Below are positions 1 through 64,000 of a DNA stretch of 64,000 bases, piece by piece; the stretch's first letter is position 1, and every line of letters begins with the position of its first letter. Position numbers and translations under genes: made by a program. The stretch comes from Hydractinia symbiolongicarpus (taxonomy: Eukaryota; Cnidaria; Hydrozoa; Anthoathecata; Hydractiniidae), in contig NC_079881.1 in NCBI RefSeq assembly GCF_029227915.1, forward strand, positions 12,375,501 through 12,439,500, given 5' to 3'. The notes under the pieces were generated by a model that saw nothing but the letters and a program-made list of their open reading frames with translations, was not told the DNA's origin and did no database searches.

Positions 1-228
1 AATTGCACTGCTGACGTCAGCAAAAAATCTAAAACAACCTATTTTTCATTGTCCTTCTGCCTAAGTGGATTTCTCCACGAGCCTTATCGACTAGTTTATG
101 ATAATATTTCGACACATCTTGACTTTGACTTTTTCAAATCTAAACTGTGGCGTAACGAACTGAAGTTATTATATTGCGTTATTGAGTTGCAATTTTTTCG
201 CGTTTTCTTTTTTGCTAATATGTCGCAT

Positions 229-420
229 CAGTGGCTTCCAAAACGAAGATGTAACGTATGAGACACCGTCCTTATTCAGATCATTTTCGAAACTGTCATT
301 CCTTTGAATTTCAAGAGCCTCTCGTACTTTACGGTTAAATCTATTATTATCAATGCACATTGTTTTTGCCGAGTTCCAGTTAAATGCTCCATGACAAATT
401 CGTGAGTGTTCATAAACTCC
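229..420 (-). pseudogene. Penelope-like or other retroelement C-terminal fragment
   Basis: The minus strand reads a tract with EHSRICHGAFNWNSAKT, followed by a charged stretch (NRFNRKVREALEIQRN) and a closing FWKPLMRHI. I recognise this pattern (His-rich start, W-containing strand, R..REA.EIQ helix, terminal W) as the tail after a GIY-YIG-type nuclease domain in Penelope-like polyproteins. No upstream reverse transcriptase or complete nuclease is present, so this is a fragment. The assignment is from memory of the family and is uncertain; another retroelement tail is possible. Confidence 0.4.
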
Positions 421-471
421 CGTGTTTACTTGGCCATAATTACAAGCTCGTGAGCTTGTATTAAAACGCAA

Positions 472-762
472 ATGTGTCCTACAAGAATAGAAATTTTTGC
501 CTCTCTGAGCACCGACACGGGAGTCGTCGTGTGTTCGAATCTCATCGTGGTAACTATTTTTACTTTTTTTTTCTTTTTTAAAAAGATAAAATAACTGCGT
601 AGTATGTAAAAAATATTATTGCGTATCTGAATAGTAGAATATGTCGTGTCTAACTTCGTAACAAAAATCACAATTTTATAGACAGCTTTTTGTAAACTTT
701 ATTCGCAAGGTTGTTTACGTATACCATACGTCTTGTTTATCATATAAGCATGATGTGAAAGT
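472..762. other. No gene recognised
   Basis: AT-rich spacer. Positions about 525-545 contain a GTTCGAATCTC stretch resembling a pol III B box, but no convincing A box or cloverleaf was found, so no tRNA or SINE is called. Confidence 0.4.
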
Positions 763-2160
763 TTAAAAACTTATATACTTATGAAAACTTATATACTCTC
801 GCACAGGTAGCCATCGTAACGACATAATATTCGATTCATTAGCATAGCGTCTCGAAATGTATCCTGCTGTCACATTTTGTATTCTTTGTAAACGATTTAG
901 TAAGTATTTAGTTGAATATAATGCTGTAATTTCTTTTAAAAGAACGAGTCTTTCAGCTAACATCTTTCTAACTCTCTGTGTTGTGAACCTTTGGAATAAC
1001 TTCAGAGTCTTTAAAGTACCAAATGACGATTTAACTACACTATTAACATGCTTATTTCCAGTCAACACATTCGTCCATATATAAACCCAACACTTTTGCC
1101 ACGAAATTTCGTTTGACTGTCCTACCAACCATGATCTATGGATCATGTGTCGTCTAGGTTTAAATTATGCTTTCTACTCGTCTGAACGATGGAAAATATC
1201 ATGCGTTTCGTTTTTCCATTATTAAACATAAGATTTTGATCAGTAGACCATTGTTGCAGGTCGTCCATAGTTCATTGCTTCAGAACATTTTTTAGACTTA
1301 CAATGCTGGTATAAAGTTGTATTATCAGCATGCTGCAATGATTGTGATTTGATGTTTTCTCCTAAATCAACAACATATATATTGAAGAAGATTGGTCCCA
1401 ATATGCTTCCTTGCGGAACTCCAAAGTTTAATGATGATGTTTCTGACAACTTGTCATCTACTTGTGCGAATTGTTTTCTTTCACTGAGATAGCTGTTCAA
1501 AAGCTTTATGGTATCAATTGAAAAATTCATGTTGTAAAGTTTTTTCAGTAGAGTCTGGTGATCAACCGTATGGAATTCCTTGGAATAGTCGATAAGAACA
1601 CCTATGGTTACCTCATTGCCTAATGTCCTCTCATTCTGATTTTAACAGTGTTGTGGTAGAGTGTCCTCGCCGATAACGTGACTGCGTATAATTAAAAATA
1701 TCTATTGAGTCTATATACTCACAGAGTTGCTTCAATATCACTCTTTCAAATACTTTGGACAAAATTGGTAATATAGACACTGTTCTAAAAGGGTTGTCAA
1801 TCTTTGTTGAAACGTTAATTTGTCTATACATGTATTTATCACATGAACTAATGGTGATAAAAAATGACCATTTGATGTATTTGATCACCTTTTTAAGTTT
1901 ATTTCTAGCTGCTTTGCTGATACATAACTCCCAAGAGAAAGGAGCTATTGATGTTCAATCGTGTTGCCATAGCGTTGATGTTTTACGCTCCTTAAAACTA
2001 ATATGCTCTTTTATGTGAAATCCAACTCCACCTCCTATTTTGTCGAGGCGATTCCAAAAAATAGACTCATATCCGTCTACGTAATTCTTGGACGTTATTC
2101 TGTTGATAAAGATTATCCTGTAACCAAGTTTCTTACAAAAATTCTCTACAAAAAATGTAA
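763..2160 (-). mobile_element. Decayed non-LTR retrotransposon (endonuclease and RT remnants)
   Basis: Fragments follow the order of a LINE polyprotein on the minus strand. About 2150-1960 gives an endonuclease-like piece with IGGGVGFHIKEHI. 1888-1631 gives the RT start (RTVSILPILSKVFERVILKQ). 1530-1240 gives the RT core with [17 protein letters not shown] and a damaged active site, ADNTTLY where families have ADDT. 1146-763 gives the C-terminal helix region (RLQRIQN and SLRWLPV). Frames are interrupted by stops and shifts, and most of the endonuclease-RT linker is missing. The style is CR1/Jockey-like. Certainly inactive. Confidence 0.8.
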
Positions 2161-2294
2161 AACTGATAGGTAGTTAACATATGTGAAAACTCCGTGAAGA
2201 AAGATCTTAAACTTTAGTATTAATGGTGGCAATAATAGCATGTTTCCTATGTTCGCTTAACAACTTTAAATGCTTATTTTCATAAGTGCGAGAT

Positions 2295-2660
2295 AAAATT
2301 CCGTCCTTTTTATACCGCATTGTGCGCGTCTCCTACTCGCGCAGCTAAGCTACCATTGTGCGTGACAGACACACGTATACGGGTATTATAATATAGACTA
2401 GCCGGTAGCCCGTGGAAAAATCCACGGGTCGCCCGTCCTTTATATATCGCATTTCGTGTTCCGTGACATGAATTTTTTCTCACGCACAAACAGACAGACG
2501 GAATATGGCTATTATTAAAGAGAAGCCGGTAGCCCATGAAACAAATCCACGGGGTCGCCCGTCCTTTATATATCGCATTTCGTGTTTCCATAATAGAACG
2601 CCGCTTTCGCGGACAGACAGACAGACAGACGGAATACTGCTATTATTAAAGAGATATTCT
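2295..2660. repeat. Tandem repeat of ~123 bp units with GACA tract
   Basis: Two strong copies start with GCCGGTAGCCC at 2401 and 2524, each followed by a short inverted stretch (CCGTGGA / TCCACGG) and the shared words GTCGCCCGTCC and TATATATCGCATTTCGTGT. A weaker third copy of the latter words lies at about 2301. A GACAGACAGACAGAC microsatellite follows at about 2613-2630, and a GCTATTATTAAAGAGA motif occurs after both copies. Reading frames across it are repeat artefacts. Confidence 0.7.
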
Positions 2661-4822
2661 CCCCAGCGTGGAGATGAACATATGTTATACAAAAATTTTA
2701 TTTCTTTGAAAAAAGTCCTTAAGGGTTAAAAATACTCGAAAGATTTTATTGTTAAGCGTGCGGAAAATTTTGACCTTATAACGGGGTGTTTTCACCGATC
2801 ACTTTATGAACAACCCGCTTTTAAATTACAGTAATAAAAAATGCTAGTTCCCTGCTTGATTTTCCTCATCTGGGCTTTTATGCATTTTAAACAAGCGATT
2901 TTTTGCGCTTAACAAAAAACGCCCTTCACACCTTGTGTAGTTTTAACGCCCAGCTTTGCCAAAAAGGACTAACTTGTTTAAATTCCTGTATCAGCCTTTC
3001 ATTGCATGTTTTTACTAAAAAAGGTGAGAACTATAACGACAGGCCGTTTTAATATGCATACAGTTTTGTTCTATTTACATCTTTCTCTGTGCATTCTCTT
3101 CTTCTGCTGTAGTAATAAAAAGTTCCATCACGGCGTTGTAGTTTCTTTACATAACCACTGTCTGGCCAACGATCAACCTGAAACCAGAATCGTAAATGCA
3201 GTACATGTTTTTTAATAAGCAATTGAAATTCCAAAATGGAGCTTAAAGGGGCTACGGAACGGCTGTTGGTTTTCGACTTTAGTGACTTACACGAAAATCG
3301 AGTTATTGGCTATTTTCCCGGCATGTATGTAATTTACCGACTCGAACATATAGATATATCTGAAATTTTTAGCCTCCAGGTTATGTTTTCACCCAATATG
3401 AGTCTTGCTGAAATAATTCTTTGTAATATATTTTTCGAAAAAAAAATATTGATTGTTGACTGTTCATTGCGCAAAACGCGTTTTCCGGATTTTTAATATA
3501 CGGGATATTAGGAATGTTAGCATTTTAACCGGTTCGTAGTCCCTTTAAGGATGCTTATAAAAAAGTACTTTTTTTAAGCTCAAAATATGCATAGGTTATG
3601 CTTAATAACAAAAAGATTTATTGAAATATGCTTATGAAAAACACATGATCAGGTTCAAAATATATTTACTTGAAAAAAAATTTAATTTTTAAAAAACAGT
3701 AATTACAACTTAAATCTCACGCCTATGGATGCTTATGTCTTGCTTATAAAAAAACATGTGATAAGTTGGTTTGCCATGTCTCATGTTGCTAAAACTTGGC
3801 AACCATGTGTGTACCCATTGCTTGGACATTAAGCAAGAATCGTAGGTCCAGTTGGAATTATCCTTCAAAAATGTATTTCCATCATTATATTTAGAAATTT
3901 TTTTGACAATATTTTTTGATTCAGAAGACTTACCCCATCCTTTTTTATTTCTAAATATTCTTTTTCATCTCTGTAACCGGCTAGTTGAAACCTGTACGCT
4001 GAAACGAGACAAGAAAATGTACTCGGATACACTCACTCGCAGAAAATGAGAAATAAAAAGTTTGTCATGAAATATTAATGCAACTAACCTTCTTCGACTT
4101 CCTCATCCCATCTTTTCGGTCTTAGAATCGATTTAGGTTGTGGAGATAATGGAAATTTTGAACTTTTTTGTTTGCCATAACCTGAACTTTTGACTCGTGC
4201 ATATGACATTACGTGAAGCTATACTTGGGCTAAAAAATATAATATTTTCATATCAAATAAAAAGATCATTATTTTTGCGAAGTATTCTTTTTAGGAATTT
4301 AGCATTTTCTCGCAATTGTAATTTATTACAGGCTTATTTTTGAATGTGAGACTGTAATTCATATCACAGAGGGTGGCCAATATTTTATCAACTGCAAAAA
4401 AAAATTAGCGAGAAAATCTAAAAAAACCCGAAAAAATCCTGTTATCGTACATTCAGCTATTTATAGGTATTTCATTATACGGACACAAAGATTTATAGAC
4501 TAAAAACCTTGCTATAGTCATATTTAGTTATAGTAGCAAGTAGCAAACTATAATATACATTGGAGAATTAACTAGGTAATACAGATACATTAACTTTTTA
4601 TAAAACACGCATAAAAGGGGAAAGTAGCTATATGGCTGTCTAAAAAGAAAAACCTTCTCATAGCTAGCTAGCTCAAAGTATTGTCTTAAGCATAAAACAC
4701 TATAAACAAATCTTTAGAATAAATAAGTTCTCAAAATGCTTATTTTACATCAATAAGTGCAAAATTGTTGAAAGAACAACTAAAATACTCCTCCAGAAAC
4801 CAACCGTCATTTTACTTTATTA
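2661..4822. other. No gene recognised
   Basis: About 2.1 kb of AT-rich sequence. An 86-codon plus-strand frame at 3236-3496 shows no motif I recognise and no splice-site context, and is likely chance. No terminal repeats were found. Confidence 0.4.
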
Positions 4823-5586
4823 GGATAAATTTTCGCCGGGATTAAATTTCGCGCATTTCGCAGATTTGGGTACTATCCGCGAAAATATGTCCCTTGGAAA
4901 ATTTGGAAACGGTTATCCGCGAAAATTTGTCCTCGCGAAAATTTTGAAAAATTGGTCGATCCGCGAAATTTCAAATTTTTGTTTTTCTTTGTTTTCAAAG
5001 TCTGAGGCTTCATTTTTTGTAGGCCTACATTTAAACCAAGTAAAGAAGATGAAAAGATAAGGGAAAACTAAAAAAAGGTCTGGAATTAGTTGACCCTTTC
5101 AAGGATATCGAACCTTTGCTCCCAGCTTCTAATGCAGATGATTAACCACCGAATTTTAGTTTTCTTTCCAGCCTTGCCGATAAACAATTCAAAGCTCCTT
5201 ACACCCCACAAAGTGAAATAGTAGTACTGGATGTAACAAATGCAGAATCAGCTTTTCAATTAGAATTTCGTTTCGTTTTTTATCTAGTTGTGTTTATTCT
5301 ACCTGACGTTATAGTTATGTTAAAAGAGCTTAGATCTAACATGCAAAACCACATTTTGTCTCGGTCGGTGTAGAAATAACCAGTGTAACAGCGTTATTCG
5401 TCCCCGAACCCTTTTGACAACTTATTTTACTTTCTTCAAAAATTGCTATTATGACTTCATCCGCGAAATTAAATCCCCGCGAAAAATTAGAACATCCCTT
5501 ATCCGTGAAAATAAGTTTCCGCGAAATGCTAAAATTTCGCGGATGAGTTAAGCCGCGAGATATTATCCCCGCGAAAATTTATCCCA
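4823..5586. mobile_element. MITE with TTA target duplication
   Basis: The left end reads GGATAAATTTTCGCCGGG and the right end is its near inverse (CCCGCGAAAATTTATCC). TTA directly flanks both ends (4820-4822 and 5587-5589). The interior is rich in degenerate CCGCGAAA words on both strands, concentrated near the termini. No transposase is encoded. A 3-bp TTA duplication fits Harbinger-type elements, but the ends are too short to be sure of the superfamily. Confidence 0.7.
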
Positions 5587-5699
5587 TTAACGTAGTTGTT
5601 CTACAACAAAACACTTCTTCGTTATTTAATGTCAATCACTTTACTTAGGATTCCCAGTGTGTAAATATATGGCCCGTTGTTGTTGCTATAATACAGGTA

Positions 5700-5755
5700 T
5701 TTCACTATAATGGACATACATACGCATACATACATACGATACATACGATAGACAA
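5700..5755. repeat. CATA-type microsatellite
   Basis: Imperfect runs of ACATACATACG and GATACATACGATA, directly upstream of the LINE that follows. Confidence 0.8.
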
Positions 5756-5859
5756 CAAAAAATTAAACTGCTATTCAGTCGCTGAGCAAAAGGTCCCTAA
5801 GTTTAAGGGTATGTAAGAAGCTGCTGAGTATAAGAAAAGTAAAACAAAAGGCTGGTTGA

Positions 5860-8800
5860 GTATAAAATCAAGATATCTGAAGATAAATGTGGCAAATGTA
5901 ATAAATCTGTAAAAAATGAAGGACTCTGTTGTGACTATTGTGGAACTTGGTACCACCTGAAATGGGAAGTTATAACTAATGAAAAGTTTGCCTTGCTGTA
6001 ATCTGATCAAATAATACGTTGGTATTGTAAGTTCAATCAATGTTATGTTAAAGCACCCAAGGTTATGAAAGTTTTAAAAGAATATGCTCGTGTTCAACAT
6101 GAAATCGAACAGAAGGTAACGCTACTAAAAAGTAAAGTAGAGGTTATACAAGAACTTGAAGACCCTAAACATAATCGTAAACTAACAGAGTATATTAACA
6201 ACGAAATATCAGATACGAAGGAAAGAAAAGAAAAAGTATGCAATGTTATTATTACTAATTCCAATGTAGTTGACAAAACTAATGTAAATGGCGACGATCA
6301 AGATAAATTTAAAAATGATTTGGAACTTTTCGTACACATTGTTCACAATATTCTTGAGCAAAGACATTCAAATAGTGTCAGCAGAGAGAGTGAAACAGAA
6401 ACCGAATGATGTAAACCCCTCAAAAGTGGTTGTTAAACTTGGAAACAAGCACTAAAAACAGAAACTGTTGCGTACTGGAAACACGAAAGGAACAAAAGAG
6501 TGATTTTACTCTTAGAAAGGAACCTAAAGGTCGCTTGACAAAAGGAGAGAGAAACTTGAAGATTTGAAGAGGGAAAATAATAACCACAAATCCCCCGTCA
6601 CCCGACCAACAAAACCAGTGAACTCTTCAAAACCAACTGTAAATATTAAACAATGTGTTACCAAAAACAAAAAAGTTCTGTGTTGATAATGAACAAATAA
6701 GCTATACATATACAAAATCAAAAAAAATAAATAAATGTTCTCAAGTTGAGAAAAATTTTGTTTTTGTGAATAATACGAATATACAAAATACAATGAAACT
6801 GCAGTACATAGTAACCATGACCCACTCACTTGCTTGCTACTAAATGCACGTAGTATCATCAATAAATACGAAGAATTAAAAGCATATATATATGAAAAGA
6901 AACCAGATATTATATTAATCACTGAAGCATGGGCGAATGATAAAATAACCTATGCTGAACTTAAATATAGGGTATGAAACATTTCGCAAAGACCGTACAG
7001 ATCACAGAGAGAGAGGGGGGGGGGGGGGTTGTATTGCATATGTAAAAGAATCATTAAACGCTAAACAGAATGAAATTTTATCTTCCACACCAAACACTGA
7101 ATCAATTTGGTTTAATTTAACCACAAGTAAGAGGGAAAACATTAAATTAGGAGTTTGTTACAACTCGCCTTCTAGAACTGAAATTAAAGAAGAAGCCCTG
7201 CTAAACATCATTCGAAAAGTAGCAGAAAATGAAATCTTATAATTGTGTGGAGATTTCAATTATAGATCGATTGACTGGCAAACCCTATGTGCACAAAACG
7301 ATGGTTAAAAATTCCTTGATCTTGTTCTCGCTAGTTATCTGCATCAAAATCTCAGTGATAAGAAGGAAACAACATATTAGATTTAGTATTTTCGACTGAA
7401 AAAGAAATGATTTTTGATGTTGAAATTACTGAGCCTTTCGGTTCTAGTGATCGTAATATAGTCAATTATAAATTGCAAATCGAAACATGTTTTCACAACT
7501 CACAACAAAAAGTACTATGATTATAGAAATTACAAAAAAAAATGAAACAACATTTTGGAATGGTTGATTGAAATTTTGATGGAAATCCGTAGACCAAATA
7601 TGGGATACCATTAAGTTGAAAATAGAAGAAGCGGTTAAATTGTATGTACCAAAGAAAAAAAGAAAGTCTTTGGACAAACCACTCTGGTGGAATTATAAAG
7701 TGTATCAAGCAAGAAAAAGAAAATTACGCTGGTGGAGGGTCTATAACAATTCCAGAGATTATCAAGACTATGTTAAATATATGTATAAAATGTATAAAAG
7801 AGCACTGGACACAGCTACTGAGGAAATAAACATGTTAAAAGATTTGAACAAAAATTAGCTAAAAACATTAAAAAAGACCCCAAAGCATTCTACAAATACG
7901 CAAAAAGCAAAATGAAAACCAAGAATACAGTAGGGCCAGTGCAGGACTCAGACGGTAACATCCACGATTATTTAAAAACTGCTAGTATGTTTAACAAATA
8001 CTTCGCCTCGCTTGTTACAAAAGAATTGTTGACAGAGCTTCCTGAGCCTCACCAAATGTATATCGGAGATACGAAACTTGAGTCCATTGAAATTAAAGTT
8101 GAAGGTGTCCGCAACAAACTAAATACATTATTACCAAACAAACCACTAGGCCCTGCCAACATATCCAACTGTACTAAAGGAAATGTCATCGGAATGTCAA
8201 TATTATTTAAGGAAAGCATTAAAACATAATTTGTACCTAAGAATTGGTTGAAAGGAAACATTACTCCAATTTTTAAAAAGGGATCAAAATGGCTAGTTAG
8301 CAATTATAAAAGTCTGACTTCACTAATCTGTAAAGTACTTGAGTCAATCATACGTGACAACTTAGTAGAACACTTAGAAAAAAACAACTTGTTTAAAAGA
8401 CTCTCAGCATGGTTTTAGGAAAAAAAGATCCTACTTAACAAATCTCCTGACATTTCTTAACAAAATCACTGAATATCAAGATCAAGGCTACCCTGTTGAT
8501 GTTGTATACTTGGACTTCAGTAAAGCTTTTGATAAAGTTTCCCATAAGAGACTGCCTAAAAAACTCTTAGCACACGGAATTGGAGAAAATGTTACAAACT
8601 GGATTGACTCCTGGTTATCTGGAAGAGAACAGAGGGTAGTTATTTCTGGTACAGAATCAACTTGGTTACCAGTGCTTAGTGATGTTCCACAGGGATCTGT
8701 TTAGGGACCTGTTCTTTTTATACTTTACCTTAACAACATAGATGAGGACGTAATCAGTCATGTTCTCAAATTTGCAGATGACACAAAGTTATTTTCCAAA

Positions 8801-9640
8801 GTGAAAAACAGAAGTGATAGAGATCAACTACAAAATGGTCTTAAAACTATGTTTAATTGGTCAAAAGACTGGTGTATGCTTTTGAATTTTAATAAATGTA
8901 AATGTCTACACATTGGTTGGAACAATCAACACCATGAGTACTATATTGATAACCACCAAATTGAAGCTGTAGAAGTAGAAAAAGACCTTGGTGTGTATGT
9001 TGATGCAACTATGAGTTTTAGTAAGCAATGTACAAAAGCTGTGTCAAAAGCAAACAGAACCTTGGGCGTCATTAAATGAACGTTTGAATGCAAAACCAAA
9101 AGCAACTTGTGTATATTATACAAATCCCTAATGAGACCTCATGTTGAATACAGCATACAATCATAGGGACCATTCCTGCAAAGAGACATTGACAACATAG
9201 AAAAAATCTAGAGAAGATTTACACTAATGATTAAAGGTGTTGGTCATCCACCATATGAAGAAAGATCTAAACAATGTAATTTAATGTCTCTAGAAATAAG
9301 GAGATTAACAGCTGAACTCATAGAAGTATTTAAAATAAGGAAAGGGTACGAAAATTTGAACGCGAATGACTTTTTTGAACTGAGTGAGAATTTACTGACA
9401 AGAGGACACACAAAAAATATGAAAAAAGCCTTATTGTATAGCTGGATAAAAGAAAATTTTCATTTGTTCCTTCGGTGATAAATGAATGGAACATTCTACC
9501 AGAGAAAGCAGTGTCTGCCACTTCAATAAAGATTTTTAAAAAGTTTATTCAACCACATTTCAAGACTGTTAAAGGGCTCTATACAAGTCAAAGAAGACTG
9601 TATGGTCTGCCCCAGTTCTAAAACGACCATAGATGTTGGC
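5860..9640 (+). mobile_element. Degenerate CR1-like LINE with PHD-like finger, endonuclease and RT
   Basis: The plus strand contains a LINE in order. About 5883-5970 encodes a PHD-like zinc finger (CGKC, CDYCGTWYH), with the final cysteine replaced by Trp. 6065-6409 is a Lys/Glu-rich coiled-coil-like segment. 6830-7310 is an AP endonuclease with LNARSI, TEAW, a glycine-rich loop and, after a stop, GDFN. 7616-8230 is the linker. 8250-8790 is the RT with DFSKAFDKVSH, VPQGSV (followed by a stop) and FADDTKLF. 8801-9620 is the C-terminal region ending in GLPQF. Many stops and frameshifts make it non-autonomous. A 14-G run at 7015-7028 sits in the endonuclease glycine loop. Confidence 0.92.
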
Positions 9641-9872
9641 GTAATAAAGACCATACCGGTGGATCAGGTAAGCTATCTGGTAAGTTATAACAACGTAAAC
9701 TGTGAAGAGGTGTATTCTATTCTTCGATCAGACTTGATATTCTTGAAATTTTCTAAACATTTTTAACAAAATTAAATAATTTTAAGTACTGTTTGTTTAC
9801 TTATTTAATAATTTATTCTCATGCATAAAGGATGTTTATTTCTACTCTTCAATCACAAAGGTACAGGTTTGT

Positions 9873-10220
9873 GGCGCCGTAGATTAGTGGTTATAGCTCT
9901 CGTACTCTGTGCGGGAGACCGAGGTTCGATTCCTCTTGACGGCGATTCCACATGGGCGAGTGAATGTTACCATAGCCCCGGGTTAACCCAAGCCATGTGA
10001 GGGAAATTGGGAAGATGGCACACTGTGTGGGCCGTTGGATGTTGCCGGGAGTTGTCTAGTAGAGCGCGGGCCCTAATTGGGTCTGCGTCGCTTAAAATGA
10101 GCATTAAATACTCTAGGACTCTCCATCTAAGCCATGGCCCCTCCTGGAAATAATAGACAGGGTATATCCCTCGATATTTGTGAGGCTAGCCATGTAAAAT
10201 ATGCACATCTATCTATCTAT
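9873..10220 (+). mobile_element. tRNA-derived SINE, full-length copy
   Basis: The 5' head is tRNA-like, with an A-box-like TAGATTAGTGGTTATAGC near 9880 and an exact B box GGTTCGATTCC at 9923-9933. The body continues through CCCCTCCTGGAAATAATAGA and GTGAGGCTAGCCATGTAAAA, and ends in a CTAT microsatellite. Other copies are at 27141-27460 (minus) and 27629-27870 (plus, headless). The element at 17101-17316 shares the 3' tail. Confidence 0.88.
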
Positions 10221-10981
10221 AACCACTTAATCTATGGTGCCACTTTAGCTCATGTTATGTTAATTGTGATGACTTCAGTAAACCTTCTAGCTGTCCTGTA
10301 GAATGACAGGCACCACTCTGCCCCTGGCCTAGTACTGCTTCTCAAATAAGGTTTGAGAATAAGGCAATAGTAAAGTAAAGGGCAGGGAACAGTAAACTCA
10401 TACGCTAGATATATATTTGTTAATTACTCCAATTATGACGCTTATTAAAAGATTTTTGTTTTCTGTTTGAAAATTGATGATGTTAACCCGCATCCCAAAA
10501 TAAGTAAATATGAAAAAACCTTTTTTATCACTTGTAAACCTTGTAGCTATTGAGCTATTGTCCTTTTCCTGTTTTTCCACTCGTAAACTGTTTTGGGCAA
10601 TCACGGCGTTCTCAAAATCAGAGCTGTTGCTAACGGAACAGTCAGCAAGAACGATATCGACCACAGCTATGGTCACACATCCTGTGAACAGTTAGTAAGT
10701 AAAATTTTTTGGTGCGTTCGTAACACAAAACATTGGTCATATCGTATCTGTTCAACCATTATAAAAGACATTGGCGAGTACTACTTGTTGTTTATTTTTC
10801 AAAAGAACGTCACAGCTTTCACGATTTTTAATTTTTCCTCTTTTCCTTTTGGGATGATTTTTTAATATGCCATTGACAACCCAGAATCTTTAAGGTATCA
10901 GAAAAAGATAGCTAGTTAGAGCATCACTTTAACTTTTATTTTATTCCCACCCTCGTTGGAAGCATAATCACAACTAGAAAT
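10221..10981. other. No gene recognised
   Basis: AT-rich. Overlapping short frames on both strands around 10400-10865 show no motif or splice context. Confidence 0.4.
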
Positions 10982-11352
10982 TAAAAAAGGTTGCGAAGCA
11001 TTACGCAAGTTGCAAGCAAAATCGAAACTAGCCAATAGTTGACCCTAGTGCTTTTGTTTCTCTTTGATATAACACGACGAGGTGCTTACATCTTACTGTA
11101 GCTGATATCTGGGTAATACACCAAAACTGAATATCATAGACGTAGAAAACCCTGGGGACGAGGTTGTAAAATAAACTCGCCGCGGAACAACAACAACTCG
11201 TTGTGCAAAAGTAGTGATTTTTTGGCAAAAATACAATATATATATGCGGAATATTTCTTTTAAGAAGGTACGAGAAATTTAGATCGCGCGAAACTAAACA
11301 TAAACGATAACTAAGAAACTTCGTAAAACCTCCTTTTCACAGAATTATAAAA
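10982..11352. repeat. Older dispersed repeat, copy 1 (left part, split by Ty3)
   Basis: From AAAAAGGTTGCGAAGCATTA onward this matches 24145-24490 with many substitutions and small gaps. Shared words include ACGCAAGTTGCAAGCAAAAT or close variants, CCCTGGGGACGAGGT and GCGCGAAACTAA. The copy is interrupted at 11353 by the Ty3 insertion and resumes after 16306. Confidence 0.8.
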
Positions 11353-11358
11353 TTAAAT

Positions 11359-11460
11359 AGATAGGAATGAAACCATTTGCTTATTTATTAGTATGCATTG
11401 TTGAATCTGAAAACAAACAATAAACAATAAATACAACAGTTCAATGTTCATTACTCTCTA
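11359..11460 (-). repeat. 3' LTR of the Ty3 element
   Basis: 102 bp, with every base I compared identical to 16199-16300. The minus-strand LTR starts TAGAGAGTAATG and ends CATTCCTATCT, so it lacks canonical TG...CA ends. It holds AATAAA-like words on the opposite strand only. Confidence 0.9.
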
Positions 11461-11471
11461 TCTCCCCCCAG
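11461..11471 (-). promoter_or_regulatory. Polypurine tract for plus-strand priming
   Basis: Minus strand CTGGGGGGAGA lies directly against the 3' LTR, where Ty3-type elements place the polypurine primer. This fixes the LTR boundary. Confidence 0.75.
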
Positions 11472-11511
11472 TCATTAGGAGATGTGCAGTATATAATGAC
11501 GATTAAATGTA

Positions 11512-14322
11512 TTAGTTCATAACATAGTCCTCGAAACGAGATGGTTGCTGACGTTCTCTTGTAGATCGACGAACCGGGGACGGATAAGGCGGTGACGAGG
11601 AGGCGGTCGGTACATCCAAACGGTTGTCAGCAGCTGGCTGGTCAGGACCAAAGTATGTGTCACTATCATGCGATGCTTGTGGAGGCGGAGTGTTGTCGGT
11701 CGGATTTGAGAGGGGTGGTGTAGATCCCTGTGGCAAGTCTTGAGTGGAGCGGCTGTCATCGATGGGTTGTTCCACAGCTTTAGAGGTGATTGGCGGCCTA
11801 GAGGCTGGTGGGATTGATCGCCAGGCGTTCATAAGCTGGTCCAATGGTAAGTTTGGCCGAACAGGTGTGAATTTCCGAAGGAATTTACGGTTACGTAGTG
11901 TCACCCGTCTTGATCCATCAATTCGAACCACATATTGGTCATGCGGGCGAACTTCGATAATCGAGCCGGTTTTGTCCCATCGAAGAGGATGGAGACCAGT
12001 CTGATTTTGGATTCGCACCTGATCTCCCACACAAAGTGGGTTCAACTGCTTAGAATACAGAGACAGTCTCTCAGCGATGGCCATATGACGACGCCTTAGT
12101 GCCTTTTCGCGATCTTCAAGGACACTCACCCACGTAGGGTGGGGGAGGTATTTACTTGGCAAGATGGGTACGAAATCCTTGATGGGTCGTCCAAACAAAC
12201 ATATTGCAGGTGATAACTTGGTGGTTTGATTTGGCGTGTTTCTATATTGTAGCATGGCTTTTTGAAATGCGTCTGTGTCAAGGTTCCCATCAGAACAAAC
12301 ATTATCCGTTAGCATACGTTTTACTGTTTTCACACCAACTTCAGCTCGACAATTGCTGTGTGGATACGCAACTGATGATATTCGGTGGTGGACACCCCAG
12401 TTACGCAGGAAAGTGGACGTGGAGGATGCACACAGCTCAGGTCCACCGTCTGAGGAGAATTCGTCCGGTATACCATAGGTTACAAATGTTCGGCGGAGGC
12501 AGTCGATTAATCCTTTCGCACCATTTCTAGCCTCCTCAACAATCGGCCAATTGGAGTATCGATCAATGCAGACAAGATAGTTGTGGCCGGCATAATGAAA
12601 GAAGTCGCCACAGATTTGCTGAAACGGATAATCAGGATATTGCAGAGGCTTCGGCGGAGCTGATGGTTGCGATGGAGCAATACGGTCGCAGCTTTCACAT
12701 CCCTGACGTAACTTTACGATATCTGCAGATAGACCTGGCCAGAAGATGGAAGATTCGGCCCTCAAGTTCATCGATGTGACACCATGGTGTGCGGCATGAT
12801 GGCTGGATAGTATGTTAGGCCGTAGGCATGGAGGTATGATGACCCTGTCCTTGTAAAGTGCGACTCCATCAACAGTGGACAATTGATCGCGATATTGATG
12901 ATATACCTGCAATTTCTGGGGCCACTCCGTCTGGTGTTCAGGTAAGCCAGACTCAATGGTATGAACTAGATCTCGCATTTCGACGTTGGCTGTAGTTGCT
13001 TGACGAACATCCTCCCAGGTTGTGGATTTAAGGGAATTCAATGCCGATGAAGCAGCTATAAACGAAATGTCGTCAGGTAATACCAGTTGTTCCGGAGACG
13101 GGTCGCCAGATGGATGGCGCGACAGAGCATCTGGAACTCGATTCTTCAGGCCAGGAATATGTTGCATGGTGAAACGATACCTCAGTGTGCGTTCTTTAAG
13201 ATTCCGCAATCGGTTGTTAGGTATGTCTTCCAGGGATCTGTTTGTAAAGAGTCCGAGCAACGGCTTATGATCGACTGCAATTATTAGGTCCTTGCAACCC
13301 AAAACAAAATGTCGACACTTGTCCAACGCATGTGCAACGGCTAATGCCTCACCTTCAATTGGTGCATAACGGGACTCAGCTGGGTGAGTGAACCGACTGC
13401 CAACTAACACAACCTTCCAACCACTACGACAACAGAAGAGAGATTTCCCTTCACATAGGCAATGTTTTTGGAGCAGCCAAAAACCAACTCCGTTCTTTGA
13501 CCAGTCTGTTGCTATACATGTGAGCCTTGACTTGTCAAATATGCGTACACCTTCCTCAATCTCACTTAAGATTTTTGATTTAGAGGCAGCAAATATTTCG
13601 TCGAGTTCATCGCTCCATTGAAACGAAGACTGAGGTTTCAGCAATTCGCGTAGGGGTAGCATTTTGTCCGTCATACTGAATGTGTATGCTACTTGGTTGA
13701 CCAGACCGAACCAGGAACGGATGTCTGTTATATTTTGCGGTACAGGAAAATCGGCAATGGCTCGCATAAGGCTTGGTGCTGGACGGACATTGGTAGGGGT
13801 AACTTCAAACCCAGCAAACTCCACCACATCATGGGCAAATTTGAACTTTGAGGGATTTTGAATAATTCCGTTTTTCCCGCAAGTGTCCAACCATTTGCAA
13901 GTGTGGAAGAAACATTTCTCGATATCGGTAGCCCATAAAAGAGAGTCATCGGTTACCTTGATTTTGTCGGGAAAGTCTGATACAATGGCGTCAAACCTTC
14001 GAGAATAACCATCTCCAGATGTAATGTAGCCCTGAGGTAGGGTACAATACCTGTAGCGACCCCACGGTGTGATGTAAGTTGTATAGTGGCGATCTTCCTT
14101 GCAAAGAGGAACGCTATGGTACCCATTCCAAGCATCTGATACGGTCTTCTTGGTGTGGTGAGGTACCGTGCGAACCTGATGGAATGGTGACTGTGTGTGG
14201 TGAGTTTCTCTGGTAGCGTGTTTATTAAGAGCCTGAAAGTCAACACAGCGTCTCGGTTTGCCACTCTTTTTTGGACACACTACCATTCTGTGGCACCATG
14301 TCACGGGTTCACCAATGGGCAC
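11512..14322 (-). CDS. pol: Ty3 pol: reverse transcriptase, RNase H, integrase
   Basis: 936 codons, uninterrupted. RT occupies roughly residues 1-230, with DAWNGYHSVP near 63 and the catalytic pair in VTDDSLL at 125-126. RNase H follows, with ATDWSKNGVG, EGEALAVAHAL and VDHKPLLGL. The integrase has an HHCC finger (HHAAHHG then CESC), then catalytic acidic residues in ICGDFF, SSDGGPE and AEVGVK. The C-terminus is Pro/Ser-rich. The frame opens on GTG and has no upstream ATG of its own. Its first residues continue the RT region at the end of the gag frame in the -1 phase, so expression would need a frameshift, or one base has been lost. Confidence 0.93.
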   Translation of the reverse strand: MPIGEPVTWCHRMVVCPKKSGKPRRCVDFQALNKHATRETHHTQSPFHQVRTVPHHTKKTVSDAWNGYHSVPLCKEDRHYTTYITPWGRYRYCTLPQGYITSGDGYSRRFDAIVSDFPDKIKVTDDSLLWATDIEKCFFHTCKWLDTCGKNGIIQNPSKFKFAHDVVEFAGFEVTPTNVRPAPSLMRAIADFPVPQNITDIRSWFGLVNQVAYTFSMTDKMLPLRELLKPQSSFQWSDELDEIFAASKSKILSEIEEGVRIFDKSRLTCIATDWSKNGVGFWLLQKHCLCEGKSLFCCRSGWKVVLVGSRFTHPAESRYAPIEGEALAVAHALDKCRHFVLGCKDLIIAVDHKPLLGLFTNRSLEDIPNNRLRNLKERTLRYRFTMQHIPGLKNRVPDALSRHPSGDPSPEQLVLPDDISFIAASSALNSLKSTTWEDVRQATTANVEMRDLVHTIESGLPEHQTEWPQKLQVYHQYRDQLSTVDGVALYKDRVIIPPCLRPNILSSHHAAHHGVTSMNLRAESSIFWPGLSADIVKLRQGCESCDRIAPSQPSAPPKPLQYPDYPFQQICGDFFHYAGHNYLVCIDRYSNWPIVEEARNGAKGLIDCLRRTFVTYGIPDEFSSDGGPELCASSTSTFLRNWGVHHRISSVAYPHSNCRAEVGVKTVKRMLTDNVCSDGNLDTDAFQKAMLQYRNTPNQTTKLSPAICLFGRPIKDFVPILPSKYLPHPTWVSVLEDREKALRRRHMAIAERLSLYSKQLNPLCVGDQVRIQNQTGLHPLRWDKTGSIIEVRPHDQYVVRIDGSRRVTLRNRKFLRKFTPVRPNLPLDQLMNAWRSIPPASRPPITSKAVEQPIDDSRSTQDLPQGSTPPLSNPTDNTPPPQASHDSDTYFGPDQPAADNRLDVPTASSSPPYPSPVRRSTRERQQPSRFEDYVMN

Positions 14323-16160
14323 TGGTTCAAAACTCCAAGAGCTACATCGCGGTCTAGGTCGGCTTTTACTTGTTCTTGCCAGTGGATCGGTACAGGTATT
14401 GGCGAATGATGTGTAGTCGGCTCAGCATTCTCATCGATCATCAGCTTCATGGGTGGCCCGGACATCAATGGCAGAGGTTGATGTTCGCATACATTGAAGG
14501 TGCTGCTTTTATAATAGTTAAGAAGCCATTGCTCCAATCTTTCCCGGTTCTCCTCTGTTGGTGGATATGGCAGTTCGGTAGGAAGTGGTGGCGGTGCTGA
14601 TCGTTTTGGACATGAACACTCATTAGTTGGATCAGGTACAGTGATGGTATTCGCACCAATCATAGGGAATTCAGGTGATACAATGCCAAGATCTACACAG
14701 GCACTCTTACTGAGGTAAAACTTGTCAGAGTCGTTAGTCACATACGTAAACTGCTTCGTTTCTTGTAGTGACCCGTGGCAATTGATACCAGCGATGCGGA
14801 TGACGATAGCCCCTAATATTTTGATAGATTGTCCATTGGCGGCGTCCATTTTCATTCGGACCGGGATGAGATCACTTTTAGAAAGGTTGAATCGCTGAAT
14901 CCATTTGTAACCAATGAGACAACTTTGGCAGCCGGTGTCTGCCATTGCCGGTATGGTGATAGTTGACTCGTTAGTACCATGTGGAAATTTAAAACCCAGC
15001 TCGCTGTAGTAATCTTCCACGATACGCACGGACAAATCGAGAAACGGTTGTGGAGGAGATGGACTTTTCTTCCAAACATCTTTAGATTTGTTGTGGCAGT
15101 GGTGATCAACATGATCCGCAGATGCTGTGTTCAATGAGCATAGTGAGTTGAATATCGTGCTGGATTCCTCGACAACTGCAGCATTATCAGGCTTTCTCTC
15201 CTTGTTTTTTCGATCTTTGCTCCTACACACGTGATCAAAATGATGCAGACGTTGGCAATTCCCACACTTGTGATTATATGCAGGACATGTGGATTGACGG
15301 GATCGTGATGCGCTAGTGCTGTGGCAGTTTGTTCCGCAGTACCCACATTTTGAACCAGAATCGCGTTTGGTATCACGGTTGGTGTCATTGTCTTCTTTTG
15401 GCTTATTGAAGGAGTCTCGTTTACCCCTTCTGTACTGGCTATGGACGGCACCAGCCTGGTGGTGATCGATGAGGCGTGTTGCAGAACGTTTCCCTGCTTC
15501 CTTTGTTTCAACGAATTTGAGCACTTCTTCCAAACACATGTCCTGGTTCGTATGTCCAAGAAGCTCCAGCTGAATATCAGGGTCGGAGATACCACGACCA
15601 AGAACATCACATAATATTTGTTCGGTATAGTCCACGTCGTGGCTGCACGAGGGGCAGGGAATAACATATTTACATACACCAGCTTGACCTTTCAATCTAG
15701 CCCCAAACGATCTTATTGGCTCATCAGGATCTTGATTCATATTGTTTAAGGCAACTCGTGCAACCATAACGTTTTCCTCCCTGACAGCGAGTGATTTCAT
15801 TGAAGCAAGGATGACATCCTCACTTTTTTCGGCCAACATGCCAGTGGTGGATCGGGTGAGGTCTCTGCGCAACTGCTCGTCACAGCATTCAAGGAGTTGG
15901 AGAACAGCATCTCTACCTGTGATTTTGGTAGCGGTCTTGTACTCAATCCAGCGGGTCAGGAAGTATTTCCAATCCTCAGCGGTTCCGGCTAAAGTAACAG
16001 TGGGACGTCTCACTCGTTCAATCTTGGCCGTGGGTGATACCGATGTAGGTTGATTCGAATGCGTGGTAGCATGGGTTGTCAGTAGTGCAGCAATGATGAC
16101 AGCATCGAGGTCTGGCGTGGTGTAGGTGCAGCCAGGCACTGGACAACTAACTGATGGCAT
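14301..16160 (-). CDS. gag: Ty3 gag-protease polyprotein, running into RT
   Basis: 619 residues from the ATG at 16160; an upstream in-frame GTG at 16175 is not favoured. The N-terminus has a C2H2-like finger (CPVPGC...H...H), then a capsid-like helical region and paired zinc knuckles around residue 272 (CGYC, then CGNC...H...C). An aspartic protease site ADTGC lies near residue 407 with a following LGAIVIRIAG strand. The last ~60 residues are the RT lead-in (PIPVPIHWQEQVKADL). The frame ends after LGVL and the protein continues in the -1 frame as pol. The switch point sits inside conserved RT sequence at a GTTTTG run, which is not a classical slippery heptamer. Confidence 0.9.
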   Translation of the reverse strand: MPSVSCPVPGCTYTTPDLDAVIIAALLTTHATTHSNQPTSVSPTAKIERVRRPTVTLAGTAEDWKYFLTRWIEYKTATKITGRDAVLQLLECCDEQLRRDLTRSTTGMLAEKSEDVILASMKSLAVREENVMVARVALNNMNQDPDEPIRSFGARLKGQAGVCKYVIPCPSCSHDVDYTEQILCDVLGRGISDPDIQLELLGHTNQDMCLEEVLKFVETKEAGKRSATRLIDHHQAGAVHSQYRRGKRDSFNKPKEDNDTNRDTKRDSGSKCGYCGTNCHSTSASRSRQSTCPAYNHKCGNCQRLHHFDHVCRSKDRKNKERKPDNAAVVEESSTIFNSLCSLNTASADHVDHHCHNKSKDVWKKSPSPPQPFLDLSVRIVEDYYSELGFKFPHGTNESTITIPAMADTGCQSCLIGYKWIQRFNLSKSDLIPVRMKMDAANGQSIKILGAIVIRIAGINCHGSLQETKQFTYVTNDSDKFYLSKSACVDLGIVSPEFPMIGANTITVPDPTNECSCPKRSAPPPLPTELPYPPTEENRERLEQWLLNYYKSSTFNVCEHQPLPLMSGPPMKLMIDENAEPTTHHSPIPVPIHWQEQVKADLDRDVALGVLNQCPLVNP

Positions 16161-16198
16161 GTCGAGGCGTTTCACTTGAAGATTAAAAGATTCAACAT

Positions 16199-16300
16199 AG
16201 ATAGGAATGAAACCATTTGCTTATTTATTAGTATGCATTGTTGAATCTGAAAACAAACAATAAACAATAAATACAACAGTTCAATGTTCATTACTCTCTA
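16199..16300 (-). repeat. 5' LTR of the Ty3 element
   Basis: Matches the 3' LTR at every base compared. Target duplication TTAAAT follows at 16301-16306. The primer-binding site should lie just below 16199; I could not assign it to a tRNA. Confidence 0.9.
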
Positions 16301-16306
16301 TTAAAT

Positions 16307-16970
16307 ATTGACAATAATCACAATATTGTCAGTGGTGGCCGACGTAAATCCAACATTGATGAAGCTTTTAGCCCTAAAAATCCATGCAAAGTTATACTTA
16401 AGTTAAAACCCTTATTTTGAAAGAAATGCAATGCATCGAGTTGTACAATCCGTAGTGTGCGAAAATGTCACGAATTAAGGGGATGCGCATCGTAAGGTAC
16501 ACTCTTTCAACCGGAAAATAATACTCGGAACACAGATAATAATAGAGACTTTCGGAGACAAGAAGGCGAACGAAGCAGCATGTGTTTTTTTTCACTTAAA
16601 AATAACGGCACTAGTTATGAAAACCGATTTCTTGAAGCCAATGAATCTGCTACAATAAATTTTGTAAACTCACGGGAAACAATAAACAAAAACAAACAAT
16701 CTACAGAAACGAAAACAATTTATTAACTTTATTAAGATTTATAAAACAGCTTCAAGTTTTTGACAGAAAAACAATAACAACGCGGGATGAGGTTTCGCTT
16801 TCTTCTTTTTATCTCACGTATTGAAAGATAACATCTCTCGCTCTCATTGTACGCAATCTAAAAAGAAACAGAAAATATTTTTATATAGTATATTATATTA
16901 TATACATAGTAAAGTCTTTAAATACATTAAAATCCAGTGCCTTTGAGAGACGATATTTAGAGCTAAATTT
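16307..16970. repeat. Older dispersed repeat, copy 1 (right part)
   Basis: Continues the repeat split by Ty3. It shares with 24530-24905 the words ATCGAGTTGTACAA, AACTCACGGGAAACAAT, AACTTTAT and CAGTGCCTTT, with moderate divergence. No coding potential recognised. Confidence 0.75.
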
Positions 16971-17100
16971 CTGAACTACAAATATATATCATTTTGGGAA
17001 AGATTGCTCAAAAACTATTTACTAAATACAATATGATTGATACATGTTTGATAGAATTAATAAAGTCATGCTCTGTTTACTTTGAGGGTTGTCTTCTTTT

Positions 17101-17316
17101 GGGGATTGGTAGTTCAGTCGGTAGAGTGTTCACTTCATATTCATATGGGTTCAATCCCATATAACAGCTGTTCCTTATTGAACAGAAATTTAAAGGGTTT
17201 TGGTAGCTCAAATGGAAGCTTTTTAACACTCTAGAACCGTCATGTTGTCCCTCCTGGAACAATTGACAGGGTAAATTTATTGCAATTAATGAGGCTAACC
17301 ACATAAAATATAGATC
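17101..17316 (+). mobile_element. Second tRNA-derived SINE family member
   Basis: The head GGGGATTGGTAGTTCAGTCG with GGTAGAG looks like a tRNA A-box region, and GGTTCAATCCC is a B box. The 3' part (CCCTCCTGGAACAATTGACA, then GAGGCTAACCACATAAAATA) matches the tail of the SINE at 9873-10220 with a different head and a missing middle. A functional tRNA is unlikely because the stem pairing is poor and the SINE tail follows. Confidence 0.7.
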
Positions 17317-18058
17317 ACTACTTTTTGTGACCAAGACAACAGAATTGAAGGCACTGTTTTCCATTTTGAAAGTACAAATTGTACTTAACAATTTGCTCAA
17401 GGTTGCCCTCATACTTATGGCTTTTTTGGCCAGTTGACACGCATACTAATCTACCATACTGAACACAAAAGTTACGAAAAATATAAAATTTGATTAAGGT
17501 GTAATATGTGGTTTCACATTCCTAAAGGGTCATTCAAGAGTAGTTTTTACATATCATAACTTAGCAATACCACATTATTGTAAGCTCATGAAACACAATG
17601 CAAAAACATAGGGTCAGAAAGAAAATGATGAAGCCCTAAATTTTTTTTTATCTTTTTTAAATATTTTATATATGTCCAAACTTAATCTCACAAAAACAAT
17701 AATTACATTAACCGTTGCCACCATTATCGAACAAAAGTCCAATTGGTCATTTGTGACTTCACACGTCGTACATAAGCTAACTTCTTGAAAAATTTATTGC
17801 TATAGTTTGAGTGTTGAAGAATTTAACAACATGCGAAAGTAGGTAAACAAAGTAGAATTTCCAGGTAAAGGCACCATTTGATAACATAGTTCAGATTTAG
17901 AACATATATCAGTAAAAAGACCCTAGTAGCAAAAGTACAAAAGTTTTTAACCACAAATGAGCAAATACCTTAAAGAATTAAGAGGTATTTTCCCATTAGT
18001 TTTGAATTGGTGACTTAAATTTATTTCCACGATGCAACAAAAAAAAGAAGCAACTTGA
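17317..18058. other. No gene recognised
   Basis: AT-rich flank of the IS3EU-like insertion; nothing further seen. Confidence 0.5.
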
Positions 18059-18064
18059 GTTTTA

Positions 18065-18355
18065 TACGGTGGCCCATATATGACATTTTTAATAAAACAT
18101 TTTTTTTAATTCCTAACTGGCGGCGCTAGTTATGCCGCCAGTTATAACTGTCGCCGCTAGTTATGCCGCTAGTTATAACTGTCGCCGCTAGTTATAACTG
18201 TCGCCGCTAGTTACGCCGCCAGATATAACTGTCGCCGCCAGTTATAACTGTCGCCGCTAGTTATAACTGTCGCCGCTAGTTATGCCGCCAGTTATAACTG
18301 TCGCCGCTAGTTATGCCGCCAGTTATAACTGTCGGCGCTAGTTATGTCGCAAGTT
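18065..18355. repeat. Left terminal inverted repeat and subterminal array
   Basis: After the ~52-bp terminal segment, about 240 bp are iterations of GTTATAACTGTCGCCGCTA alternating with GTTATGCCGCCA words. The unit contains the palindrome AGTTATAACT. The array ends 17 bp before the HECT start codon, so it may also act as that gene's promoter. Confidence 0.9.
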
Positions 18356-18371
18356 ATGAAAAGACCATGCG

Positions 18372-21300
18372 ATGGAGTGCAAACTCTCCCCCTCTGATGA
18401 AACAAAGATGGCGGCTCACGTGGATAAGCACGAAATGCCTTCTTTAGCAGTATCTCCTCCTGATAATGATATAACTGAACAATGTGATCACTTGGAGAGT
18501 GTTAATCGAGTAAGTTTTGATAACGTTGATTGATACGACAAATAAGAAAAATATTTTGTGCGCTAGGCAAAAATAATGCTTTACCAGTTTATATTTAGCT
18601 ACTAGCTAGGTGTGTAGCTAGCTACGCTCTTTAGTAGAGCTATATTGGCTATTTATTCAATTCTCATACCTTTTTTAGCTAGCTATTTACCCGAAGTGAT
18701 ACCATAGTTTTTTTAATTTTGGAATAAACGCTTTTTTAGGTTTGTGCACATTTGGAATCAAGGAAAGTCAAGAAAGAAGTCATAGAAAAGTTTAGGGCAA
18801 ATAGTGTTAGTGCTTGTTTTTAGCTATAGTTCTCATATTCATATGTGCAGTTAGCTGTATTAATAAGATCCAAATACTCTTTAAGTTAAATTGTGTTCCT
18901 TGAAGAAGACGAAGTGACTCTATATATATAAATTGTGTATGCTTTGTTTAGATGGATGAGGGTGCAATTTGGAATTGCACAGATGTCGATCTTGAAAATC
19001 TTGGCTTGATAGAACGTGGACACATCATATCTGTGAAAGGATTCTGTATGCCTATGGGGAAAAACAAAGATAAAGAAGTATTAATAAATAGCATCCGAGC
19101 TACAGGAAAAGAAAGACTAGAGCCTTCTTTGAAAAAACGTCGTAACTTTAGCACGAAAAATGTGACCTTTGGTTGGATGCATTTTGATGCAGTAAAAAAT
19201 CGTTATGTTTCGGTACGTTTATCGAAAGGAGGAGGCACAAGGAATACATATTTTTCAAATGACAGTGGAATGACTGATTTGTTAGAATTTGGGAAAACTT
19301 TATTTTTTCCAAATGGCTGTTCTATTCATGGGCATTTAAGTGACATGGTAGTACATCTAGGGAATTATAAGGGTGACATTATTATGGATGAAGACTTCAA
19401 GCTTGCAAATTATATATACGATAACAAACTTTCAAAGACAAGACTGTACTTGTTGACTAAAGTAAAAAATAAAATACAAGCTCTTTTGGAGGAACTAAGA
19501 AGCCCTATTATACCTGTGACTGATGACAGTGATAACAGTGATCATGAAGAGAAGACAGTAATTGATATAGATAAAACAACATCAGAACGCACCAGGAGAG
19601 AAACCAGCAGGTGATTTTAATTTAGTTGAGATTTTTTTAAATTAATTAAAACTGAATGGATGTATATATACATTGATTTGATGAATTTTACATTTTTAAG
19701 ATTTTGTGATTTTTATGTAAACTTGTGGTCTAGGCCTATCAGATTTCGTCATTCAATTGGTTCTCCAAATCTATCATCCTTAACATCATCGCTTTCCACT
19801 ACAGAAGACAAAGAGCAATCGGTACTATGTTATGAATTAAATAACTGTTTCTTTGCATTACTGTGCACAATTAATGTCTAAAAAATTTATTTAATCATTT
19901 ATTTATTATAACTTTAGAGCAGTGGTGGTCTGATTGGAAGTACAGAAGATAGAGAACGGCTCAGACAAGAAATAAATGATGCCTATCAGCAGTCATTAGA
20001 AATTGATCAGAGGAAAGAGAATCAGAAAGAACAGGAAGAAATAAAGAATCAAAGGCAAGCAGATTTAAAGGAAAGAAGGTTGTCATTTGTTCTACCCGAA
20101 CCAGGTGTGGATGAAGATCATGTTGTAATTAGTGTACGGCACCCTCACATTGGCAACAAAGTGAGATTATTTAGAACTGGCTCCAAAATGCTAGATGTGT
20201 ACAACTGGGTAGGTAGCCTTCACGAAATACCAGAACATTTCCAATTGATAGACTATAGTGCAAACAACATTGTAGAACCAGACCAGGAGGTATGTTCCTT
20301 AGCTTTAAATATGAATGAAGTTACAAATCCATTTATTTCTGCTGTACAAAAACCCAATGGTGAAAAAGAAACTGAAGAGCGTGTAGAAATTACGCAAGGT
20401 GAATGTATGACTCATTTACAAAAGGTGGAAAATTGCAGGAAAATTGCACTTGACAAATTGATACTCCAAGGAAGACATATAACTGTTTCATTTGATAATG
20501 TTTTTGGGGACTTAATTTCGCATTATCGCAAAATTGATATACTTTCAGAACGGATTAATTTGTCATTTTCTGAAGACTTCGGGGTTGGTGATGGTGCAAC
20601 CAAAGATGTGTATGCAAAATGTTTTGATGAATTTTATAAACAGTGTGAAGGAGAGCGTCAAAAAGTACCAATAGCAACTATGGACGAAAATGACCTTGAA
20701 ACCTTTGGTAAATTAATAACTCATGCCTTTATCCAACATGGACTTTTTCCATTACAAATTTCCAAGGCATCGATCGAATATTCTCTTTATGGAAATGTTG
20801 ATGATAAAGACCTTGTTTCGACTTTCCTGTTATTTTTACCGGAAAATGAACGTGCTTTGTTTGAAAAATTTAGTGAAGTTCAACCTGTTCTTGATATTCT
20901 AACTGAGTATAAAATCTTTGATTCACCAAATGCTTCCAATATACTGGACTTGTGTAAGAAAGCAGCAAATGTTGCTCTTATACGTCTACCATGTTTTGGG
21001 GTAAATTCAATTGTAAAAGGAATGGGAAAGTTTTGGTCTGGATTTTCGCGTGAAATGTTCCATTCCATATATTCATGCATCGTACCGAATCCAGAGCGTG
21101 TGATAAATTCTTTATTAGTAAACGAATTGCAGCAAACAGAGGCCAAAATTGTAACATGGTTGCATAGATTTATCAGAAATTGTACACCTGCGCAACTGTT
21201 TTCGTTTGTTCGTTTCGTCACTGGTTCCCCTAACCTGTGGCCAGATGATATCATTAAAGTTGAGTTTGTGGATCAGGCAAAACAATATATCAGACCAACT

Positions 21301-21423
21301 ACACAAACCTGTTTTAAAATTTTGCATTTACCAAGGCAATATGTGTCATACACAGAACTATCATCGAACATTATTGACAATATGGCTTTTGAAGAAAACT
21401 GGATAATTAGTGACAAATTGTGA
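18372..21423 (+). CDS. Transposon-borne HECT-domain E3 ubiquitin ligase (SAM/UIM/UBX-like regions)
   Basis: Exons 18372-18509, 18740-18805, 18952-19610, 19734-19821 and 19918-21423 have GT-AG borders and join in frame to 818 residues. Residues ~47-95 look SAM-like (VKKEVIEKFRANS, DVDLENLGL). ~329-349 is a UIM-like helix (INDAYQQSLEID). ~370-435 resembles a UBX fold (HVVISVRHP...FQLIDY). ~505-818 is a HECT domain, short for the family. The C-lobe has the thioester-forming cysteine in QTCFKILHLP at residue 782, followed by a Tyr/Leu-rich end. It would pass ubiquitin from an E2 to substrates; the target is unknown. AATAAA at 21580-21585. Whether the protein serves the element or is captured cargo cannot be seen from sequence. 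Confidence 0.85.
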
Positions 21424-21850
21424 AAGTTTACTTCTGGACCTTTTACAAGTTTTTCTCACCGACTTTTGTAAAGAATTGTGTTTGGAGATTTTTTTATTGT
21501 GTTAAAGATTTTATATTTTGTTGAAAAAGGACTCTGTTATGTTAATATTTAAAGGCACGCAAAAAGTTTTCATTAAAAGAATAAATAATCCGTACAATAT
21601 CTTGTACACATTTTATCAAACAAGAAAATTCAATATTCTTATGCTTTGTTTAATGTTATCAGCTAGAAAAAGTAGCTTTTAAAGGTCTAGCATCACATTT
21701 TCTTGAGTTTCTTCAGTCATTTTAAGTGTTTTACATATATACGTTTGGTTTTTATTACATTTTTATCGTATTTAAGGGAACGTTATACCTTTGTGTGTAT
21801 ATATATATATATATATCTTCTTACTAATTACAGAAACTTCGTTTTATGTT

Positions 21851-23023
21851 TTACAATAAATTATACATTTCTTCTGTAAGTACTTTAAACAGTTCTTTTG
21901 CTTTTTCCGTTGAATTGGGCAAGGTCATCTGTTTTTCATTCATTATTATTGCAAGTAGTTCGGACATTACCTCAGAACACCCAAACAATAATGGCTGCTG
22001 AATATGTATTTCGGCCACTGCAAGGTCGTTAGAATTTACTGAACATTTATAGTCCTCTCCACCATCCCTTTCAGGCAAATGATACAGCACATTAGGACGG
22101 CCGGCAGGACTTTCCGAATTCCTAACTTTGCGTATGCGATGGTTATTCCATAACGAAACAGTCTGATCTAAGTCAGTTTGCAATAACGTGAGATATGAAA
22201 AACGCAGGCAATCTAGGTGGTAATCAATGCTCGTGTCTAGCGTACCTTCGTCACACAAATCTTTAAAGTAATTTATCCAATAGTTACAGCGGTTTTTCCT
22301 GAATTGGCACCACCAAGATTCTATGCGCTGATTTCTAGTGGAAGGACCATATCGAAAGCTTTTTTCACCCGAAGAATCATCTTCGCCATCTCTTCGAAAG
22401 AATCTTTGTATCCCACCGACAACTACATTCTCTGACCCGCGATCAGCTCGAATGCAACGAGAAGTTGATTGCAGGCGCGTGACACACTTTAGGAAATAGG
22501 CAGCAATTATTTTAGGATTATTATTACTTGCGCCGACATTTAGCCATAGTATTTTTCGACTCCAGCCATCAATTGCACCATGGATTGCAAATCCGAATGG
22601 CTTTAACTTGTCATAACCATCCATGTGCCAAACAAAGTTAGGACCACGGGAAAAATATTTCCGTCTTTTAAAACGATGCTTACTTCTTTCCTCAACACCG
22701 GATGGATCCATAGCCTTCATAGCCATGCGCACGGTTTCTCGATCTACGTTGAAGCTATCAGATCGGAGTTTCTGTGTCATTAAACGATACCCAAATCCTT
22801 CCCCTGAGCCAGAAATTTCTCTTTTGATAGCAATCAATACCGAATTTGTAGTGGATGGTTTGTATCGCCTAAACAAATTCATACTTCTTAATACGCGGTT
22901 GAGTTGTCTGATCCCAATGTGCACATCATGTTTTGTAAATAAAAACGTTCTGATTTCTTCATAAGATAATCCATCTAAAAAGTACTGTCTGATCAAGCAC
23001 TTGGTTGATTTACTGATAACCAT
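21851..23023 (-). CDS. IS3EU-like DDE transposase (integrase-core fold)
   Basis: 390 residues from ATG 23023. An acceptor (TTTCAG) ends at 23033 and a matching donor (TTTGGAG then GTAAAA) near 23119 implies a 5' untranslated exon, so the longer frame starting at 23095 is intronic. Residues 1-60 form a helix-turn-helix-like region (LIRQYFLDGLSYEEIRTFL). The catalytic core has D135 (WHMDGYDKL), D194 (IRADRGSEN) and E235 (NQRIESWW), a DD40E arrangement. A C-terminal WNNHRIRKVR...GRPNVLYHLP segment is typical of this integrase-like family in animals. No stop or shift interrupts it. AATAAA on the minus strand at 21751-21756. It would cut and insert the element with 6-bp staggers. Confidence 0.9.
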   Translation of the reverse strand: MVISKSTKCLIRQYFLDGLSYEEIRTFLFTKHDVHIGIRQLNRVLRSMNLFRRYKPSTTNSVLIAIKREISGSGEGFGYRLMTQKLRSDSFNVDRETVRMAMKAMDPSGVEERSKHRFKRRKYFSRGPNFVWHMDGYDKLKPFGFAIHGAIDGWSRKILWLNVGASNNNPKIIAAYFLKCVTRLQSTSRCIRADRGSENVVVGGIQRFFRRDGEDDSSGEKSFRYGPSTRNQRIESWWCQFRKNRCNYWINYFKDLCDEGTLDTSIDYHLDCLRFSYLTLLQTDLDQTVSLWNNHRIRKVRNSESPAGRPNVLYHLPERDGGEDYKCSVNSNDLAVAEIHIQQPLLFGCSEVMSELLAIIMNEKQMTLPNSTEKAKELFKVLTEEMYNLL

Positions 23024-23236
23024 TCCAAGGATCTGAAATTGAAACTCATAATAAGGTATAACTTTTATAACGACCAAGTCGCAACTAAATAGCACGAGAG
23101 TTTAAAATATTGTTTTACCTCCAAAGAATCACCTCTTTACTTGAAGCTTTACTTGAATCAAAAGGCCCCCCACGTTTCCCTTTAGTGTTTACCAGCACTC
23201 GCGCATGCGCCCAAACACAAAATCACGTGGAAGGCG

Positions 23237-23480
23237 TTTAAATGGCGGCATAACTAGCGCCGACAGTTATAACTGGCGGCATAACTAGCGGCGACAGTTA
23301 TAACTGGCGGCATAACTAGCGGCGACAGTTATAACTAGCGGCGACAGTTATAACTGGCGGCGACAGTTATATCTGGCGGCGTAACTAGCGGCGACAGTTA
23401 TAACTGGCGGCATAACTAGCGCCGCCAGTTAGGAATTAAAAAAAATGTTGTATTAAAAATGTCATATATGGGCCACCGTA
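23237..23480. repeat. Right subterminal array and terminal inverted repeat
   Basis: Inverse of the left end: iterations of GGCGACAGTTATAACTGGCG and GGCATAACTAGC, then CCAGTTAGGAATT and the terminal TCATATATGGGCCACCGTA. It lies just upstream of the transposase leader exon, mirroring the left array's place before the HECT gene. Confidence 0.9.
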
Positions 23481-23486
23481 GTTTTA

Positions 23487-24140
23487 GGAAATATTCAAAA
23501 ATCGTGTAACAAAATTTAAAAAAAAGGGTTTTGTTAATCATTATGAATTGAATTTTCTTCTTCTGACTGTACCTAGAGGTAGCTATCTAGCTAGCTAGTC
23601 AATGATTCGATTGAAGGATGACAGCAAAAATAATTTTCCATGGTGGCCATAGGCACCAAAAAGTAACTTAGTTAGCTAGCTACATCAAATCAAGGAAAAA
23701 AACGTAAATATATAACTTTCAAATCATCCATACCTTCGCAACTCACTTTTCTTCTGCTGTATGAAAAGAATACCACAAACATGCCAATTCAAGCTGATAA
23801 TTTGGTACTTTAAAATTTTTTCTTTTTAATGAAGCCATAAATATAACACGTTTTTGCGCATTATAAACGTTCAAATTAATATAATGTGCCTTCAAAAGCT
23901 TTCCAATCCAAGTGCAAATATTAAGAGAAATGCCAGCTAAGCCAATTATTATCAGGACTTGGTATAAACTATGTATTTGTGTTAGGTTTGTAAAATACAC
24001 GATAATTCAATTTAGCCGATAGCCGTTTTCTGATTGCTTGAGTGTACTTCCCAGTCTTTCGCTTCCGGCAAACGGAAAATCGGGAAATAACGGGGGGGGG
24101 GGGGGGGTACAAAGCCTATTTACTGGCATTTTTAGCTACT
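23487..24140. other. No gene recognised; 16-G run
   Basis: Flank of the IS3EU-like insertion with no supported gene. A run of 16 G occupies 24092-24107. Short minus-strand frames here have no recognisable motif. Confidence 0.5.
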
Positions 24141-24905
24141 AGAAATTAAAAAAAAGGTTGCGAAGCATTTCGCAAGTTGCAAGCAAAATTAAACTATCCA
24201 ATACTTTGTCCCTAGCGCTTCTTGTTTCTTTGTCGCTAACATCTTCCGAAATACATCAAAATTGAATATCATATAGATGAACCCTGGGGACGAGGTAGGA
24301 AAATGAACGCTCTGCGGAACAATTCGTTGCTCAAAAACAGTTTTTTTTGCGAATAGACTGCGCGAGTATTTGATGTGCGTGGCATATTCTTTTCAAAATG
24401 TGCGAGAAAATTAGATTACGCGAAACTAACAAAAACGAATAACGCGTGTTAAAATTTTGTACCGCCTTTTCCCACAGAATGGTAAAAGTAAAGAGCGCAA
24501 TAAAAAATTACACTTTTAGCAGTATTCCGAAAGATATGTGATACATCGAGTTGTACAACCCGCAGAAGTTGGTCCTAACGTTAACGATTTCGTAAATGAC
24601 CTCACAACAAAACAGTAATTTTTTCACGTAAAAATACCGGCAGTAGAAGCCACAGAATCCGCTGGAACGAATTTCGAAAACTCACGGGAAACAATTAAAA
24701 CAAAGACAAACAAATCAAAACAGTTTTTTAACTTTATCAAGATTTATTAAATAGCTTCAAATTTGGGCAGAAAAACAATAACGGATTCGCCTTCTTTTCA
24801 CCAAACGCATTAGAAGATTACATCACTCACTCCCATTGTACACAATCTAAAAGAAAAAGAAAACATTTTCATATAGTGAAGCTTCCAGTGCCTTTAAGGG
24901 ATGGC
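24141..24905. repeat. Older dispersed repeat, copy 2 (uninterrupted)
   Basis: Same family and orientation as 10982-11352 plus 16307-16970, here without the Ty3 insertion. It begins GGTTGCGAAGCATTTCGCAA, contains CCCTGGGGACGAGGTAGG near 24284, and ends near CAGTGCCTTTAAGGG. It gives the empty-site reference for the Ty3 insertion. Confidence 0.8.
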
Positions 24906-27045
24906 CAAGTCAATGAAATTGAAAGCACTGTTTTTCATCTTATAAATAATTAAGGCTAATTCGGAAAAGTATAAAAGAAAAAAACTAAACAATTTGGCAA
25001 CTTTACTAATTTTATACGCAAAGTTCCAACCATACCAACAGTTTCCAAATCTAACAAAATCATTTTAGAAGTGTTTATTTTTTTCAGAATTTGATTGATG
25101 CAAGGCCAAGGGAAATTAAATAAGTTTATTGTCCTAGACCCATTTAAAAACATATGCTTCTCATCATTCAGGTTTTTTTTCAACCAACATTAATGTAATC
25201 ACCCAGAGGAAATTATAATGTCTCTTGTGTGTGTTTTAGAAGCTGAGTACACAAATACACAAATATTACAAGTGCTGAACTTTGGCAATCATATTTTGCA
25301 ATCAGACCCTTTTAAAAACTATGCTGAACCATGTCAATTATTAAATTCAGCACTAATAGAAAAGCACCTTGGATAGGATTCTTTGTTGGGCGAATAAAAT
25401 GACTGACAAATGGTTTATCGTGAATGAAATAGTAATTTTTACACAAATAATTTAAAAAAATAATGAACTTTGTTATGTGGGTTGTTCTCAAACACACGTG
25501 GGCGGTGGACAAAAAACTGTGATGTAATTTCTCTTGGTCTATTATTCAAAATAAGAGGGTGTCAATAAGCTGCAAACAGCCACAATTAAATTAGTGATTG
25601 TCTTCCAAAACCGCCCGCACTTTCCCGAACTTGCCTGGAGCATTTTCAAAATTCAATTCCTTGTAACATACCTTGTGGACGATAGTTGGAAAAAGATGCT
25701 TTAAGAGAAAGAAGTTAATAAAAATTAAAAGTTATTTATCAAGTAAATTTTATCAAAAACCATCAAAAACAGTTCTTTTAAGAACTTTACTACCACATAG
25801 TTTACTTTATGGTCTATGCCGGTTTTTTAAGGTGAATACTTCAATTTTTTTGCAAAACGCTAAACTTGCCCAAAAACGCCTGCACGTTATACGGCGTATG
25901 CAGCTTATCAGCACCCTTGTTCTAAAATTACAAGCAGTTTCGAAGACGTGGTGCGGCTTGGGCATCCTTGAAGTTCTGTTTAATGACAGTTTTAATGTCG
26001 TTTTAAACCTTGTTCTCAGGGAGGGTGTACGGAAAACTAATTCCTATTGACAATTACATTGCTGTTGGTTTGATAGCAAAAGTGGATATTTTTTTAATTA
26101 CTGTAACAGGTTACTTATATAATAAATAAAAAATGATAAAAAACGGTTGGTCAGCTCACTCTAGCGCCCGGAGCTATTTGTTTTGTCTGCGCCCTAGCTA
26201 CAGGTTTTCCTATATCTGGCTATCAGTTAGGTAGTAATACAGCTTCTCCATATGATTTCTACAAATTACTTTTAATTCTTTTATACAAAACTGAGCTCTA
26301 GCTAGCTACCTTTCGTGTGATTAAGCCTTACCTTGATTTGGATAAAACCAATTAAAATTGATAATATTGTATTCTTACATCTTCTTAGAAACAATAAAAT
26401 AAAACACAGCTCGGCGCGTTATAATTGTACAAATTACTTCAATTTTTCTTTAGGAAAGGGTACCTTACACAGGAGCTTTCCAATCCAACTACAATCTCCA
26501 GAAAAAGCACAGCAGCAAAAAAGCTTAAAATACACAAGTAAAGTCGATTAGAAACAGGACTAGCAATAAATTTTTTCAAAAGAAGAAAACCCTTTTAATA
26601 CTATTATGTTTCATTAAAATACAACTATAATAGTATTAGAAGCAAAATTGCAAAGTAATTAATTAATTATTTATACCATAATTAGCTATAATACAAAGAA
26701 ATAAGGCATATTTTGGGTCTGTAAAATAGACGTGTCTAAAATGCCGACTACCGTTTCTTGTTCACGGCATATTCCTCTTTGTGTGTTCAAGTTCGGCGGA
26801 CGTATAATCCGGACTAAAAGACGGGGGGGGTCAAAATCCGGGGGTGGGGGGGTACGAGCCGTACTTATTGCATTTTTTACTAAACTTATACTTTAACCCC
26901 TTGGTCCAAACTTATTTGTTTTATTAGAAAAAAAAATACCCTAGCTTTATGTGCAAAAATATCAGTCCTATTTCTTTACGCTGATTTTATATGATTTTTT
27001 TTCTATCGAAATTTTGAGAATCTCAATAATTCTCTTGGTATACCT
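24906..27045. other. No gene recognised; one 125-codon frame
   Basis: The plus-strand frame at 25673-26050 is long for such AT-rich DNA (Leu/Lys/Phe-rich, LSSKFYQKPSKTVLLRTLLP). It matches no family I know and lacks an obvious splice or poly(A) context, so it is not called as a gene. G-rich runs lie at about 26822-26855. Confidence 0.35.
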
Positions 27046-27521
27046 CGCGTGTAGCAAACGTGCTCCACAATTCCGCTTCGCTCGCTTCGCTCGCAAAGCT
27101 CAATTGCTTCGCAAAAATTTAACATCTTGGTATACTTAGAGATGTGCATATTTTACATGGCTAGCCTCACAAATATCGAGGGATATACCCTGTCTATTAT
27201 TTCCAGGAGGGGCCATGGCGTAGATGGAGAGTCCTAGAGTATTTAATTCTCATTTTGAGCTACGCAGACCCAATTAGAGTCCGCGCTCTACTAGACAACT
27301 CCCGGCAACATCCAACGGCCCACACAGTGTGCTATCTTCCCAATTCCCCTCACATGGCTTGGTAACATTCACTCGCCCATGTTGAATCGCCGTCAAGAGG
27401 AATCGAACCCCGGTCTCCCGCACAGAGTACGAGAGCTATAACCACTAATCTACGGCGCCACTTCGCGTAGCAAACGTGCTCCACAATTTCGCTTCGCTCG
27501 CAAAGCTCAATTGCTTCGCAA
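27046..27521. repeat. ~55-bp direct repeat flanking a SINE
   Basis: The segment with GTAGCAAACGTGCTCCACAA, CGCTTCGCTCGCAAAGCTCA and ATTGCTTCGCAA occurs at 27046-27115 and again at 27464-27521, on either side of the minus-strand SINE. The first copy has one extra CGCTTCGCT unit. It is far longer than a usual SINE target duplication. Confidence 0.75.
27141..27460 (-). mobile_element. tRNA-derived SINE, full-length, minus strand
   Basis: Same family as 9873-10220 and very similar along its length. The B box (minus strand GGTTCGATTCC) is at 27399-27409, with one neighbouring base difference, and the tRNA-like head ends at 27460. The CTAT tail is short or absent here. Confidence 0.88.
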
Positions 27522-27628
27522 TGATTTTATTAGCTAAAAACATTCTCTACAGCTAGGTATTAAAACCTCCTTTTGATGGCCTAATTATATTTTCTATAAT
27601 ATTTGTGCTATCAGAAGATATAGCGTTT

Positions 27629-27870
27629 AGTTAACCCAAGCCATGTGAGGGAAATTGGGCAGGTGGCACACTGTGTGGGCTGTTGGATGTTGCTGGAAGT
27701 AGTATAGTAGAGCGCGGGCCCTAATTGGGTCTGCGCGTAGCTCAAAATGAGCATTAAATACTCTAGGACTCTCCATCTCAGCCATGGCCCCTCCTGGAAA
27801 TAATAAACTGGGTATATCCCTCGATATTTGTGAGGCTAGCTATGTAAAATATCACATCTATCTGTCTATC
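27629..27870 (+). mobile_element. 5'-truncated SINE copy
   Basis: Begins within the SINE body at TTAACCCAAGCCATGTGAGG and runs to the CTATCTGTCTATC tail. The tRNA-like head and promoter boxes are missing. It is in inverted orientation to the copy 170 bp upstream. Confidence 0.87.
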
Positions 27871-28385
27871 TTTTATGGCCACAATTGCTTGTATATGTAA
27901 ATAAAAGGGCTGTATTTTCAGTGCTGTATATTTTCAACATATGTGCATATACAGTAATGCTTAAATGTAACTTTACATGTGCACGATATTTATCACCTTC
28001 ACACGAACCTTCAGTAGCGTGAGAACTTTGGTTGTTATTGTTAACCTATTGTTAGCTAAATACATGAGCTATTTTTGCATGTTGAAAACAATAGAGTTCA
28101 TGTTTCACATGCGAACTTTAATTAGCTCATGTAAACTTCGTGTAACTCTTTGTTGTATTTAATTGATAGGGATTACCTGGAAAACCGTAACAAAGCTTTA
28201 AGTTCTTATTGTTTCTACTTATGAACGGCAACGTATTATCTTTTGTTTTTACATGCGATTTATTATGATACTTTGATTTTGTTGTTTTTACACAAATCAA
28301 AATGTTGGATTTTATTTAGGAACCATCTCCACCATCGTTTTACATTTTATACAAATTGAAATAATCATTTCTACGATTCCGTTTT

Positions 28386-28585
28386 CATGATTTTTGACCG
28401 ATCTAGGGCGATCCTTTCACATCCTAAGATCCCGCTCTCATGATTTTTAAACGATCTATGGCGACCTTTTCACTTTCTATGCTGCTGTTTTATCATTTTA
28501 AACGATCTATGGCGACCTTTTCACTTTCTACGCTGCTGTTTTATCATTTTATAAGATCTATGGCGATGTTTTTGCTTTCTACACT
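28386..28585 (+). repeat. ~55-bp tandem repeat
   Basis: Four degenerate units built on ACGATCTATGGCGACCTTTT with CACTTTCTA and TTTTATCATTTT. The 82-codon frame here is produced by the repeat. Confidence 0.8.
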
Positions 28586-28599
28586 AGAAATTCCCCACT

Positions 28600-28890
28600 T
28601 GAAATGTTTTTTTAAATCACATTTTAAAAGTTTAAAATCGAAAAGCAGCGATAGAAATGTTTTTTTAGATCCCATTTTAAAAGTTTAAGAACGAAAACGC
28701 CGATAATGTTTTTTCAGATTGCATTTTAAAAGTTTTAAACTTTTTTAAACTTTTTTTTAAACTTTTAAAATGCGATTTAAAAAAACATTTCTATCGCCGC
28801 TTTTCGATTTTAAACTTATAAAATGCAATCTAAAAAAACATTTCTATCGCCGCTTTTCGTTAATAAACTTTTAAAATGCGATCTAAAAAA
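28600..28890. repeat. Large inverted repeat centred near 28740
   Basis: Units of AGAAATGTTTTTTTA with CATTTTAAAAGTTTAA and GAAAAG.AGCGAT on the left are mirrored on the right as TCTATCGCCGCTTTTCG and AAACTTTTAAAATGCGAT. Each arm holds two to three tandem units, so the region could extrude as a branched hairpin. Confidence 0.85.
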
Positions 28891-29834
28891 ACTATTAATT
28901 ACTGCAATTAAAAATTTCAAAAGAGTTCGCGCAAAATAGATTGCTAAAATTGATCTTGTAACCTATTGTGATTAAACAATCGATCGCGTGGGGTCATTGT
29001 TTATCAGTGAGGCAATTATTTTCTTAAAAAAACAAAAGCTCTTGCAATGTTATTGTTCTATGTAACTATTCATGCGAGTTTCGCGTCGAATCCTGTTTTC
29101 ATGATTTTTAAAAACTTGGGAAATGGCAAATTACTTCTTTAAGGGCAAATTACTTTATTTATTTAAATCTTCGTCAAGCAAGTTTAATTTGATCGACCGA
29201 AACTAGTATTTAAAAACTACTATTTTTAACCGCATGCACAAGAATCAAGGCACGTGAGTATTAAAACAGTGTTCTCAAAATAGAAATATAAAAAACATGG
29301 AAGCAATGCGCAAGGTACAAAGCTATTATACAAAGTTTTAGTATGATCGCTTTGAATTTACATTCTTCGCATAAACATGATTTTACATTAAACACAAAAT
29401 CTTTAACGTTGTACGCATGTTCATTCCTTTTTTTAAAAGATATATATCTTTCAATAGCTTTCGTGACCGTTAACACTTTTAAACAATAGCATTCATGTTA
29501 CATGTAAGAACAATAGTATTCATCAAATCTTATTGTTATGACTCGTGCATGACAATAACAATAGAAAGCAATCCAGTTCATGTGTAAACAAAAGATATAC
29601 AAAGGTTCTTTTCGTAGTCATGACATCGTTACACGACATCGTAAAACTCGTGCACATGTAAAGTTACATTTAAGTGGTACTGTAGCCTAAAAAGTCTATT
29701 CATCACCTAACAAGCCAATCCGAAGACTTTTAACATGTAATTTTTAGTCCTGCTAAGGAATCCATACAAAATTTTGCTCAAACAACAAAGATGACCTAAC
29801 GAGCAACTAAACTCTAAAAAAAGAAGTGCAACCA

Positions 29835-30131
29835 TAGACCTTTTTTAATGTTTACATTTTCCACGGTAAGCCCTTCTGCTTTGCTAAAGAAAATCTTTTT
29901 CAGCCCATTTCTTTCTACATATACATTTTTGAGGCTATAAACTATTACCAAGTGTAGATCAATAACTTCTGATTGACATATATTTATATAAAGTTGTAAT
30001 GATACCTTTGTGCGAAAAAACAGACTAAAAAGGACCTCACTTCACCTAGCACCGGCATCTTTTCGCCTGCCATGCAATTGTTAAAGCCCAAAGGGCTTAC
30101 CGCGGAAAATGTGAACATTCAAAAAGGTCTA
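29835..30131. mobile_element. Short MITE with ~40-bp inverted termini
   Basis: Left TAGACCTTTTTTAATGTT, ACATTTTCCACGGTAAGCCC; right GGGCTTACCGCGGAAAATGT then GAACATTCAAAAAGGTCTA. The flanks are TA-rich, so a TA duplication is possible. No coding capacity. Confidence 0.75.
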
Positions 30132-30979
30132 TAGACATGGTTATCGAGATAATTGTAAAAGAAGAAAATGAACCTTCAAAAAAGAAGATGATCTCCAAAC
30201 AAGTCTATGGAAAATCTCTTAACTTCATAAGTGTTTGTGGTTTTTGCTCAAATTACAAAAGTTTATTTCCACAAACTATTCAAAGTTATTCCAGTCACAA
30301 AATTATTTTTTGCAAAAATAAATTTCTTTCCTAATTATTAGAATAGTGACCACACCTTGAAAGCTTTCTTTGAAGCAGTTTGTTAATTTCCTATATTTCA
30401 ATAAGTGATTTAAATTTAAAAAAATAAGGATCACTAATCACAAAAAGTTAAAATTTATATAGAATTGGTTTATGCCAATAAGGATTTTAACAGCTGAAAT
30501 TCAGAGGGGCTATACTCTACTGGACAAAATGCTTTTAATACCTTTAATATGAGTTATACTCACAGAAGAAAGCACTTTCTTTCTTGTATCAAGCATCATT
30601 ACTGTCTGACATCGTTTATTGAGAAAAAGGTCCAATCTTTAAAAGGTACAAGCTTTAAATTGAGAATGGTCATTTGACCAGTTTCATCATTAAAGCTTGC
30701 TGCCTTGTTATCATCATGATATATTAAAGCGTTCCTTTTTCTGTATCAGTTAGCATCATTTTTACAACCTGTTGCTTTGATATGTTGGCACACTATAGGA
30801 TAAAGATCATAAAACTTTTTCAAAACACAGAAGAATTGAAGGTGTAATTAAAGGTGTATTTTGATATATGGCAATGATATCTATTCTATTCTAAATATAG
30901 TAATAATTTGTCCATATATGTTTATTCCTAGATCATCTTGACTTAAATCTGTTAAAGTATTACCTTAACTTTGTATATA

Positions 30980-33900
30980 ATGGATTTATTTGTGGCATTG
31001 GTCATATATACATTGTGTTTTGCTTTAATTTCGATTGGAATTTTGATTGGTAGCAGAAATGAAAAAAGCATTATCATGAAAGTGGGTATTTATGTTCTGA
31101 TGTTTTCAACAAGCATAAGTGCCTGAAAATTTTATGATGTTGTAGAAACTAAAACTGTATTTAACCATATCGAGACAGAAAGGCAGTTTTAATCAATAAA
31201 TTCCCTACATTTTGCCCATATTTACACTACAAAAGAAGAAACAAGAAGCCACTTTAAGCCATTGGGCAATGGCTTAAAGATTTTCGTTAGCAGGATAGAT
31301 GCTATATGATTTACTTCTAGTACAACAAAAACGTGATGCATGTAATGTCTGAAAACAAAGTCAACTAAGGATTTCAGGTAAACACAATGAAAAGTGAAGG
31401 CTCAGGTATCATTTGTATTAAAAAACTGATTTAAAAAAAATTGGAAAACTCAGAAAACTGACGTACATGAATGAAATTACCAATTACCTTATCTGTAACA
31501 GCTAGACAATTTTTTATAAGCAACTTACTTAAACTTAAAAAACAACTGCACAAGTATAAACAGAAGCAACCAAAAATCAAACTCTAAGAAAGAATTCCCT
31601 TCTTACATAAATTATGCATCATAAAATGTTATTGTTGGCTGTGAGATGAACCAAAAATGCAATTGGCCCCTCTCTCTCTCCCCCTCCCCCATGATTAAAT
31701 GCAACTTTTTAAATAAGATGTCTTTTTTTAAATATTATTTGAGATTTACAATATGTTATTTCACATTTTGCGCAATTCTCTGCAAACAATTTGTGGGAGG
31801 AGTACCAATGAATAACAAGTTGGACTTTGTTGGGAATTGTTTACTTTGAATGTGTGTAAATTTTTTCATCTTCTTGAAAAACGATTATCCAGATTTTAAG
31901 GAAGGTCGCGTAAGGTAACAGCAACAAGACTTCCACAACCTTCCTCTTTGTGGACAAAAGTTTTGTGAAAAGTTATTTGTGTAAACTTTAAAATACACTA
32001 AGTTATTGTTAATTAATTTGTAGATTATTAGATTAGATTATAAATGAGTTTCGACGTGACGTTATGATTTTGCATCGAGAAGAGTGGGCATGCGCACAGG
32101 CAAAATATATAAGTAAGTAAGTAACGGGAAGTTTTACCATCCTTAGGGATTCCATCCTAACGGTTGGCTCTTCCTCCCCTCCGACTGTAACTATGTTACA
32201 TTACAAATTCTGCTTTAAACAGAGAGATAATAGTTCAGAAAAAACAACACGCTTTTCCCTAATTTGTTTTCTTTTATGTACCGCTGCTATAATAAAATTT
32301 GTCAAACAAAATGAATGTGATTTTTGAAATACTCACCTGAAATTTGATAGAATGTAAAATCTGCAGGTTCATACAGCAAACAACCTGTTTTTAATTTTGT
32401 CCTAATTGAACTCTGCTTGAAACCGACGTTTATTAGCACAAGTCGAAAATGAAGCGGCGACAGTTATAAGTGTCGAGTCGACAGTTATAAGGCGCGGCGA
32501 CAGTTATAAGTGTCGAGTCGACAGTTATAAGGCGCGGCGACAGTTATAAGTATCAAATCGACAGTTATAACACGCGGCGACAGTTATAATTGTCGCGTCG
32601 ACAGTTATAATTATTAATACAAGGCTCAAAACTGTGTCAAAACATGATAAAAACGACCACAAAAATTTCTACAAATAATATACACGCTTTTTAAGTAACG
32701 TAAGTCATTAAAAGTTAAGAGTTATAAAATAAGTATAAAAATGTATAAATTAGGGGTTAATAAATTAAATATAATAAAAATTAATGTTTTCTACAGAAAT
32801 TCCCTTGTAACACGTTCGGCACCGTCTTTCCGATAAGGAGTTTTTGTAACTGTAAGTTATAAAGCGTTGGCCAAAACTCAGAAGCGTGTTTGTTATTGCA
32901 TATCAATTTCATCAAAATTACATTGTCTTTATACATACTTAGTATAATATTTTTTATGCTTGGATATATGTTAACTTGGCATCTTTGCAGCCACAACAAT
33001 ATCTAACCGAATTGACTCACCCAATCAGTATGTCACCATCATATTTAAAGTTATCCTCCCAAAATCTTGGAATACTATGGGAATTCACAACGATGTACTC
33101 CCGACTTCGAGTAACATTAGTTTGAATTTTGTCATCATAGAACGTTAAACTGAAACACATACAAGCATGCTGGTCTGGACACACACGTCGAGAATTACTT
33201 TCAAAAAATAAAAAAATGTAGCTAAATGTTACTCTTTCCATGGCGACCACTTGAGTTTAAGGAGAAATAAAATATATTCTAAGCATGTCACCTATGGGCC
33301 ACGGTAGGATACACAGCAGCAAAATAAATTTGCAGTATTTAGCGTGCAACACAGCGCACGCTTTCCAATTTAAATTTTTTTTAATTACTGTTAGTATGAG
33401 TGTGATATGTAAAACGTAGACATCTAAAAAACATTGGAAGATATTTTTTAGGGTTTATTAGCACTGATTTACAAACAAGTATTTAGAGAACAAAAATTGG
33501 AAGTGTTTTGAGTCTATCATGTACTTCTATGTTTTTTCTTCGACTTTCGCCATTTAGAATATTTTTAAAAATGATTGTGATTCCCAACAGTTACATTTTG
33601 TCAAAAGTATGCTATCTTCTTAGTTTTTCAAAAAACATTGTGTTAAATGGCTGAAAATTTATGGAGGAACTGCAACATTGTATATCATGTATATTATTGA
33701 TTACTTTTAGGTTATGCGTTCCATTATACAGAAAATATCAAATCTTCTTCCTCAACAATCGCAAGCTGTTTTAACATCTGTTTTGGAGTACTTATTTTAT
33801 ACCAGGTGAGATCATATTTTACCTCACTTTCATTTTTTGTTCAGCTCATATTTCAGGTCTGGCTCGTGTTTCATATTTGTAATAAATTTGACGTGGTAAG

Positions 33901-36263
33901 ATTTTTTGCCGAACTTATTTTCTTAATTAAGAGGCCTGAAAATATTTTTTTTGCGGAATAAATATTTATAAATACTGCGGAACTTTTTTTTTGGGAGCGA
34001 TGTTTGCGTTTTTATTTTTGAAAACTATATTAGGGAAATTATAGCAAGTAAATTATATTCTGTAAAGTTTTACTCGTTTTATTTAATAAAATTATTTCTC
34101 TGATTTTCCCTAAAAAGCACAGTTTTCTAGAATTTCATTTTGCGAAAAAAAAATTGCGCATAAATTTCTTTCCGCGAAAATATTATATCCTTATCTTTTT
34201 TAATTTAACCTTATATATCCAATTCTGTGTTATACAGAAAGTCATCTAACCTATGTGATAAGCATTTTTATTTGTATGCAAAAGCGATCTATTGGAAATC
34301 AGTTGTTGCTGCTTTTAAAATTCGAACGCTGCAAACATTTTCTTGCTTGCGATACCATCATCGGCTTAACGTCCTCCACCATGATAGCATTTGTTAAACA
34401 ATGTATGACCTGCTTTAGCTCATCTAAACTATTTCTTAGACTGCTATGTCTCATTACCATACAACACCACTTGCGTTTGTAACCTTAAAGAAGGGTACTA
34501 AAGCTTGCTTTCCACTGCGGTACAGATCTATTTTATTTGCACAATTTTGTTTTTTTAGAAACCCTGTCATGCAACTAGTTTATGTACTTTTGATGAGCAT
34601 TGGATATATGTCTTATATGGTTACAGCTTATCCTTACGTGAACGAATCTTTATTCGGACAACTGCCGTTTCTACTCTTAGGCGTAAATATGTTTTTCTTC
34701 ATCACATGCTCTTGTGTTGATCCTGGTGTCGTCGACAAAAATAACTTTGTGAAACATATTAACCGATTTCCATATGATCAACATATGTATCATGTGAAGA
34801 GTTATTGTGAAACTTGCGATATAGAGAAACCAGCTCGATCAAAACACTGCAGTATGCACCCATTTCTTTTATATTTATATTCTAGTTGAGACCTTTTTCT
34901 GACCGCTCAATAGTTTGTCATGAAATTATCCTTTGAAATTGACTAGATTTTATGACGCATAAATGTAAATATTCGTTAATTGGGCGTCCAGCGGCTTAAT
35001 AAATCTTCACGCTTCTACCTTCGATGGCCTTTTTATTTAATCAACCTCATCAATGCATTACAGTATATAACATTTTGTTTTGTTTAGGTGTGTGCAACCA
35101 GTGCGTTACAAGATTTGACCACCACTGCACATGGGTTAATAATTGCATTGGAGAAAAGAATTACAAATTCTTTCTCTTGTTTTTATCCACACTTGTGTTG
35201 ATCACGTTCTTATCAAGTTTTCTTGTTTTAATGGTGTTTATAAACATAGTCGACACGAGAAAACTTTACCGTTCCAAATTTACAGACCAAACAGGAAACG
35301 TCTTTTCAGCGGACTTGTCCACCATTATTGCCGTACGTGTATTTACAGAAATTTAAACACACTACTTCCACACGTAACACTGTATGAACTCCCTACGAAC
35401 CTTTTATGACTCGCTATATGATTTAAAATAACCGTATATTTTGTGGCAAAATTATGATGAGGCGTACAATTTTCTTCTTTGCTTACCATAATCACTGCAT
35501 TCATTACGTTTTATTGGGAAATATATTGTGATTTACAGGCCAGAAAAGCAGAATAACCTGTAGAGTGTTTGAGGGAAATTTCACCTCGTGCTCATTCGCC
35601 GTTATCGCGTAAATGAGGAGAATGCGGAAATACTAATCTCTGCAAAAAGCAAGTTTGGCACGCTCGCACAAAACAAATACGTCATTTTTTGCTTCTGTGG
35701 CTGCCACAATAGTAGTTAAAATGTGAAGCATTATAAAGACGATATTTTCTCAGTTTTTTTCCTTTCATTTTTGATTACCTAACAAGTTATTCATAATACT
35801 CTATTTTGACACGTTTTCTTTCTCCAAACTGTGTTGTAAATCTGAAGCGTCTGTTTAGCCAAATAATGTTCCGTATGTCGTTGGTCTACGTAAAATGTTT
35901 TACGAAGTGAGTCGACCAAAACTTAAACTTAAATTATTTTTTTAGTTTCTGGTTGGCGAGTACAAGCTGATGTCATTCTTGTTCATGTACTTATTTTTGT
36001 TATTCATCGTGCTTGGATGTTTCTTTTGTTTTCATCTGTTCCTTCTTTTAACAAATAAAACCACCAATGAGATTTGTAAACAAAAGAAAACTGATGAAAC
36101 GAGAAGTGGCACGAGTTATGCAAAAAAGATGGTAAAGAGAAACAAAACGAATAAAATGTGCAGAAAAACTGAGAATAAAGCGCACGTGAACTATGGTCAA
36201 AGCATGTTTAAGACTTATAATCGTGGCGTACTTTTAAATATATTAGAAGTTTTTTCTAGCTAG
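30980..36263 (+). CDS. ZDHHC4: DHHC palmitoyltransferase, ZDHHC4 type
   Basis: Five exons: 30980-31081, 33711-33805, 34559-34851, 35088-35332 and 35946-36263. They join in frame to 350 residues (human ZDHHC4 is about the same size). Residues 1-25 form a membrane segment ([13 protein letters not shown]). The exon-3 segment [13 protein letters not shown] precedes the cysteine-rich domain ([35 protein letters not shown]), with DHHC starting at residue 174. Two more membrane segments follow, and TNKTTNE is the TTxE-like motif. The enzyme would S-acylate cysteines of proteins at internal membranes. Exon 1 is assigned by membrane-segment similarity, phase and a GTGGGT donor, and is the least certain part. 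AATAAA lies at 36371-36376. Confidence 0.9.
32452..33306. mobile_element. IS3EU-like remnant in ZDHHC4 intron 1
   Basis: 32452-32612 is an array of GCGGCGACAGTTATAAGTGT and GAGTCGACAGTTATAAGGC units sharing GCGGCGACAGTTATAA with the 18-23 kb element. The right end at 33306 reads GTCACCTATGGGCCACGGTA, close to that element's terminus GTCATATATGGGCCACCGTA. Inside, a minus-strand frame starts at 33250, 56 bp from the end, and runs 76 codons to a good donor (GTGAGT at 33021); its product is not recognised. I did not find a matching left end, so the element may be truncated or rearranged. Confidence 0.5.
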
Positions 36264-36671
36264 TGTGCATTATAAATCTGCTATGACATTTTTTAGTTTA
36301 CCCTCACTACAAAATATAGTTCAACTTCTTACCAACACGAACTCAGTACATCACGGAAGCAGTAAAAAATAATAAAACTGCGACGAGAAATAGCGTACAT
36401 GCAGCGGTGGAGAACGTCAGTCGCAGCTCTCCATCAGCTCTTATGCACACTACTTCTTATATCACCTCCCCTGTTGACTACAGTACATCAGTAGTCAACT
36501 GAATAAAATAAATATATATAATATAATATAACATGTAAATATATTATATAAACGTAAGTAAAGTACTTGTTCGTTAGTCTACGTGTTTTCTGTCCAACTA
36601 CTGTCGCTCTTCGACGTGCGCGGCTAACAACATTATCATTCGTATTTGTTTTATCTTCTGCGGGCGTAACT

Positions 36672-39600
36672 TCAAACCGTATGAGTTTTTGAAAACGTCT
36701 CGCGGCCCGTAGCTTTGCCGTCCTTTAAAGTAAGCGAAAGTTCGGCTTCCCTGACAATGTCATCTCGAACAACCACGAGTTTATCGAACCTACCGATTCT
36801 CCACTGTCCGCGGGGTGTGTTGTTGTTACTTTTACCAAAGTGAGATTTACGCTGAAGTTTGTGTTCTCGCAATTCGATCAAATACGAATCATAAAATCTG
36901 TCCCATATGCCATGGAATAATTTCCGCATATGCTTTGTTCTGATGGAACAATCGCTTGGGTAGGAACAAAAGGGTATATCTATGTGACAATCGTTCATGC
37001 GACGAGATAAATCTGTACCGAACATAAAAAGGAACGGTGTCAAAGAGTCGCATAAGTCATCGCTAACATAAATTAAATAAGTCATCGCTAACATAAATTA
37101 GGTGTCTTTGATTGATCGCGTGCTCGATCTTGCATAACACTGTAGCAAACTCATCGTACGTGACAAGGGTCTTTAGTAAGGTTTTCTTTAAGCATAGTTT
37201 TACAGAGCGCACCAACCTCTCATATAATCCCCCCTTGGATGCAGGTAGAATGAATTGCTGTTTGATATTTCGACGTAACATAAACTCCCGACCTCGTCCC
37301 CAGGGCATCTTTTATCTTTTTTGACATCGGGACGGCGATACGAACATGTTCGTCTCGCCGTCCCTGTTATAGAAAAGAGACAACGGGCGCTGGGAACGAG
37401 GTTGATATACTCCTTTACAGGTGTCGACTAGAACGTTTTTGCGTTATCACTGATGACCAGATCAAGCCTGCCACGCCTTGTTATGAATCGACGAAAAGCA
37501 CGCAGAAAAGCAGGTGTTTGTAGACCTGGTGTTAACTGAATTACTCTGCTTGTAGCGCAAGCTGGTAACAAAACATACACTTTTAACGCAAGCAATGGAC
37601 CCGCGTAATCTAAACCAGTATATTGGAAACTTCTTGCTGACTGCATTTAAAATATTGGTTAGTCAGGTTCCGGCGTTGTGGTTACAGAGCGTCCTTGAAA
37701 CAATTTACAAGCAATGCACTTTCGCAGCACAGATTTTACACCCTTTCTTCCTCGCGTAATCCAATATAACTTTCTGACTTCGTTTAGATTGTTTTCGACG
37801 CCTTGATGTAAAATTCTGTTATGCGCATCAAGGATTATAAGACAACACAAATAGCTTTCACCAAGTAAAAGAATAGGGTGTTTTTTATCAAAATTTGAGC
37901 GTTCGTTATTGGCGTAACGTCCTTTCAAACGTAATACACTATGCTGATCTTCAAATAAATTTAAAGACACTTTAGTTTAAATAAAGTTCTTGTCACGAAG
38001 TATTTCTTGTTGATGTTCATTAATCCACAAATGTAAGCTGTAAACGAATTCTCCAACAGTTAATGTATCGTTCATAATTATTTCCTCGTTTAAACCTCGT
38101 AGTCTCTTATTCAAGTTTATTGTAAAACGTAGAACATAAGCTGTGACTCTTAAAAGTTTTTGTATTGAGCTATACTTGTTTATGTCAATTACCTTAATTA
38201 AGAATAAATAACCTCCCCACTTAAAAATGTAACAGGCAATGACAAATTATAAACAATCGCTGACTGATTAACATGAGTAGACCTCTTGTCTAAATGATAG
38301 TTCTTTTCATCCTCAAATTTTTCCATTACTTCATTTTCTTCCTTAAGAAATGCTGGACCTTTAAACCATATGCTATCAACTAAATGGGTCAAATTAAATT
38401 ATTATTAATTATTTGGCCGTGTAGGAATATCAGATGGATTGTTTTCACTAGCCACCAAGTACCAGTTGTAACATCTATCACTTCCCCAATCTTCACTAAT
38501 CCCTTTTCTACCCATAATTTACAACTATGTGATTTACCCTTGATCCAACATAATGCCACAGTATAATCTGACCATGCCACAACCCTCGATATGACAACCC
38601 TCTCACCGATGAAACGCTGAATATCCAAAACTAATATTGAAGACAAATAGTCGGCTAACAGTTCTAACCGCAAGATGGGCAGGTTTTTTTAGGAGCGACT
38701 TTAGTCTTCGAAGACAGTAAAATTGTTCTTGTACTAATATTTGTCAGTGTGCGAGCAGAAATAACAGAAGCGTATGCTTGTATGGAACTGTTCGAAAAGG
38801 CATGCAATTCTATGGATAAGGTCCTCTCTTAATTCTTGAAAGACGTATCGAGGAAAACGAATACACCGGATATCAGTAAGCTGGCTTAAAAAGACTTGCC
38901 ACACGGTTTTAATGTTGTCGGAAATTTCTTCGTCCCAATCTCTCTTATCCTTATAAAGGAGCTTGAAAATATTTCATATCTCAGAAATATGTTGGTATTA
39001 CAATAGCACAGTTACGTAAATTTGAGAAGTTACAAATCAAAGTCAACAAAGCTGGACTAGATGTCACCTTCCTGAAAAATTTAGTTTTTGACATTTCGTC
39101 TACCCAACACGAATGACGAAGATGTTAAATTTATCATGATTATGACATTTGTAATATATCGAAACTAGTCAATAAAATTGAATATGAAGGTTAAAAGTGT
39201 TTTTACTTGTTTCAAGCTTAAAAAAAGACGCGTCTAATGACAGGTGATATCAGTGCGATAGGATCATACAGTGATGCAACTATACGCAGTATCTTTCTTT
39301 TTGCTATGGGTTATGTTGTCGCTTTCTTCATAGAGATATGCTTTTTTTCTTCTTTCATTTTTTAAGAATATGTCGAAGTCAAACACAAATTCGTCACGCC
39401 AAATATCCCAATTTATACCCAACACTTTGTTGTAGCCAGACGTTTGATTGTTCATTTGTGTTTAAGCACATGTTGTGTCATTTTTGTCGTCAATGTTGGT
39501 ATGTTCGTTATCGTTCGTGTAACATTGCAATAAGGGATTGTTGGATTTCCATTTCTTTAACTGAAACCCGCCTTTTAGCATGATATCTTTGGCTTTATGG

Positions 39601-40781
39601 CAATATGCAACACCTTTGTCAAAGCTATTAGACCCACTCACAGAATCGTCAACATAAAAATAAAGTCCAGAGCAAATGATACAAATGAAGACAGCACGAA
39701 CCTTTGTTGTTTGTTTATCTTCACAAATTAATGACAGGGTGATGTGGCAGGTAAAATACAGATGCAGGTGGCCTTGCAATTTCATTAACAGGTAATTGCT
39801 CGATGATACCGTCTTCCAGGTACTGAATAAAAATTTCGTATTACTGTTTTGTCAATTTTTCGCTTCAATTCACTCTTTTAAACAAATCTTTTCAGCGCTT
39901 TGTTGCAATGTCAAAATTTTCTGGCAACATTTCATAATCCGATTTGAATGGTAGTTTTGTTACGTAACGCTTTTCATTGAACTGGATGTCTTTTTCAAAT
40001 TGATGCTTGGCAACATCGTCTGACCCACCAACCGACTCAATTTAACCAACTGGGTTCTTTATTCCGGGTCATCTACGCGAACTGCACTGCCCTTCATGAA
40101 ATGTTTAAATGACAATGTATATCAAATGGTACAGACAACCCACTCTCTCTTACATAACAAAATCAACCCAACGACGATTCTATGCCAACAGAACCTTTAG
40201 AAACACGAACCAATCGACCCAACATAAATGTCCACATTTATCGTTACACTAAACTCATTATCTGCTAATTCTAAATTGTTAAAATGGTTGTAAGTATTAA
40301 ATAAAATTTGATATGTTTTGGTTTTTTATAGGAGAACAAACCTGTGGAATACACAACGCTTCTATGTATGTCGATCCTCCGTCATTATTATGTTTCAGAT
40401 GAACTTCAACGCCGTCACGTGTATGTAGTTTCCTTCGAATTTACAAATGTATTATTTAACAACTTTTTCTTTCGCAATGTTTCAGTTTAAATTGTCTCGT
40501 AACTCTTCAATGATGTATGAAAATTGACTTTCTGTATCAAAAATTATACGAACAACTTCATGCTGTTGTTTATTGCTATTAGATACACCAGCCTTAGCCG
40601 TTTGACGAAGGAGAGAATTGTTGTTTCTCACAGAAGCATGGGTTGCAGTCGTTTCTCTTCCACCAGATTGTTGTTTTCGGCCTTGGTAAACATTATTCTC
40701 TCCCTGTGGTAATTGCTCTTTATTTTCTTCATCTGTGTTGCTATTGTTACGAGGGATCTTCCTTCCTACAAATTGAAACAT
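36672..40781 (-). pseudogene. BEL/Pao pol remnant (protease to integrase)
   Basis: Pieces follow pol order on the minus strand. Protease-like RIIFDTESQFSYI is at ~40560. RT with YVDDSVSGSNSFDKG and GGFQLKKW is at ~39660-39540, followed by a KVLGINWD piece at 39455-39264. The RNase H-like WSDYTVALCWIKGKS is at ~38570. The integrase finger (ILHQGVENNLNEVRKLYWI, CIACK) is at 37970-37659, the integrase core (YTGLDYAGPL, VISDNAKTF) at 37646-37428, then YERLVRSVKLCLKK at 37230 and the C-terminal RRMNDC..PRGQWRIGRFDKLV to 36672. Stops, shifts and a MITE insertion at 37289-37404 break it. Flanking LTRs were not defined. Confidence 0.85.
37289..37404. mobile_element. 116-bp hairpin MITE inside the Pao integrase
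   Basis: The ends are CGACCTCGTCCCCAGGGC and GCGCTGGGAACGAGGTTG, which are inverted. The centre is a near-perfect hairpin, GGGACGGCGATACGAACA against TGTTCGTCTCGCCGTCCC (one mismatch). It separates two integrase segments that would otherwise adjoin. Related CCCTGGGGACGAGGT words occur at about 11150 and 24284. Confidence 0.75.
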
Positions 40782-40919
40782 AGTATCTTAAGGAACATGA
40801 AGAAATTAGTGACTTTGTTGTGCAAGCAAAACGTTTTATTTGCCCATCCAATCATTTATTTCAAAAATAGAGCAAAAAATCCATTCTGTCAAAACATTGT
40901 CTGATTCTCGTTCCACTAG

Positions 40920-41640
40920 CTGTAAGGTGCAAATTACCAAAACCAGACATCCAATCTTTTGATAGAAGTCCGTTAATGTGGTATTCCTTTTTGGGACCAG
41001 TTCAATGCTACTATCAACGATGACGATGCATTAGCCGATGTGGACAATTTCTCATATTGAAAGAGTTACTTAATCCAGGCGGCATTATCAGCGGTTGAAG
41101 GACTGACGTTACCTAACGAAAATTATAAGAAAGACATATTTTAAAGCAACGGTATGGCAATCCACAAGTGTAAACATAACAGCACAAATGGAATTCTTAT
41201 TGAAAGCACGTTCATTATAGAGTAGCACATTATAGAGTTTTCTCAAACAATTGAGAAAACTCTATAATGATATCGAAAATTGCGTTCAAAACCTCAACTC
41301 CCTAAAGAAGGACATTCCAAGTTATGGCTGTCTCTTTATTCCTATTCTTAATGAACGCCATACCTTAAAATAATCATATCCAGAAAATTTGGCAGCGATA
41401 TTTGAAACTAAGTTCGGCAGTTACAATTGATGATTTACTACTCAAAATTTACATGTTCAAGAAGGAAGAAATTCAAAAGGTTGCCTTTTTGTCAGGGTAA
41501 TCATTCTCCCTCAAAATGTCGTGTAACTAATGTGGAGGGGCGTGTGGCCACTGTTCGACGATTAGGGAAATGTTTTAGCTGTCTTAGAAGTGGTCATTTA
41601 AGCAAGGAATGACCAACAAGTTCAAATGCAACAAATGTGG
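40920..41640 (+). pseudogene. BEL/Pao gag remnant in opposite orientation to pol
   Basis: The plus strand gives CKLPKPDIQSFDRSPLMWYS, then QFNATINDDDALADVDNFSY, SYLIQAALSAVEGLTLPNEN and RYGN-like words, as in Pao capsid. 41470-41610 encodes zinc knuckles (CQGNHSPSKC, CFSCLRSGHLSKE). Stops and frameshifts are frequent. A perfect hairpin at 41229-41268 interrupts the middle. Since pol (36.7-40.8 kb) is on the other strand, this is either an inverted part of the same insertion or a separate one. Confidence 0.75.
41229..41268. repeat. Perfect 18-bp inverted repeat with 4-nt loop
   Basis: ATTATAGAGTTTTCTCAA pairs exactly with TTGAGAAAACTCTATAAT around ACAA, inside the inverted gag remnant. Confidence 0.9.
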
Positions 41641-41835
41641 AAAGAGACTAATTATTTCCTCCTCGAGCTCTTTTCAGTTTTCAGTATCCTTAAATTTACG
41701 ATCAGGTCATTAGTCTCTGCAGTAAAACAGGTTTCAATTTCCGCATTAAGTTCGTTAATGTTCTCTTCCCGCGATTTTTCTGTTAGGCGCCATAATAAAA
41801 CTCAAATCAAAATTTACACTGAATCAAACAACTAG

Positions 41836-42914
41836 AAATGGTAAGGCAAATATAATACACCATGTTGAATCTACCCCAAGTAATAAAATATGATAGCACA
41901 CTTTACGCATAAAGCTGAACTAACAACACGAGCAAAACGTAACAACAACAGACGTGAAATGAAGAACCCTAGCTCAAAACAGTAATAATCCGACCTCAAA
42001 CTTACGTAAATTCAACTCAAAACCTGTGATATAAACAATCTCACCTAAACATTCACAATAACAGCAAATAAATAAATATGGAAATGACGTCAAACTCAAC
42101 GCTAGATAAAACAACAACAACTGTCGTTTAGCTCAATAAAAACAATAACAAAAGTTCACTAAAGTAATTTTTGTAGTTCATACGACGTTGCATAAATTGT
42201 AACGATACCTCACTTGTTCTGTTCAGAATGTAAACATATAAATCGCAGTAAAATGGTTAAGCGTATAAGGAAACCATACAAAGTAAATAAATTGTGACTT
42301 GTAATAACTTCTGTTCTTTCTTCTGTAGCGGTGGAGACAGGCAAGGTATGCTGTCAGACCTCAAATTCAAAATATGCTTGGAACTGGTTGGTTATTTCTA
42401 TTAACTCTTTTGCTTTATGGCTACGTTACTTATTCAAACGGAACCATTCTGTGAAGTTTGGAAAGGTGCTTAACCCGACTTTCCGATTTTTTATTTTACC
42501 CGACAATCGAAATTTCACGCGTTTTTTTATGCGAATTATGTAAAAACCAGAAAATATGGTACATTTGTTTTGTTTGGCTAACAGATTGTTTAAATTTGAT
42601 CTAGAACTAAAGCAATTAAATTTTAAAGTTATATTTTAGACAAATTTTAAGCTTCCGATGACATCACGTTGATATCAGCAAACATTTATTGCTGCATTTT
42701 ATATTTTCCACGACTGACTAAACAAAGTTATATATAGCACTTCAATGTAAACTGATGTAGAGCAACCAGTTTAAGTATTTTTTATTGAGTAAGTGAAAAT
42801 TCCAATTCAGGCTGGGATATGCTTCTGCCAACAAGGCTTTACGTTAGTTAGTGGAGAACAAGCTAAAAACCTCGTTACCTTGTGAGCTATTACAAGACTA
42901 AGTTCAGACAACAG
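41836..42914. other. No gene recognised
   Basis: A-rich with many AACAAC and AACTCAAA words up to about 42300, then plain AT-rich sequence. The 70-codon frame at 42331-42543 has no motif. Part may be untranslated retroelement sequence. Confidence 0.4.
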
Positions 42915-43765
42915 TGTAGTTACGTTGGCCCATATTTGCCACTATTGTAGAGCAGCAGAAAAAGATCACTACAGCGCAGTAAAAAGTACTCTACTGCACA
43001 GTAGTCGTAAATCTATTGCGCAGTAGTCACAGTGCAGACAAAACACTTCGTTACGTCAATTATACGAAACAGCAGAGAGCTTGATAACAAGGAAGATATT
43101 TTTACATAAATGCGAAAGAAATTTTATATAATTGGTTTGTAAATGTTCATGAAAACTAAATATTATTGTTTCAAACACCAAAACAAATTGTTTCATGTGT
43201 TTCGAATGCGTTTAGATGCGATATGGATGTCACAGTAGAGAAAGTAAGGTTTATCTGTTTATAATGATAATCTGATTATGTTATTATTAACGGAAGCCAA
43301 ACTTTTAATGTCAAATATTTTATATTCTTCTTGATGTACACTCACATTTCAAAAATCTTGTCAAACATTATGGAATGCCGGACAAATTGTGTAAAAACTT
43401 CAAAGTCCCGTATTATACTGCGTAATAGTTGAAGTTCTACTGCACAATAGTCAATGTCCTACTGCGCAGTGGACCAAATACTACTGCGCAGTAGAACATG
43501 TGCTACTGCGCAGTAGAACTTTGGCTACTTCGCAGTAAAACTTTGACTAGTGCACTAGTGCACTAACTATTCTATTGTTCTTTGTTGCTTACTGCGTAGT
43601 AGACGCGTTTTCACTGCGCAGTAGAACGTTGACAACTGCACAGTGAAAACTCGTCTACTGCGCAGTAGTCACAGTTTTACTGCGCAGTAGAAATGTAACT
43701 ACTGCGCAGTAGAAATTAAATTCTACTGCTCAACATTAATTGGCAGATAGGGGCTTCCGTGTAGT
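42915..43765. mobile_element. Non-autonomous IS3EU-like element with palindrome arrays
   Basis: The left end TACGTTGGCCCATATTTGCC starts at 42921. The right end is a diverged inverse (TTGGCAGATAGGGGCTTCCG). TGTAGT flanks both sides (42915-42920, 43760-43765), a candidate 6-bp target duplication. The termini resemble TACGGTGGCCCATATATGA of the 18-23 kb element. Subterminal arrays of a CTACTGCGCAGTAG palindrome lie at 42963-43035 and 43410-43740. No long frame. The right border is uncertain by a few bases. Confidence 0.65.
43410..43740. repeat. Array of CTACTGCGCAGTAG palindromes
   Basis: More than ten exact or one-to-two-base variants of the 14-bp palindrome, about 20-30 bp apart and separated by unlike spacers such as AACATGTG and AACTTTGG. 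A smaller cluster lies at 42963-43035. Regular palindromes with non-conserved spacers suggest protein-binding sites more than simple tandem duplication. Confidence 0.88.
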
Positions 43766-45042
43766 GGCCTAACTAGGCCTTACAAAGAATGTCTAAATAT
43801 AACACCTATAAAAAAACGCATCTTCACTTCCAAGATTGCCTTAAGACAACCGTGGAAATAAATTTTGTGACGTAAAAAAAATTGTGCATACCCTAAAGGT
43901 GTGTAAGGAACAGTTTTCATAATCTAAAATCAAAATGCTGTTGTGTATTAGGATCACTCATTCAGTATTTATAAATAACACATTATGAACAGAATATTTC
44001 TTCGTCTTATAATATACAAGGTGCAACTCAAAACATATAGATCGAAAAGACATTTTGCAGCTAATTTGTTAAATTTACAAATTTAAATGACATTAATTTA
44101 AACATTGTTCGGCCTAATTCGTCGAAGGACGCACAATCAATTTTTGTTGCGAGTTGAGAAATTCGGAAGGAGCTAGCTGTACTCCGAAATCACTTAAAAT
44201 GTCATCAGACACGACCATCAATACGGAACCTTGACATTAAATGTTCAAGAAAAGTAAAAAAAAAAGTTATAGCAGTAACTTATTTAGAAAATAGCTAACA
44301 AAACTTTCGCTAACAAACATTGGCTGCGGGACAATGGTGAGAAAATAAGATATGACTGTAGTTTTGTCTCAAACGCCCCAAATATTGTCAAATTTCTTAA
44401 GCAATTGCAAAACAATCTGCATGGGTCGAATAAATGGTCGGCAATGAAACAATTTCCATGGTGTCAGTTTAAGTCCTATTTACTTAACTGACAGTTACAC
44501 TACTTAAGAATTTGATACACGGAGCAGATCTAAGAAAAAGACAGAATCTGTTTGTTTTTTAAACTTCAAATGAATATAGAATTAAACAAAATATATACAC
44601 ACTTAAACTTAAGCCTGAAGCTTCGTAGATGGCATGAATCAACGTTAAACACTTTAAACTCGTTTTAAAAAACTTTGGAAATAAAACATTCACCGCGTAT
44701 AATCTCACCCCGGTATACAATTACTACACAAGTTTTGGGTGTTTTCCCCGAGTAGATAACAGTGTTTGGGTGGGGGGGGGGGTGCAAAAACTCTATGGCT
44801 TATAAAAACTATTTATACTGGTCCCAAAACTTAAAACAACAACAACAAAACTCCTGAAGTGGTATGTAAGGAATTTTTATTTGGAATATTTTCACGCTTA
44901 AAAATTACAAAATATAAAATTTGAAACAAAACCGTATTTACACTATTTTATTTCCGTTGAGTTGTCCTTGGCTGTAATTTAAGATTCTGGAGTATTTTCT
45001 ACCTTAAGACAAGTTTTAGCAAGAAAATTTACGGTGAAGCGC
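43766..45042. other. SHMT 3' flank; no gene recognised
   Basis: AT-rich. Contains the likely SHMT poly(A) signals (minus-strand AATAAA at 44947-44952 and 44877-44882) and an 11-G run at 44772-44782. Confidence 0.55.
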
Positions 45043-48004
45043 TCAAATAGCAGCCGGAAAGCCAGGCATTGGAAATTTTAATGAGAACTCCTCCACACGT
45101 GTTCTAATTTCGGCAATCTCATTTTGCCATTTCTCTTTATTTAACACAGCTTTGAATTCTCGCAACAGACACTGCTTGTCGGTAAGACCAAACGATCTTT
45201 CAATTTTCTGTGTTAGTTTAATACAATCATCCATGAAACCTGCAACGATCTGCATATCAACTTCTTTAAAATTTCGAGTTGTCAATGCAGGTAATCCAAC
45301 TCGAATTCCACCCGGACGGAAAGCGCTTTTATCGCCCGGAACAGTATTTCGGTTAACTAAAGAGAAGCAAAACTTGGACCAAATGCCAAATATTTTATCC
45401 GGAAATTCGTTAGCGCGTATAACGGGAAATTGCCCAATATGTAGACCGTTTAATTCAGCTTTTACTTAAAAACTCTTGAAAACTGTAAGTACCAAGTACC
45501 TGCGCCATACACAGTGCAATTATAAACGTCAAAGCCGGTTTGCATTTCGTTTAGTACGAAGGAAGAACATCGATGTTTTTGTGACGTCATTTCAGTGATG
45601 CAAACGGAAAATACGTACCACTTATACTTGCCAATTCCATAATGGTATCCACTTTTGCACCGTCGATGCCAAAACTTCGAACGTCGAGCAAGAACATGTG
45701 CGTATCCGTTCCATCAGTCACAATTTTGTAATCTTAAAACAATTCATTCAAATTAATGATGAATTATAATTTGCAAACGAAAGAGCTGTAACAAAGACTT
45801 GACTCCGAAATTAGTTAAAGTAGCGCATGTACTTTCGTAGTTTTATTTATTTTGAAAATTACATTGTAACAGAAAAATTAATCGCAAAACAATTGCAAAC
45901 ACCAGACACAAAAAATCAATTATATTGAGGTGGATTCCCCTACAACGAGCGGCGGAATACAAAAAACAACATAGTTTAGGCAGAAAAAAAAATCATTTTT
46001 CTAAAATATCATGGAAATTAATGCTGCCAATGGCGTTTGAAAATTGAACAGGTTATAACCTATATTTGTTAGCTAATCAATGTTTATACTCCATCACTGT
46101 TGTTTGTTCTATTAAATTTCTTCATTCTAAATCAATTCATGCAGCTTACATGGTGGCCAAAATGTGTTAATGGGACAACTAGCATTACCTTTTGTTTGAA
46201 GAGCAGTGGAAAGAGCTTTTGCGTTCTTTATAATTTGGACAGCATATTCCTTGAATTCTGGTAACATGGCCTGTTTTAATGCCACAGCGACTCCTGCGAT
46301 GTTGTTATTGTGAGGACCACCTTAAAAAAAAAATAAAGACGAAAATGAATTACTGAAACAGTTTGAAAAGCCATCTTCACCGCCAGAAAAAAAAGTTCGT
46401 GGGTTAAAAAAACGTAAAATATTTGCGATTTCACTGCTGACGAAACAAAATAAACATTGCGAGAATTAATTTTCGCGTTTATGTAAAATTTCCGTTTTTT
46501 ATTGTACAATGTCATAACATCCCTAAAATATTGTTTTAAACAAAATTAAATTCAAATAACAGAAAATCCAACCAATTAAAATTCGCATATAGAAGCCCGA
46601 TCAACAGACTTGGAGTGGGAATTAAATTTTTACTTTGACACTGGTGATAAATTTAATAATGGAAATCAATAACCTTGCAAGGCTGGAAAAACTGCTCCGT
46701 CGATTTTCTGTTCAAAATCATATTTAACTGGGTTTCCTTGCTTGTCAACCGACTTTTCACCAACGCGATAGAAAATCATCCCAGATCTTGAGCCACGCAA
46801 ACTTTTGTGTGTCGTTGTTGTTACGACGTCGCAAAATTCAAACGGACTTGGTATTGCACCAGCAGCAATCAATCCACTGTAGTGAGCAATGTCAGCCATT
46901 AAAATAGCACCCACCTCCTTGCAAATAGAACGAAAGCGCTCATAATCAATAAGACGAGAGTAAGCGCTCGCACCAGCGATTATTAACTTCGGTTTAAATA
47001 GCTTGGCTGTTTCCAGCAGTTTGTCGTAATCGATAAGTCCTGTAGCTGGATCAACCTTGTAAGGCATTGATTCAAAGAATATAGACGAAGCGGAAATTCG
47101 TTTCTTCTCTGTCATGTAACCATGAGTTAGATGACCACCATCTGGTAAATCTAAACCCATGATGCGGTCGTGAGGTTGTAACAACCCAGTATAAACTGCA
47201 AAATTTGCAGGTGAACCAGAATAGGGTTGAACATTCACACCCCACTTATTGTCGTCCAACCTAAATGAATTTTAATGGATGCCTTGCGCTAGTAGTTTAT
47301 AATTTACGTAAGGTAAAAATATACAGGCCTCAAAATATACAAAAATATACAGAACGACTTCTGCATATAGACATAATCATATTCTCTGTAAAAAAGGATA
47401 ATAAATAAATTCCATAAGGTATTTGCTTCAGGAATGGAGAAGTTGAAATATCCCTAGTCCAAAAATACTTGATTTTTTTTTAAAGCTTTAAAAATATAGG
47501 TTTTAAACAAATACAAATTTATACAGTAAGAGATCTACAAATTAAACGCATTTTTGTAAGCATGGGGTGATTTAGCTGCAACTCAACTATACTTCGGTCT
47601 GAGCCTGAATACATGATTATGTTATGATTATTTTAAACCAAATTTTAGAGACGCAAGCAATTGTTTTTCTTATTTAAATACTAACAAAAATTGACAAAAG
47701 AAGATTTCATTTATAAATAGACCATTATGGAAAATTCTCACCCAAAAGCTTTTAAAGCTCTTTCCTTGCACAAAATTTCCATTTCATCAATGAATTGATT
47801 TCCACCATAATAGCGAGCAAGTGCTTTTCCCTCAGAATATTTATTGGTGAAGCACGAACCTAAACATTCCAAAACTGCCCGACTTGTAAAATTTTCTGAT
47901 GCAATCATCTCCAAGCCACTACGTTGTCGGTGATCTTCCTTCTTCAAGATCTCATACATTTCTGGATCATTGGTTGACAGTGCTTCTTCCAAATATGCTG
48001 CCAT
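45043..48004 (-). CDS. SHMT1: Serine hydroxymethyltransferase, cytosolic type
   Basis: Five exons on the minus strand: 48004-47742, 47260-46674, 46320-46189, 45732-45619 and 45356-45043. All have GT-AG borders and join in frame to 469 residues (family about 470-485). It converts serine and tetrahydrofolate to glycine and methylene-tetrahydrofolate with PLP. Visible signatures: [15 protein letters not shown] and [20 protein letters not shown] near the N-terminus, [15 protein letters not shown], and [12 protein letters not shown]. The PLP lysine is in [10 protein letters not shown] (residue 240). Also [18 protein letters not shown], and a C-terminal [10 protein letters not shown]. The N-terminus starts directly in the enzyme with no mitochondrial presequence, so the cytosolic form is inferred; a mitochondrial isoform from an unseen upstream exon cannot be excluded. 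Confidence 0.96.
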
Positions 48005-49810
48005 TTTGTTTTTAGTAACTTAAAAACAATTATTTTAATATTAACACCAACTATTGACAACAGTCCTTTACAATAAGAATTGAACTTAGAATAACTCATT
48101 TATTGCCACATGGTCCTAATTTTTTAAATTTTAACCTTGAATGGCTTCTAAAACCAATGTAAGATTTTTTTAAATTTCCTAATGCAAAAATGCATATACA
48201 AGATAAGAAAATAAAACTTGTCTAAAAACACAAAGAAGTAATTTAGAGTAATATACAGAGGAATACACCTTCCCCCCAAAACTTTCAAATATACATTTTA
48301 TCATTAAATGTAACCGCACAAGACATTATGATATTGCAATACAGTAGTCGTGAATTTGTATGTTTCGCGATATATATATATATTAGTATAATGGTCTTAA
48401 GGTTACTGTAAAGGAAAAAACTCACTTGATGAGTAGTCTCAGAAAAACCCTTATAATTTATCAATACTTTTATATTTTTTTTATTTTTTTTTGTTTCTGA
48501 ATGCTTGATGAAAGACTTTTTTGATAGTGTTACTTTTGTGAGATGTTAATATTCCAAAAAAAAAAATATAATTTAGTTCATTTGTTACTTGTAATTTTGT
48601 AGAGGTTGAAACGATGAGCAAAATAATGTATAGGATCATATGTTTTAGACAAACGCCTAAGGAGATAAAGGGTTTAAAAATTTTGTAGACGTCAGCAAAG
48701 ACCCGCTAAAACACAAAAAAACATTTTTCAGTAATTTATGTACCTGATGCATTCCTCGTATAGATCTTAAAACACTGATTAAGGAAATGTATAGGATCAT
48801 GTACTTTTGACAAACGTTTGCAGAGATGTTAAGGTTTGAAGGTTTTTTGATGATGTCATTAACCCATCCATTCCGAAACGAATCCGGGGTCCCAGGTTTG
48901 GGAAAATTACCCAAATTGGTCCTAGGTGGTCCCTAGTTACCCATGCGATGAAAAATCATTGACGTCACCACCTCGTTTCCAAGTTATTTGGCCTCAAAGA
49001 CAAAAACTTTTTCCAACTACCCTTAAAAAAGTATGAAAAAATGTGTATTGCCCTTGCCAAGCTTGTGCAATATATACATTGAAATTGTCCACATTGTCTG
49101 GTACCTCACAAAACAGTTATCATCATAGGGTTTGCATGTACTAGCTACATGAGCAATGAGCATATATAGCTAGCTGGCTATGTGAATCTTGTGTATTTAA
49201 AAATAAAAAATACGAATTTCTAATTTTGTTTAAAAATATGCATATTTTATGGAATTTGTATTTTTAAAATACAAAGTTAACTATTAGTTATAGCCAAACA
49301 TTTGATAAGAAATATAATGATCATGTAAATGTTTCACTCCAGTTGAATATTACTGTACAGTCGAACACTTATAAATTTAAAAAAACTTACAATAAGTCCT
49401 GTTTTAATAATCAAAAAAATTTAATCTTATATATTTCCTTAATAATCCAAATATGCCACTGATTTCCCCGAAAGTTTTTTTGTTTTTTCTTTTAAAATTT
49501 GATGATGTTAACCCAGATCGTGGCCAGCCTATGCAAAAAATGTGAGGCTAGAAAAGAAAGCTAGCTAGTTATACAAGAAAAAAATCTAACATGGTAACAA
49601 GCTACCTAGGGTAGGAGCTATCTGCTAACTGCTCAAAATCTTTGAAGATAAGAAGATACAAGAAACCTATCGCTTTTTCCAAACATGTTGCGAAGCAGTT
49701 GGAAATCCCGCGAACGATACTGCTAATGATACTCCCTCGTAGAGACCATAAATGAAAATGTCACCAAGTGTAAAAAACAAAAACCACCCTCTCCTGTATT
49801 CTGTCTACTG
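48005..49810. other. SHMT 5' flank; degenerate direct repeat
   Basis: No gene recognised. Segments 48625-48720 and 48782-48880 are related direct repeats sharing AATGTATAGGATCAT, GACAAACG and GGTTT words. A TA run lies near 48370. Promoter elements were not identified. Confidence 0.5.
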
Positions 49811-50231
49811 TAATGCTTCGAATAAACGCCCCCTTCTATTAAACGTCCCCTCAAATAGACACCCCTCCTTTTGTGTCATTTTTTAAATAAACGCCTCCCT
49901 CGAATAGACTCTCCCTCAAAAGGCGAGTTTATGCGAGGCGATAGTAAAAGTATACTTACTTACTTACTTTTTTCCTAAATCTTAGGTTTAAGGTTGGAAA
50001 TTTAGCTTTTCGCTTTTGAAATTCATTCTCTAAAACATGTGAGTATCTTTTATTTTCTGTTGTGAAGATATGTATTATAGGTATCCTTAAAAACTGCAAA
50101 AGAGACGAAGTGTAAAAAAATTAATAAACTCTTTTAAACGCCTCACCCGAATAAAAGCCCCCCCCCCCCAAAAAAAAAAAAAAAATGTCAAAAAATTTAA
50201 TAAACGCCCCGGACGTTTATTCGAAGCATTA
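49811..50231. mobile_element. MITE with TAATGCTTCGAATAAACG termini
   Basis: Left TAATGCTTCGAATAAACGCC and right CGTTTATTCGAAGCATTA are inverse. The interior repeats related CGAATAGAC and AAACGCC words and holds a poly-C/poly-A junction near 50158-50185. No coding frame. No clear target duplication. Confidence 0.75.
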
Positions 50232-51057
50232 AGGTATTTAACTTCCTGCTAGGCGTTTAATTAATCTTCGAGATTTTAAGGCGGGCGTTAATTGAGGAGG
50301 GGCTTTAATTGGAGAGTGGGTGTCAATTGAAAGTTTTAAGTCATAGATTTTATTTCCTTAAAAAATAATTCAAAAAATCTTAGATTTCTACAAAATCATT
50401 CTCATCCTCGTCTATCGGAGAAACGGTGTAAACTTCTAAAAAAAAAACCTTTACATAAAGTATGGTTGGGCGTTAATTCTCTAAATACAACACAAAACGA
50501 CATTCGACTAAGAAAAAATAAAAATGGAAAAATTTTAATGGTTTTCGACTTTCATAGTTAACTAATAGTAATTTTCTGAAGTTTTTTGTTAGATGTATTA
50601 AAACGTTCTCGTAAAGTTATATTCGGTAGAAAAGAAACTGCTATACATAATTTTGCCGCATTTGAGGGAACTTTGTCGTTACAATTACGTGCTTATTTAA
50701 AGATTTTAAAATTATAGGGTAGATCTTACATTGTAAATTTTGGAAAATAAAAATGACATTGATTTTGACGCGTTTTTGTGTCAACACCCATTATCAAGAC
50801 ATAACATAATGTTTACAATTTCAATTATTATTAATTATGTATGAACTGCAATAAAGCGTGAGTTTAATAATTCTAGCGGTATGAACGTATGTTCTTATTT
50901 GAAATAGGTATATCACGCATAATGAGCAGGATCTCTTTTAATTCGACGTCAAAATATATATCCCCGTAAGGCAAAACGGTGAAATCATCCAACGATAATT
51001 AACGATTTTCATCGATTATCCCTACTTCATTACAACATTCAGTGGAGTTGTTGTAAC
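50232..51057. other. No gene recognised
   Basis: AT-rich, with G-rich TTAATTGAGGAGGGG-type words at 50285-50335 that may be an extension of the adjoining MITE. Nothing else seen. Confidence 0.4.
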
Positions 51058-51293
51058 CAGAATACCAGATTCGAGAAGCAGATTAACCAGACTACTTAAT
51101 AAGTATCTTAAAGATGGGGCTACAGAGTTAGTTAAATCATGTGTAAATCTTCCAGCTGATAAAGGATATGAGAAAGTCAGACAACTGCTAAAAAAGAATT
51201 ATGAACACCAGCACCGAATTATGAGTGAATATAGGAAAGAATTAAAGTCCTGCCCAAAACTTAAACCACGCGATAAACCACGGAATTCCAGAT
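51058..51293 (+). pseudogene. Retroelement gag fragment (Pao-like)
   Basis: An open stretch reads RLTRLLNKYLKDGATELVKS, CVNLPADKGYEKVRQLLKKN, YEHQHRIMSEYRKELKSCPK and stops after KPRDKPRNSR. The KDGA..LVKSC, LP..KGYE..+.LL and HRIM..YRKE..S.P.LKP pattern is that of BEL/Pao capsid. No knuckles or pol follow. It is separate from the 36-41 kb element. Confidence 0.65.
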
Positions 51294-53792
51294 AGCTTTT
51301 TAATGAAGTAAAAATCAACAATAATGTCCTTAGGGACATTATTACCAACGTTACGATAGTCCAGAGGTACTTCAAGTTGATTCAGTTGATATTCTCTGAG
51401 AATTTTAGCGGTGTCAATTCGACACTAAGAAGAGTCATTCGCCAGTGTATATATCAGCACGCCTACGAGAGTCTTTTTGATTCTTCTGAAAAGTCATTTG
51501 TGAAACTTGCGCGCGAGACATTTTGATTCTTCTGAAGAGTCATTTCAAACTCGACTCCAGCACCTTTTACCAGAACTATCAGAAAGCGCAGCGCCGTTGA
51601 AAAGCAAATAGTCCTGAGGACGAGGTTGGAGTTATTTGTGAAACTTGCATGCGAGTCATTACGTTGATTTCCGTGGAGAGTCAATAAACTAGACTCTTTG
51701 AAGAGTCAAAATAACTCTTCATTTAACATAAGAATAAGTAAGCATTAAAGTTGATCAATATTTATATATATTTCACATTTTTTAATTTTTTTTTACAGTT
51801 TTCCTATTTTAACATATGTTGTAAAAAATCTTCCAAATTATTTACAGAAATGGTAAAAATGTATTTTTTTATTTTTCGGTTAATTAAGCAACCAATCGAT
51901 AAGCAACTAGTGTTGGGATGGTGAATTTTCAAGCAACTTTTAGTGTTTCGTACCTAGCAACTATAAAAAGTAAGAAAAGCTTTTTATTGAAAAAGTAATT
52001 TTTTTTTAAACTAAAGTTACCCTATAGGTGAATATTTATCATAGCACATCCGTATTTCATTCTCAACAGAGAATGCTTCACACTGAACCAGACCTCTGAT
52101 CATGATGGGCGAGTATATTGCGTGAGTCATATCGAAGAAGAACTACTTTGTTCATCACTAACATACTGCCAAGCAGTGAGCGGGATTCGATCCGCGATCC
52201 CCAGAACTTCTTCGTATTACTTCTAGAATCGTGTGAAGAGAAGTAAAAGGTCAATCGAATCCCTGACAAAGAGTCAGAGAAAGCGTTATGTATCTAAAAT
52301 AATGATAGTAGTAAATTTTTATTTTTTGTGTCAAGATATTGTTATTACATCTTGAGATTAGCTTTGTTTTATTTATATTTATATCCATGTTTGTTTCTGT
52401 TGTAAGTATGTGACTTAGTTTTTTGTTTGTTCGCAGCTTCGCAAATTGTGTTTAAAATTTAACATGGATACTGCGATTCATCCCGAATTGTGATACTAGC
52501 ATTGTCCAAGTCTGTGAAAAAGAGTTTCTTGTGCAGGGTATGTAGTACGATACTACATACATGCACATCTTTACAAGATAATTAGGTAAAAGTGCAGACA
52601 AAATCGTTTCTACAAAATTTGTTTTGAGTGACATATAAAACCGGACCTCGAGGTCATGGAATACTTTCAATGTATTAAATTTCCCAAATGTCCTTAGGGC
52701 GCTTGTTGTTCAGAGGAAATGTCTTGAATTCGTTTTAGCAATAGGGGCAATAATTGTGCCGCCAGATCTTTGAAAACTCACAGAAAATTTCGTTTCACTT
52801 CCTGGGAATGAAACGAAATTTACAACTGAATTACAAAGTATTTCATCAGAGGTCTCTAGAACTAAAATTAGAATGCATCTAAAATATATCCTAACATGCT
52901 GTAGAAAAAGAAAATTTTTTTTTTTACAAATTTATAATTTAAAACAGACATTATAGCACTTGTTTTTCTAAATTGTTCACCTTCGCGCTTCTTGACCATC
53001 ATCGCCATGTTGTGTTTTGACGCGAAAAAAGGAACTGGGCAATTTGCAAAATTACGGAATGAATGAGTTAGAAATAACAGAAGGGGAAAATTTCCTGAAA
53101 ACGAAGATGCGGTTCCAGTGTGGACAGTCATCATGGGTTTAGTTCCCGTTCACGAAAACTCATTTTTGAGAATTTTTTTCGCGAGAACTATAAAGAAAAG
53201 ATTCGGACGACATTTCGTTCTCAACTTATACAAGTTATCCTCACCAATGTTCTTCACTTAAATTTTGAACTTTCATAAAGCTAATTTTACACTGGAGAAA
53301 AGTTTCGTGTAGCGGAACTTTTTGACCATATATAGTAACCATAAAATAATTTGTCGCACAAAAAAACTTTCGGACACAATTTTTAATTTCAGCAGAAAAA
53401 TTTTTGGACAAACATTTTTAAAGTCGAAAAATGCATTGGTAAGTTTTTTGAACAAATTTTAACCAAATTTCAAAAGTAATGATTACGGGGAATGACAAAT
53501 AAAGAAGGCTAGAAGCATTTATATTGTACATATATTTAATATCGAACATTTAATATCGAAAATTTTTTTGTTCCTGATGTAAATTCATACTACTAAGACT
53601 TGAGGGAACACACGTCATTGACCCTGAGACGTGTACGTACAAACACCAACGATACCGAACAGACCTTTATTATAGAAAAAGAAGAAGAAAGTATGCACAA
53701 TTTCTAACTCACCGAAAGTCGCATATTTTGAAACGAGAATGAAGTTTTTTTAATTCTAATGATTGGCGTTACACTTTTACAATGATTTAAGA
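51294..53792. other. No gene recognised; small repeats
   Basis: 51463-51684 has repeated TTTTGATTCTTCTGAA, GAGTCATTT and GTGAAACTTGC words (a degenerate direct repeat). The minus strand near 52190-52170 has GGATCGAATCCCGC, B-box-like, but no full SINE or tRNA could be assembled. The likely LMF1 poly(A) signal (minus-strand AATAAA) is at 53666-53671. Confidence 0.45.
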
Positions 53793-56700
53793 TTACTCAT
53801 CTAAGACAGGGGTGTCCCATCCATTACGTTTCAAAAATTCATCTAACGCATCGAGATTGACAGGAGGGAAGTAAGATCCTATTTTCTTTCTGCTCCACCA
53901 GTTACTTCTAGCTTCTTCACTTCCTATCCTTGTGTATTTATATTCATAATGTTCACCACGAATGTATCTAAAGAAAACAATATTTAATTTGAACTATTGA
54001 TTTTCTAATTTGCAGACAAATGTAAATGATTTGCCAATGTTTACAAAATTTTGTACATGTGCGCGTATTCGGGTAAGTCAAAAAGCAGGACCACATGGAT
54101 GCAAAACGGCATTTAAGAAATTCATAGGTCCAAAAGGTACTGAAATAATTTTTTTTAACCATATTTTTCCCCTTTTAAAAATGTTTCCCCAATTGTAAGC
54201 GAATACTTCTTTTTCAAAGAGTTTACTTCACGCTGACCTAACCCTGCTGCGGTGTCTTGTTTCTCCATATAATCTAATCCAGAAGTATTGGAGGACAATC
54301 TCACAGTTACTAATCTTCTTTTTTTAAAAAAACTAACAATATACTACCTAGGTGGCGGTCCATCTTCGAAAGGATTATGGGCGAGCAGTGACGTCACATT
54401 AGGATCGTTAACTAGCAGTTTTGCGGTGAAGTGTAACAACCATGGGTTCTGTTGATAGTTCTAAAACAAAGTTATGTTGATGACGCGTAAAAAAGTGAAC
54501 TTATTACAAAGTTCATTTTTATTAGAATCTCGTCAAAACAGAAATTAGCTTGTATTAGATCATGTCATATTTATTTCCAAATAAAAAACACAGTTATATA
54601 TATGTTTCAATCATCAGCAAATCTAACCATGAATGCTGCAAACCACATCAACCAGTCCAAACGATAATGGTACGGAGAAATCAAACATGGCCGCCTTGTC
54701 ACAAGGCCTGGTTTACACTTGAAATCGTATTCTTTCCACAATCCACCATGCTCATCAGGAATAAGTGTTAAATTTCTTGTTCCTTGAATAATAACCTCAG
54801 TTCTCGTTTTCGTGATACTGAAATACAAAAAATCAAAACATTAAGCGAAAGTATGTTACGAGGCTGCTCAAGCGATATAGCAGGTCATAATAAATCAATC
54901 TTAAATAAGCGGGGCTAATAAAAATATAGCTTTGCTAAACAATTTTTGCTACTGCAAACGAGTAGTTCTACCAAATGAATTAAACGCTAATAAATATATA
55001 TATATAGCTGAAAATTAGTAAATATTTGATTAAAATCTAAATAAAAACAATATGGGAAAAAATAGAAGAAAATGTGAAACAATAGGCAGAGAAAATGATT
55101 GAGTGTGGCTCCTCAAATAGGACACATCTAGAAAACAAAGAAACAAAATTTCATAACATACACCTAAATATAATATTGCTTCAATTTCTTTTTAAATGTT
55201 ACATAACATTTTTCTTTTCTAATATCTAATGGCAACTTGTTGTATGTATCAGCACCCACGTAATAAAAACCACTGTTGCCAACTTCCAATTTAACTTTTG
55301 GCAAGCGTAATGGTAACTGCTTGTTCCGTGAAACCCTTTCGTGATTCATTAACTCGAAGTAACTGTTGAAGCTGCTACAACTCTCTCCGTCAATACATTT
55401 ACGAACTACGCAACACACATTTCTTATTATAATACTTTTGATTGTTGTAACTTTTGCATTTTTTGTGACATTTCTCGCTCTGTTGTCAAGAGACACCAGC
55501 CTTTTCTTTTGTGTATTTGTAAATTTAAGTTTGATGATACTGTTAAACGTGATAAGAGGTAGTATCATAATGATAGTAGCAGTCTCAATGCTGATAGCGA
55601 TCTCAATGCTGATAGGAGACGAAGCCTTGTTGAAGCTTTCTTGTAGGCTGTGTCAAAATTCACCTGCATGGATAGTTTTGAATCCAGAGTCGAACCCAAA
55701 TATTTATACTGGCTTGTCTTGTTGACTTCCACAAAATTGTAAAATAGCTTGAGCTTGTGGGATACTGAATTCAACTTTTGACCAGTTCCGAATTTAATTA
55801 TTCATTCTCGATTAGGTACTGTTCGATATTTTTTTAAAATCTGAGTTAAAATATCTTCGATATAATTCACATATTGCTTCCTGCAATATAAACCACTGTG
55901 TCGTCAGCGAATTGGATAGTACGTGCTCTAATAAGCGAGGTCTCAAAATCATTGAAGAAAATTAAAAATAAAAGCGGTCCTAAAATAGATCCCTGAGGGA
56001 CTCCGCATTTTACATTCTCAGTGTTAGATCTGATGTTATCAATAACCACCTGTTGTGTACGGTTGAATAGTTAGTGGGTAAACCATTCTAACTCTTTGCC
56101 ACAAAGACCATATGCGCGAAGCTTTTCAAGCAAGATGCTATGTGAAACAGTGTCAAAAGCTTTCGACAAATCAATGAAGATTGCACCAACTAAATTTCCT
56201 TTATAACCTCTTTTCTGATGTTATCAGTAAATAACGTTGCAGCTATGTCCGTGGATCTACGTCTGCGGTAACCAAATTGAGCACGATATAATAAATTATT
56301 GTCTATGAACTGCTTTCTCAAGTATTTTTGATAGGCTTGACAATATGGATATTGGTTGGTAGTTATTTGGTTCAGATGGTGATCCTGATTTAAAGATGGG
56401 AGTGATCAGTGCGTGTTTCCAATCTGATGTTACTTCTGAGTTTTCTAATGATAAGTTGATTAAATAACACAGTGGTTCAGCAATCGCAGATGCACAGTGC
56501 ATCAATAAAGCTGTCGAAGATGATCCCAACCAGTTGACTTTTGACGCTTAAGCTTTTTTAGTTCTTTCTCAACAAATATGCGTGATACATAGTTAAATTT
56601 AAATTTCATACATGTTCTTAAAAGTGAATGTTTTGTTCCAGATAAAATCTTTTACGTGAATAGATTTTAATTTTAACTGTGCCACGTTAGAGAAAAATGA

Positions 56701-59700
56701 ACATAATGTATTTACTTTTTCGAATTTATTGGTAGTTGCATCATTAGTAACTTTCCTCGTCTTGTGTACATTATGGTTTTTTTAGTGTCCCAAAACTTTT
56801 TTGGATTTCTTGAGTTTCGACTTAACAGATCCCTACTGTAGTTACCTTTATCTGTTCGTAAGTCAGTGGCACATTTGTTGCGAATTTTTCTGTATGCTTT
56901 CCAATCTGCTGCTGCGTTTGTCTTACGAGCTTTTCTAAGCGCTTTATCTCTCTCGATCATGAGATATCTGATGTTGTGCAGAATTGACCCTTGACCCTTT
57001 TCTCGATTATCGGTGCGTGTTTGTTAAATACATTAAGAAGTGTATTCTTCAGATAAAGCCATGCTTCGTTAACATTATTCATTTCGTACATTGGACTCCA
57101 GTCGTGATGTCTAAGCTCTTCGTTCATGTTGTCGCTGTTGTACTTTGCGTAGTTCCTACTTGTAACAATCATTAAGGAAAATTACTTGGTAGGTATTTCG
57201 AACCAGCCGGGGGTCAGTACAATGATCCAACAAGAAATGTTTTAGAGTTTTTTTGAAAGATTTCAATCCAAATACACTCCAAGTCACGATGTTCTAAGTC
57301 AGATCTACGTTTCCATTTGATGCGGTTGGAAATATACATGCCTACATCTCCGCAAAGTCCCGTTTTCCTGTTCCGGGAGATAAAAGTATACCCCGGAATA
57401 TGATAAAGGTTAGGATTCTCTGTATACGCTTTCGTGTTTATGTGCGTCTCGGATAAAGTTAATATGTCAATGTTTTTGTGTTCGTTTAACAAAACTTTAA
57501 CATGGTCTATATTCGCCAACAGTCCTCGTACATTAGGATGAAATATTTTCATACCTCTTTTTGATAACAAATTATACAGTTCTTTCATATATTCAGGTCC
57601 AGGCTGAATCTCAATGTTACCAGCGTGTAGTAAAAAAAGACATGAATGTTTACGTCTTGATCCCAGTATTGATATTTTACGTTTATTAATAACTTTCTTA
57701 TTCCATAAACTTGCTGAAATATATGTTTCTGCCCCTGGCATCAGGTGTTTCTCTCCACAATATAAACCAATAATATCTATATTGAAAAAAGATTTTCTTT
57801 TTATCATAAAACAAATAATTATAGCTAACAGTATACGAGCAACACAAAACACGTCTGCTCTTGCCGCTATCTTGCTATATAATAAAACGCGTTTATTATT
57901 AAATATACAGTAGATTCCCGGTTATTCGAAGCTTCATGGGGGATAGGAATTTACTTCGAATAACCGAAATTTCGAATAACTGAAAATTTTCTTATTTTGG
58001 TCCAATTTTCACTCTGACGGATTTTTTGGAGGGATTTGAATAAAAAAGTAGTCATATCAAGTTTCTACTCTACAGTTTTAAACGCAACGAGTTTTCAAAC
58101 GTTAAAATATACAAATATAATGTTTACTTAAAACAAATATCAGCAATAACCATTCTTCATACCTATATTCTTATGAAGTGTTTGTGAAATAGTTTTCAAT
58201 AAAAGTTTGCTTTTTGCCCTCGGTAAAGTGCTGGTTTCATTTGTTGGTTATCGCGTGTAGTTTTTTCCTTATTTCATCACCATCTTTATCAAAAAGCGAC
58301 CAGCGATCGATCAACACCAGGGCATCCTCTATCTCCGATAATGTTGGTTTTTGTGGAGGCACATCGTTTACTTCGATTTCTTCATCAAAAGTATTCAATG
58401 AAATTTCCTACAGCAGTCGAGGAGAAGTAACAAAATCATTATGGATCTTATGTCATTGATAGTAAACAATGAAGATCCGATGGAGATAATTATTCTAAGG
58501 AACTTTGAAACAACTTTAACAGTTATGGGGTTTCATGTGTACCGAAGCAAGTGGCAACCTGTTATTGGACAAGTTCTTAAAACACGAATGGAGCCTATGA
58601 ATGAAGTCGACAAATATGCTGTGACTGTCCTTGACGATAAGGAGAATAACATAGTTAACGTAGTTACCAAAGGGACAAAGTGGAAAATATGCAAAGACTA
58701 TATCATACTTCCTAAGATCAGATCCATTGAATAGTTGTTTTATGAAAGTCACAGGTAAGGCGATAAATATGGGTGATGACAAAGGAATGCGAATCCTTTT
58801 TTTGCTTGAATTTTCTGGAAATGGTGAAAGCATTTAACTTTTAAAAAAATTGCTTTGTACATAGTTTTATTTTTAGGAATAAAGACTATTTTTCTTTTAT
58901 AAAAAGTGTTTGAAGTTGAAAATTCTCACTTTTACTCCAGCTGTTGTCAAGAATTTTGAATAACTGACAGAATATTGAGCCAATGGGGTTAGAAAACCAC
59001 TTCAAATAAACGAATTTTCGAATAACTGAAGTTTGAATAACTGAGAGAGATTTACTCTAAAACGAGTTAGAAAATTCAAGGGGAATGAAAATCGCTTCGA
59101 ATAACCGAGAATTTCGAATAAGTGCAGGTTTGAATAACCAGGAGTCTACTGTATGTTTATTACTAAATTTATTTTTATTTTATTTAATTTAAATTTATTA
59201 CTTATTTTATTACTATATGCAGTAAGGTGCGTTTACACTGAACGTAATTTTAGAACGAAAGTCAAGATTTGTATGAACGTGGACAGCGAGAAAATTTTAG
59301 AATCAGGTTATCTTTATTCAAATATGATAAAAACTAATTTTTAAAAAAAAAAAAAATAAACACAAAACCTTGTTCATGCCCTAGTTTTTCAGCTCTCTCT
59401 CTCCAAGTGTTTTCTTTTCTGTCTTTTTCTTTAATTTATTGTCAACTTTATCATAGAGACAGACGCAAAGTCTCACCAGCTTAGACAGTGCCTCCACTGC
59501 TACTATTCCTTTTTTCGATTTCATTACGTATTATTATTTTCGTTTTTTGTCACTGTCGTTCTATCATTTACTCGTGCAATGCTCTCATGAAAGCCACTCT
59601 CACTTTGAGCTTTGGCGGTAGGAACAGAAGATTTCTTTGATGTTGAAAAAACATGTTAAACGCATGATTTTAATATCAAAACTTTTTGATATTAAAATCA

Positions 59701-62700
59701 TGCGTTTGGATAAACATTAAATCTTAAACACGTTTATCAATAAACGCATTGGTGGGAACCTTAAACATTCACGAATTCGTTAAAAATAATCACGAGATTT
59801 GCTTAAATTCTTGCCAACTTTTTAAAATCGTTGCATTCCGAGCTTTTTTGAAATTCGCCCATTGTGCTAATTTACACCCTCGGGTTAATCACTATACCGA
59901 CGCACAAAAATTTAATAGGCGAAAAAAAAAAGGTATACCTCTCAAATGACAATAATTACTAACTAGTTAAGAAATAGTCACAGGTTGTATTTACGAGGAT
60001 TACTAGAAAATATAAAAAGTAAAAAGCAGTGATATAAGCTTAACAACGTACCTTCCAAATGCACCGTACGTGTTTACGATACGAAAAGAATCGAACGATG
60101 TATTCATGGCTTGATGACTCGACAAGAGATTTTGTACGACAGGTATACTGAGTACGATCAACAGACAGGCTAATATGTAATCCAACACAGCACGGACAGA
60201 AGAACCTGGAACAGTGGGTGTATGTTGCAATGCCACGTAACAATAACAAATAATTCTCTTTAGTCAGTTTTAAGAAGACAACTATTTTTTTAAAATCAAT
60301 TTCGCACAGATAAAAAGTGTATTTGTTTTGATGAATAGGTTATTACTACTATAATTTCACAAATACTATTTCTAGCAAAACGACCAGTCAGATTAATTTC
60401 CTTATTATAATTTTTACTTCGTACTTTTTAATAATTACAGAGATGCTGCGTCGTTTGAAGAAAATAATAAAAGACAAGGAGAAAGCAAAAGGGAAAGCAA
60501 AAACGTTTTTTCTTCGCAATGGCTGTTGTTGCTCCTGCAAGGACTTTTGTTAGTCGGCTATTTTTTTAAATTCTAGCGGATAGCTAATTTGGAAAATTTT
60601 CGCGAAATCTTGCTGAGCAACTTACCCCAACTTTTCATAGCTTTCTTGTCAGCGTTCTTTCGGAGTCGTCTCGCTTCATTTTGACTTCGTGTAGAGAAAA
60701 ATATACACAAAAAGTGATCATCGAAGCAAGCAAGGCTGGGTAAAATTGTCAGCCAATTCAAAAAACTCAGATTACCACTTAGAATAAGAAGGACCTAAAA
60801 AGAAAATATATACTCTCAAATCTTATTCTTATTTTTAAAATTAAAAGTTATAAAGAAGTCTAGGATCGTTTTTTAGTTAATTACAATGCTATGCAGTGCA
60901 TAGCGAGCTGCATGTAAATTGGTTACTTAAATTTCGCTGTACTGCCTTATTTGAATAACATCTTTAAAAGGTGAGATAGAAATTAGATTTACAAGAAATA
61001 GAAATAAAAAAAATGAACAGAGATGTGTGCAAAGATGCAAAGAAGTGTGCAACTGACACAAAGAAATATAACGTGGACATATTGTAGACACACTAACCTG
61101 AAAAAATATTTGTAGCAAGCCACTAATAATTCTAAACCTTCGTGTGAGCAGTAAAAAGAAAGGTGCAATTAACTCGATAAAATGGTTACCCAGTGTCTCG
61201 AAATTGTGCATGAACTCTGGTGTTTGATGGAGATAGTAACTGAGTGGATTTGGCACAGGTTGAGTCTGTAAAAAAGAAGAAATACATTTACAGAAACTTA
61301 ATGGGAGACACAATTATCAGCAAGTTAGTAGAGTAGAAATCTTCTGAAAAAAAAGTAAATGAGGAAACTCAGGACTTACAAGACACGTACAAGTTAACGG
61401 TTAAATAAAACGCACTGATTACACACAAGCGTTATTTAGAAATGTGTCAATGGAGTCAATTAAGGTGTTGCTTAAACGCTATAACGTGTAATTAATTTTT
61501 TTGCATTCAAAGATAATTACAAATTTTGTCAGATGGAGCTGTTAATGTTAAACGTGACTTGACTTTCCAGCATTTTTAATAAAGAAGTTTTACACTGTGT
61601 AGAATGACTACAATTATTATTACACATTTTGTGGTACCTCGTAATGATAGTTCATACAAGTTAAATCTCTCCAGCATTCGTCGCTACGTATTTTGATGAG
61701 ACCCTAAATGAAGTTGCAGGAAATGAATACTGATCAAATGATCAAAGGGTTTGGGAGTCCTATTTAACAAAAATTATCTAATTAATGCTATGTTACAGTT
61801 TCCGATAAATACAAAATTCTTGTTTAATATGCAAATACTTTCACGGCCAAGTGATAAAACTTTCTTACTATTTAATACGACACACTAGAAAACATCCTTA
61901 TTATTATCCAGCCACATTAACTTAATTCTTTCGCATATTTCGCATATTCAAAATATTTTTACTTGACTGAGTGAGAAACCTAATACACACATATAAATTG
62001 CGTCTACTCACAGCGCCAAGCATAATGCGGAAAATGAGCCATCTATAACCCCAAATGACAGTTTTCGAAGGCGGAGTGTTTTCTGGATATGGTGTAATAT
62101 GTAGAAATGGGCAAAAAAAGATGGCAAGAAAACCAGTTTCCAAAAGTTGAGACTCCCAACCTAAGATGCAGTGACCAATATAGAACAATTTTAGTGAGGT
62201 TTAAAAGTAAAACAGAAATACAAAGAAAATGGAGAAATCATTTCAACGTAAAATTAGTTCATCTGACACTTACCAAAACTGTACCTAAAAAAGAAAAAAT
62301 TTCACATCATGGCACAGGCTTGTATTTGGGATTCTTTCTGATGATATTATAGAACGGTTATTTTTCTCAACTTTACCAGCAAATAGCATGTGCAAACATA
62401 TTTAGATATAAACATATAAAATCAATGGAATGTAATTCTCACCATCTTTGGCCAATATTAACAATTGAGTGATACAACATCCACAAGCTACCCATAATTA
62501 ACATATTAGCAGCTCCAGTTAGTAACACAAAACCAGAAAACATTAAACCAGTGTATGCCAATGCATCTAACCACCAATCAATGTCGTCATCTTTCGTGAA
62601 TAGCAACAGAGTGGGTATGTTGACAAATGCAGTATGTAGATTTTTGGAACCAAAATGATTCTTTATAAGTTTTAGGTATTTATCAGTGGGTAGTAAGCCA

Positions 62701-63609
62701 TTATTACCCAACAACGCTTTGTTTTGGTGAAGTGCCACGAGAAAAGCAACAACTAAAAATTTAAAAAAAAAGGGAAAAAAATTGTTTTTCTTCATGATAA
62801 TGCCTTATTAAAATTATTGAAACAAAAGAGTAATTATATTTGGGCGAATTTTGGACTGGGAGGCGAAAACAACATTTTAGTTTCATCATGATCATTTTGA
62901 AAGTTAAGGCTTCTGAATATCTACAAAATTTTCTCTGTGACTGGTAAGTTTGTAAACAGTGTCCACTTTTCCCGCTGTCAAGCAACATTTTATTTCTCTG
63001 TGGTTCAATTCCTTACCGATTTTAGTTCCGTGACATCATTTCCCAACAATTTTCTTTTAGAAACTGAGGAAAGTTTGAAGAATTGTAGGAAGAAAGCTGA
63101 ACTTATTAAAAACATCACGTTATATCTCTTTAATAAATTGTAATTATTTGTTTGGGAATATTTGGTACGTGATACAACTATTATGCATGGTCAGAGTAGT
63201 TATATGTTACTAAAAAGCAGTATATAGATTGTCTTTAAAAACAGATGTTATTATTACTGAACAAGGTCGCGGTTACGGCCAGGGGCTTTAACAAGAAAAA
63301 TAATAAAAAACTACTTGCACTTTTCATATCTCCTAACATTTATGTTGCTTTTTTTGTTCACTGTGCCAATTTTTATCGAAAATAAACCAATTTTTGCCTC
63401 CACTTTTTGCATACAGTAACAAATGAGAAAATAAATCACATCTTACAATATATAAATGCCAAACTTCTCAAAAAAAAGACTCTGTTTAACCAGTAACTAT
63501 CTTTAAGAATTGCTTCATCTACCTCTGTGTACTTCTGTCGTCCTTTCTTTTCTTTGACTGGTTTTCCAGATGTATCAGTAGCATTTTTTTTCTTAATATC
63601 AGCTGTCAT
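53793..63609 (-). CDS. LMF1: Lipase maturation factor 1
   Basis: Eleven exons on the minus strand: 63609-63447, 62752-62443, 62284-62274 (11 nt), 62160-62012, 61703-61638, 61265-61098, 60794-60626, 60205-60052, 54817-54628, 54460-54348 and 53967-53793. All join at GT-AG in frame to 555 residues (human about 567). It is a multi-pass ER membrane protein needed for folding of secreted lipases. Signatures: [130 protein letters not shown], and a C-terminal [13 protein letters not shown]. The start is the first ATG in exon 1. Intron 8 (5.2 kb) holds a LINE and a Tigger element. AATAAA at 53666-53671. Confidence 0.96.
55164..57900 (-). mobile_element. Degenerate non-LTR retrotransposon in LMF1 intron 8
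   Basis: Same strand as LMF1. 57852-57214 encodes an N-terminal segment and endonuclease start ([32 protein letters not shown]). 57172-56712 is the endonuclease-RT linker ([17 protein letters not shown]). 56529-56296 is the RT start ([30 protein letters not shown]). 56049-55867 has the RT core ([28 protein letters not shown]). 55774-55164 is the C-terminal region ending NKLPLDIRK. Sequence between ~57214 and ~57172 has lost the rest of the endonuclease, and later parts are shifted. Inactive. Confidence 0.9.
57908..59151. mobile_element. Tigger/pogo-like DNA transposon remnant
   Basis: The ends are inverted: CAGTAGATTCCCGGTTATTC at the left and the inverse of CAGTAGACTCCTGGTTATTC at the right, with TA on both sides (57906-57907, 59152-59153). 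Extra TTCGAATAAC words sit within both ends. The minus strand around 58430-58250 reads a Tigger/CENP-B-type tail ([19 protein letters not shown]). Most of the transposase is missing. A separate plus-strand frame lies at 58441-58734. Confidence 0.82.
58441..58734 (+). CDS. HIRAN-like reading frame within the Tigger element
   Basis: 97 codons beginning [20 protein letters not shown]. The segment [20 protein letters not shown], then [20 protein letters not shown] and [12 protein letters not shown], matches the HIRAN pattern as I know it (F.VYRS.W.P..G, EP.N..DKYAV.V). HIRAN domains bind DNA ends in SWI/SNF-type helicases, and stand-alone versions are common in cnidarian predictions. It lies within the TA-flanked element on the strand opposite the transposase remnant. 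Whether it is expressed or has lost exons cannot be told. Confidence 0.5.
   Translation: MDLMSLIVNNEDPMEIIILRNFETTLTVMGFHVYRSKWQPVIGQVLKTRMEPMNEVDKYAVTVLDDKENNIVNVVTKGTKWKICKDYIILPKIRSIE
59658..59707. repeat. Perfect 24-bp inverted repeat with 2-nt loop
   Basis: The arm AAACGCATGATTTTAATATC plus AAAA is followed by CT and its exact complement. Located in LMF1 intron 8, outside the recognised elements. Confidence 0.93.
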
Positions 63610-63648
63610 AATTACCCAGTAAATAACTTTATTTTTTATTCTATTCAC

Positions 63649-64000
63649 TGAAAGTTATTCACGTTTTGGTGTATTAGTTGAAAACTTTGTAACACAGAGA
63701 AATGGTTTAACCTTAGAGTCCTTGTGTACTCAATGAGACCTGTTACAAAATATAATTGTTTTTAATTTTATTTACATAAAAACAACGAGAGATATATTAT
63801 AACAACAAAAACAATAGCTGAAAACAGCTGAATATCAATGCGTTTATGAGCATAATGTTTTTGCAAGTGAGAGTAAAACATGGTTTACTGTATGATGGAT
63901 GAAAGTTGAATAGTAAATAGTACTTTTGCTTACACAAAATAATAAAAACATTCAGATGATAAAAACAATCAAAAACAAACAGGTAAACAAATAAAGAAAA
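63649..64000. other. LMF1 5' flank
   Basis: AT-rich, no gene recognised. A CTTTCAG on the minus strand near 63650 could be an acceptor of a 5' untranslated exon. No promoter motif identified. Confidence 0.4.

Follow-up and report, generated by a model that had tools for sequence, protein, structure and literature searches.

A complete transposon with a HECT gene

The genome of the colonial hydroid Hydractinia symbiolongicarpus contains a complete transposon that carries, beside its transposase gene, a second gene for a HECT-fold protein. We consider it probable that this is an IS3EU transposon, autonomous and recently moved, whose two genes converge and whose HECT protein selection has retained as an accessory factor. 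The element occupies positions 18065–23480 (5,416 bp) of the analysed window, the whole 64-kb stretch of DNA within which all coordinates are given, and has the following boundaries.

18059–18064, no strand: left target-site duplication (TSD), GTTTTA, by direct sequence reading
18065–18350, + strand: left terminal inverted repeat (TIR), starting TACGGTGGCCC, with subterminal tandem repeats (GTTATAACTGTCGCCGC), by TIR alignment
23245–23480, − strand: right TIR, without one 50-bp unit relative to the left, by TIR alignment
23481–23486, no strand: right TSD, GTTTTA, by direct sequence reading

The original prediction described a 6-bp duplication and near-identical inverted ends, and both are borne out: GTTTTA flanks the element on both sides, and the TIRs (left 286 bp, right 236 bp) are identical at 234 of 236 aligned bases, with a 50-bp block of subterminal tandem repeats found in the left TIR only. 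The outer 27 bases are the same at both ends; searched with up to three mismatches, they gave just 2 matches across the window and 0 in 100 shuffles. Both TIRs are CpG-rich, with observed/expected ratios of 1.65 and 1.59 versus 0.78 in the element body. Because the two TIRs are so alike we infer a recent insertion, and the sequence suggests a complete, very young DNA transposon. Within the 64-kb window, a search for an empty site (the joined flanks lacking the element) returned self-matches and short matches of 13–20 bases. P0001 and P0002 were each listed on one contig in the protein search, a hint of low copy number and not a count.

The transposase and IS3EU membership

21851–23023, − strand: transposase, 390 amino acids, PF24764 (open frame 23023–21851; Pfam E 1.6e-32)
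22621–22619, 22444–22442 and 22321–22319, − strand: transposase DDE residues D135, D194 and E235
21751–21756, − strand: transposase-gene AATAAA, by sequence reading (complement on the + strand)

An intact DDE transposase had also been proposed, and the 390-residue frame is open, matches PF24764 and contains D135, D194 and E235. The IS3 and IS481 models score 29.7 and 24.6 bits against it, under their cut-offs, and searching PDB sequences with a profile of the transposase gave no match. An HHCC motif is absent (the first 118 residues hold a single Cys), and D135, the first catalytic Asp, lies within the 100–300 residues from the N terminus seen in IS3EU. The available text of PMC10045372 gives IS3EU elements TA..TA termini and usually a 6-bp TSD, and that of PMC12730594 gives fungal IS3EU families TAYGG..CCRTA ends. 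The Hydractinia termini, TACGG..CCGTA, fit both descriptions and the TSD has the same length; as in IS3EU/GingerRoot elements, going by these texts, the DDE transposase is IS3/IS481-related and lacks an HHCC zinc finger. With ends, TSD length, terminal sequence and transposase core all in agreement, assignment to IS3EU, as first suggested, is supported at the level of sequence.

Other repeats share the window. A second IS3EU-like end, TACCGTGGCCCATAGGTGACA, at 33280–33306 (− strand) has 3 mismatches in 21 to the end of the element; a search from position 20000 on gave it no left partner bearing a matching duplication. Tandem repeats (GCGGCGACAGTTATAA..) at 32453–32616 are 71–88% identical, in pieces, to the subterminal repeats of the element and are perhaps the decayed end of a related one. 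At 42921–43761 lies a putative non-autonomous IS3EU-like element that spans about 840 bp, with left end TACGTTGGCCCATATTTGCCA (3 mismatches in 21), a weaker right end (6 mismatches) and numerous CTACTGCGCAGTAG palindromes inside; a clean duplication was not found around it. Two long frames at 11512–16220 (− strand), lying some 2 kb to the left of the element, resemble Gypsy-type retrotransposon gag and pol, and a frame at 46666–47271 (− strand) resembles a portion of the host gene for serine hydroxymethyltransferase.

The HECT gene and its protein

18372–18509, + strand: exon 1, ATG at 18372; P0002 begins at the ATG at 18408
18740–18805, + strand: exon 2, 22 codons, missing from isoform X2
18952–19610, + strand: exon 3, GGGTR domain, from the gene model
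19734–19821, + strand: exon 4, from the gene model and P0002
19918–21423, + strand: exon 5, with coiled coil, UBX-type domain, HECT domain and stop
20104–20328, + strand: UBX-type domain (P0002 residues 346–420), profile/sequence match
20461–21408, + strand: HECT domain (P0002 residues 465–780), profile/fold match
21310–21312, + strand: codon of catalytic Cys748 (P0002 numbering), by alignment
21580–21585, + strand: HECT-gene AATAAA, by sequence reading

The five-exon HECT gene proved intact, as originally claimed: its introns are GT..AG, the modelled product has 818 amino acids, and the public prediction P0002 agrees with the model from Met13 onward, minus the 22 residues of exon 2. The start codon may be at 18372 or 18408, and the name of P0002 indicates annotation with isoforms. 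Also as claimed, the two genes are convergent and each has its own AATAAA poly(A) signal, at 21580 (+) and 21751 (minus strand), about 170 bp apart. Their start codons lie 22 bp (HECT) and 222 bp (transposase) internal to the near-identical TIRs, so both promoters are probably within the TIRs. In P0131 and P0132 the protein starts resemble a translated intron end immediately before the first residue of exon 3, and by our own reading this border therefore seems conserved. The exon 4 (19734–19821) stretch RPIRFRHSIGSP precedes the GLIGSTEDR stretch (19918–20000) in the window protein, and in P0131 and P0133 its equivalent comes after that of GLIGSTEDR: the two segments appear to have changed order.

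The window protein has the N- and C-lobe fold of HECT domains, and Cys748 is kept in all nine proteins that reach this position among 13 aligned, supporting a HECT-fold cargo protein with a catalytic Cys. FAF1 matches the UBX-type region at 1.6e-07 (profile) and 4e-06 (with P0007 as query); the UBX-type piece of the window protein used alone as a query gave no match, and Pfam UBX appears in 2 of 13 family members, at best with 20.3 bits, below the cut-off of 21. The FPR loop is the p97 contact motif of UBX domains. In the alignment this loop of FAF1 is replaced by LPK in P0007 and by SAN in the window protein, which makes p97 recruitment doubtful and weakens a p97-recruiting reading of the domain. 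That exon 2 and the first part of exon 3 look SAM-like remained an impression, the window piece having no Pfam match; its equivalent in P0008 gave a weak, unrelated Pfam match and nothing in a PDB search. For the GGGTR domain, Pfam searches returned no family. Outside the window, a GGGTR-type stretch is found at the N terminus of the protein kinase P0134 (46% over 7% of the query, E 2.8e-5), and the domain may thus be present with other enzymes too.

Relatives and co-occurrence of the two genes

The first HECT search returned nine proteins, P0002 among them, and the second (profile A1) returned six, among them P0002 and the kinase P0134; these searches scored just the 7,986 and 7,989 candidates with most shared words, from which family frequency is not inferable. 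Closest among those scored was P0133, with 66% identity across 491 aligned residues, followed by P0131 (40%) and P0132 (39%), and across this 39–66% range the frames are open and the Cys is kept. Fish relatives are annotated proteins (P0005, P0006 and P0008). As a control for openness, exon 5 was randomly mutated: at 64% identity it acquired a mean of 10.1 stops (at least 3) and at 40% a mean of 16.7 (at least 8), with 0 of 200 sequences open in either case. Databases list open frames, so the argument is biased and covers the lineages leading to those copies, not every copy.

Transposase relatives above threshold numbered 1,682 against few HECT relatives, a weak argument either way because of the candidate limit on the HECT searches. 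We compared the longest-contig sizes of 13 proteins (12 HECT relatives and kinase P0134, with the window's own excluded) with those of 118 transposases. P0132 (HECT) and P0051 (transposase), both from JGI, gave the only exact match, at 6,594 bp. About 0.09 such matches are expected by chance over all sources; JGI contributes P0132 alone among the 13 and six of the transposases, for a rough chance of 0.001. The window's own two proteins likewise list equal contig sizes, as expected. From equal size alone, P0051 and P0132 seem to be a second transposase/HECT pair on one contig. If they do belong to one element, its HECT protein would be more diverged from that of the window (39% identity) than its transposase (49%; DDE core 59%).

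Viral contigs searched with P0001, P0132, P0051, A3 and A4 contained no relative. Among genome contigs, A3 found two loci with related transposases, L001 and L002, each under 4 kb, in which tblastn with both window proteins returned transposase matches and no HECT match. These IS3EU-like transposase matches (L001 1716–2585, L002 1991–2934) lie in contigs under bacterial bins (Myxococcales and a Cycloclasticus sponge symbiont), probably as eukaryotic contamination.

A possible role for the ligase and competing explanations

In the mechanism that we favour, the transposase would bind the terminal and subterminal repeats, excise the element and join it to a target staggered by 6 bp. With both promoters probably in the TIRs, HECT protein and transposase would be made together. 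The HECT protein would accept ubiquitin on Cys748 from an E2 before handing it to a substrate chosen by the N-terminal GGGTR domain and the FAF1-like coiled-coil/UBX-type region. Our leading but tentative candidate for that substrate class is a nuclear factor of the host by which the element is silenced or held in check; the transposase, or the transposase–DNA complex left after strand transfer, comes next and is more doubtful. The original prediction, too, suggested that the ligase could degrade host restriction factors or tune transposase levels. A host silencing factor is our first guess because fungal IS3EU elements offer a precedent in their TET/JBP and alpha-kinase cargo, as described in the available text of PMC12730594, where the authors consider escape from methylation-based silencing likely for TET/JBP.

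The ligase might instead be directed at the element's own machinery, ubiquitylating the transposase or the complex that follows strand transfer and so limiting copy number or clearing the site for repair. The action of ClpX on the phage Mu transpososome is a comparable case of clearing a transposase–DNA complex. We raise this alternative because of Bao et al.; a part for the ubiquitin pathway in transposition was proposed in 2010 (available text of PMC2836005). Probable co-expression from matching TIRs and the FAF1-like coiled coil and UBX-type region would suit it, but with SAN in place of the FPR loop making p97 recruitment doubtful, we regard it as rather unlikely.

Selection is absent from a scenario in which a host HECT gene was caught by chance between the ends of one copy and does nothing for the element. 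One copy has been seen, the short loci L001 and L002 hold transposase relatives without a HECT match, and the TIRs are so young that the intactness of a single copy shows nothing. Such a passenger is nevertheless improbable given the equal contig sizes of P0051 and P0132 and the stop-free P0133 at 66% identity; the apparent P0051/P0132 pair, with relatives that are open and keep the Cys at 39–66% identity, argues in favour of a real HECT role. It is very improbable that the gene serves the host, as a cellular HECT gene or a domesticated element gene merely located inside the element: annotation with isoforms and the related HECT proteins annotated in fish would fit, but the near-identical ends and perfect TSD indicate that the gene can still move, or could do so until recently. 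Returning to a selected accessory factor, we propose, tentatively and below an even chance, that an animal IS3EU lineage has kept, through deep divergence, a multi-domain ubiquitin ligase of its own (GGGTR, FAF1-like coiled coil/UBX-type and HECT) that is dedicated to counteracting silencing or to transposition.

Comparison with known systems

Cargo genes are already known in IS3EU, and a HECT ligase as cargo appears to be new: a literature search, Repbase excluded, found no transposon-encoded HECT protein and no HECT cargo in IS3EU, and a record in Repbase only is possible. Whereas the Hydractinia element carries a HECT gene, fungal IS3EU elements carry TET/JBP and alpha-kinase genes, and of these the alpha-kinase gene shares with the HECT gene an orientation opposite to the transposase (available text of PMC12730594). 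Ginger1 elements also combine an integrase-like transposase with a ubiquitin/SUMO-pathway domain, OTU or Ulp1, but according to the available text of PMC2836005 these proteases are fused to the transposase, unlike the separate ligase gene in Hydractinia. Ginger1 TSDs are 4 bp versus 6 bp here.

The window protein shares the HECT fold and catalytic Cys with the E3 ligases HUWE1 and UBR5, but identity is about 15%, it has an N-terminal GGGTR domain and FAF1-like region, and its gene lies in a transposon. With FAF1 it shares a coiled coil, a PPEP-like motif and a UBX-type domain; it differs in that SAN replaces the FPR loop and a HECT domain follows, and UBX matches in its relatives fall below the Pfam cut-off.

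Transposon-borne erasers are known for ubiquitin and SUMO (OTU, Ulp1) and for DNA methylation (TET/JBP). Because this copy is intact and Hydractinia is kept in laboratories, the 2010 suggestion of a ubiquitin-pathway role is directly testable. With a ubiquitin ligase of its own, a complete young transposon would bring the writing side of the ubiquitin system under the control of a mobile element, which may turn cellular protein tagging to its own advantage. If the proposed role is true, the element would be the transposon counterpart of viral ubiquitin-ligase hijacking, and on the writing side it would partner the Ulp1/OTU erasers that other transposons carry.
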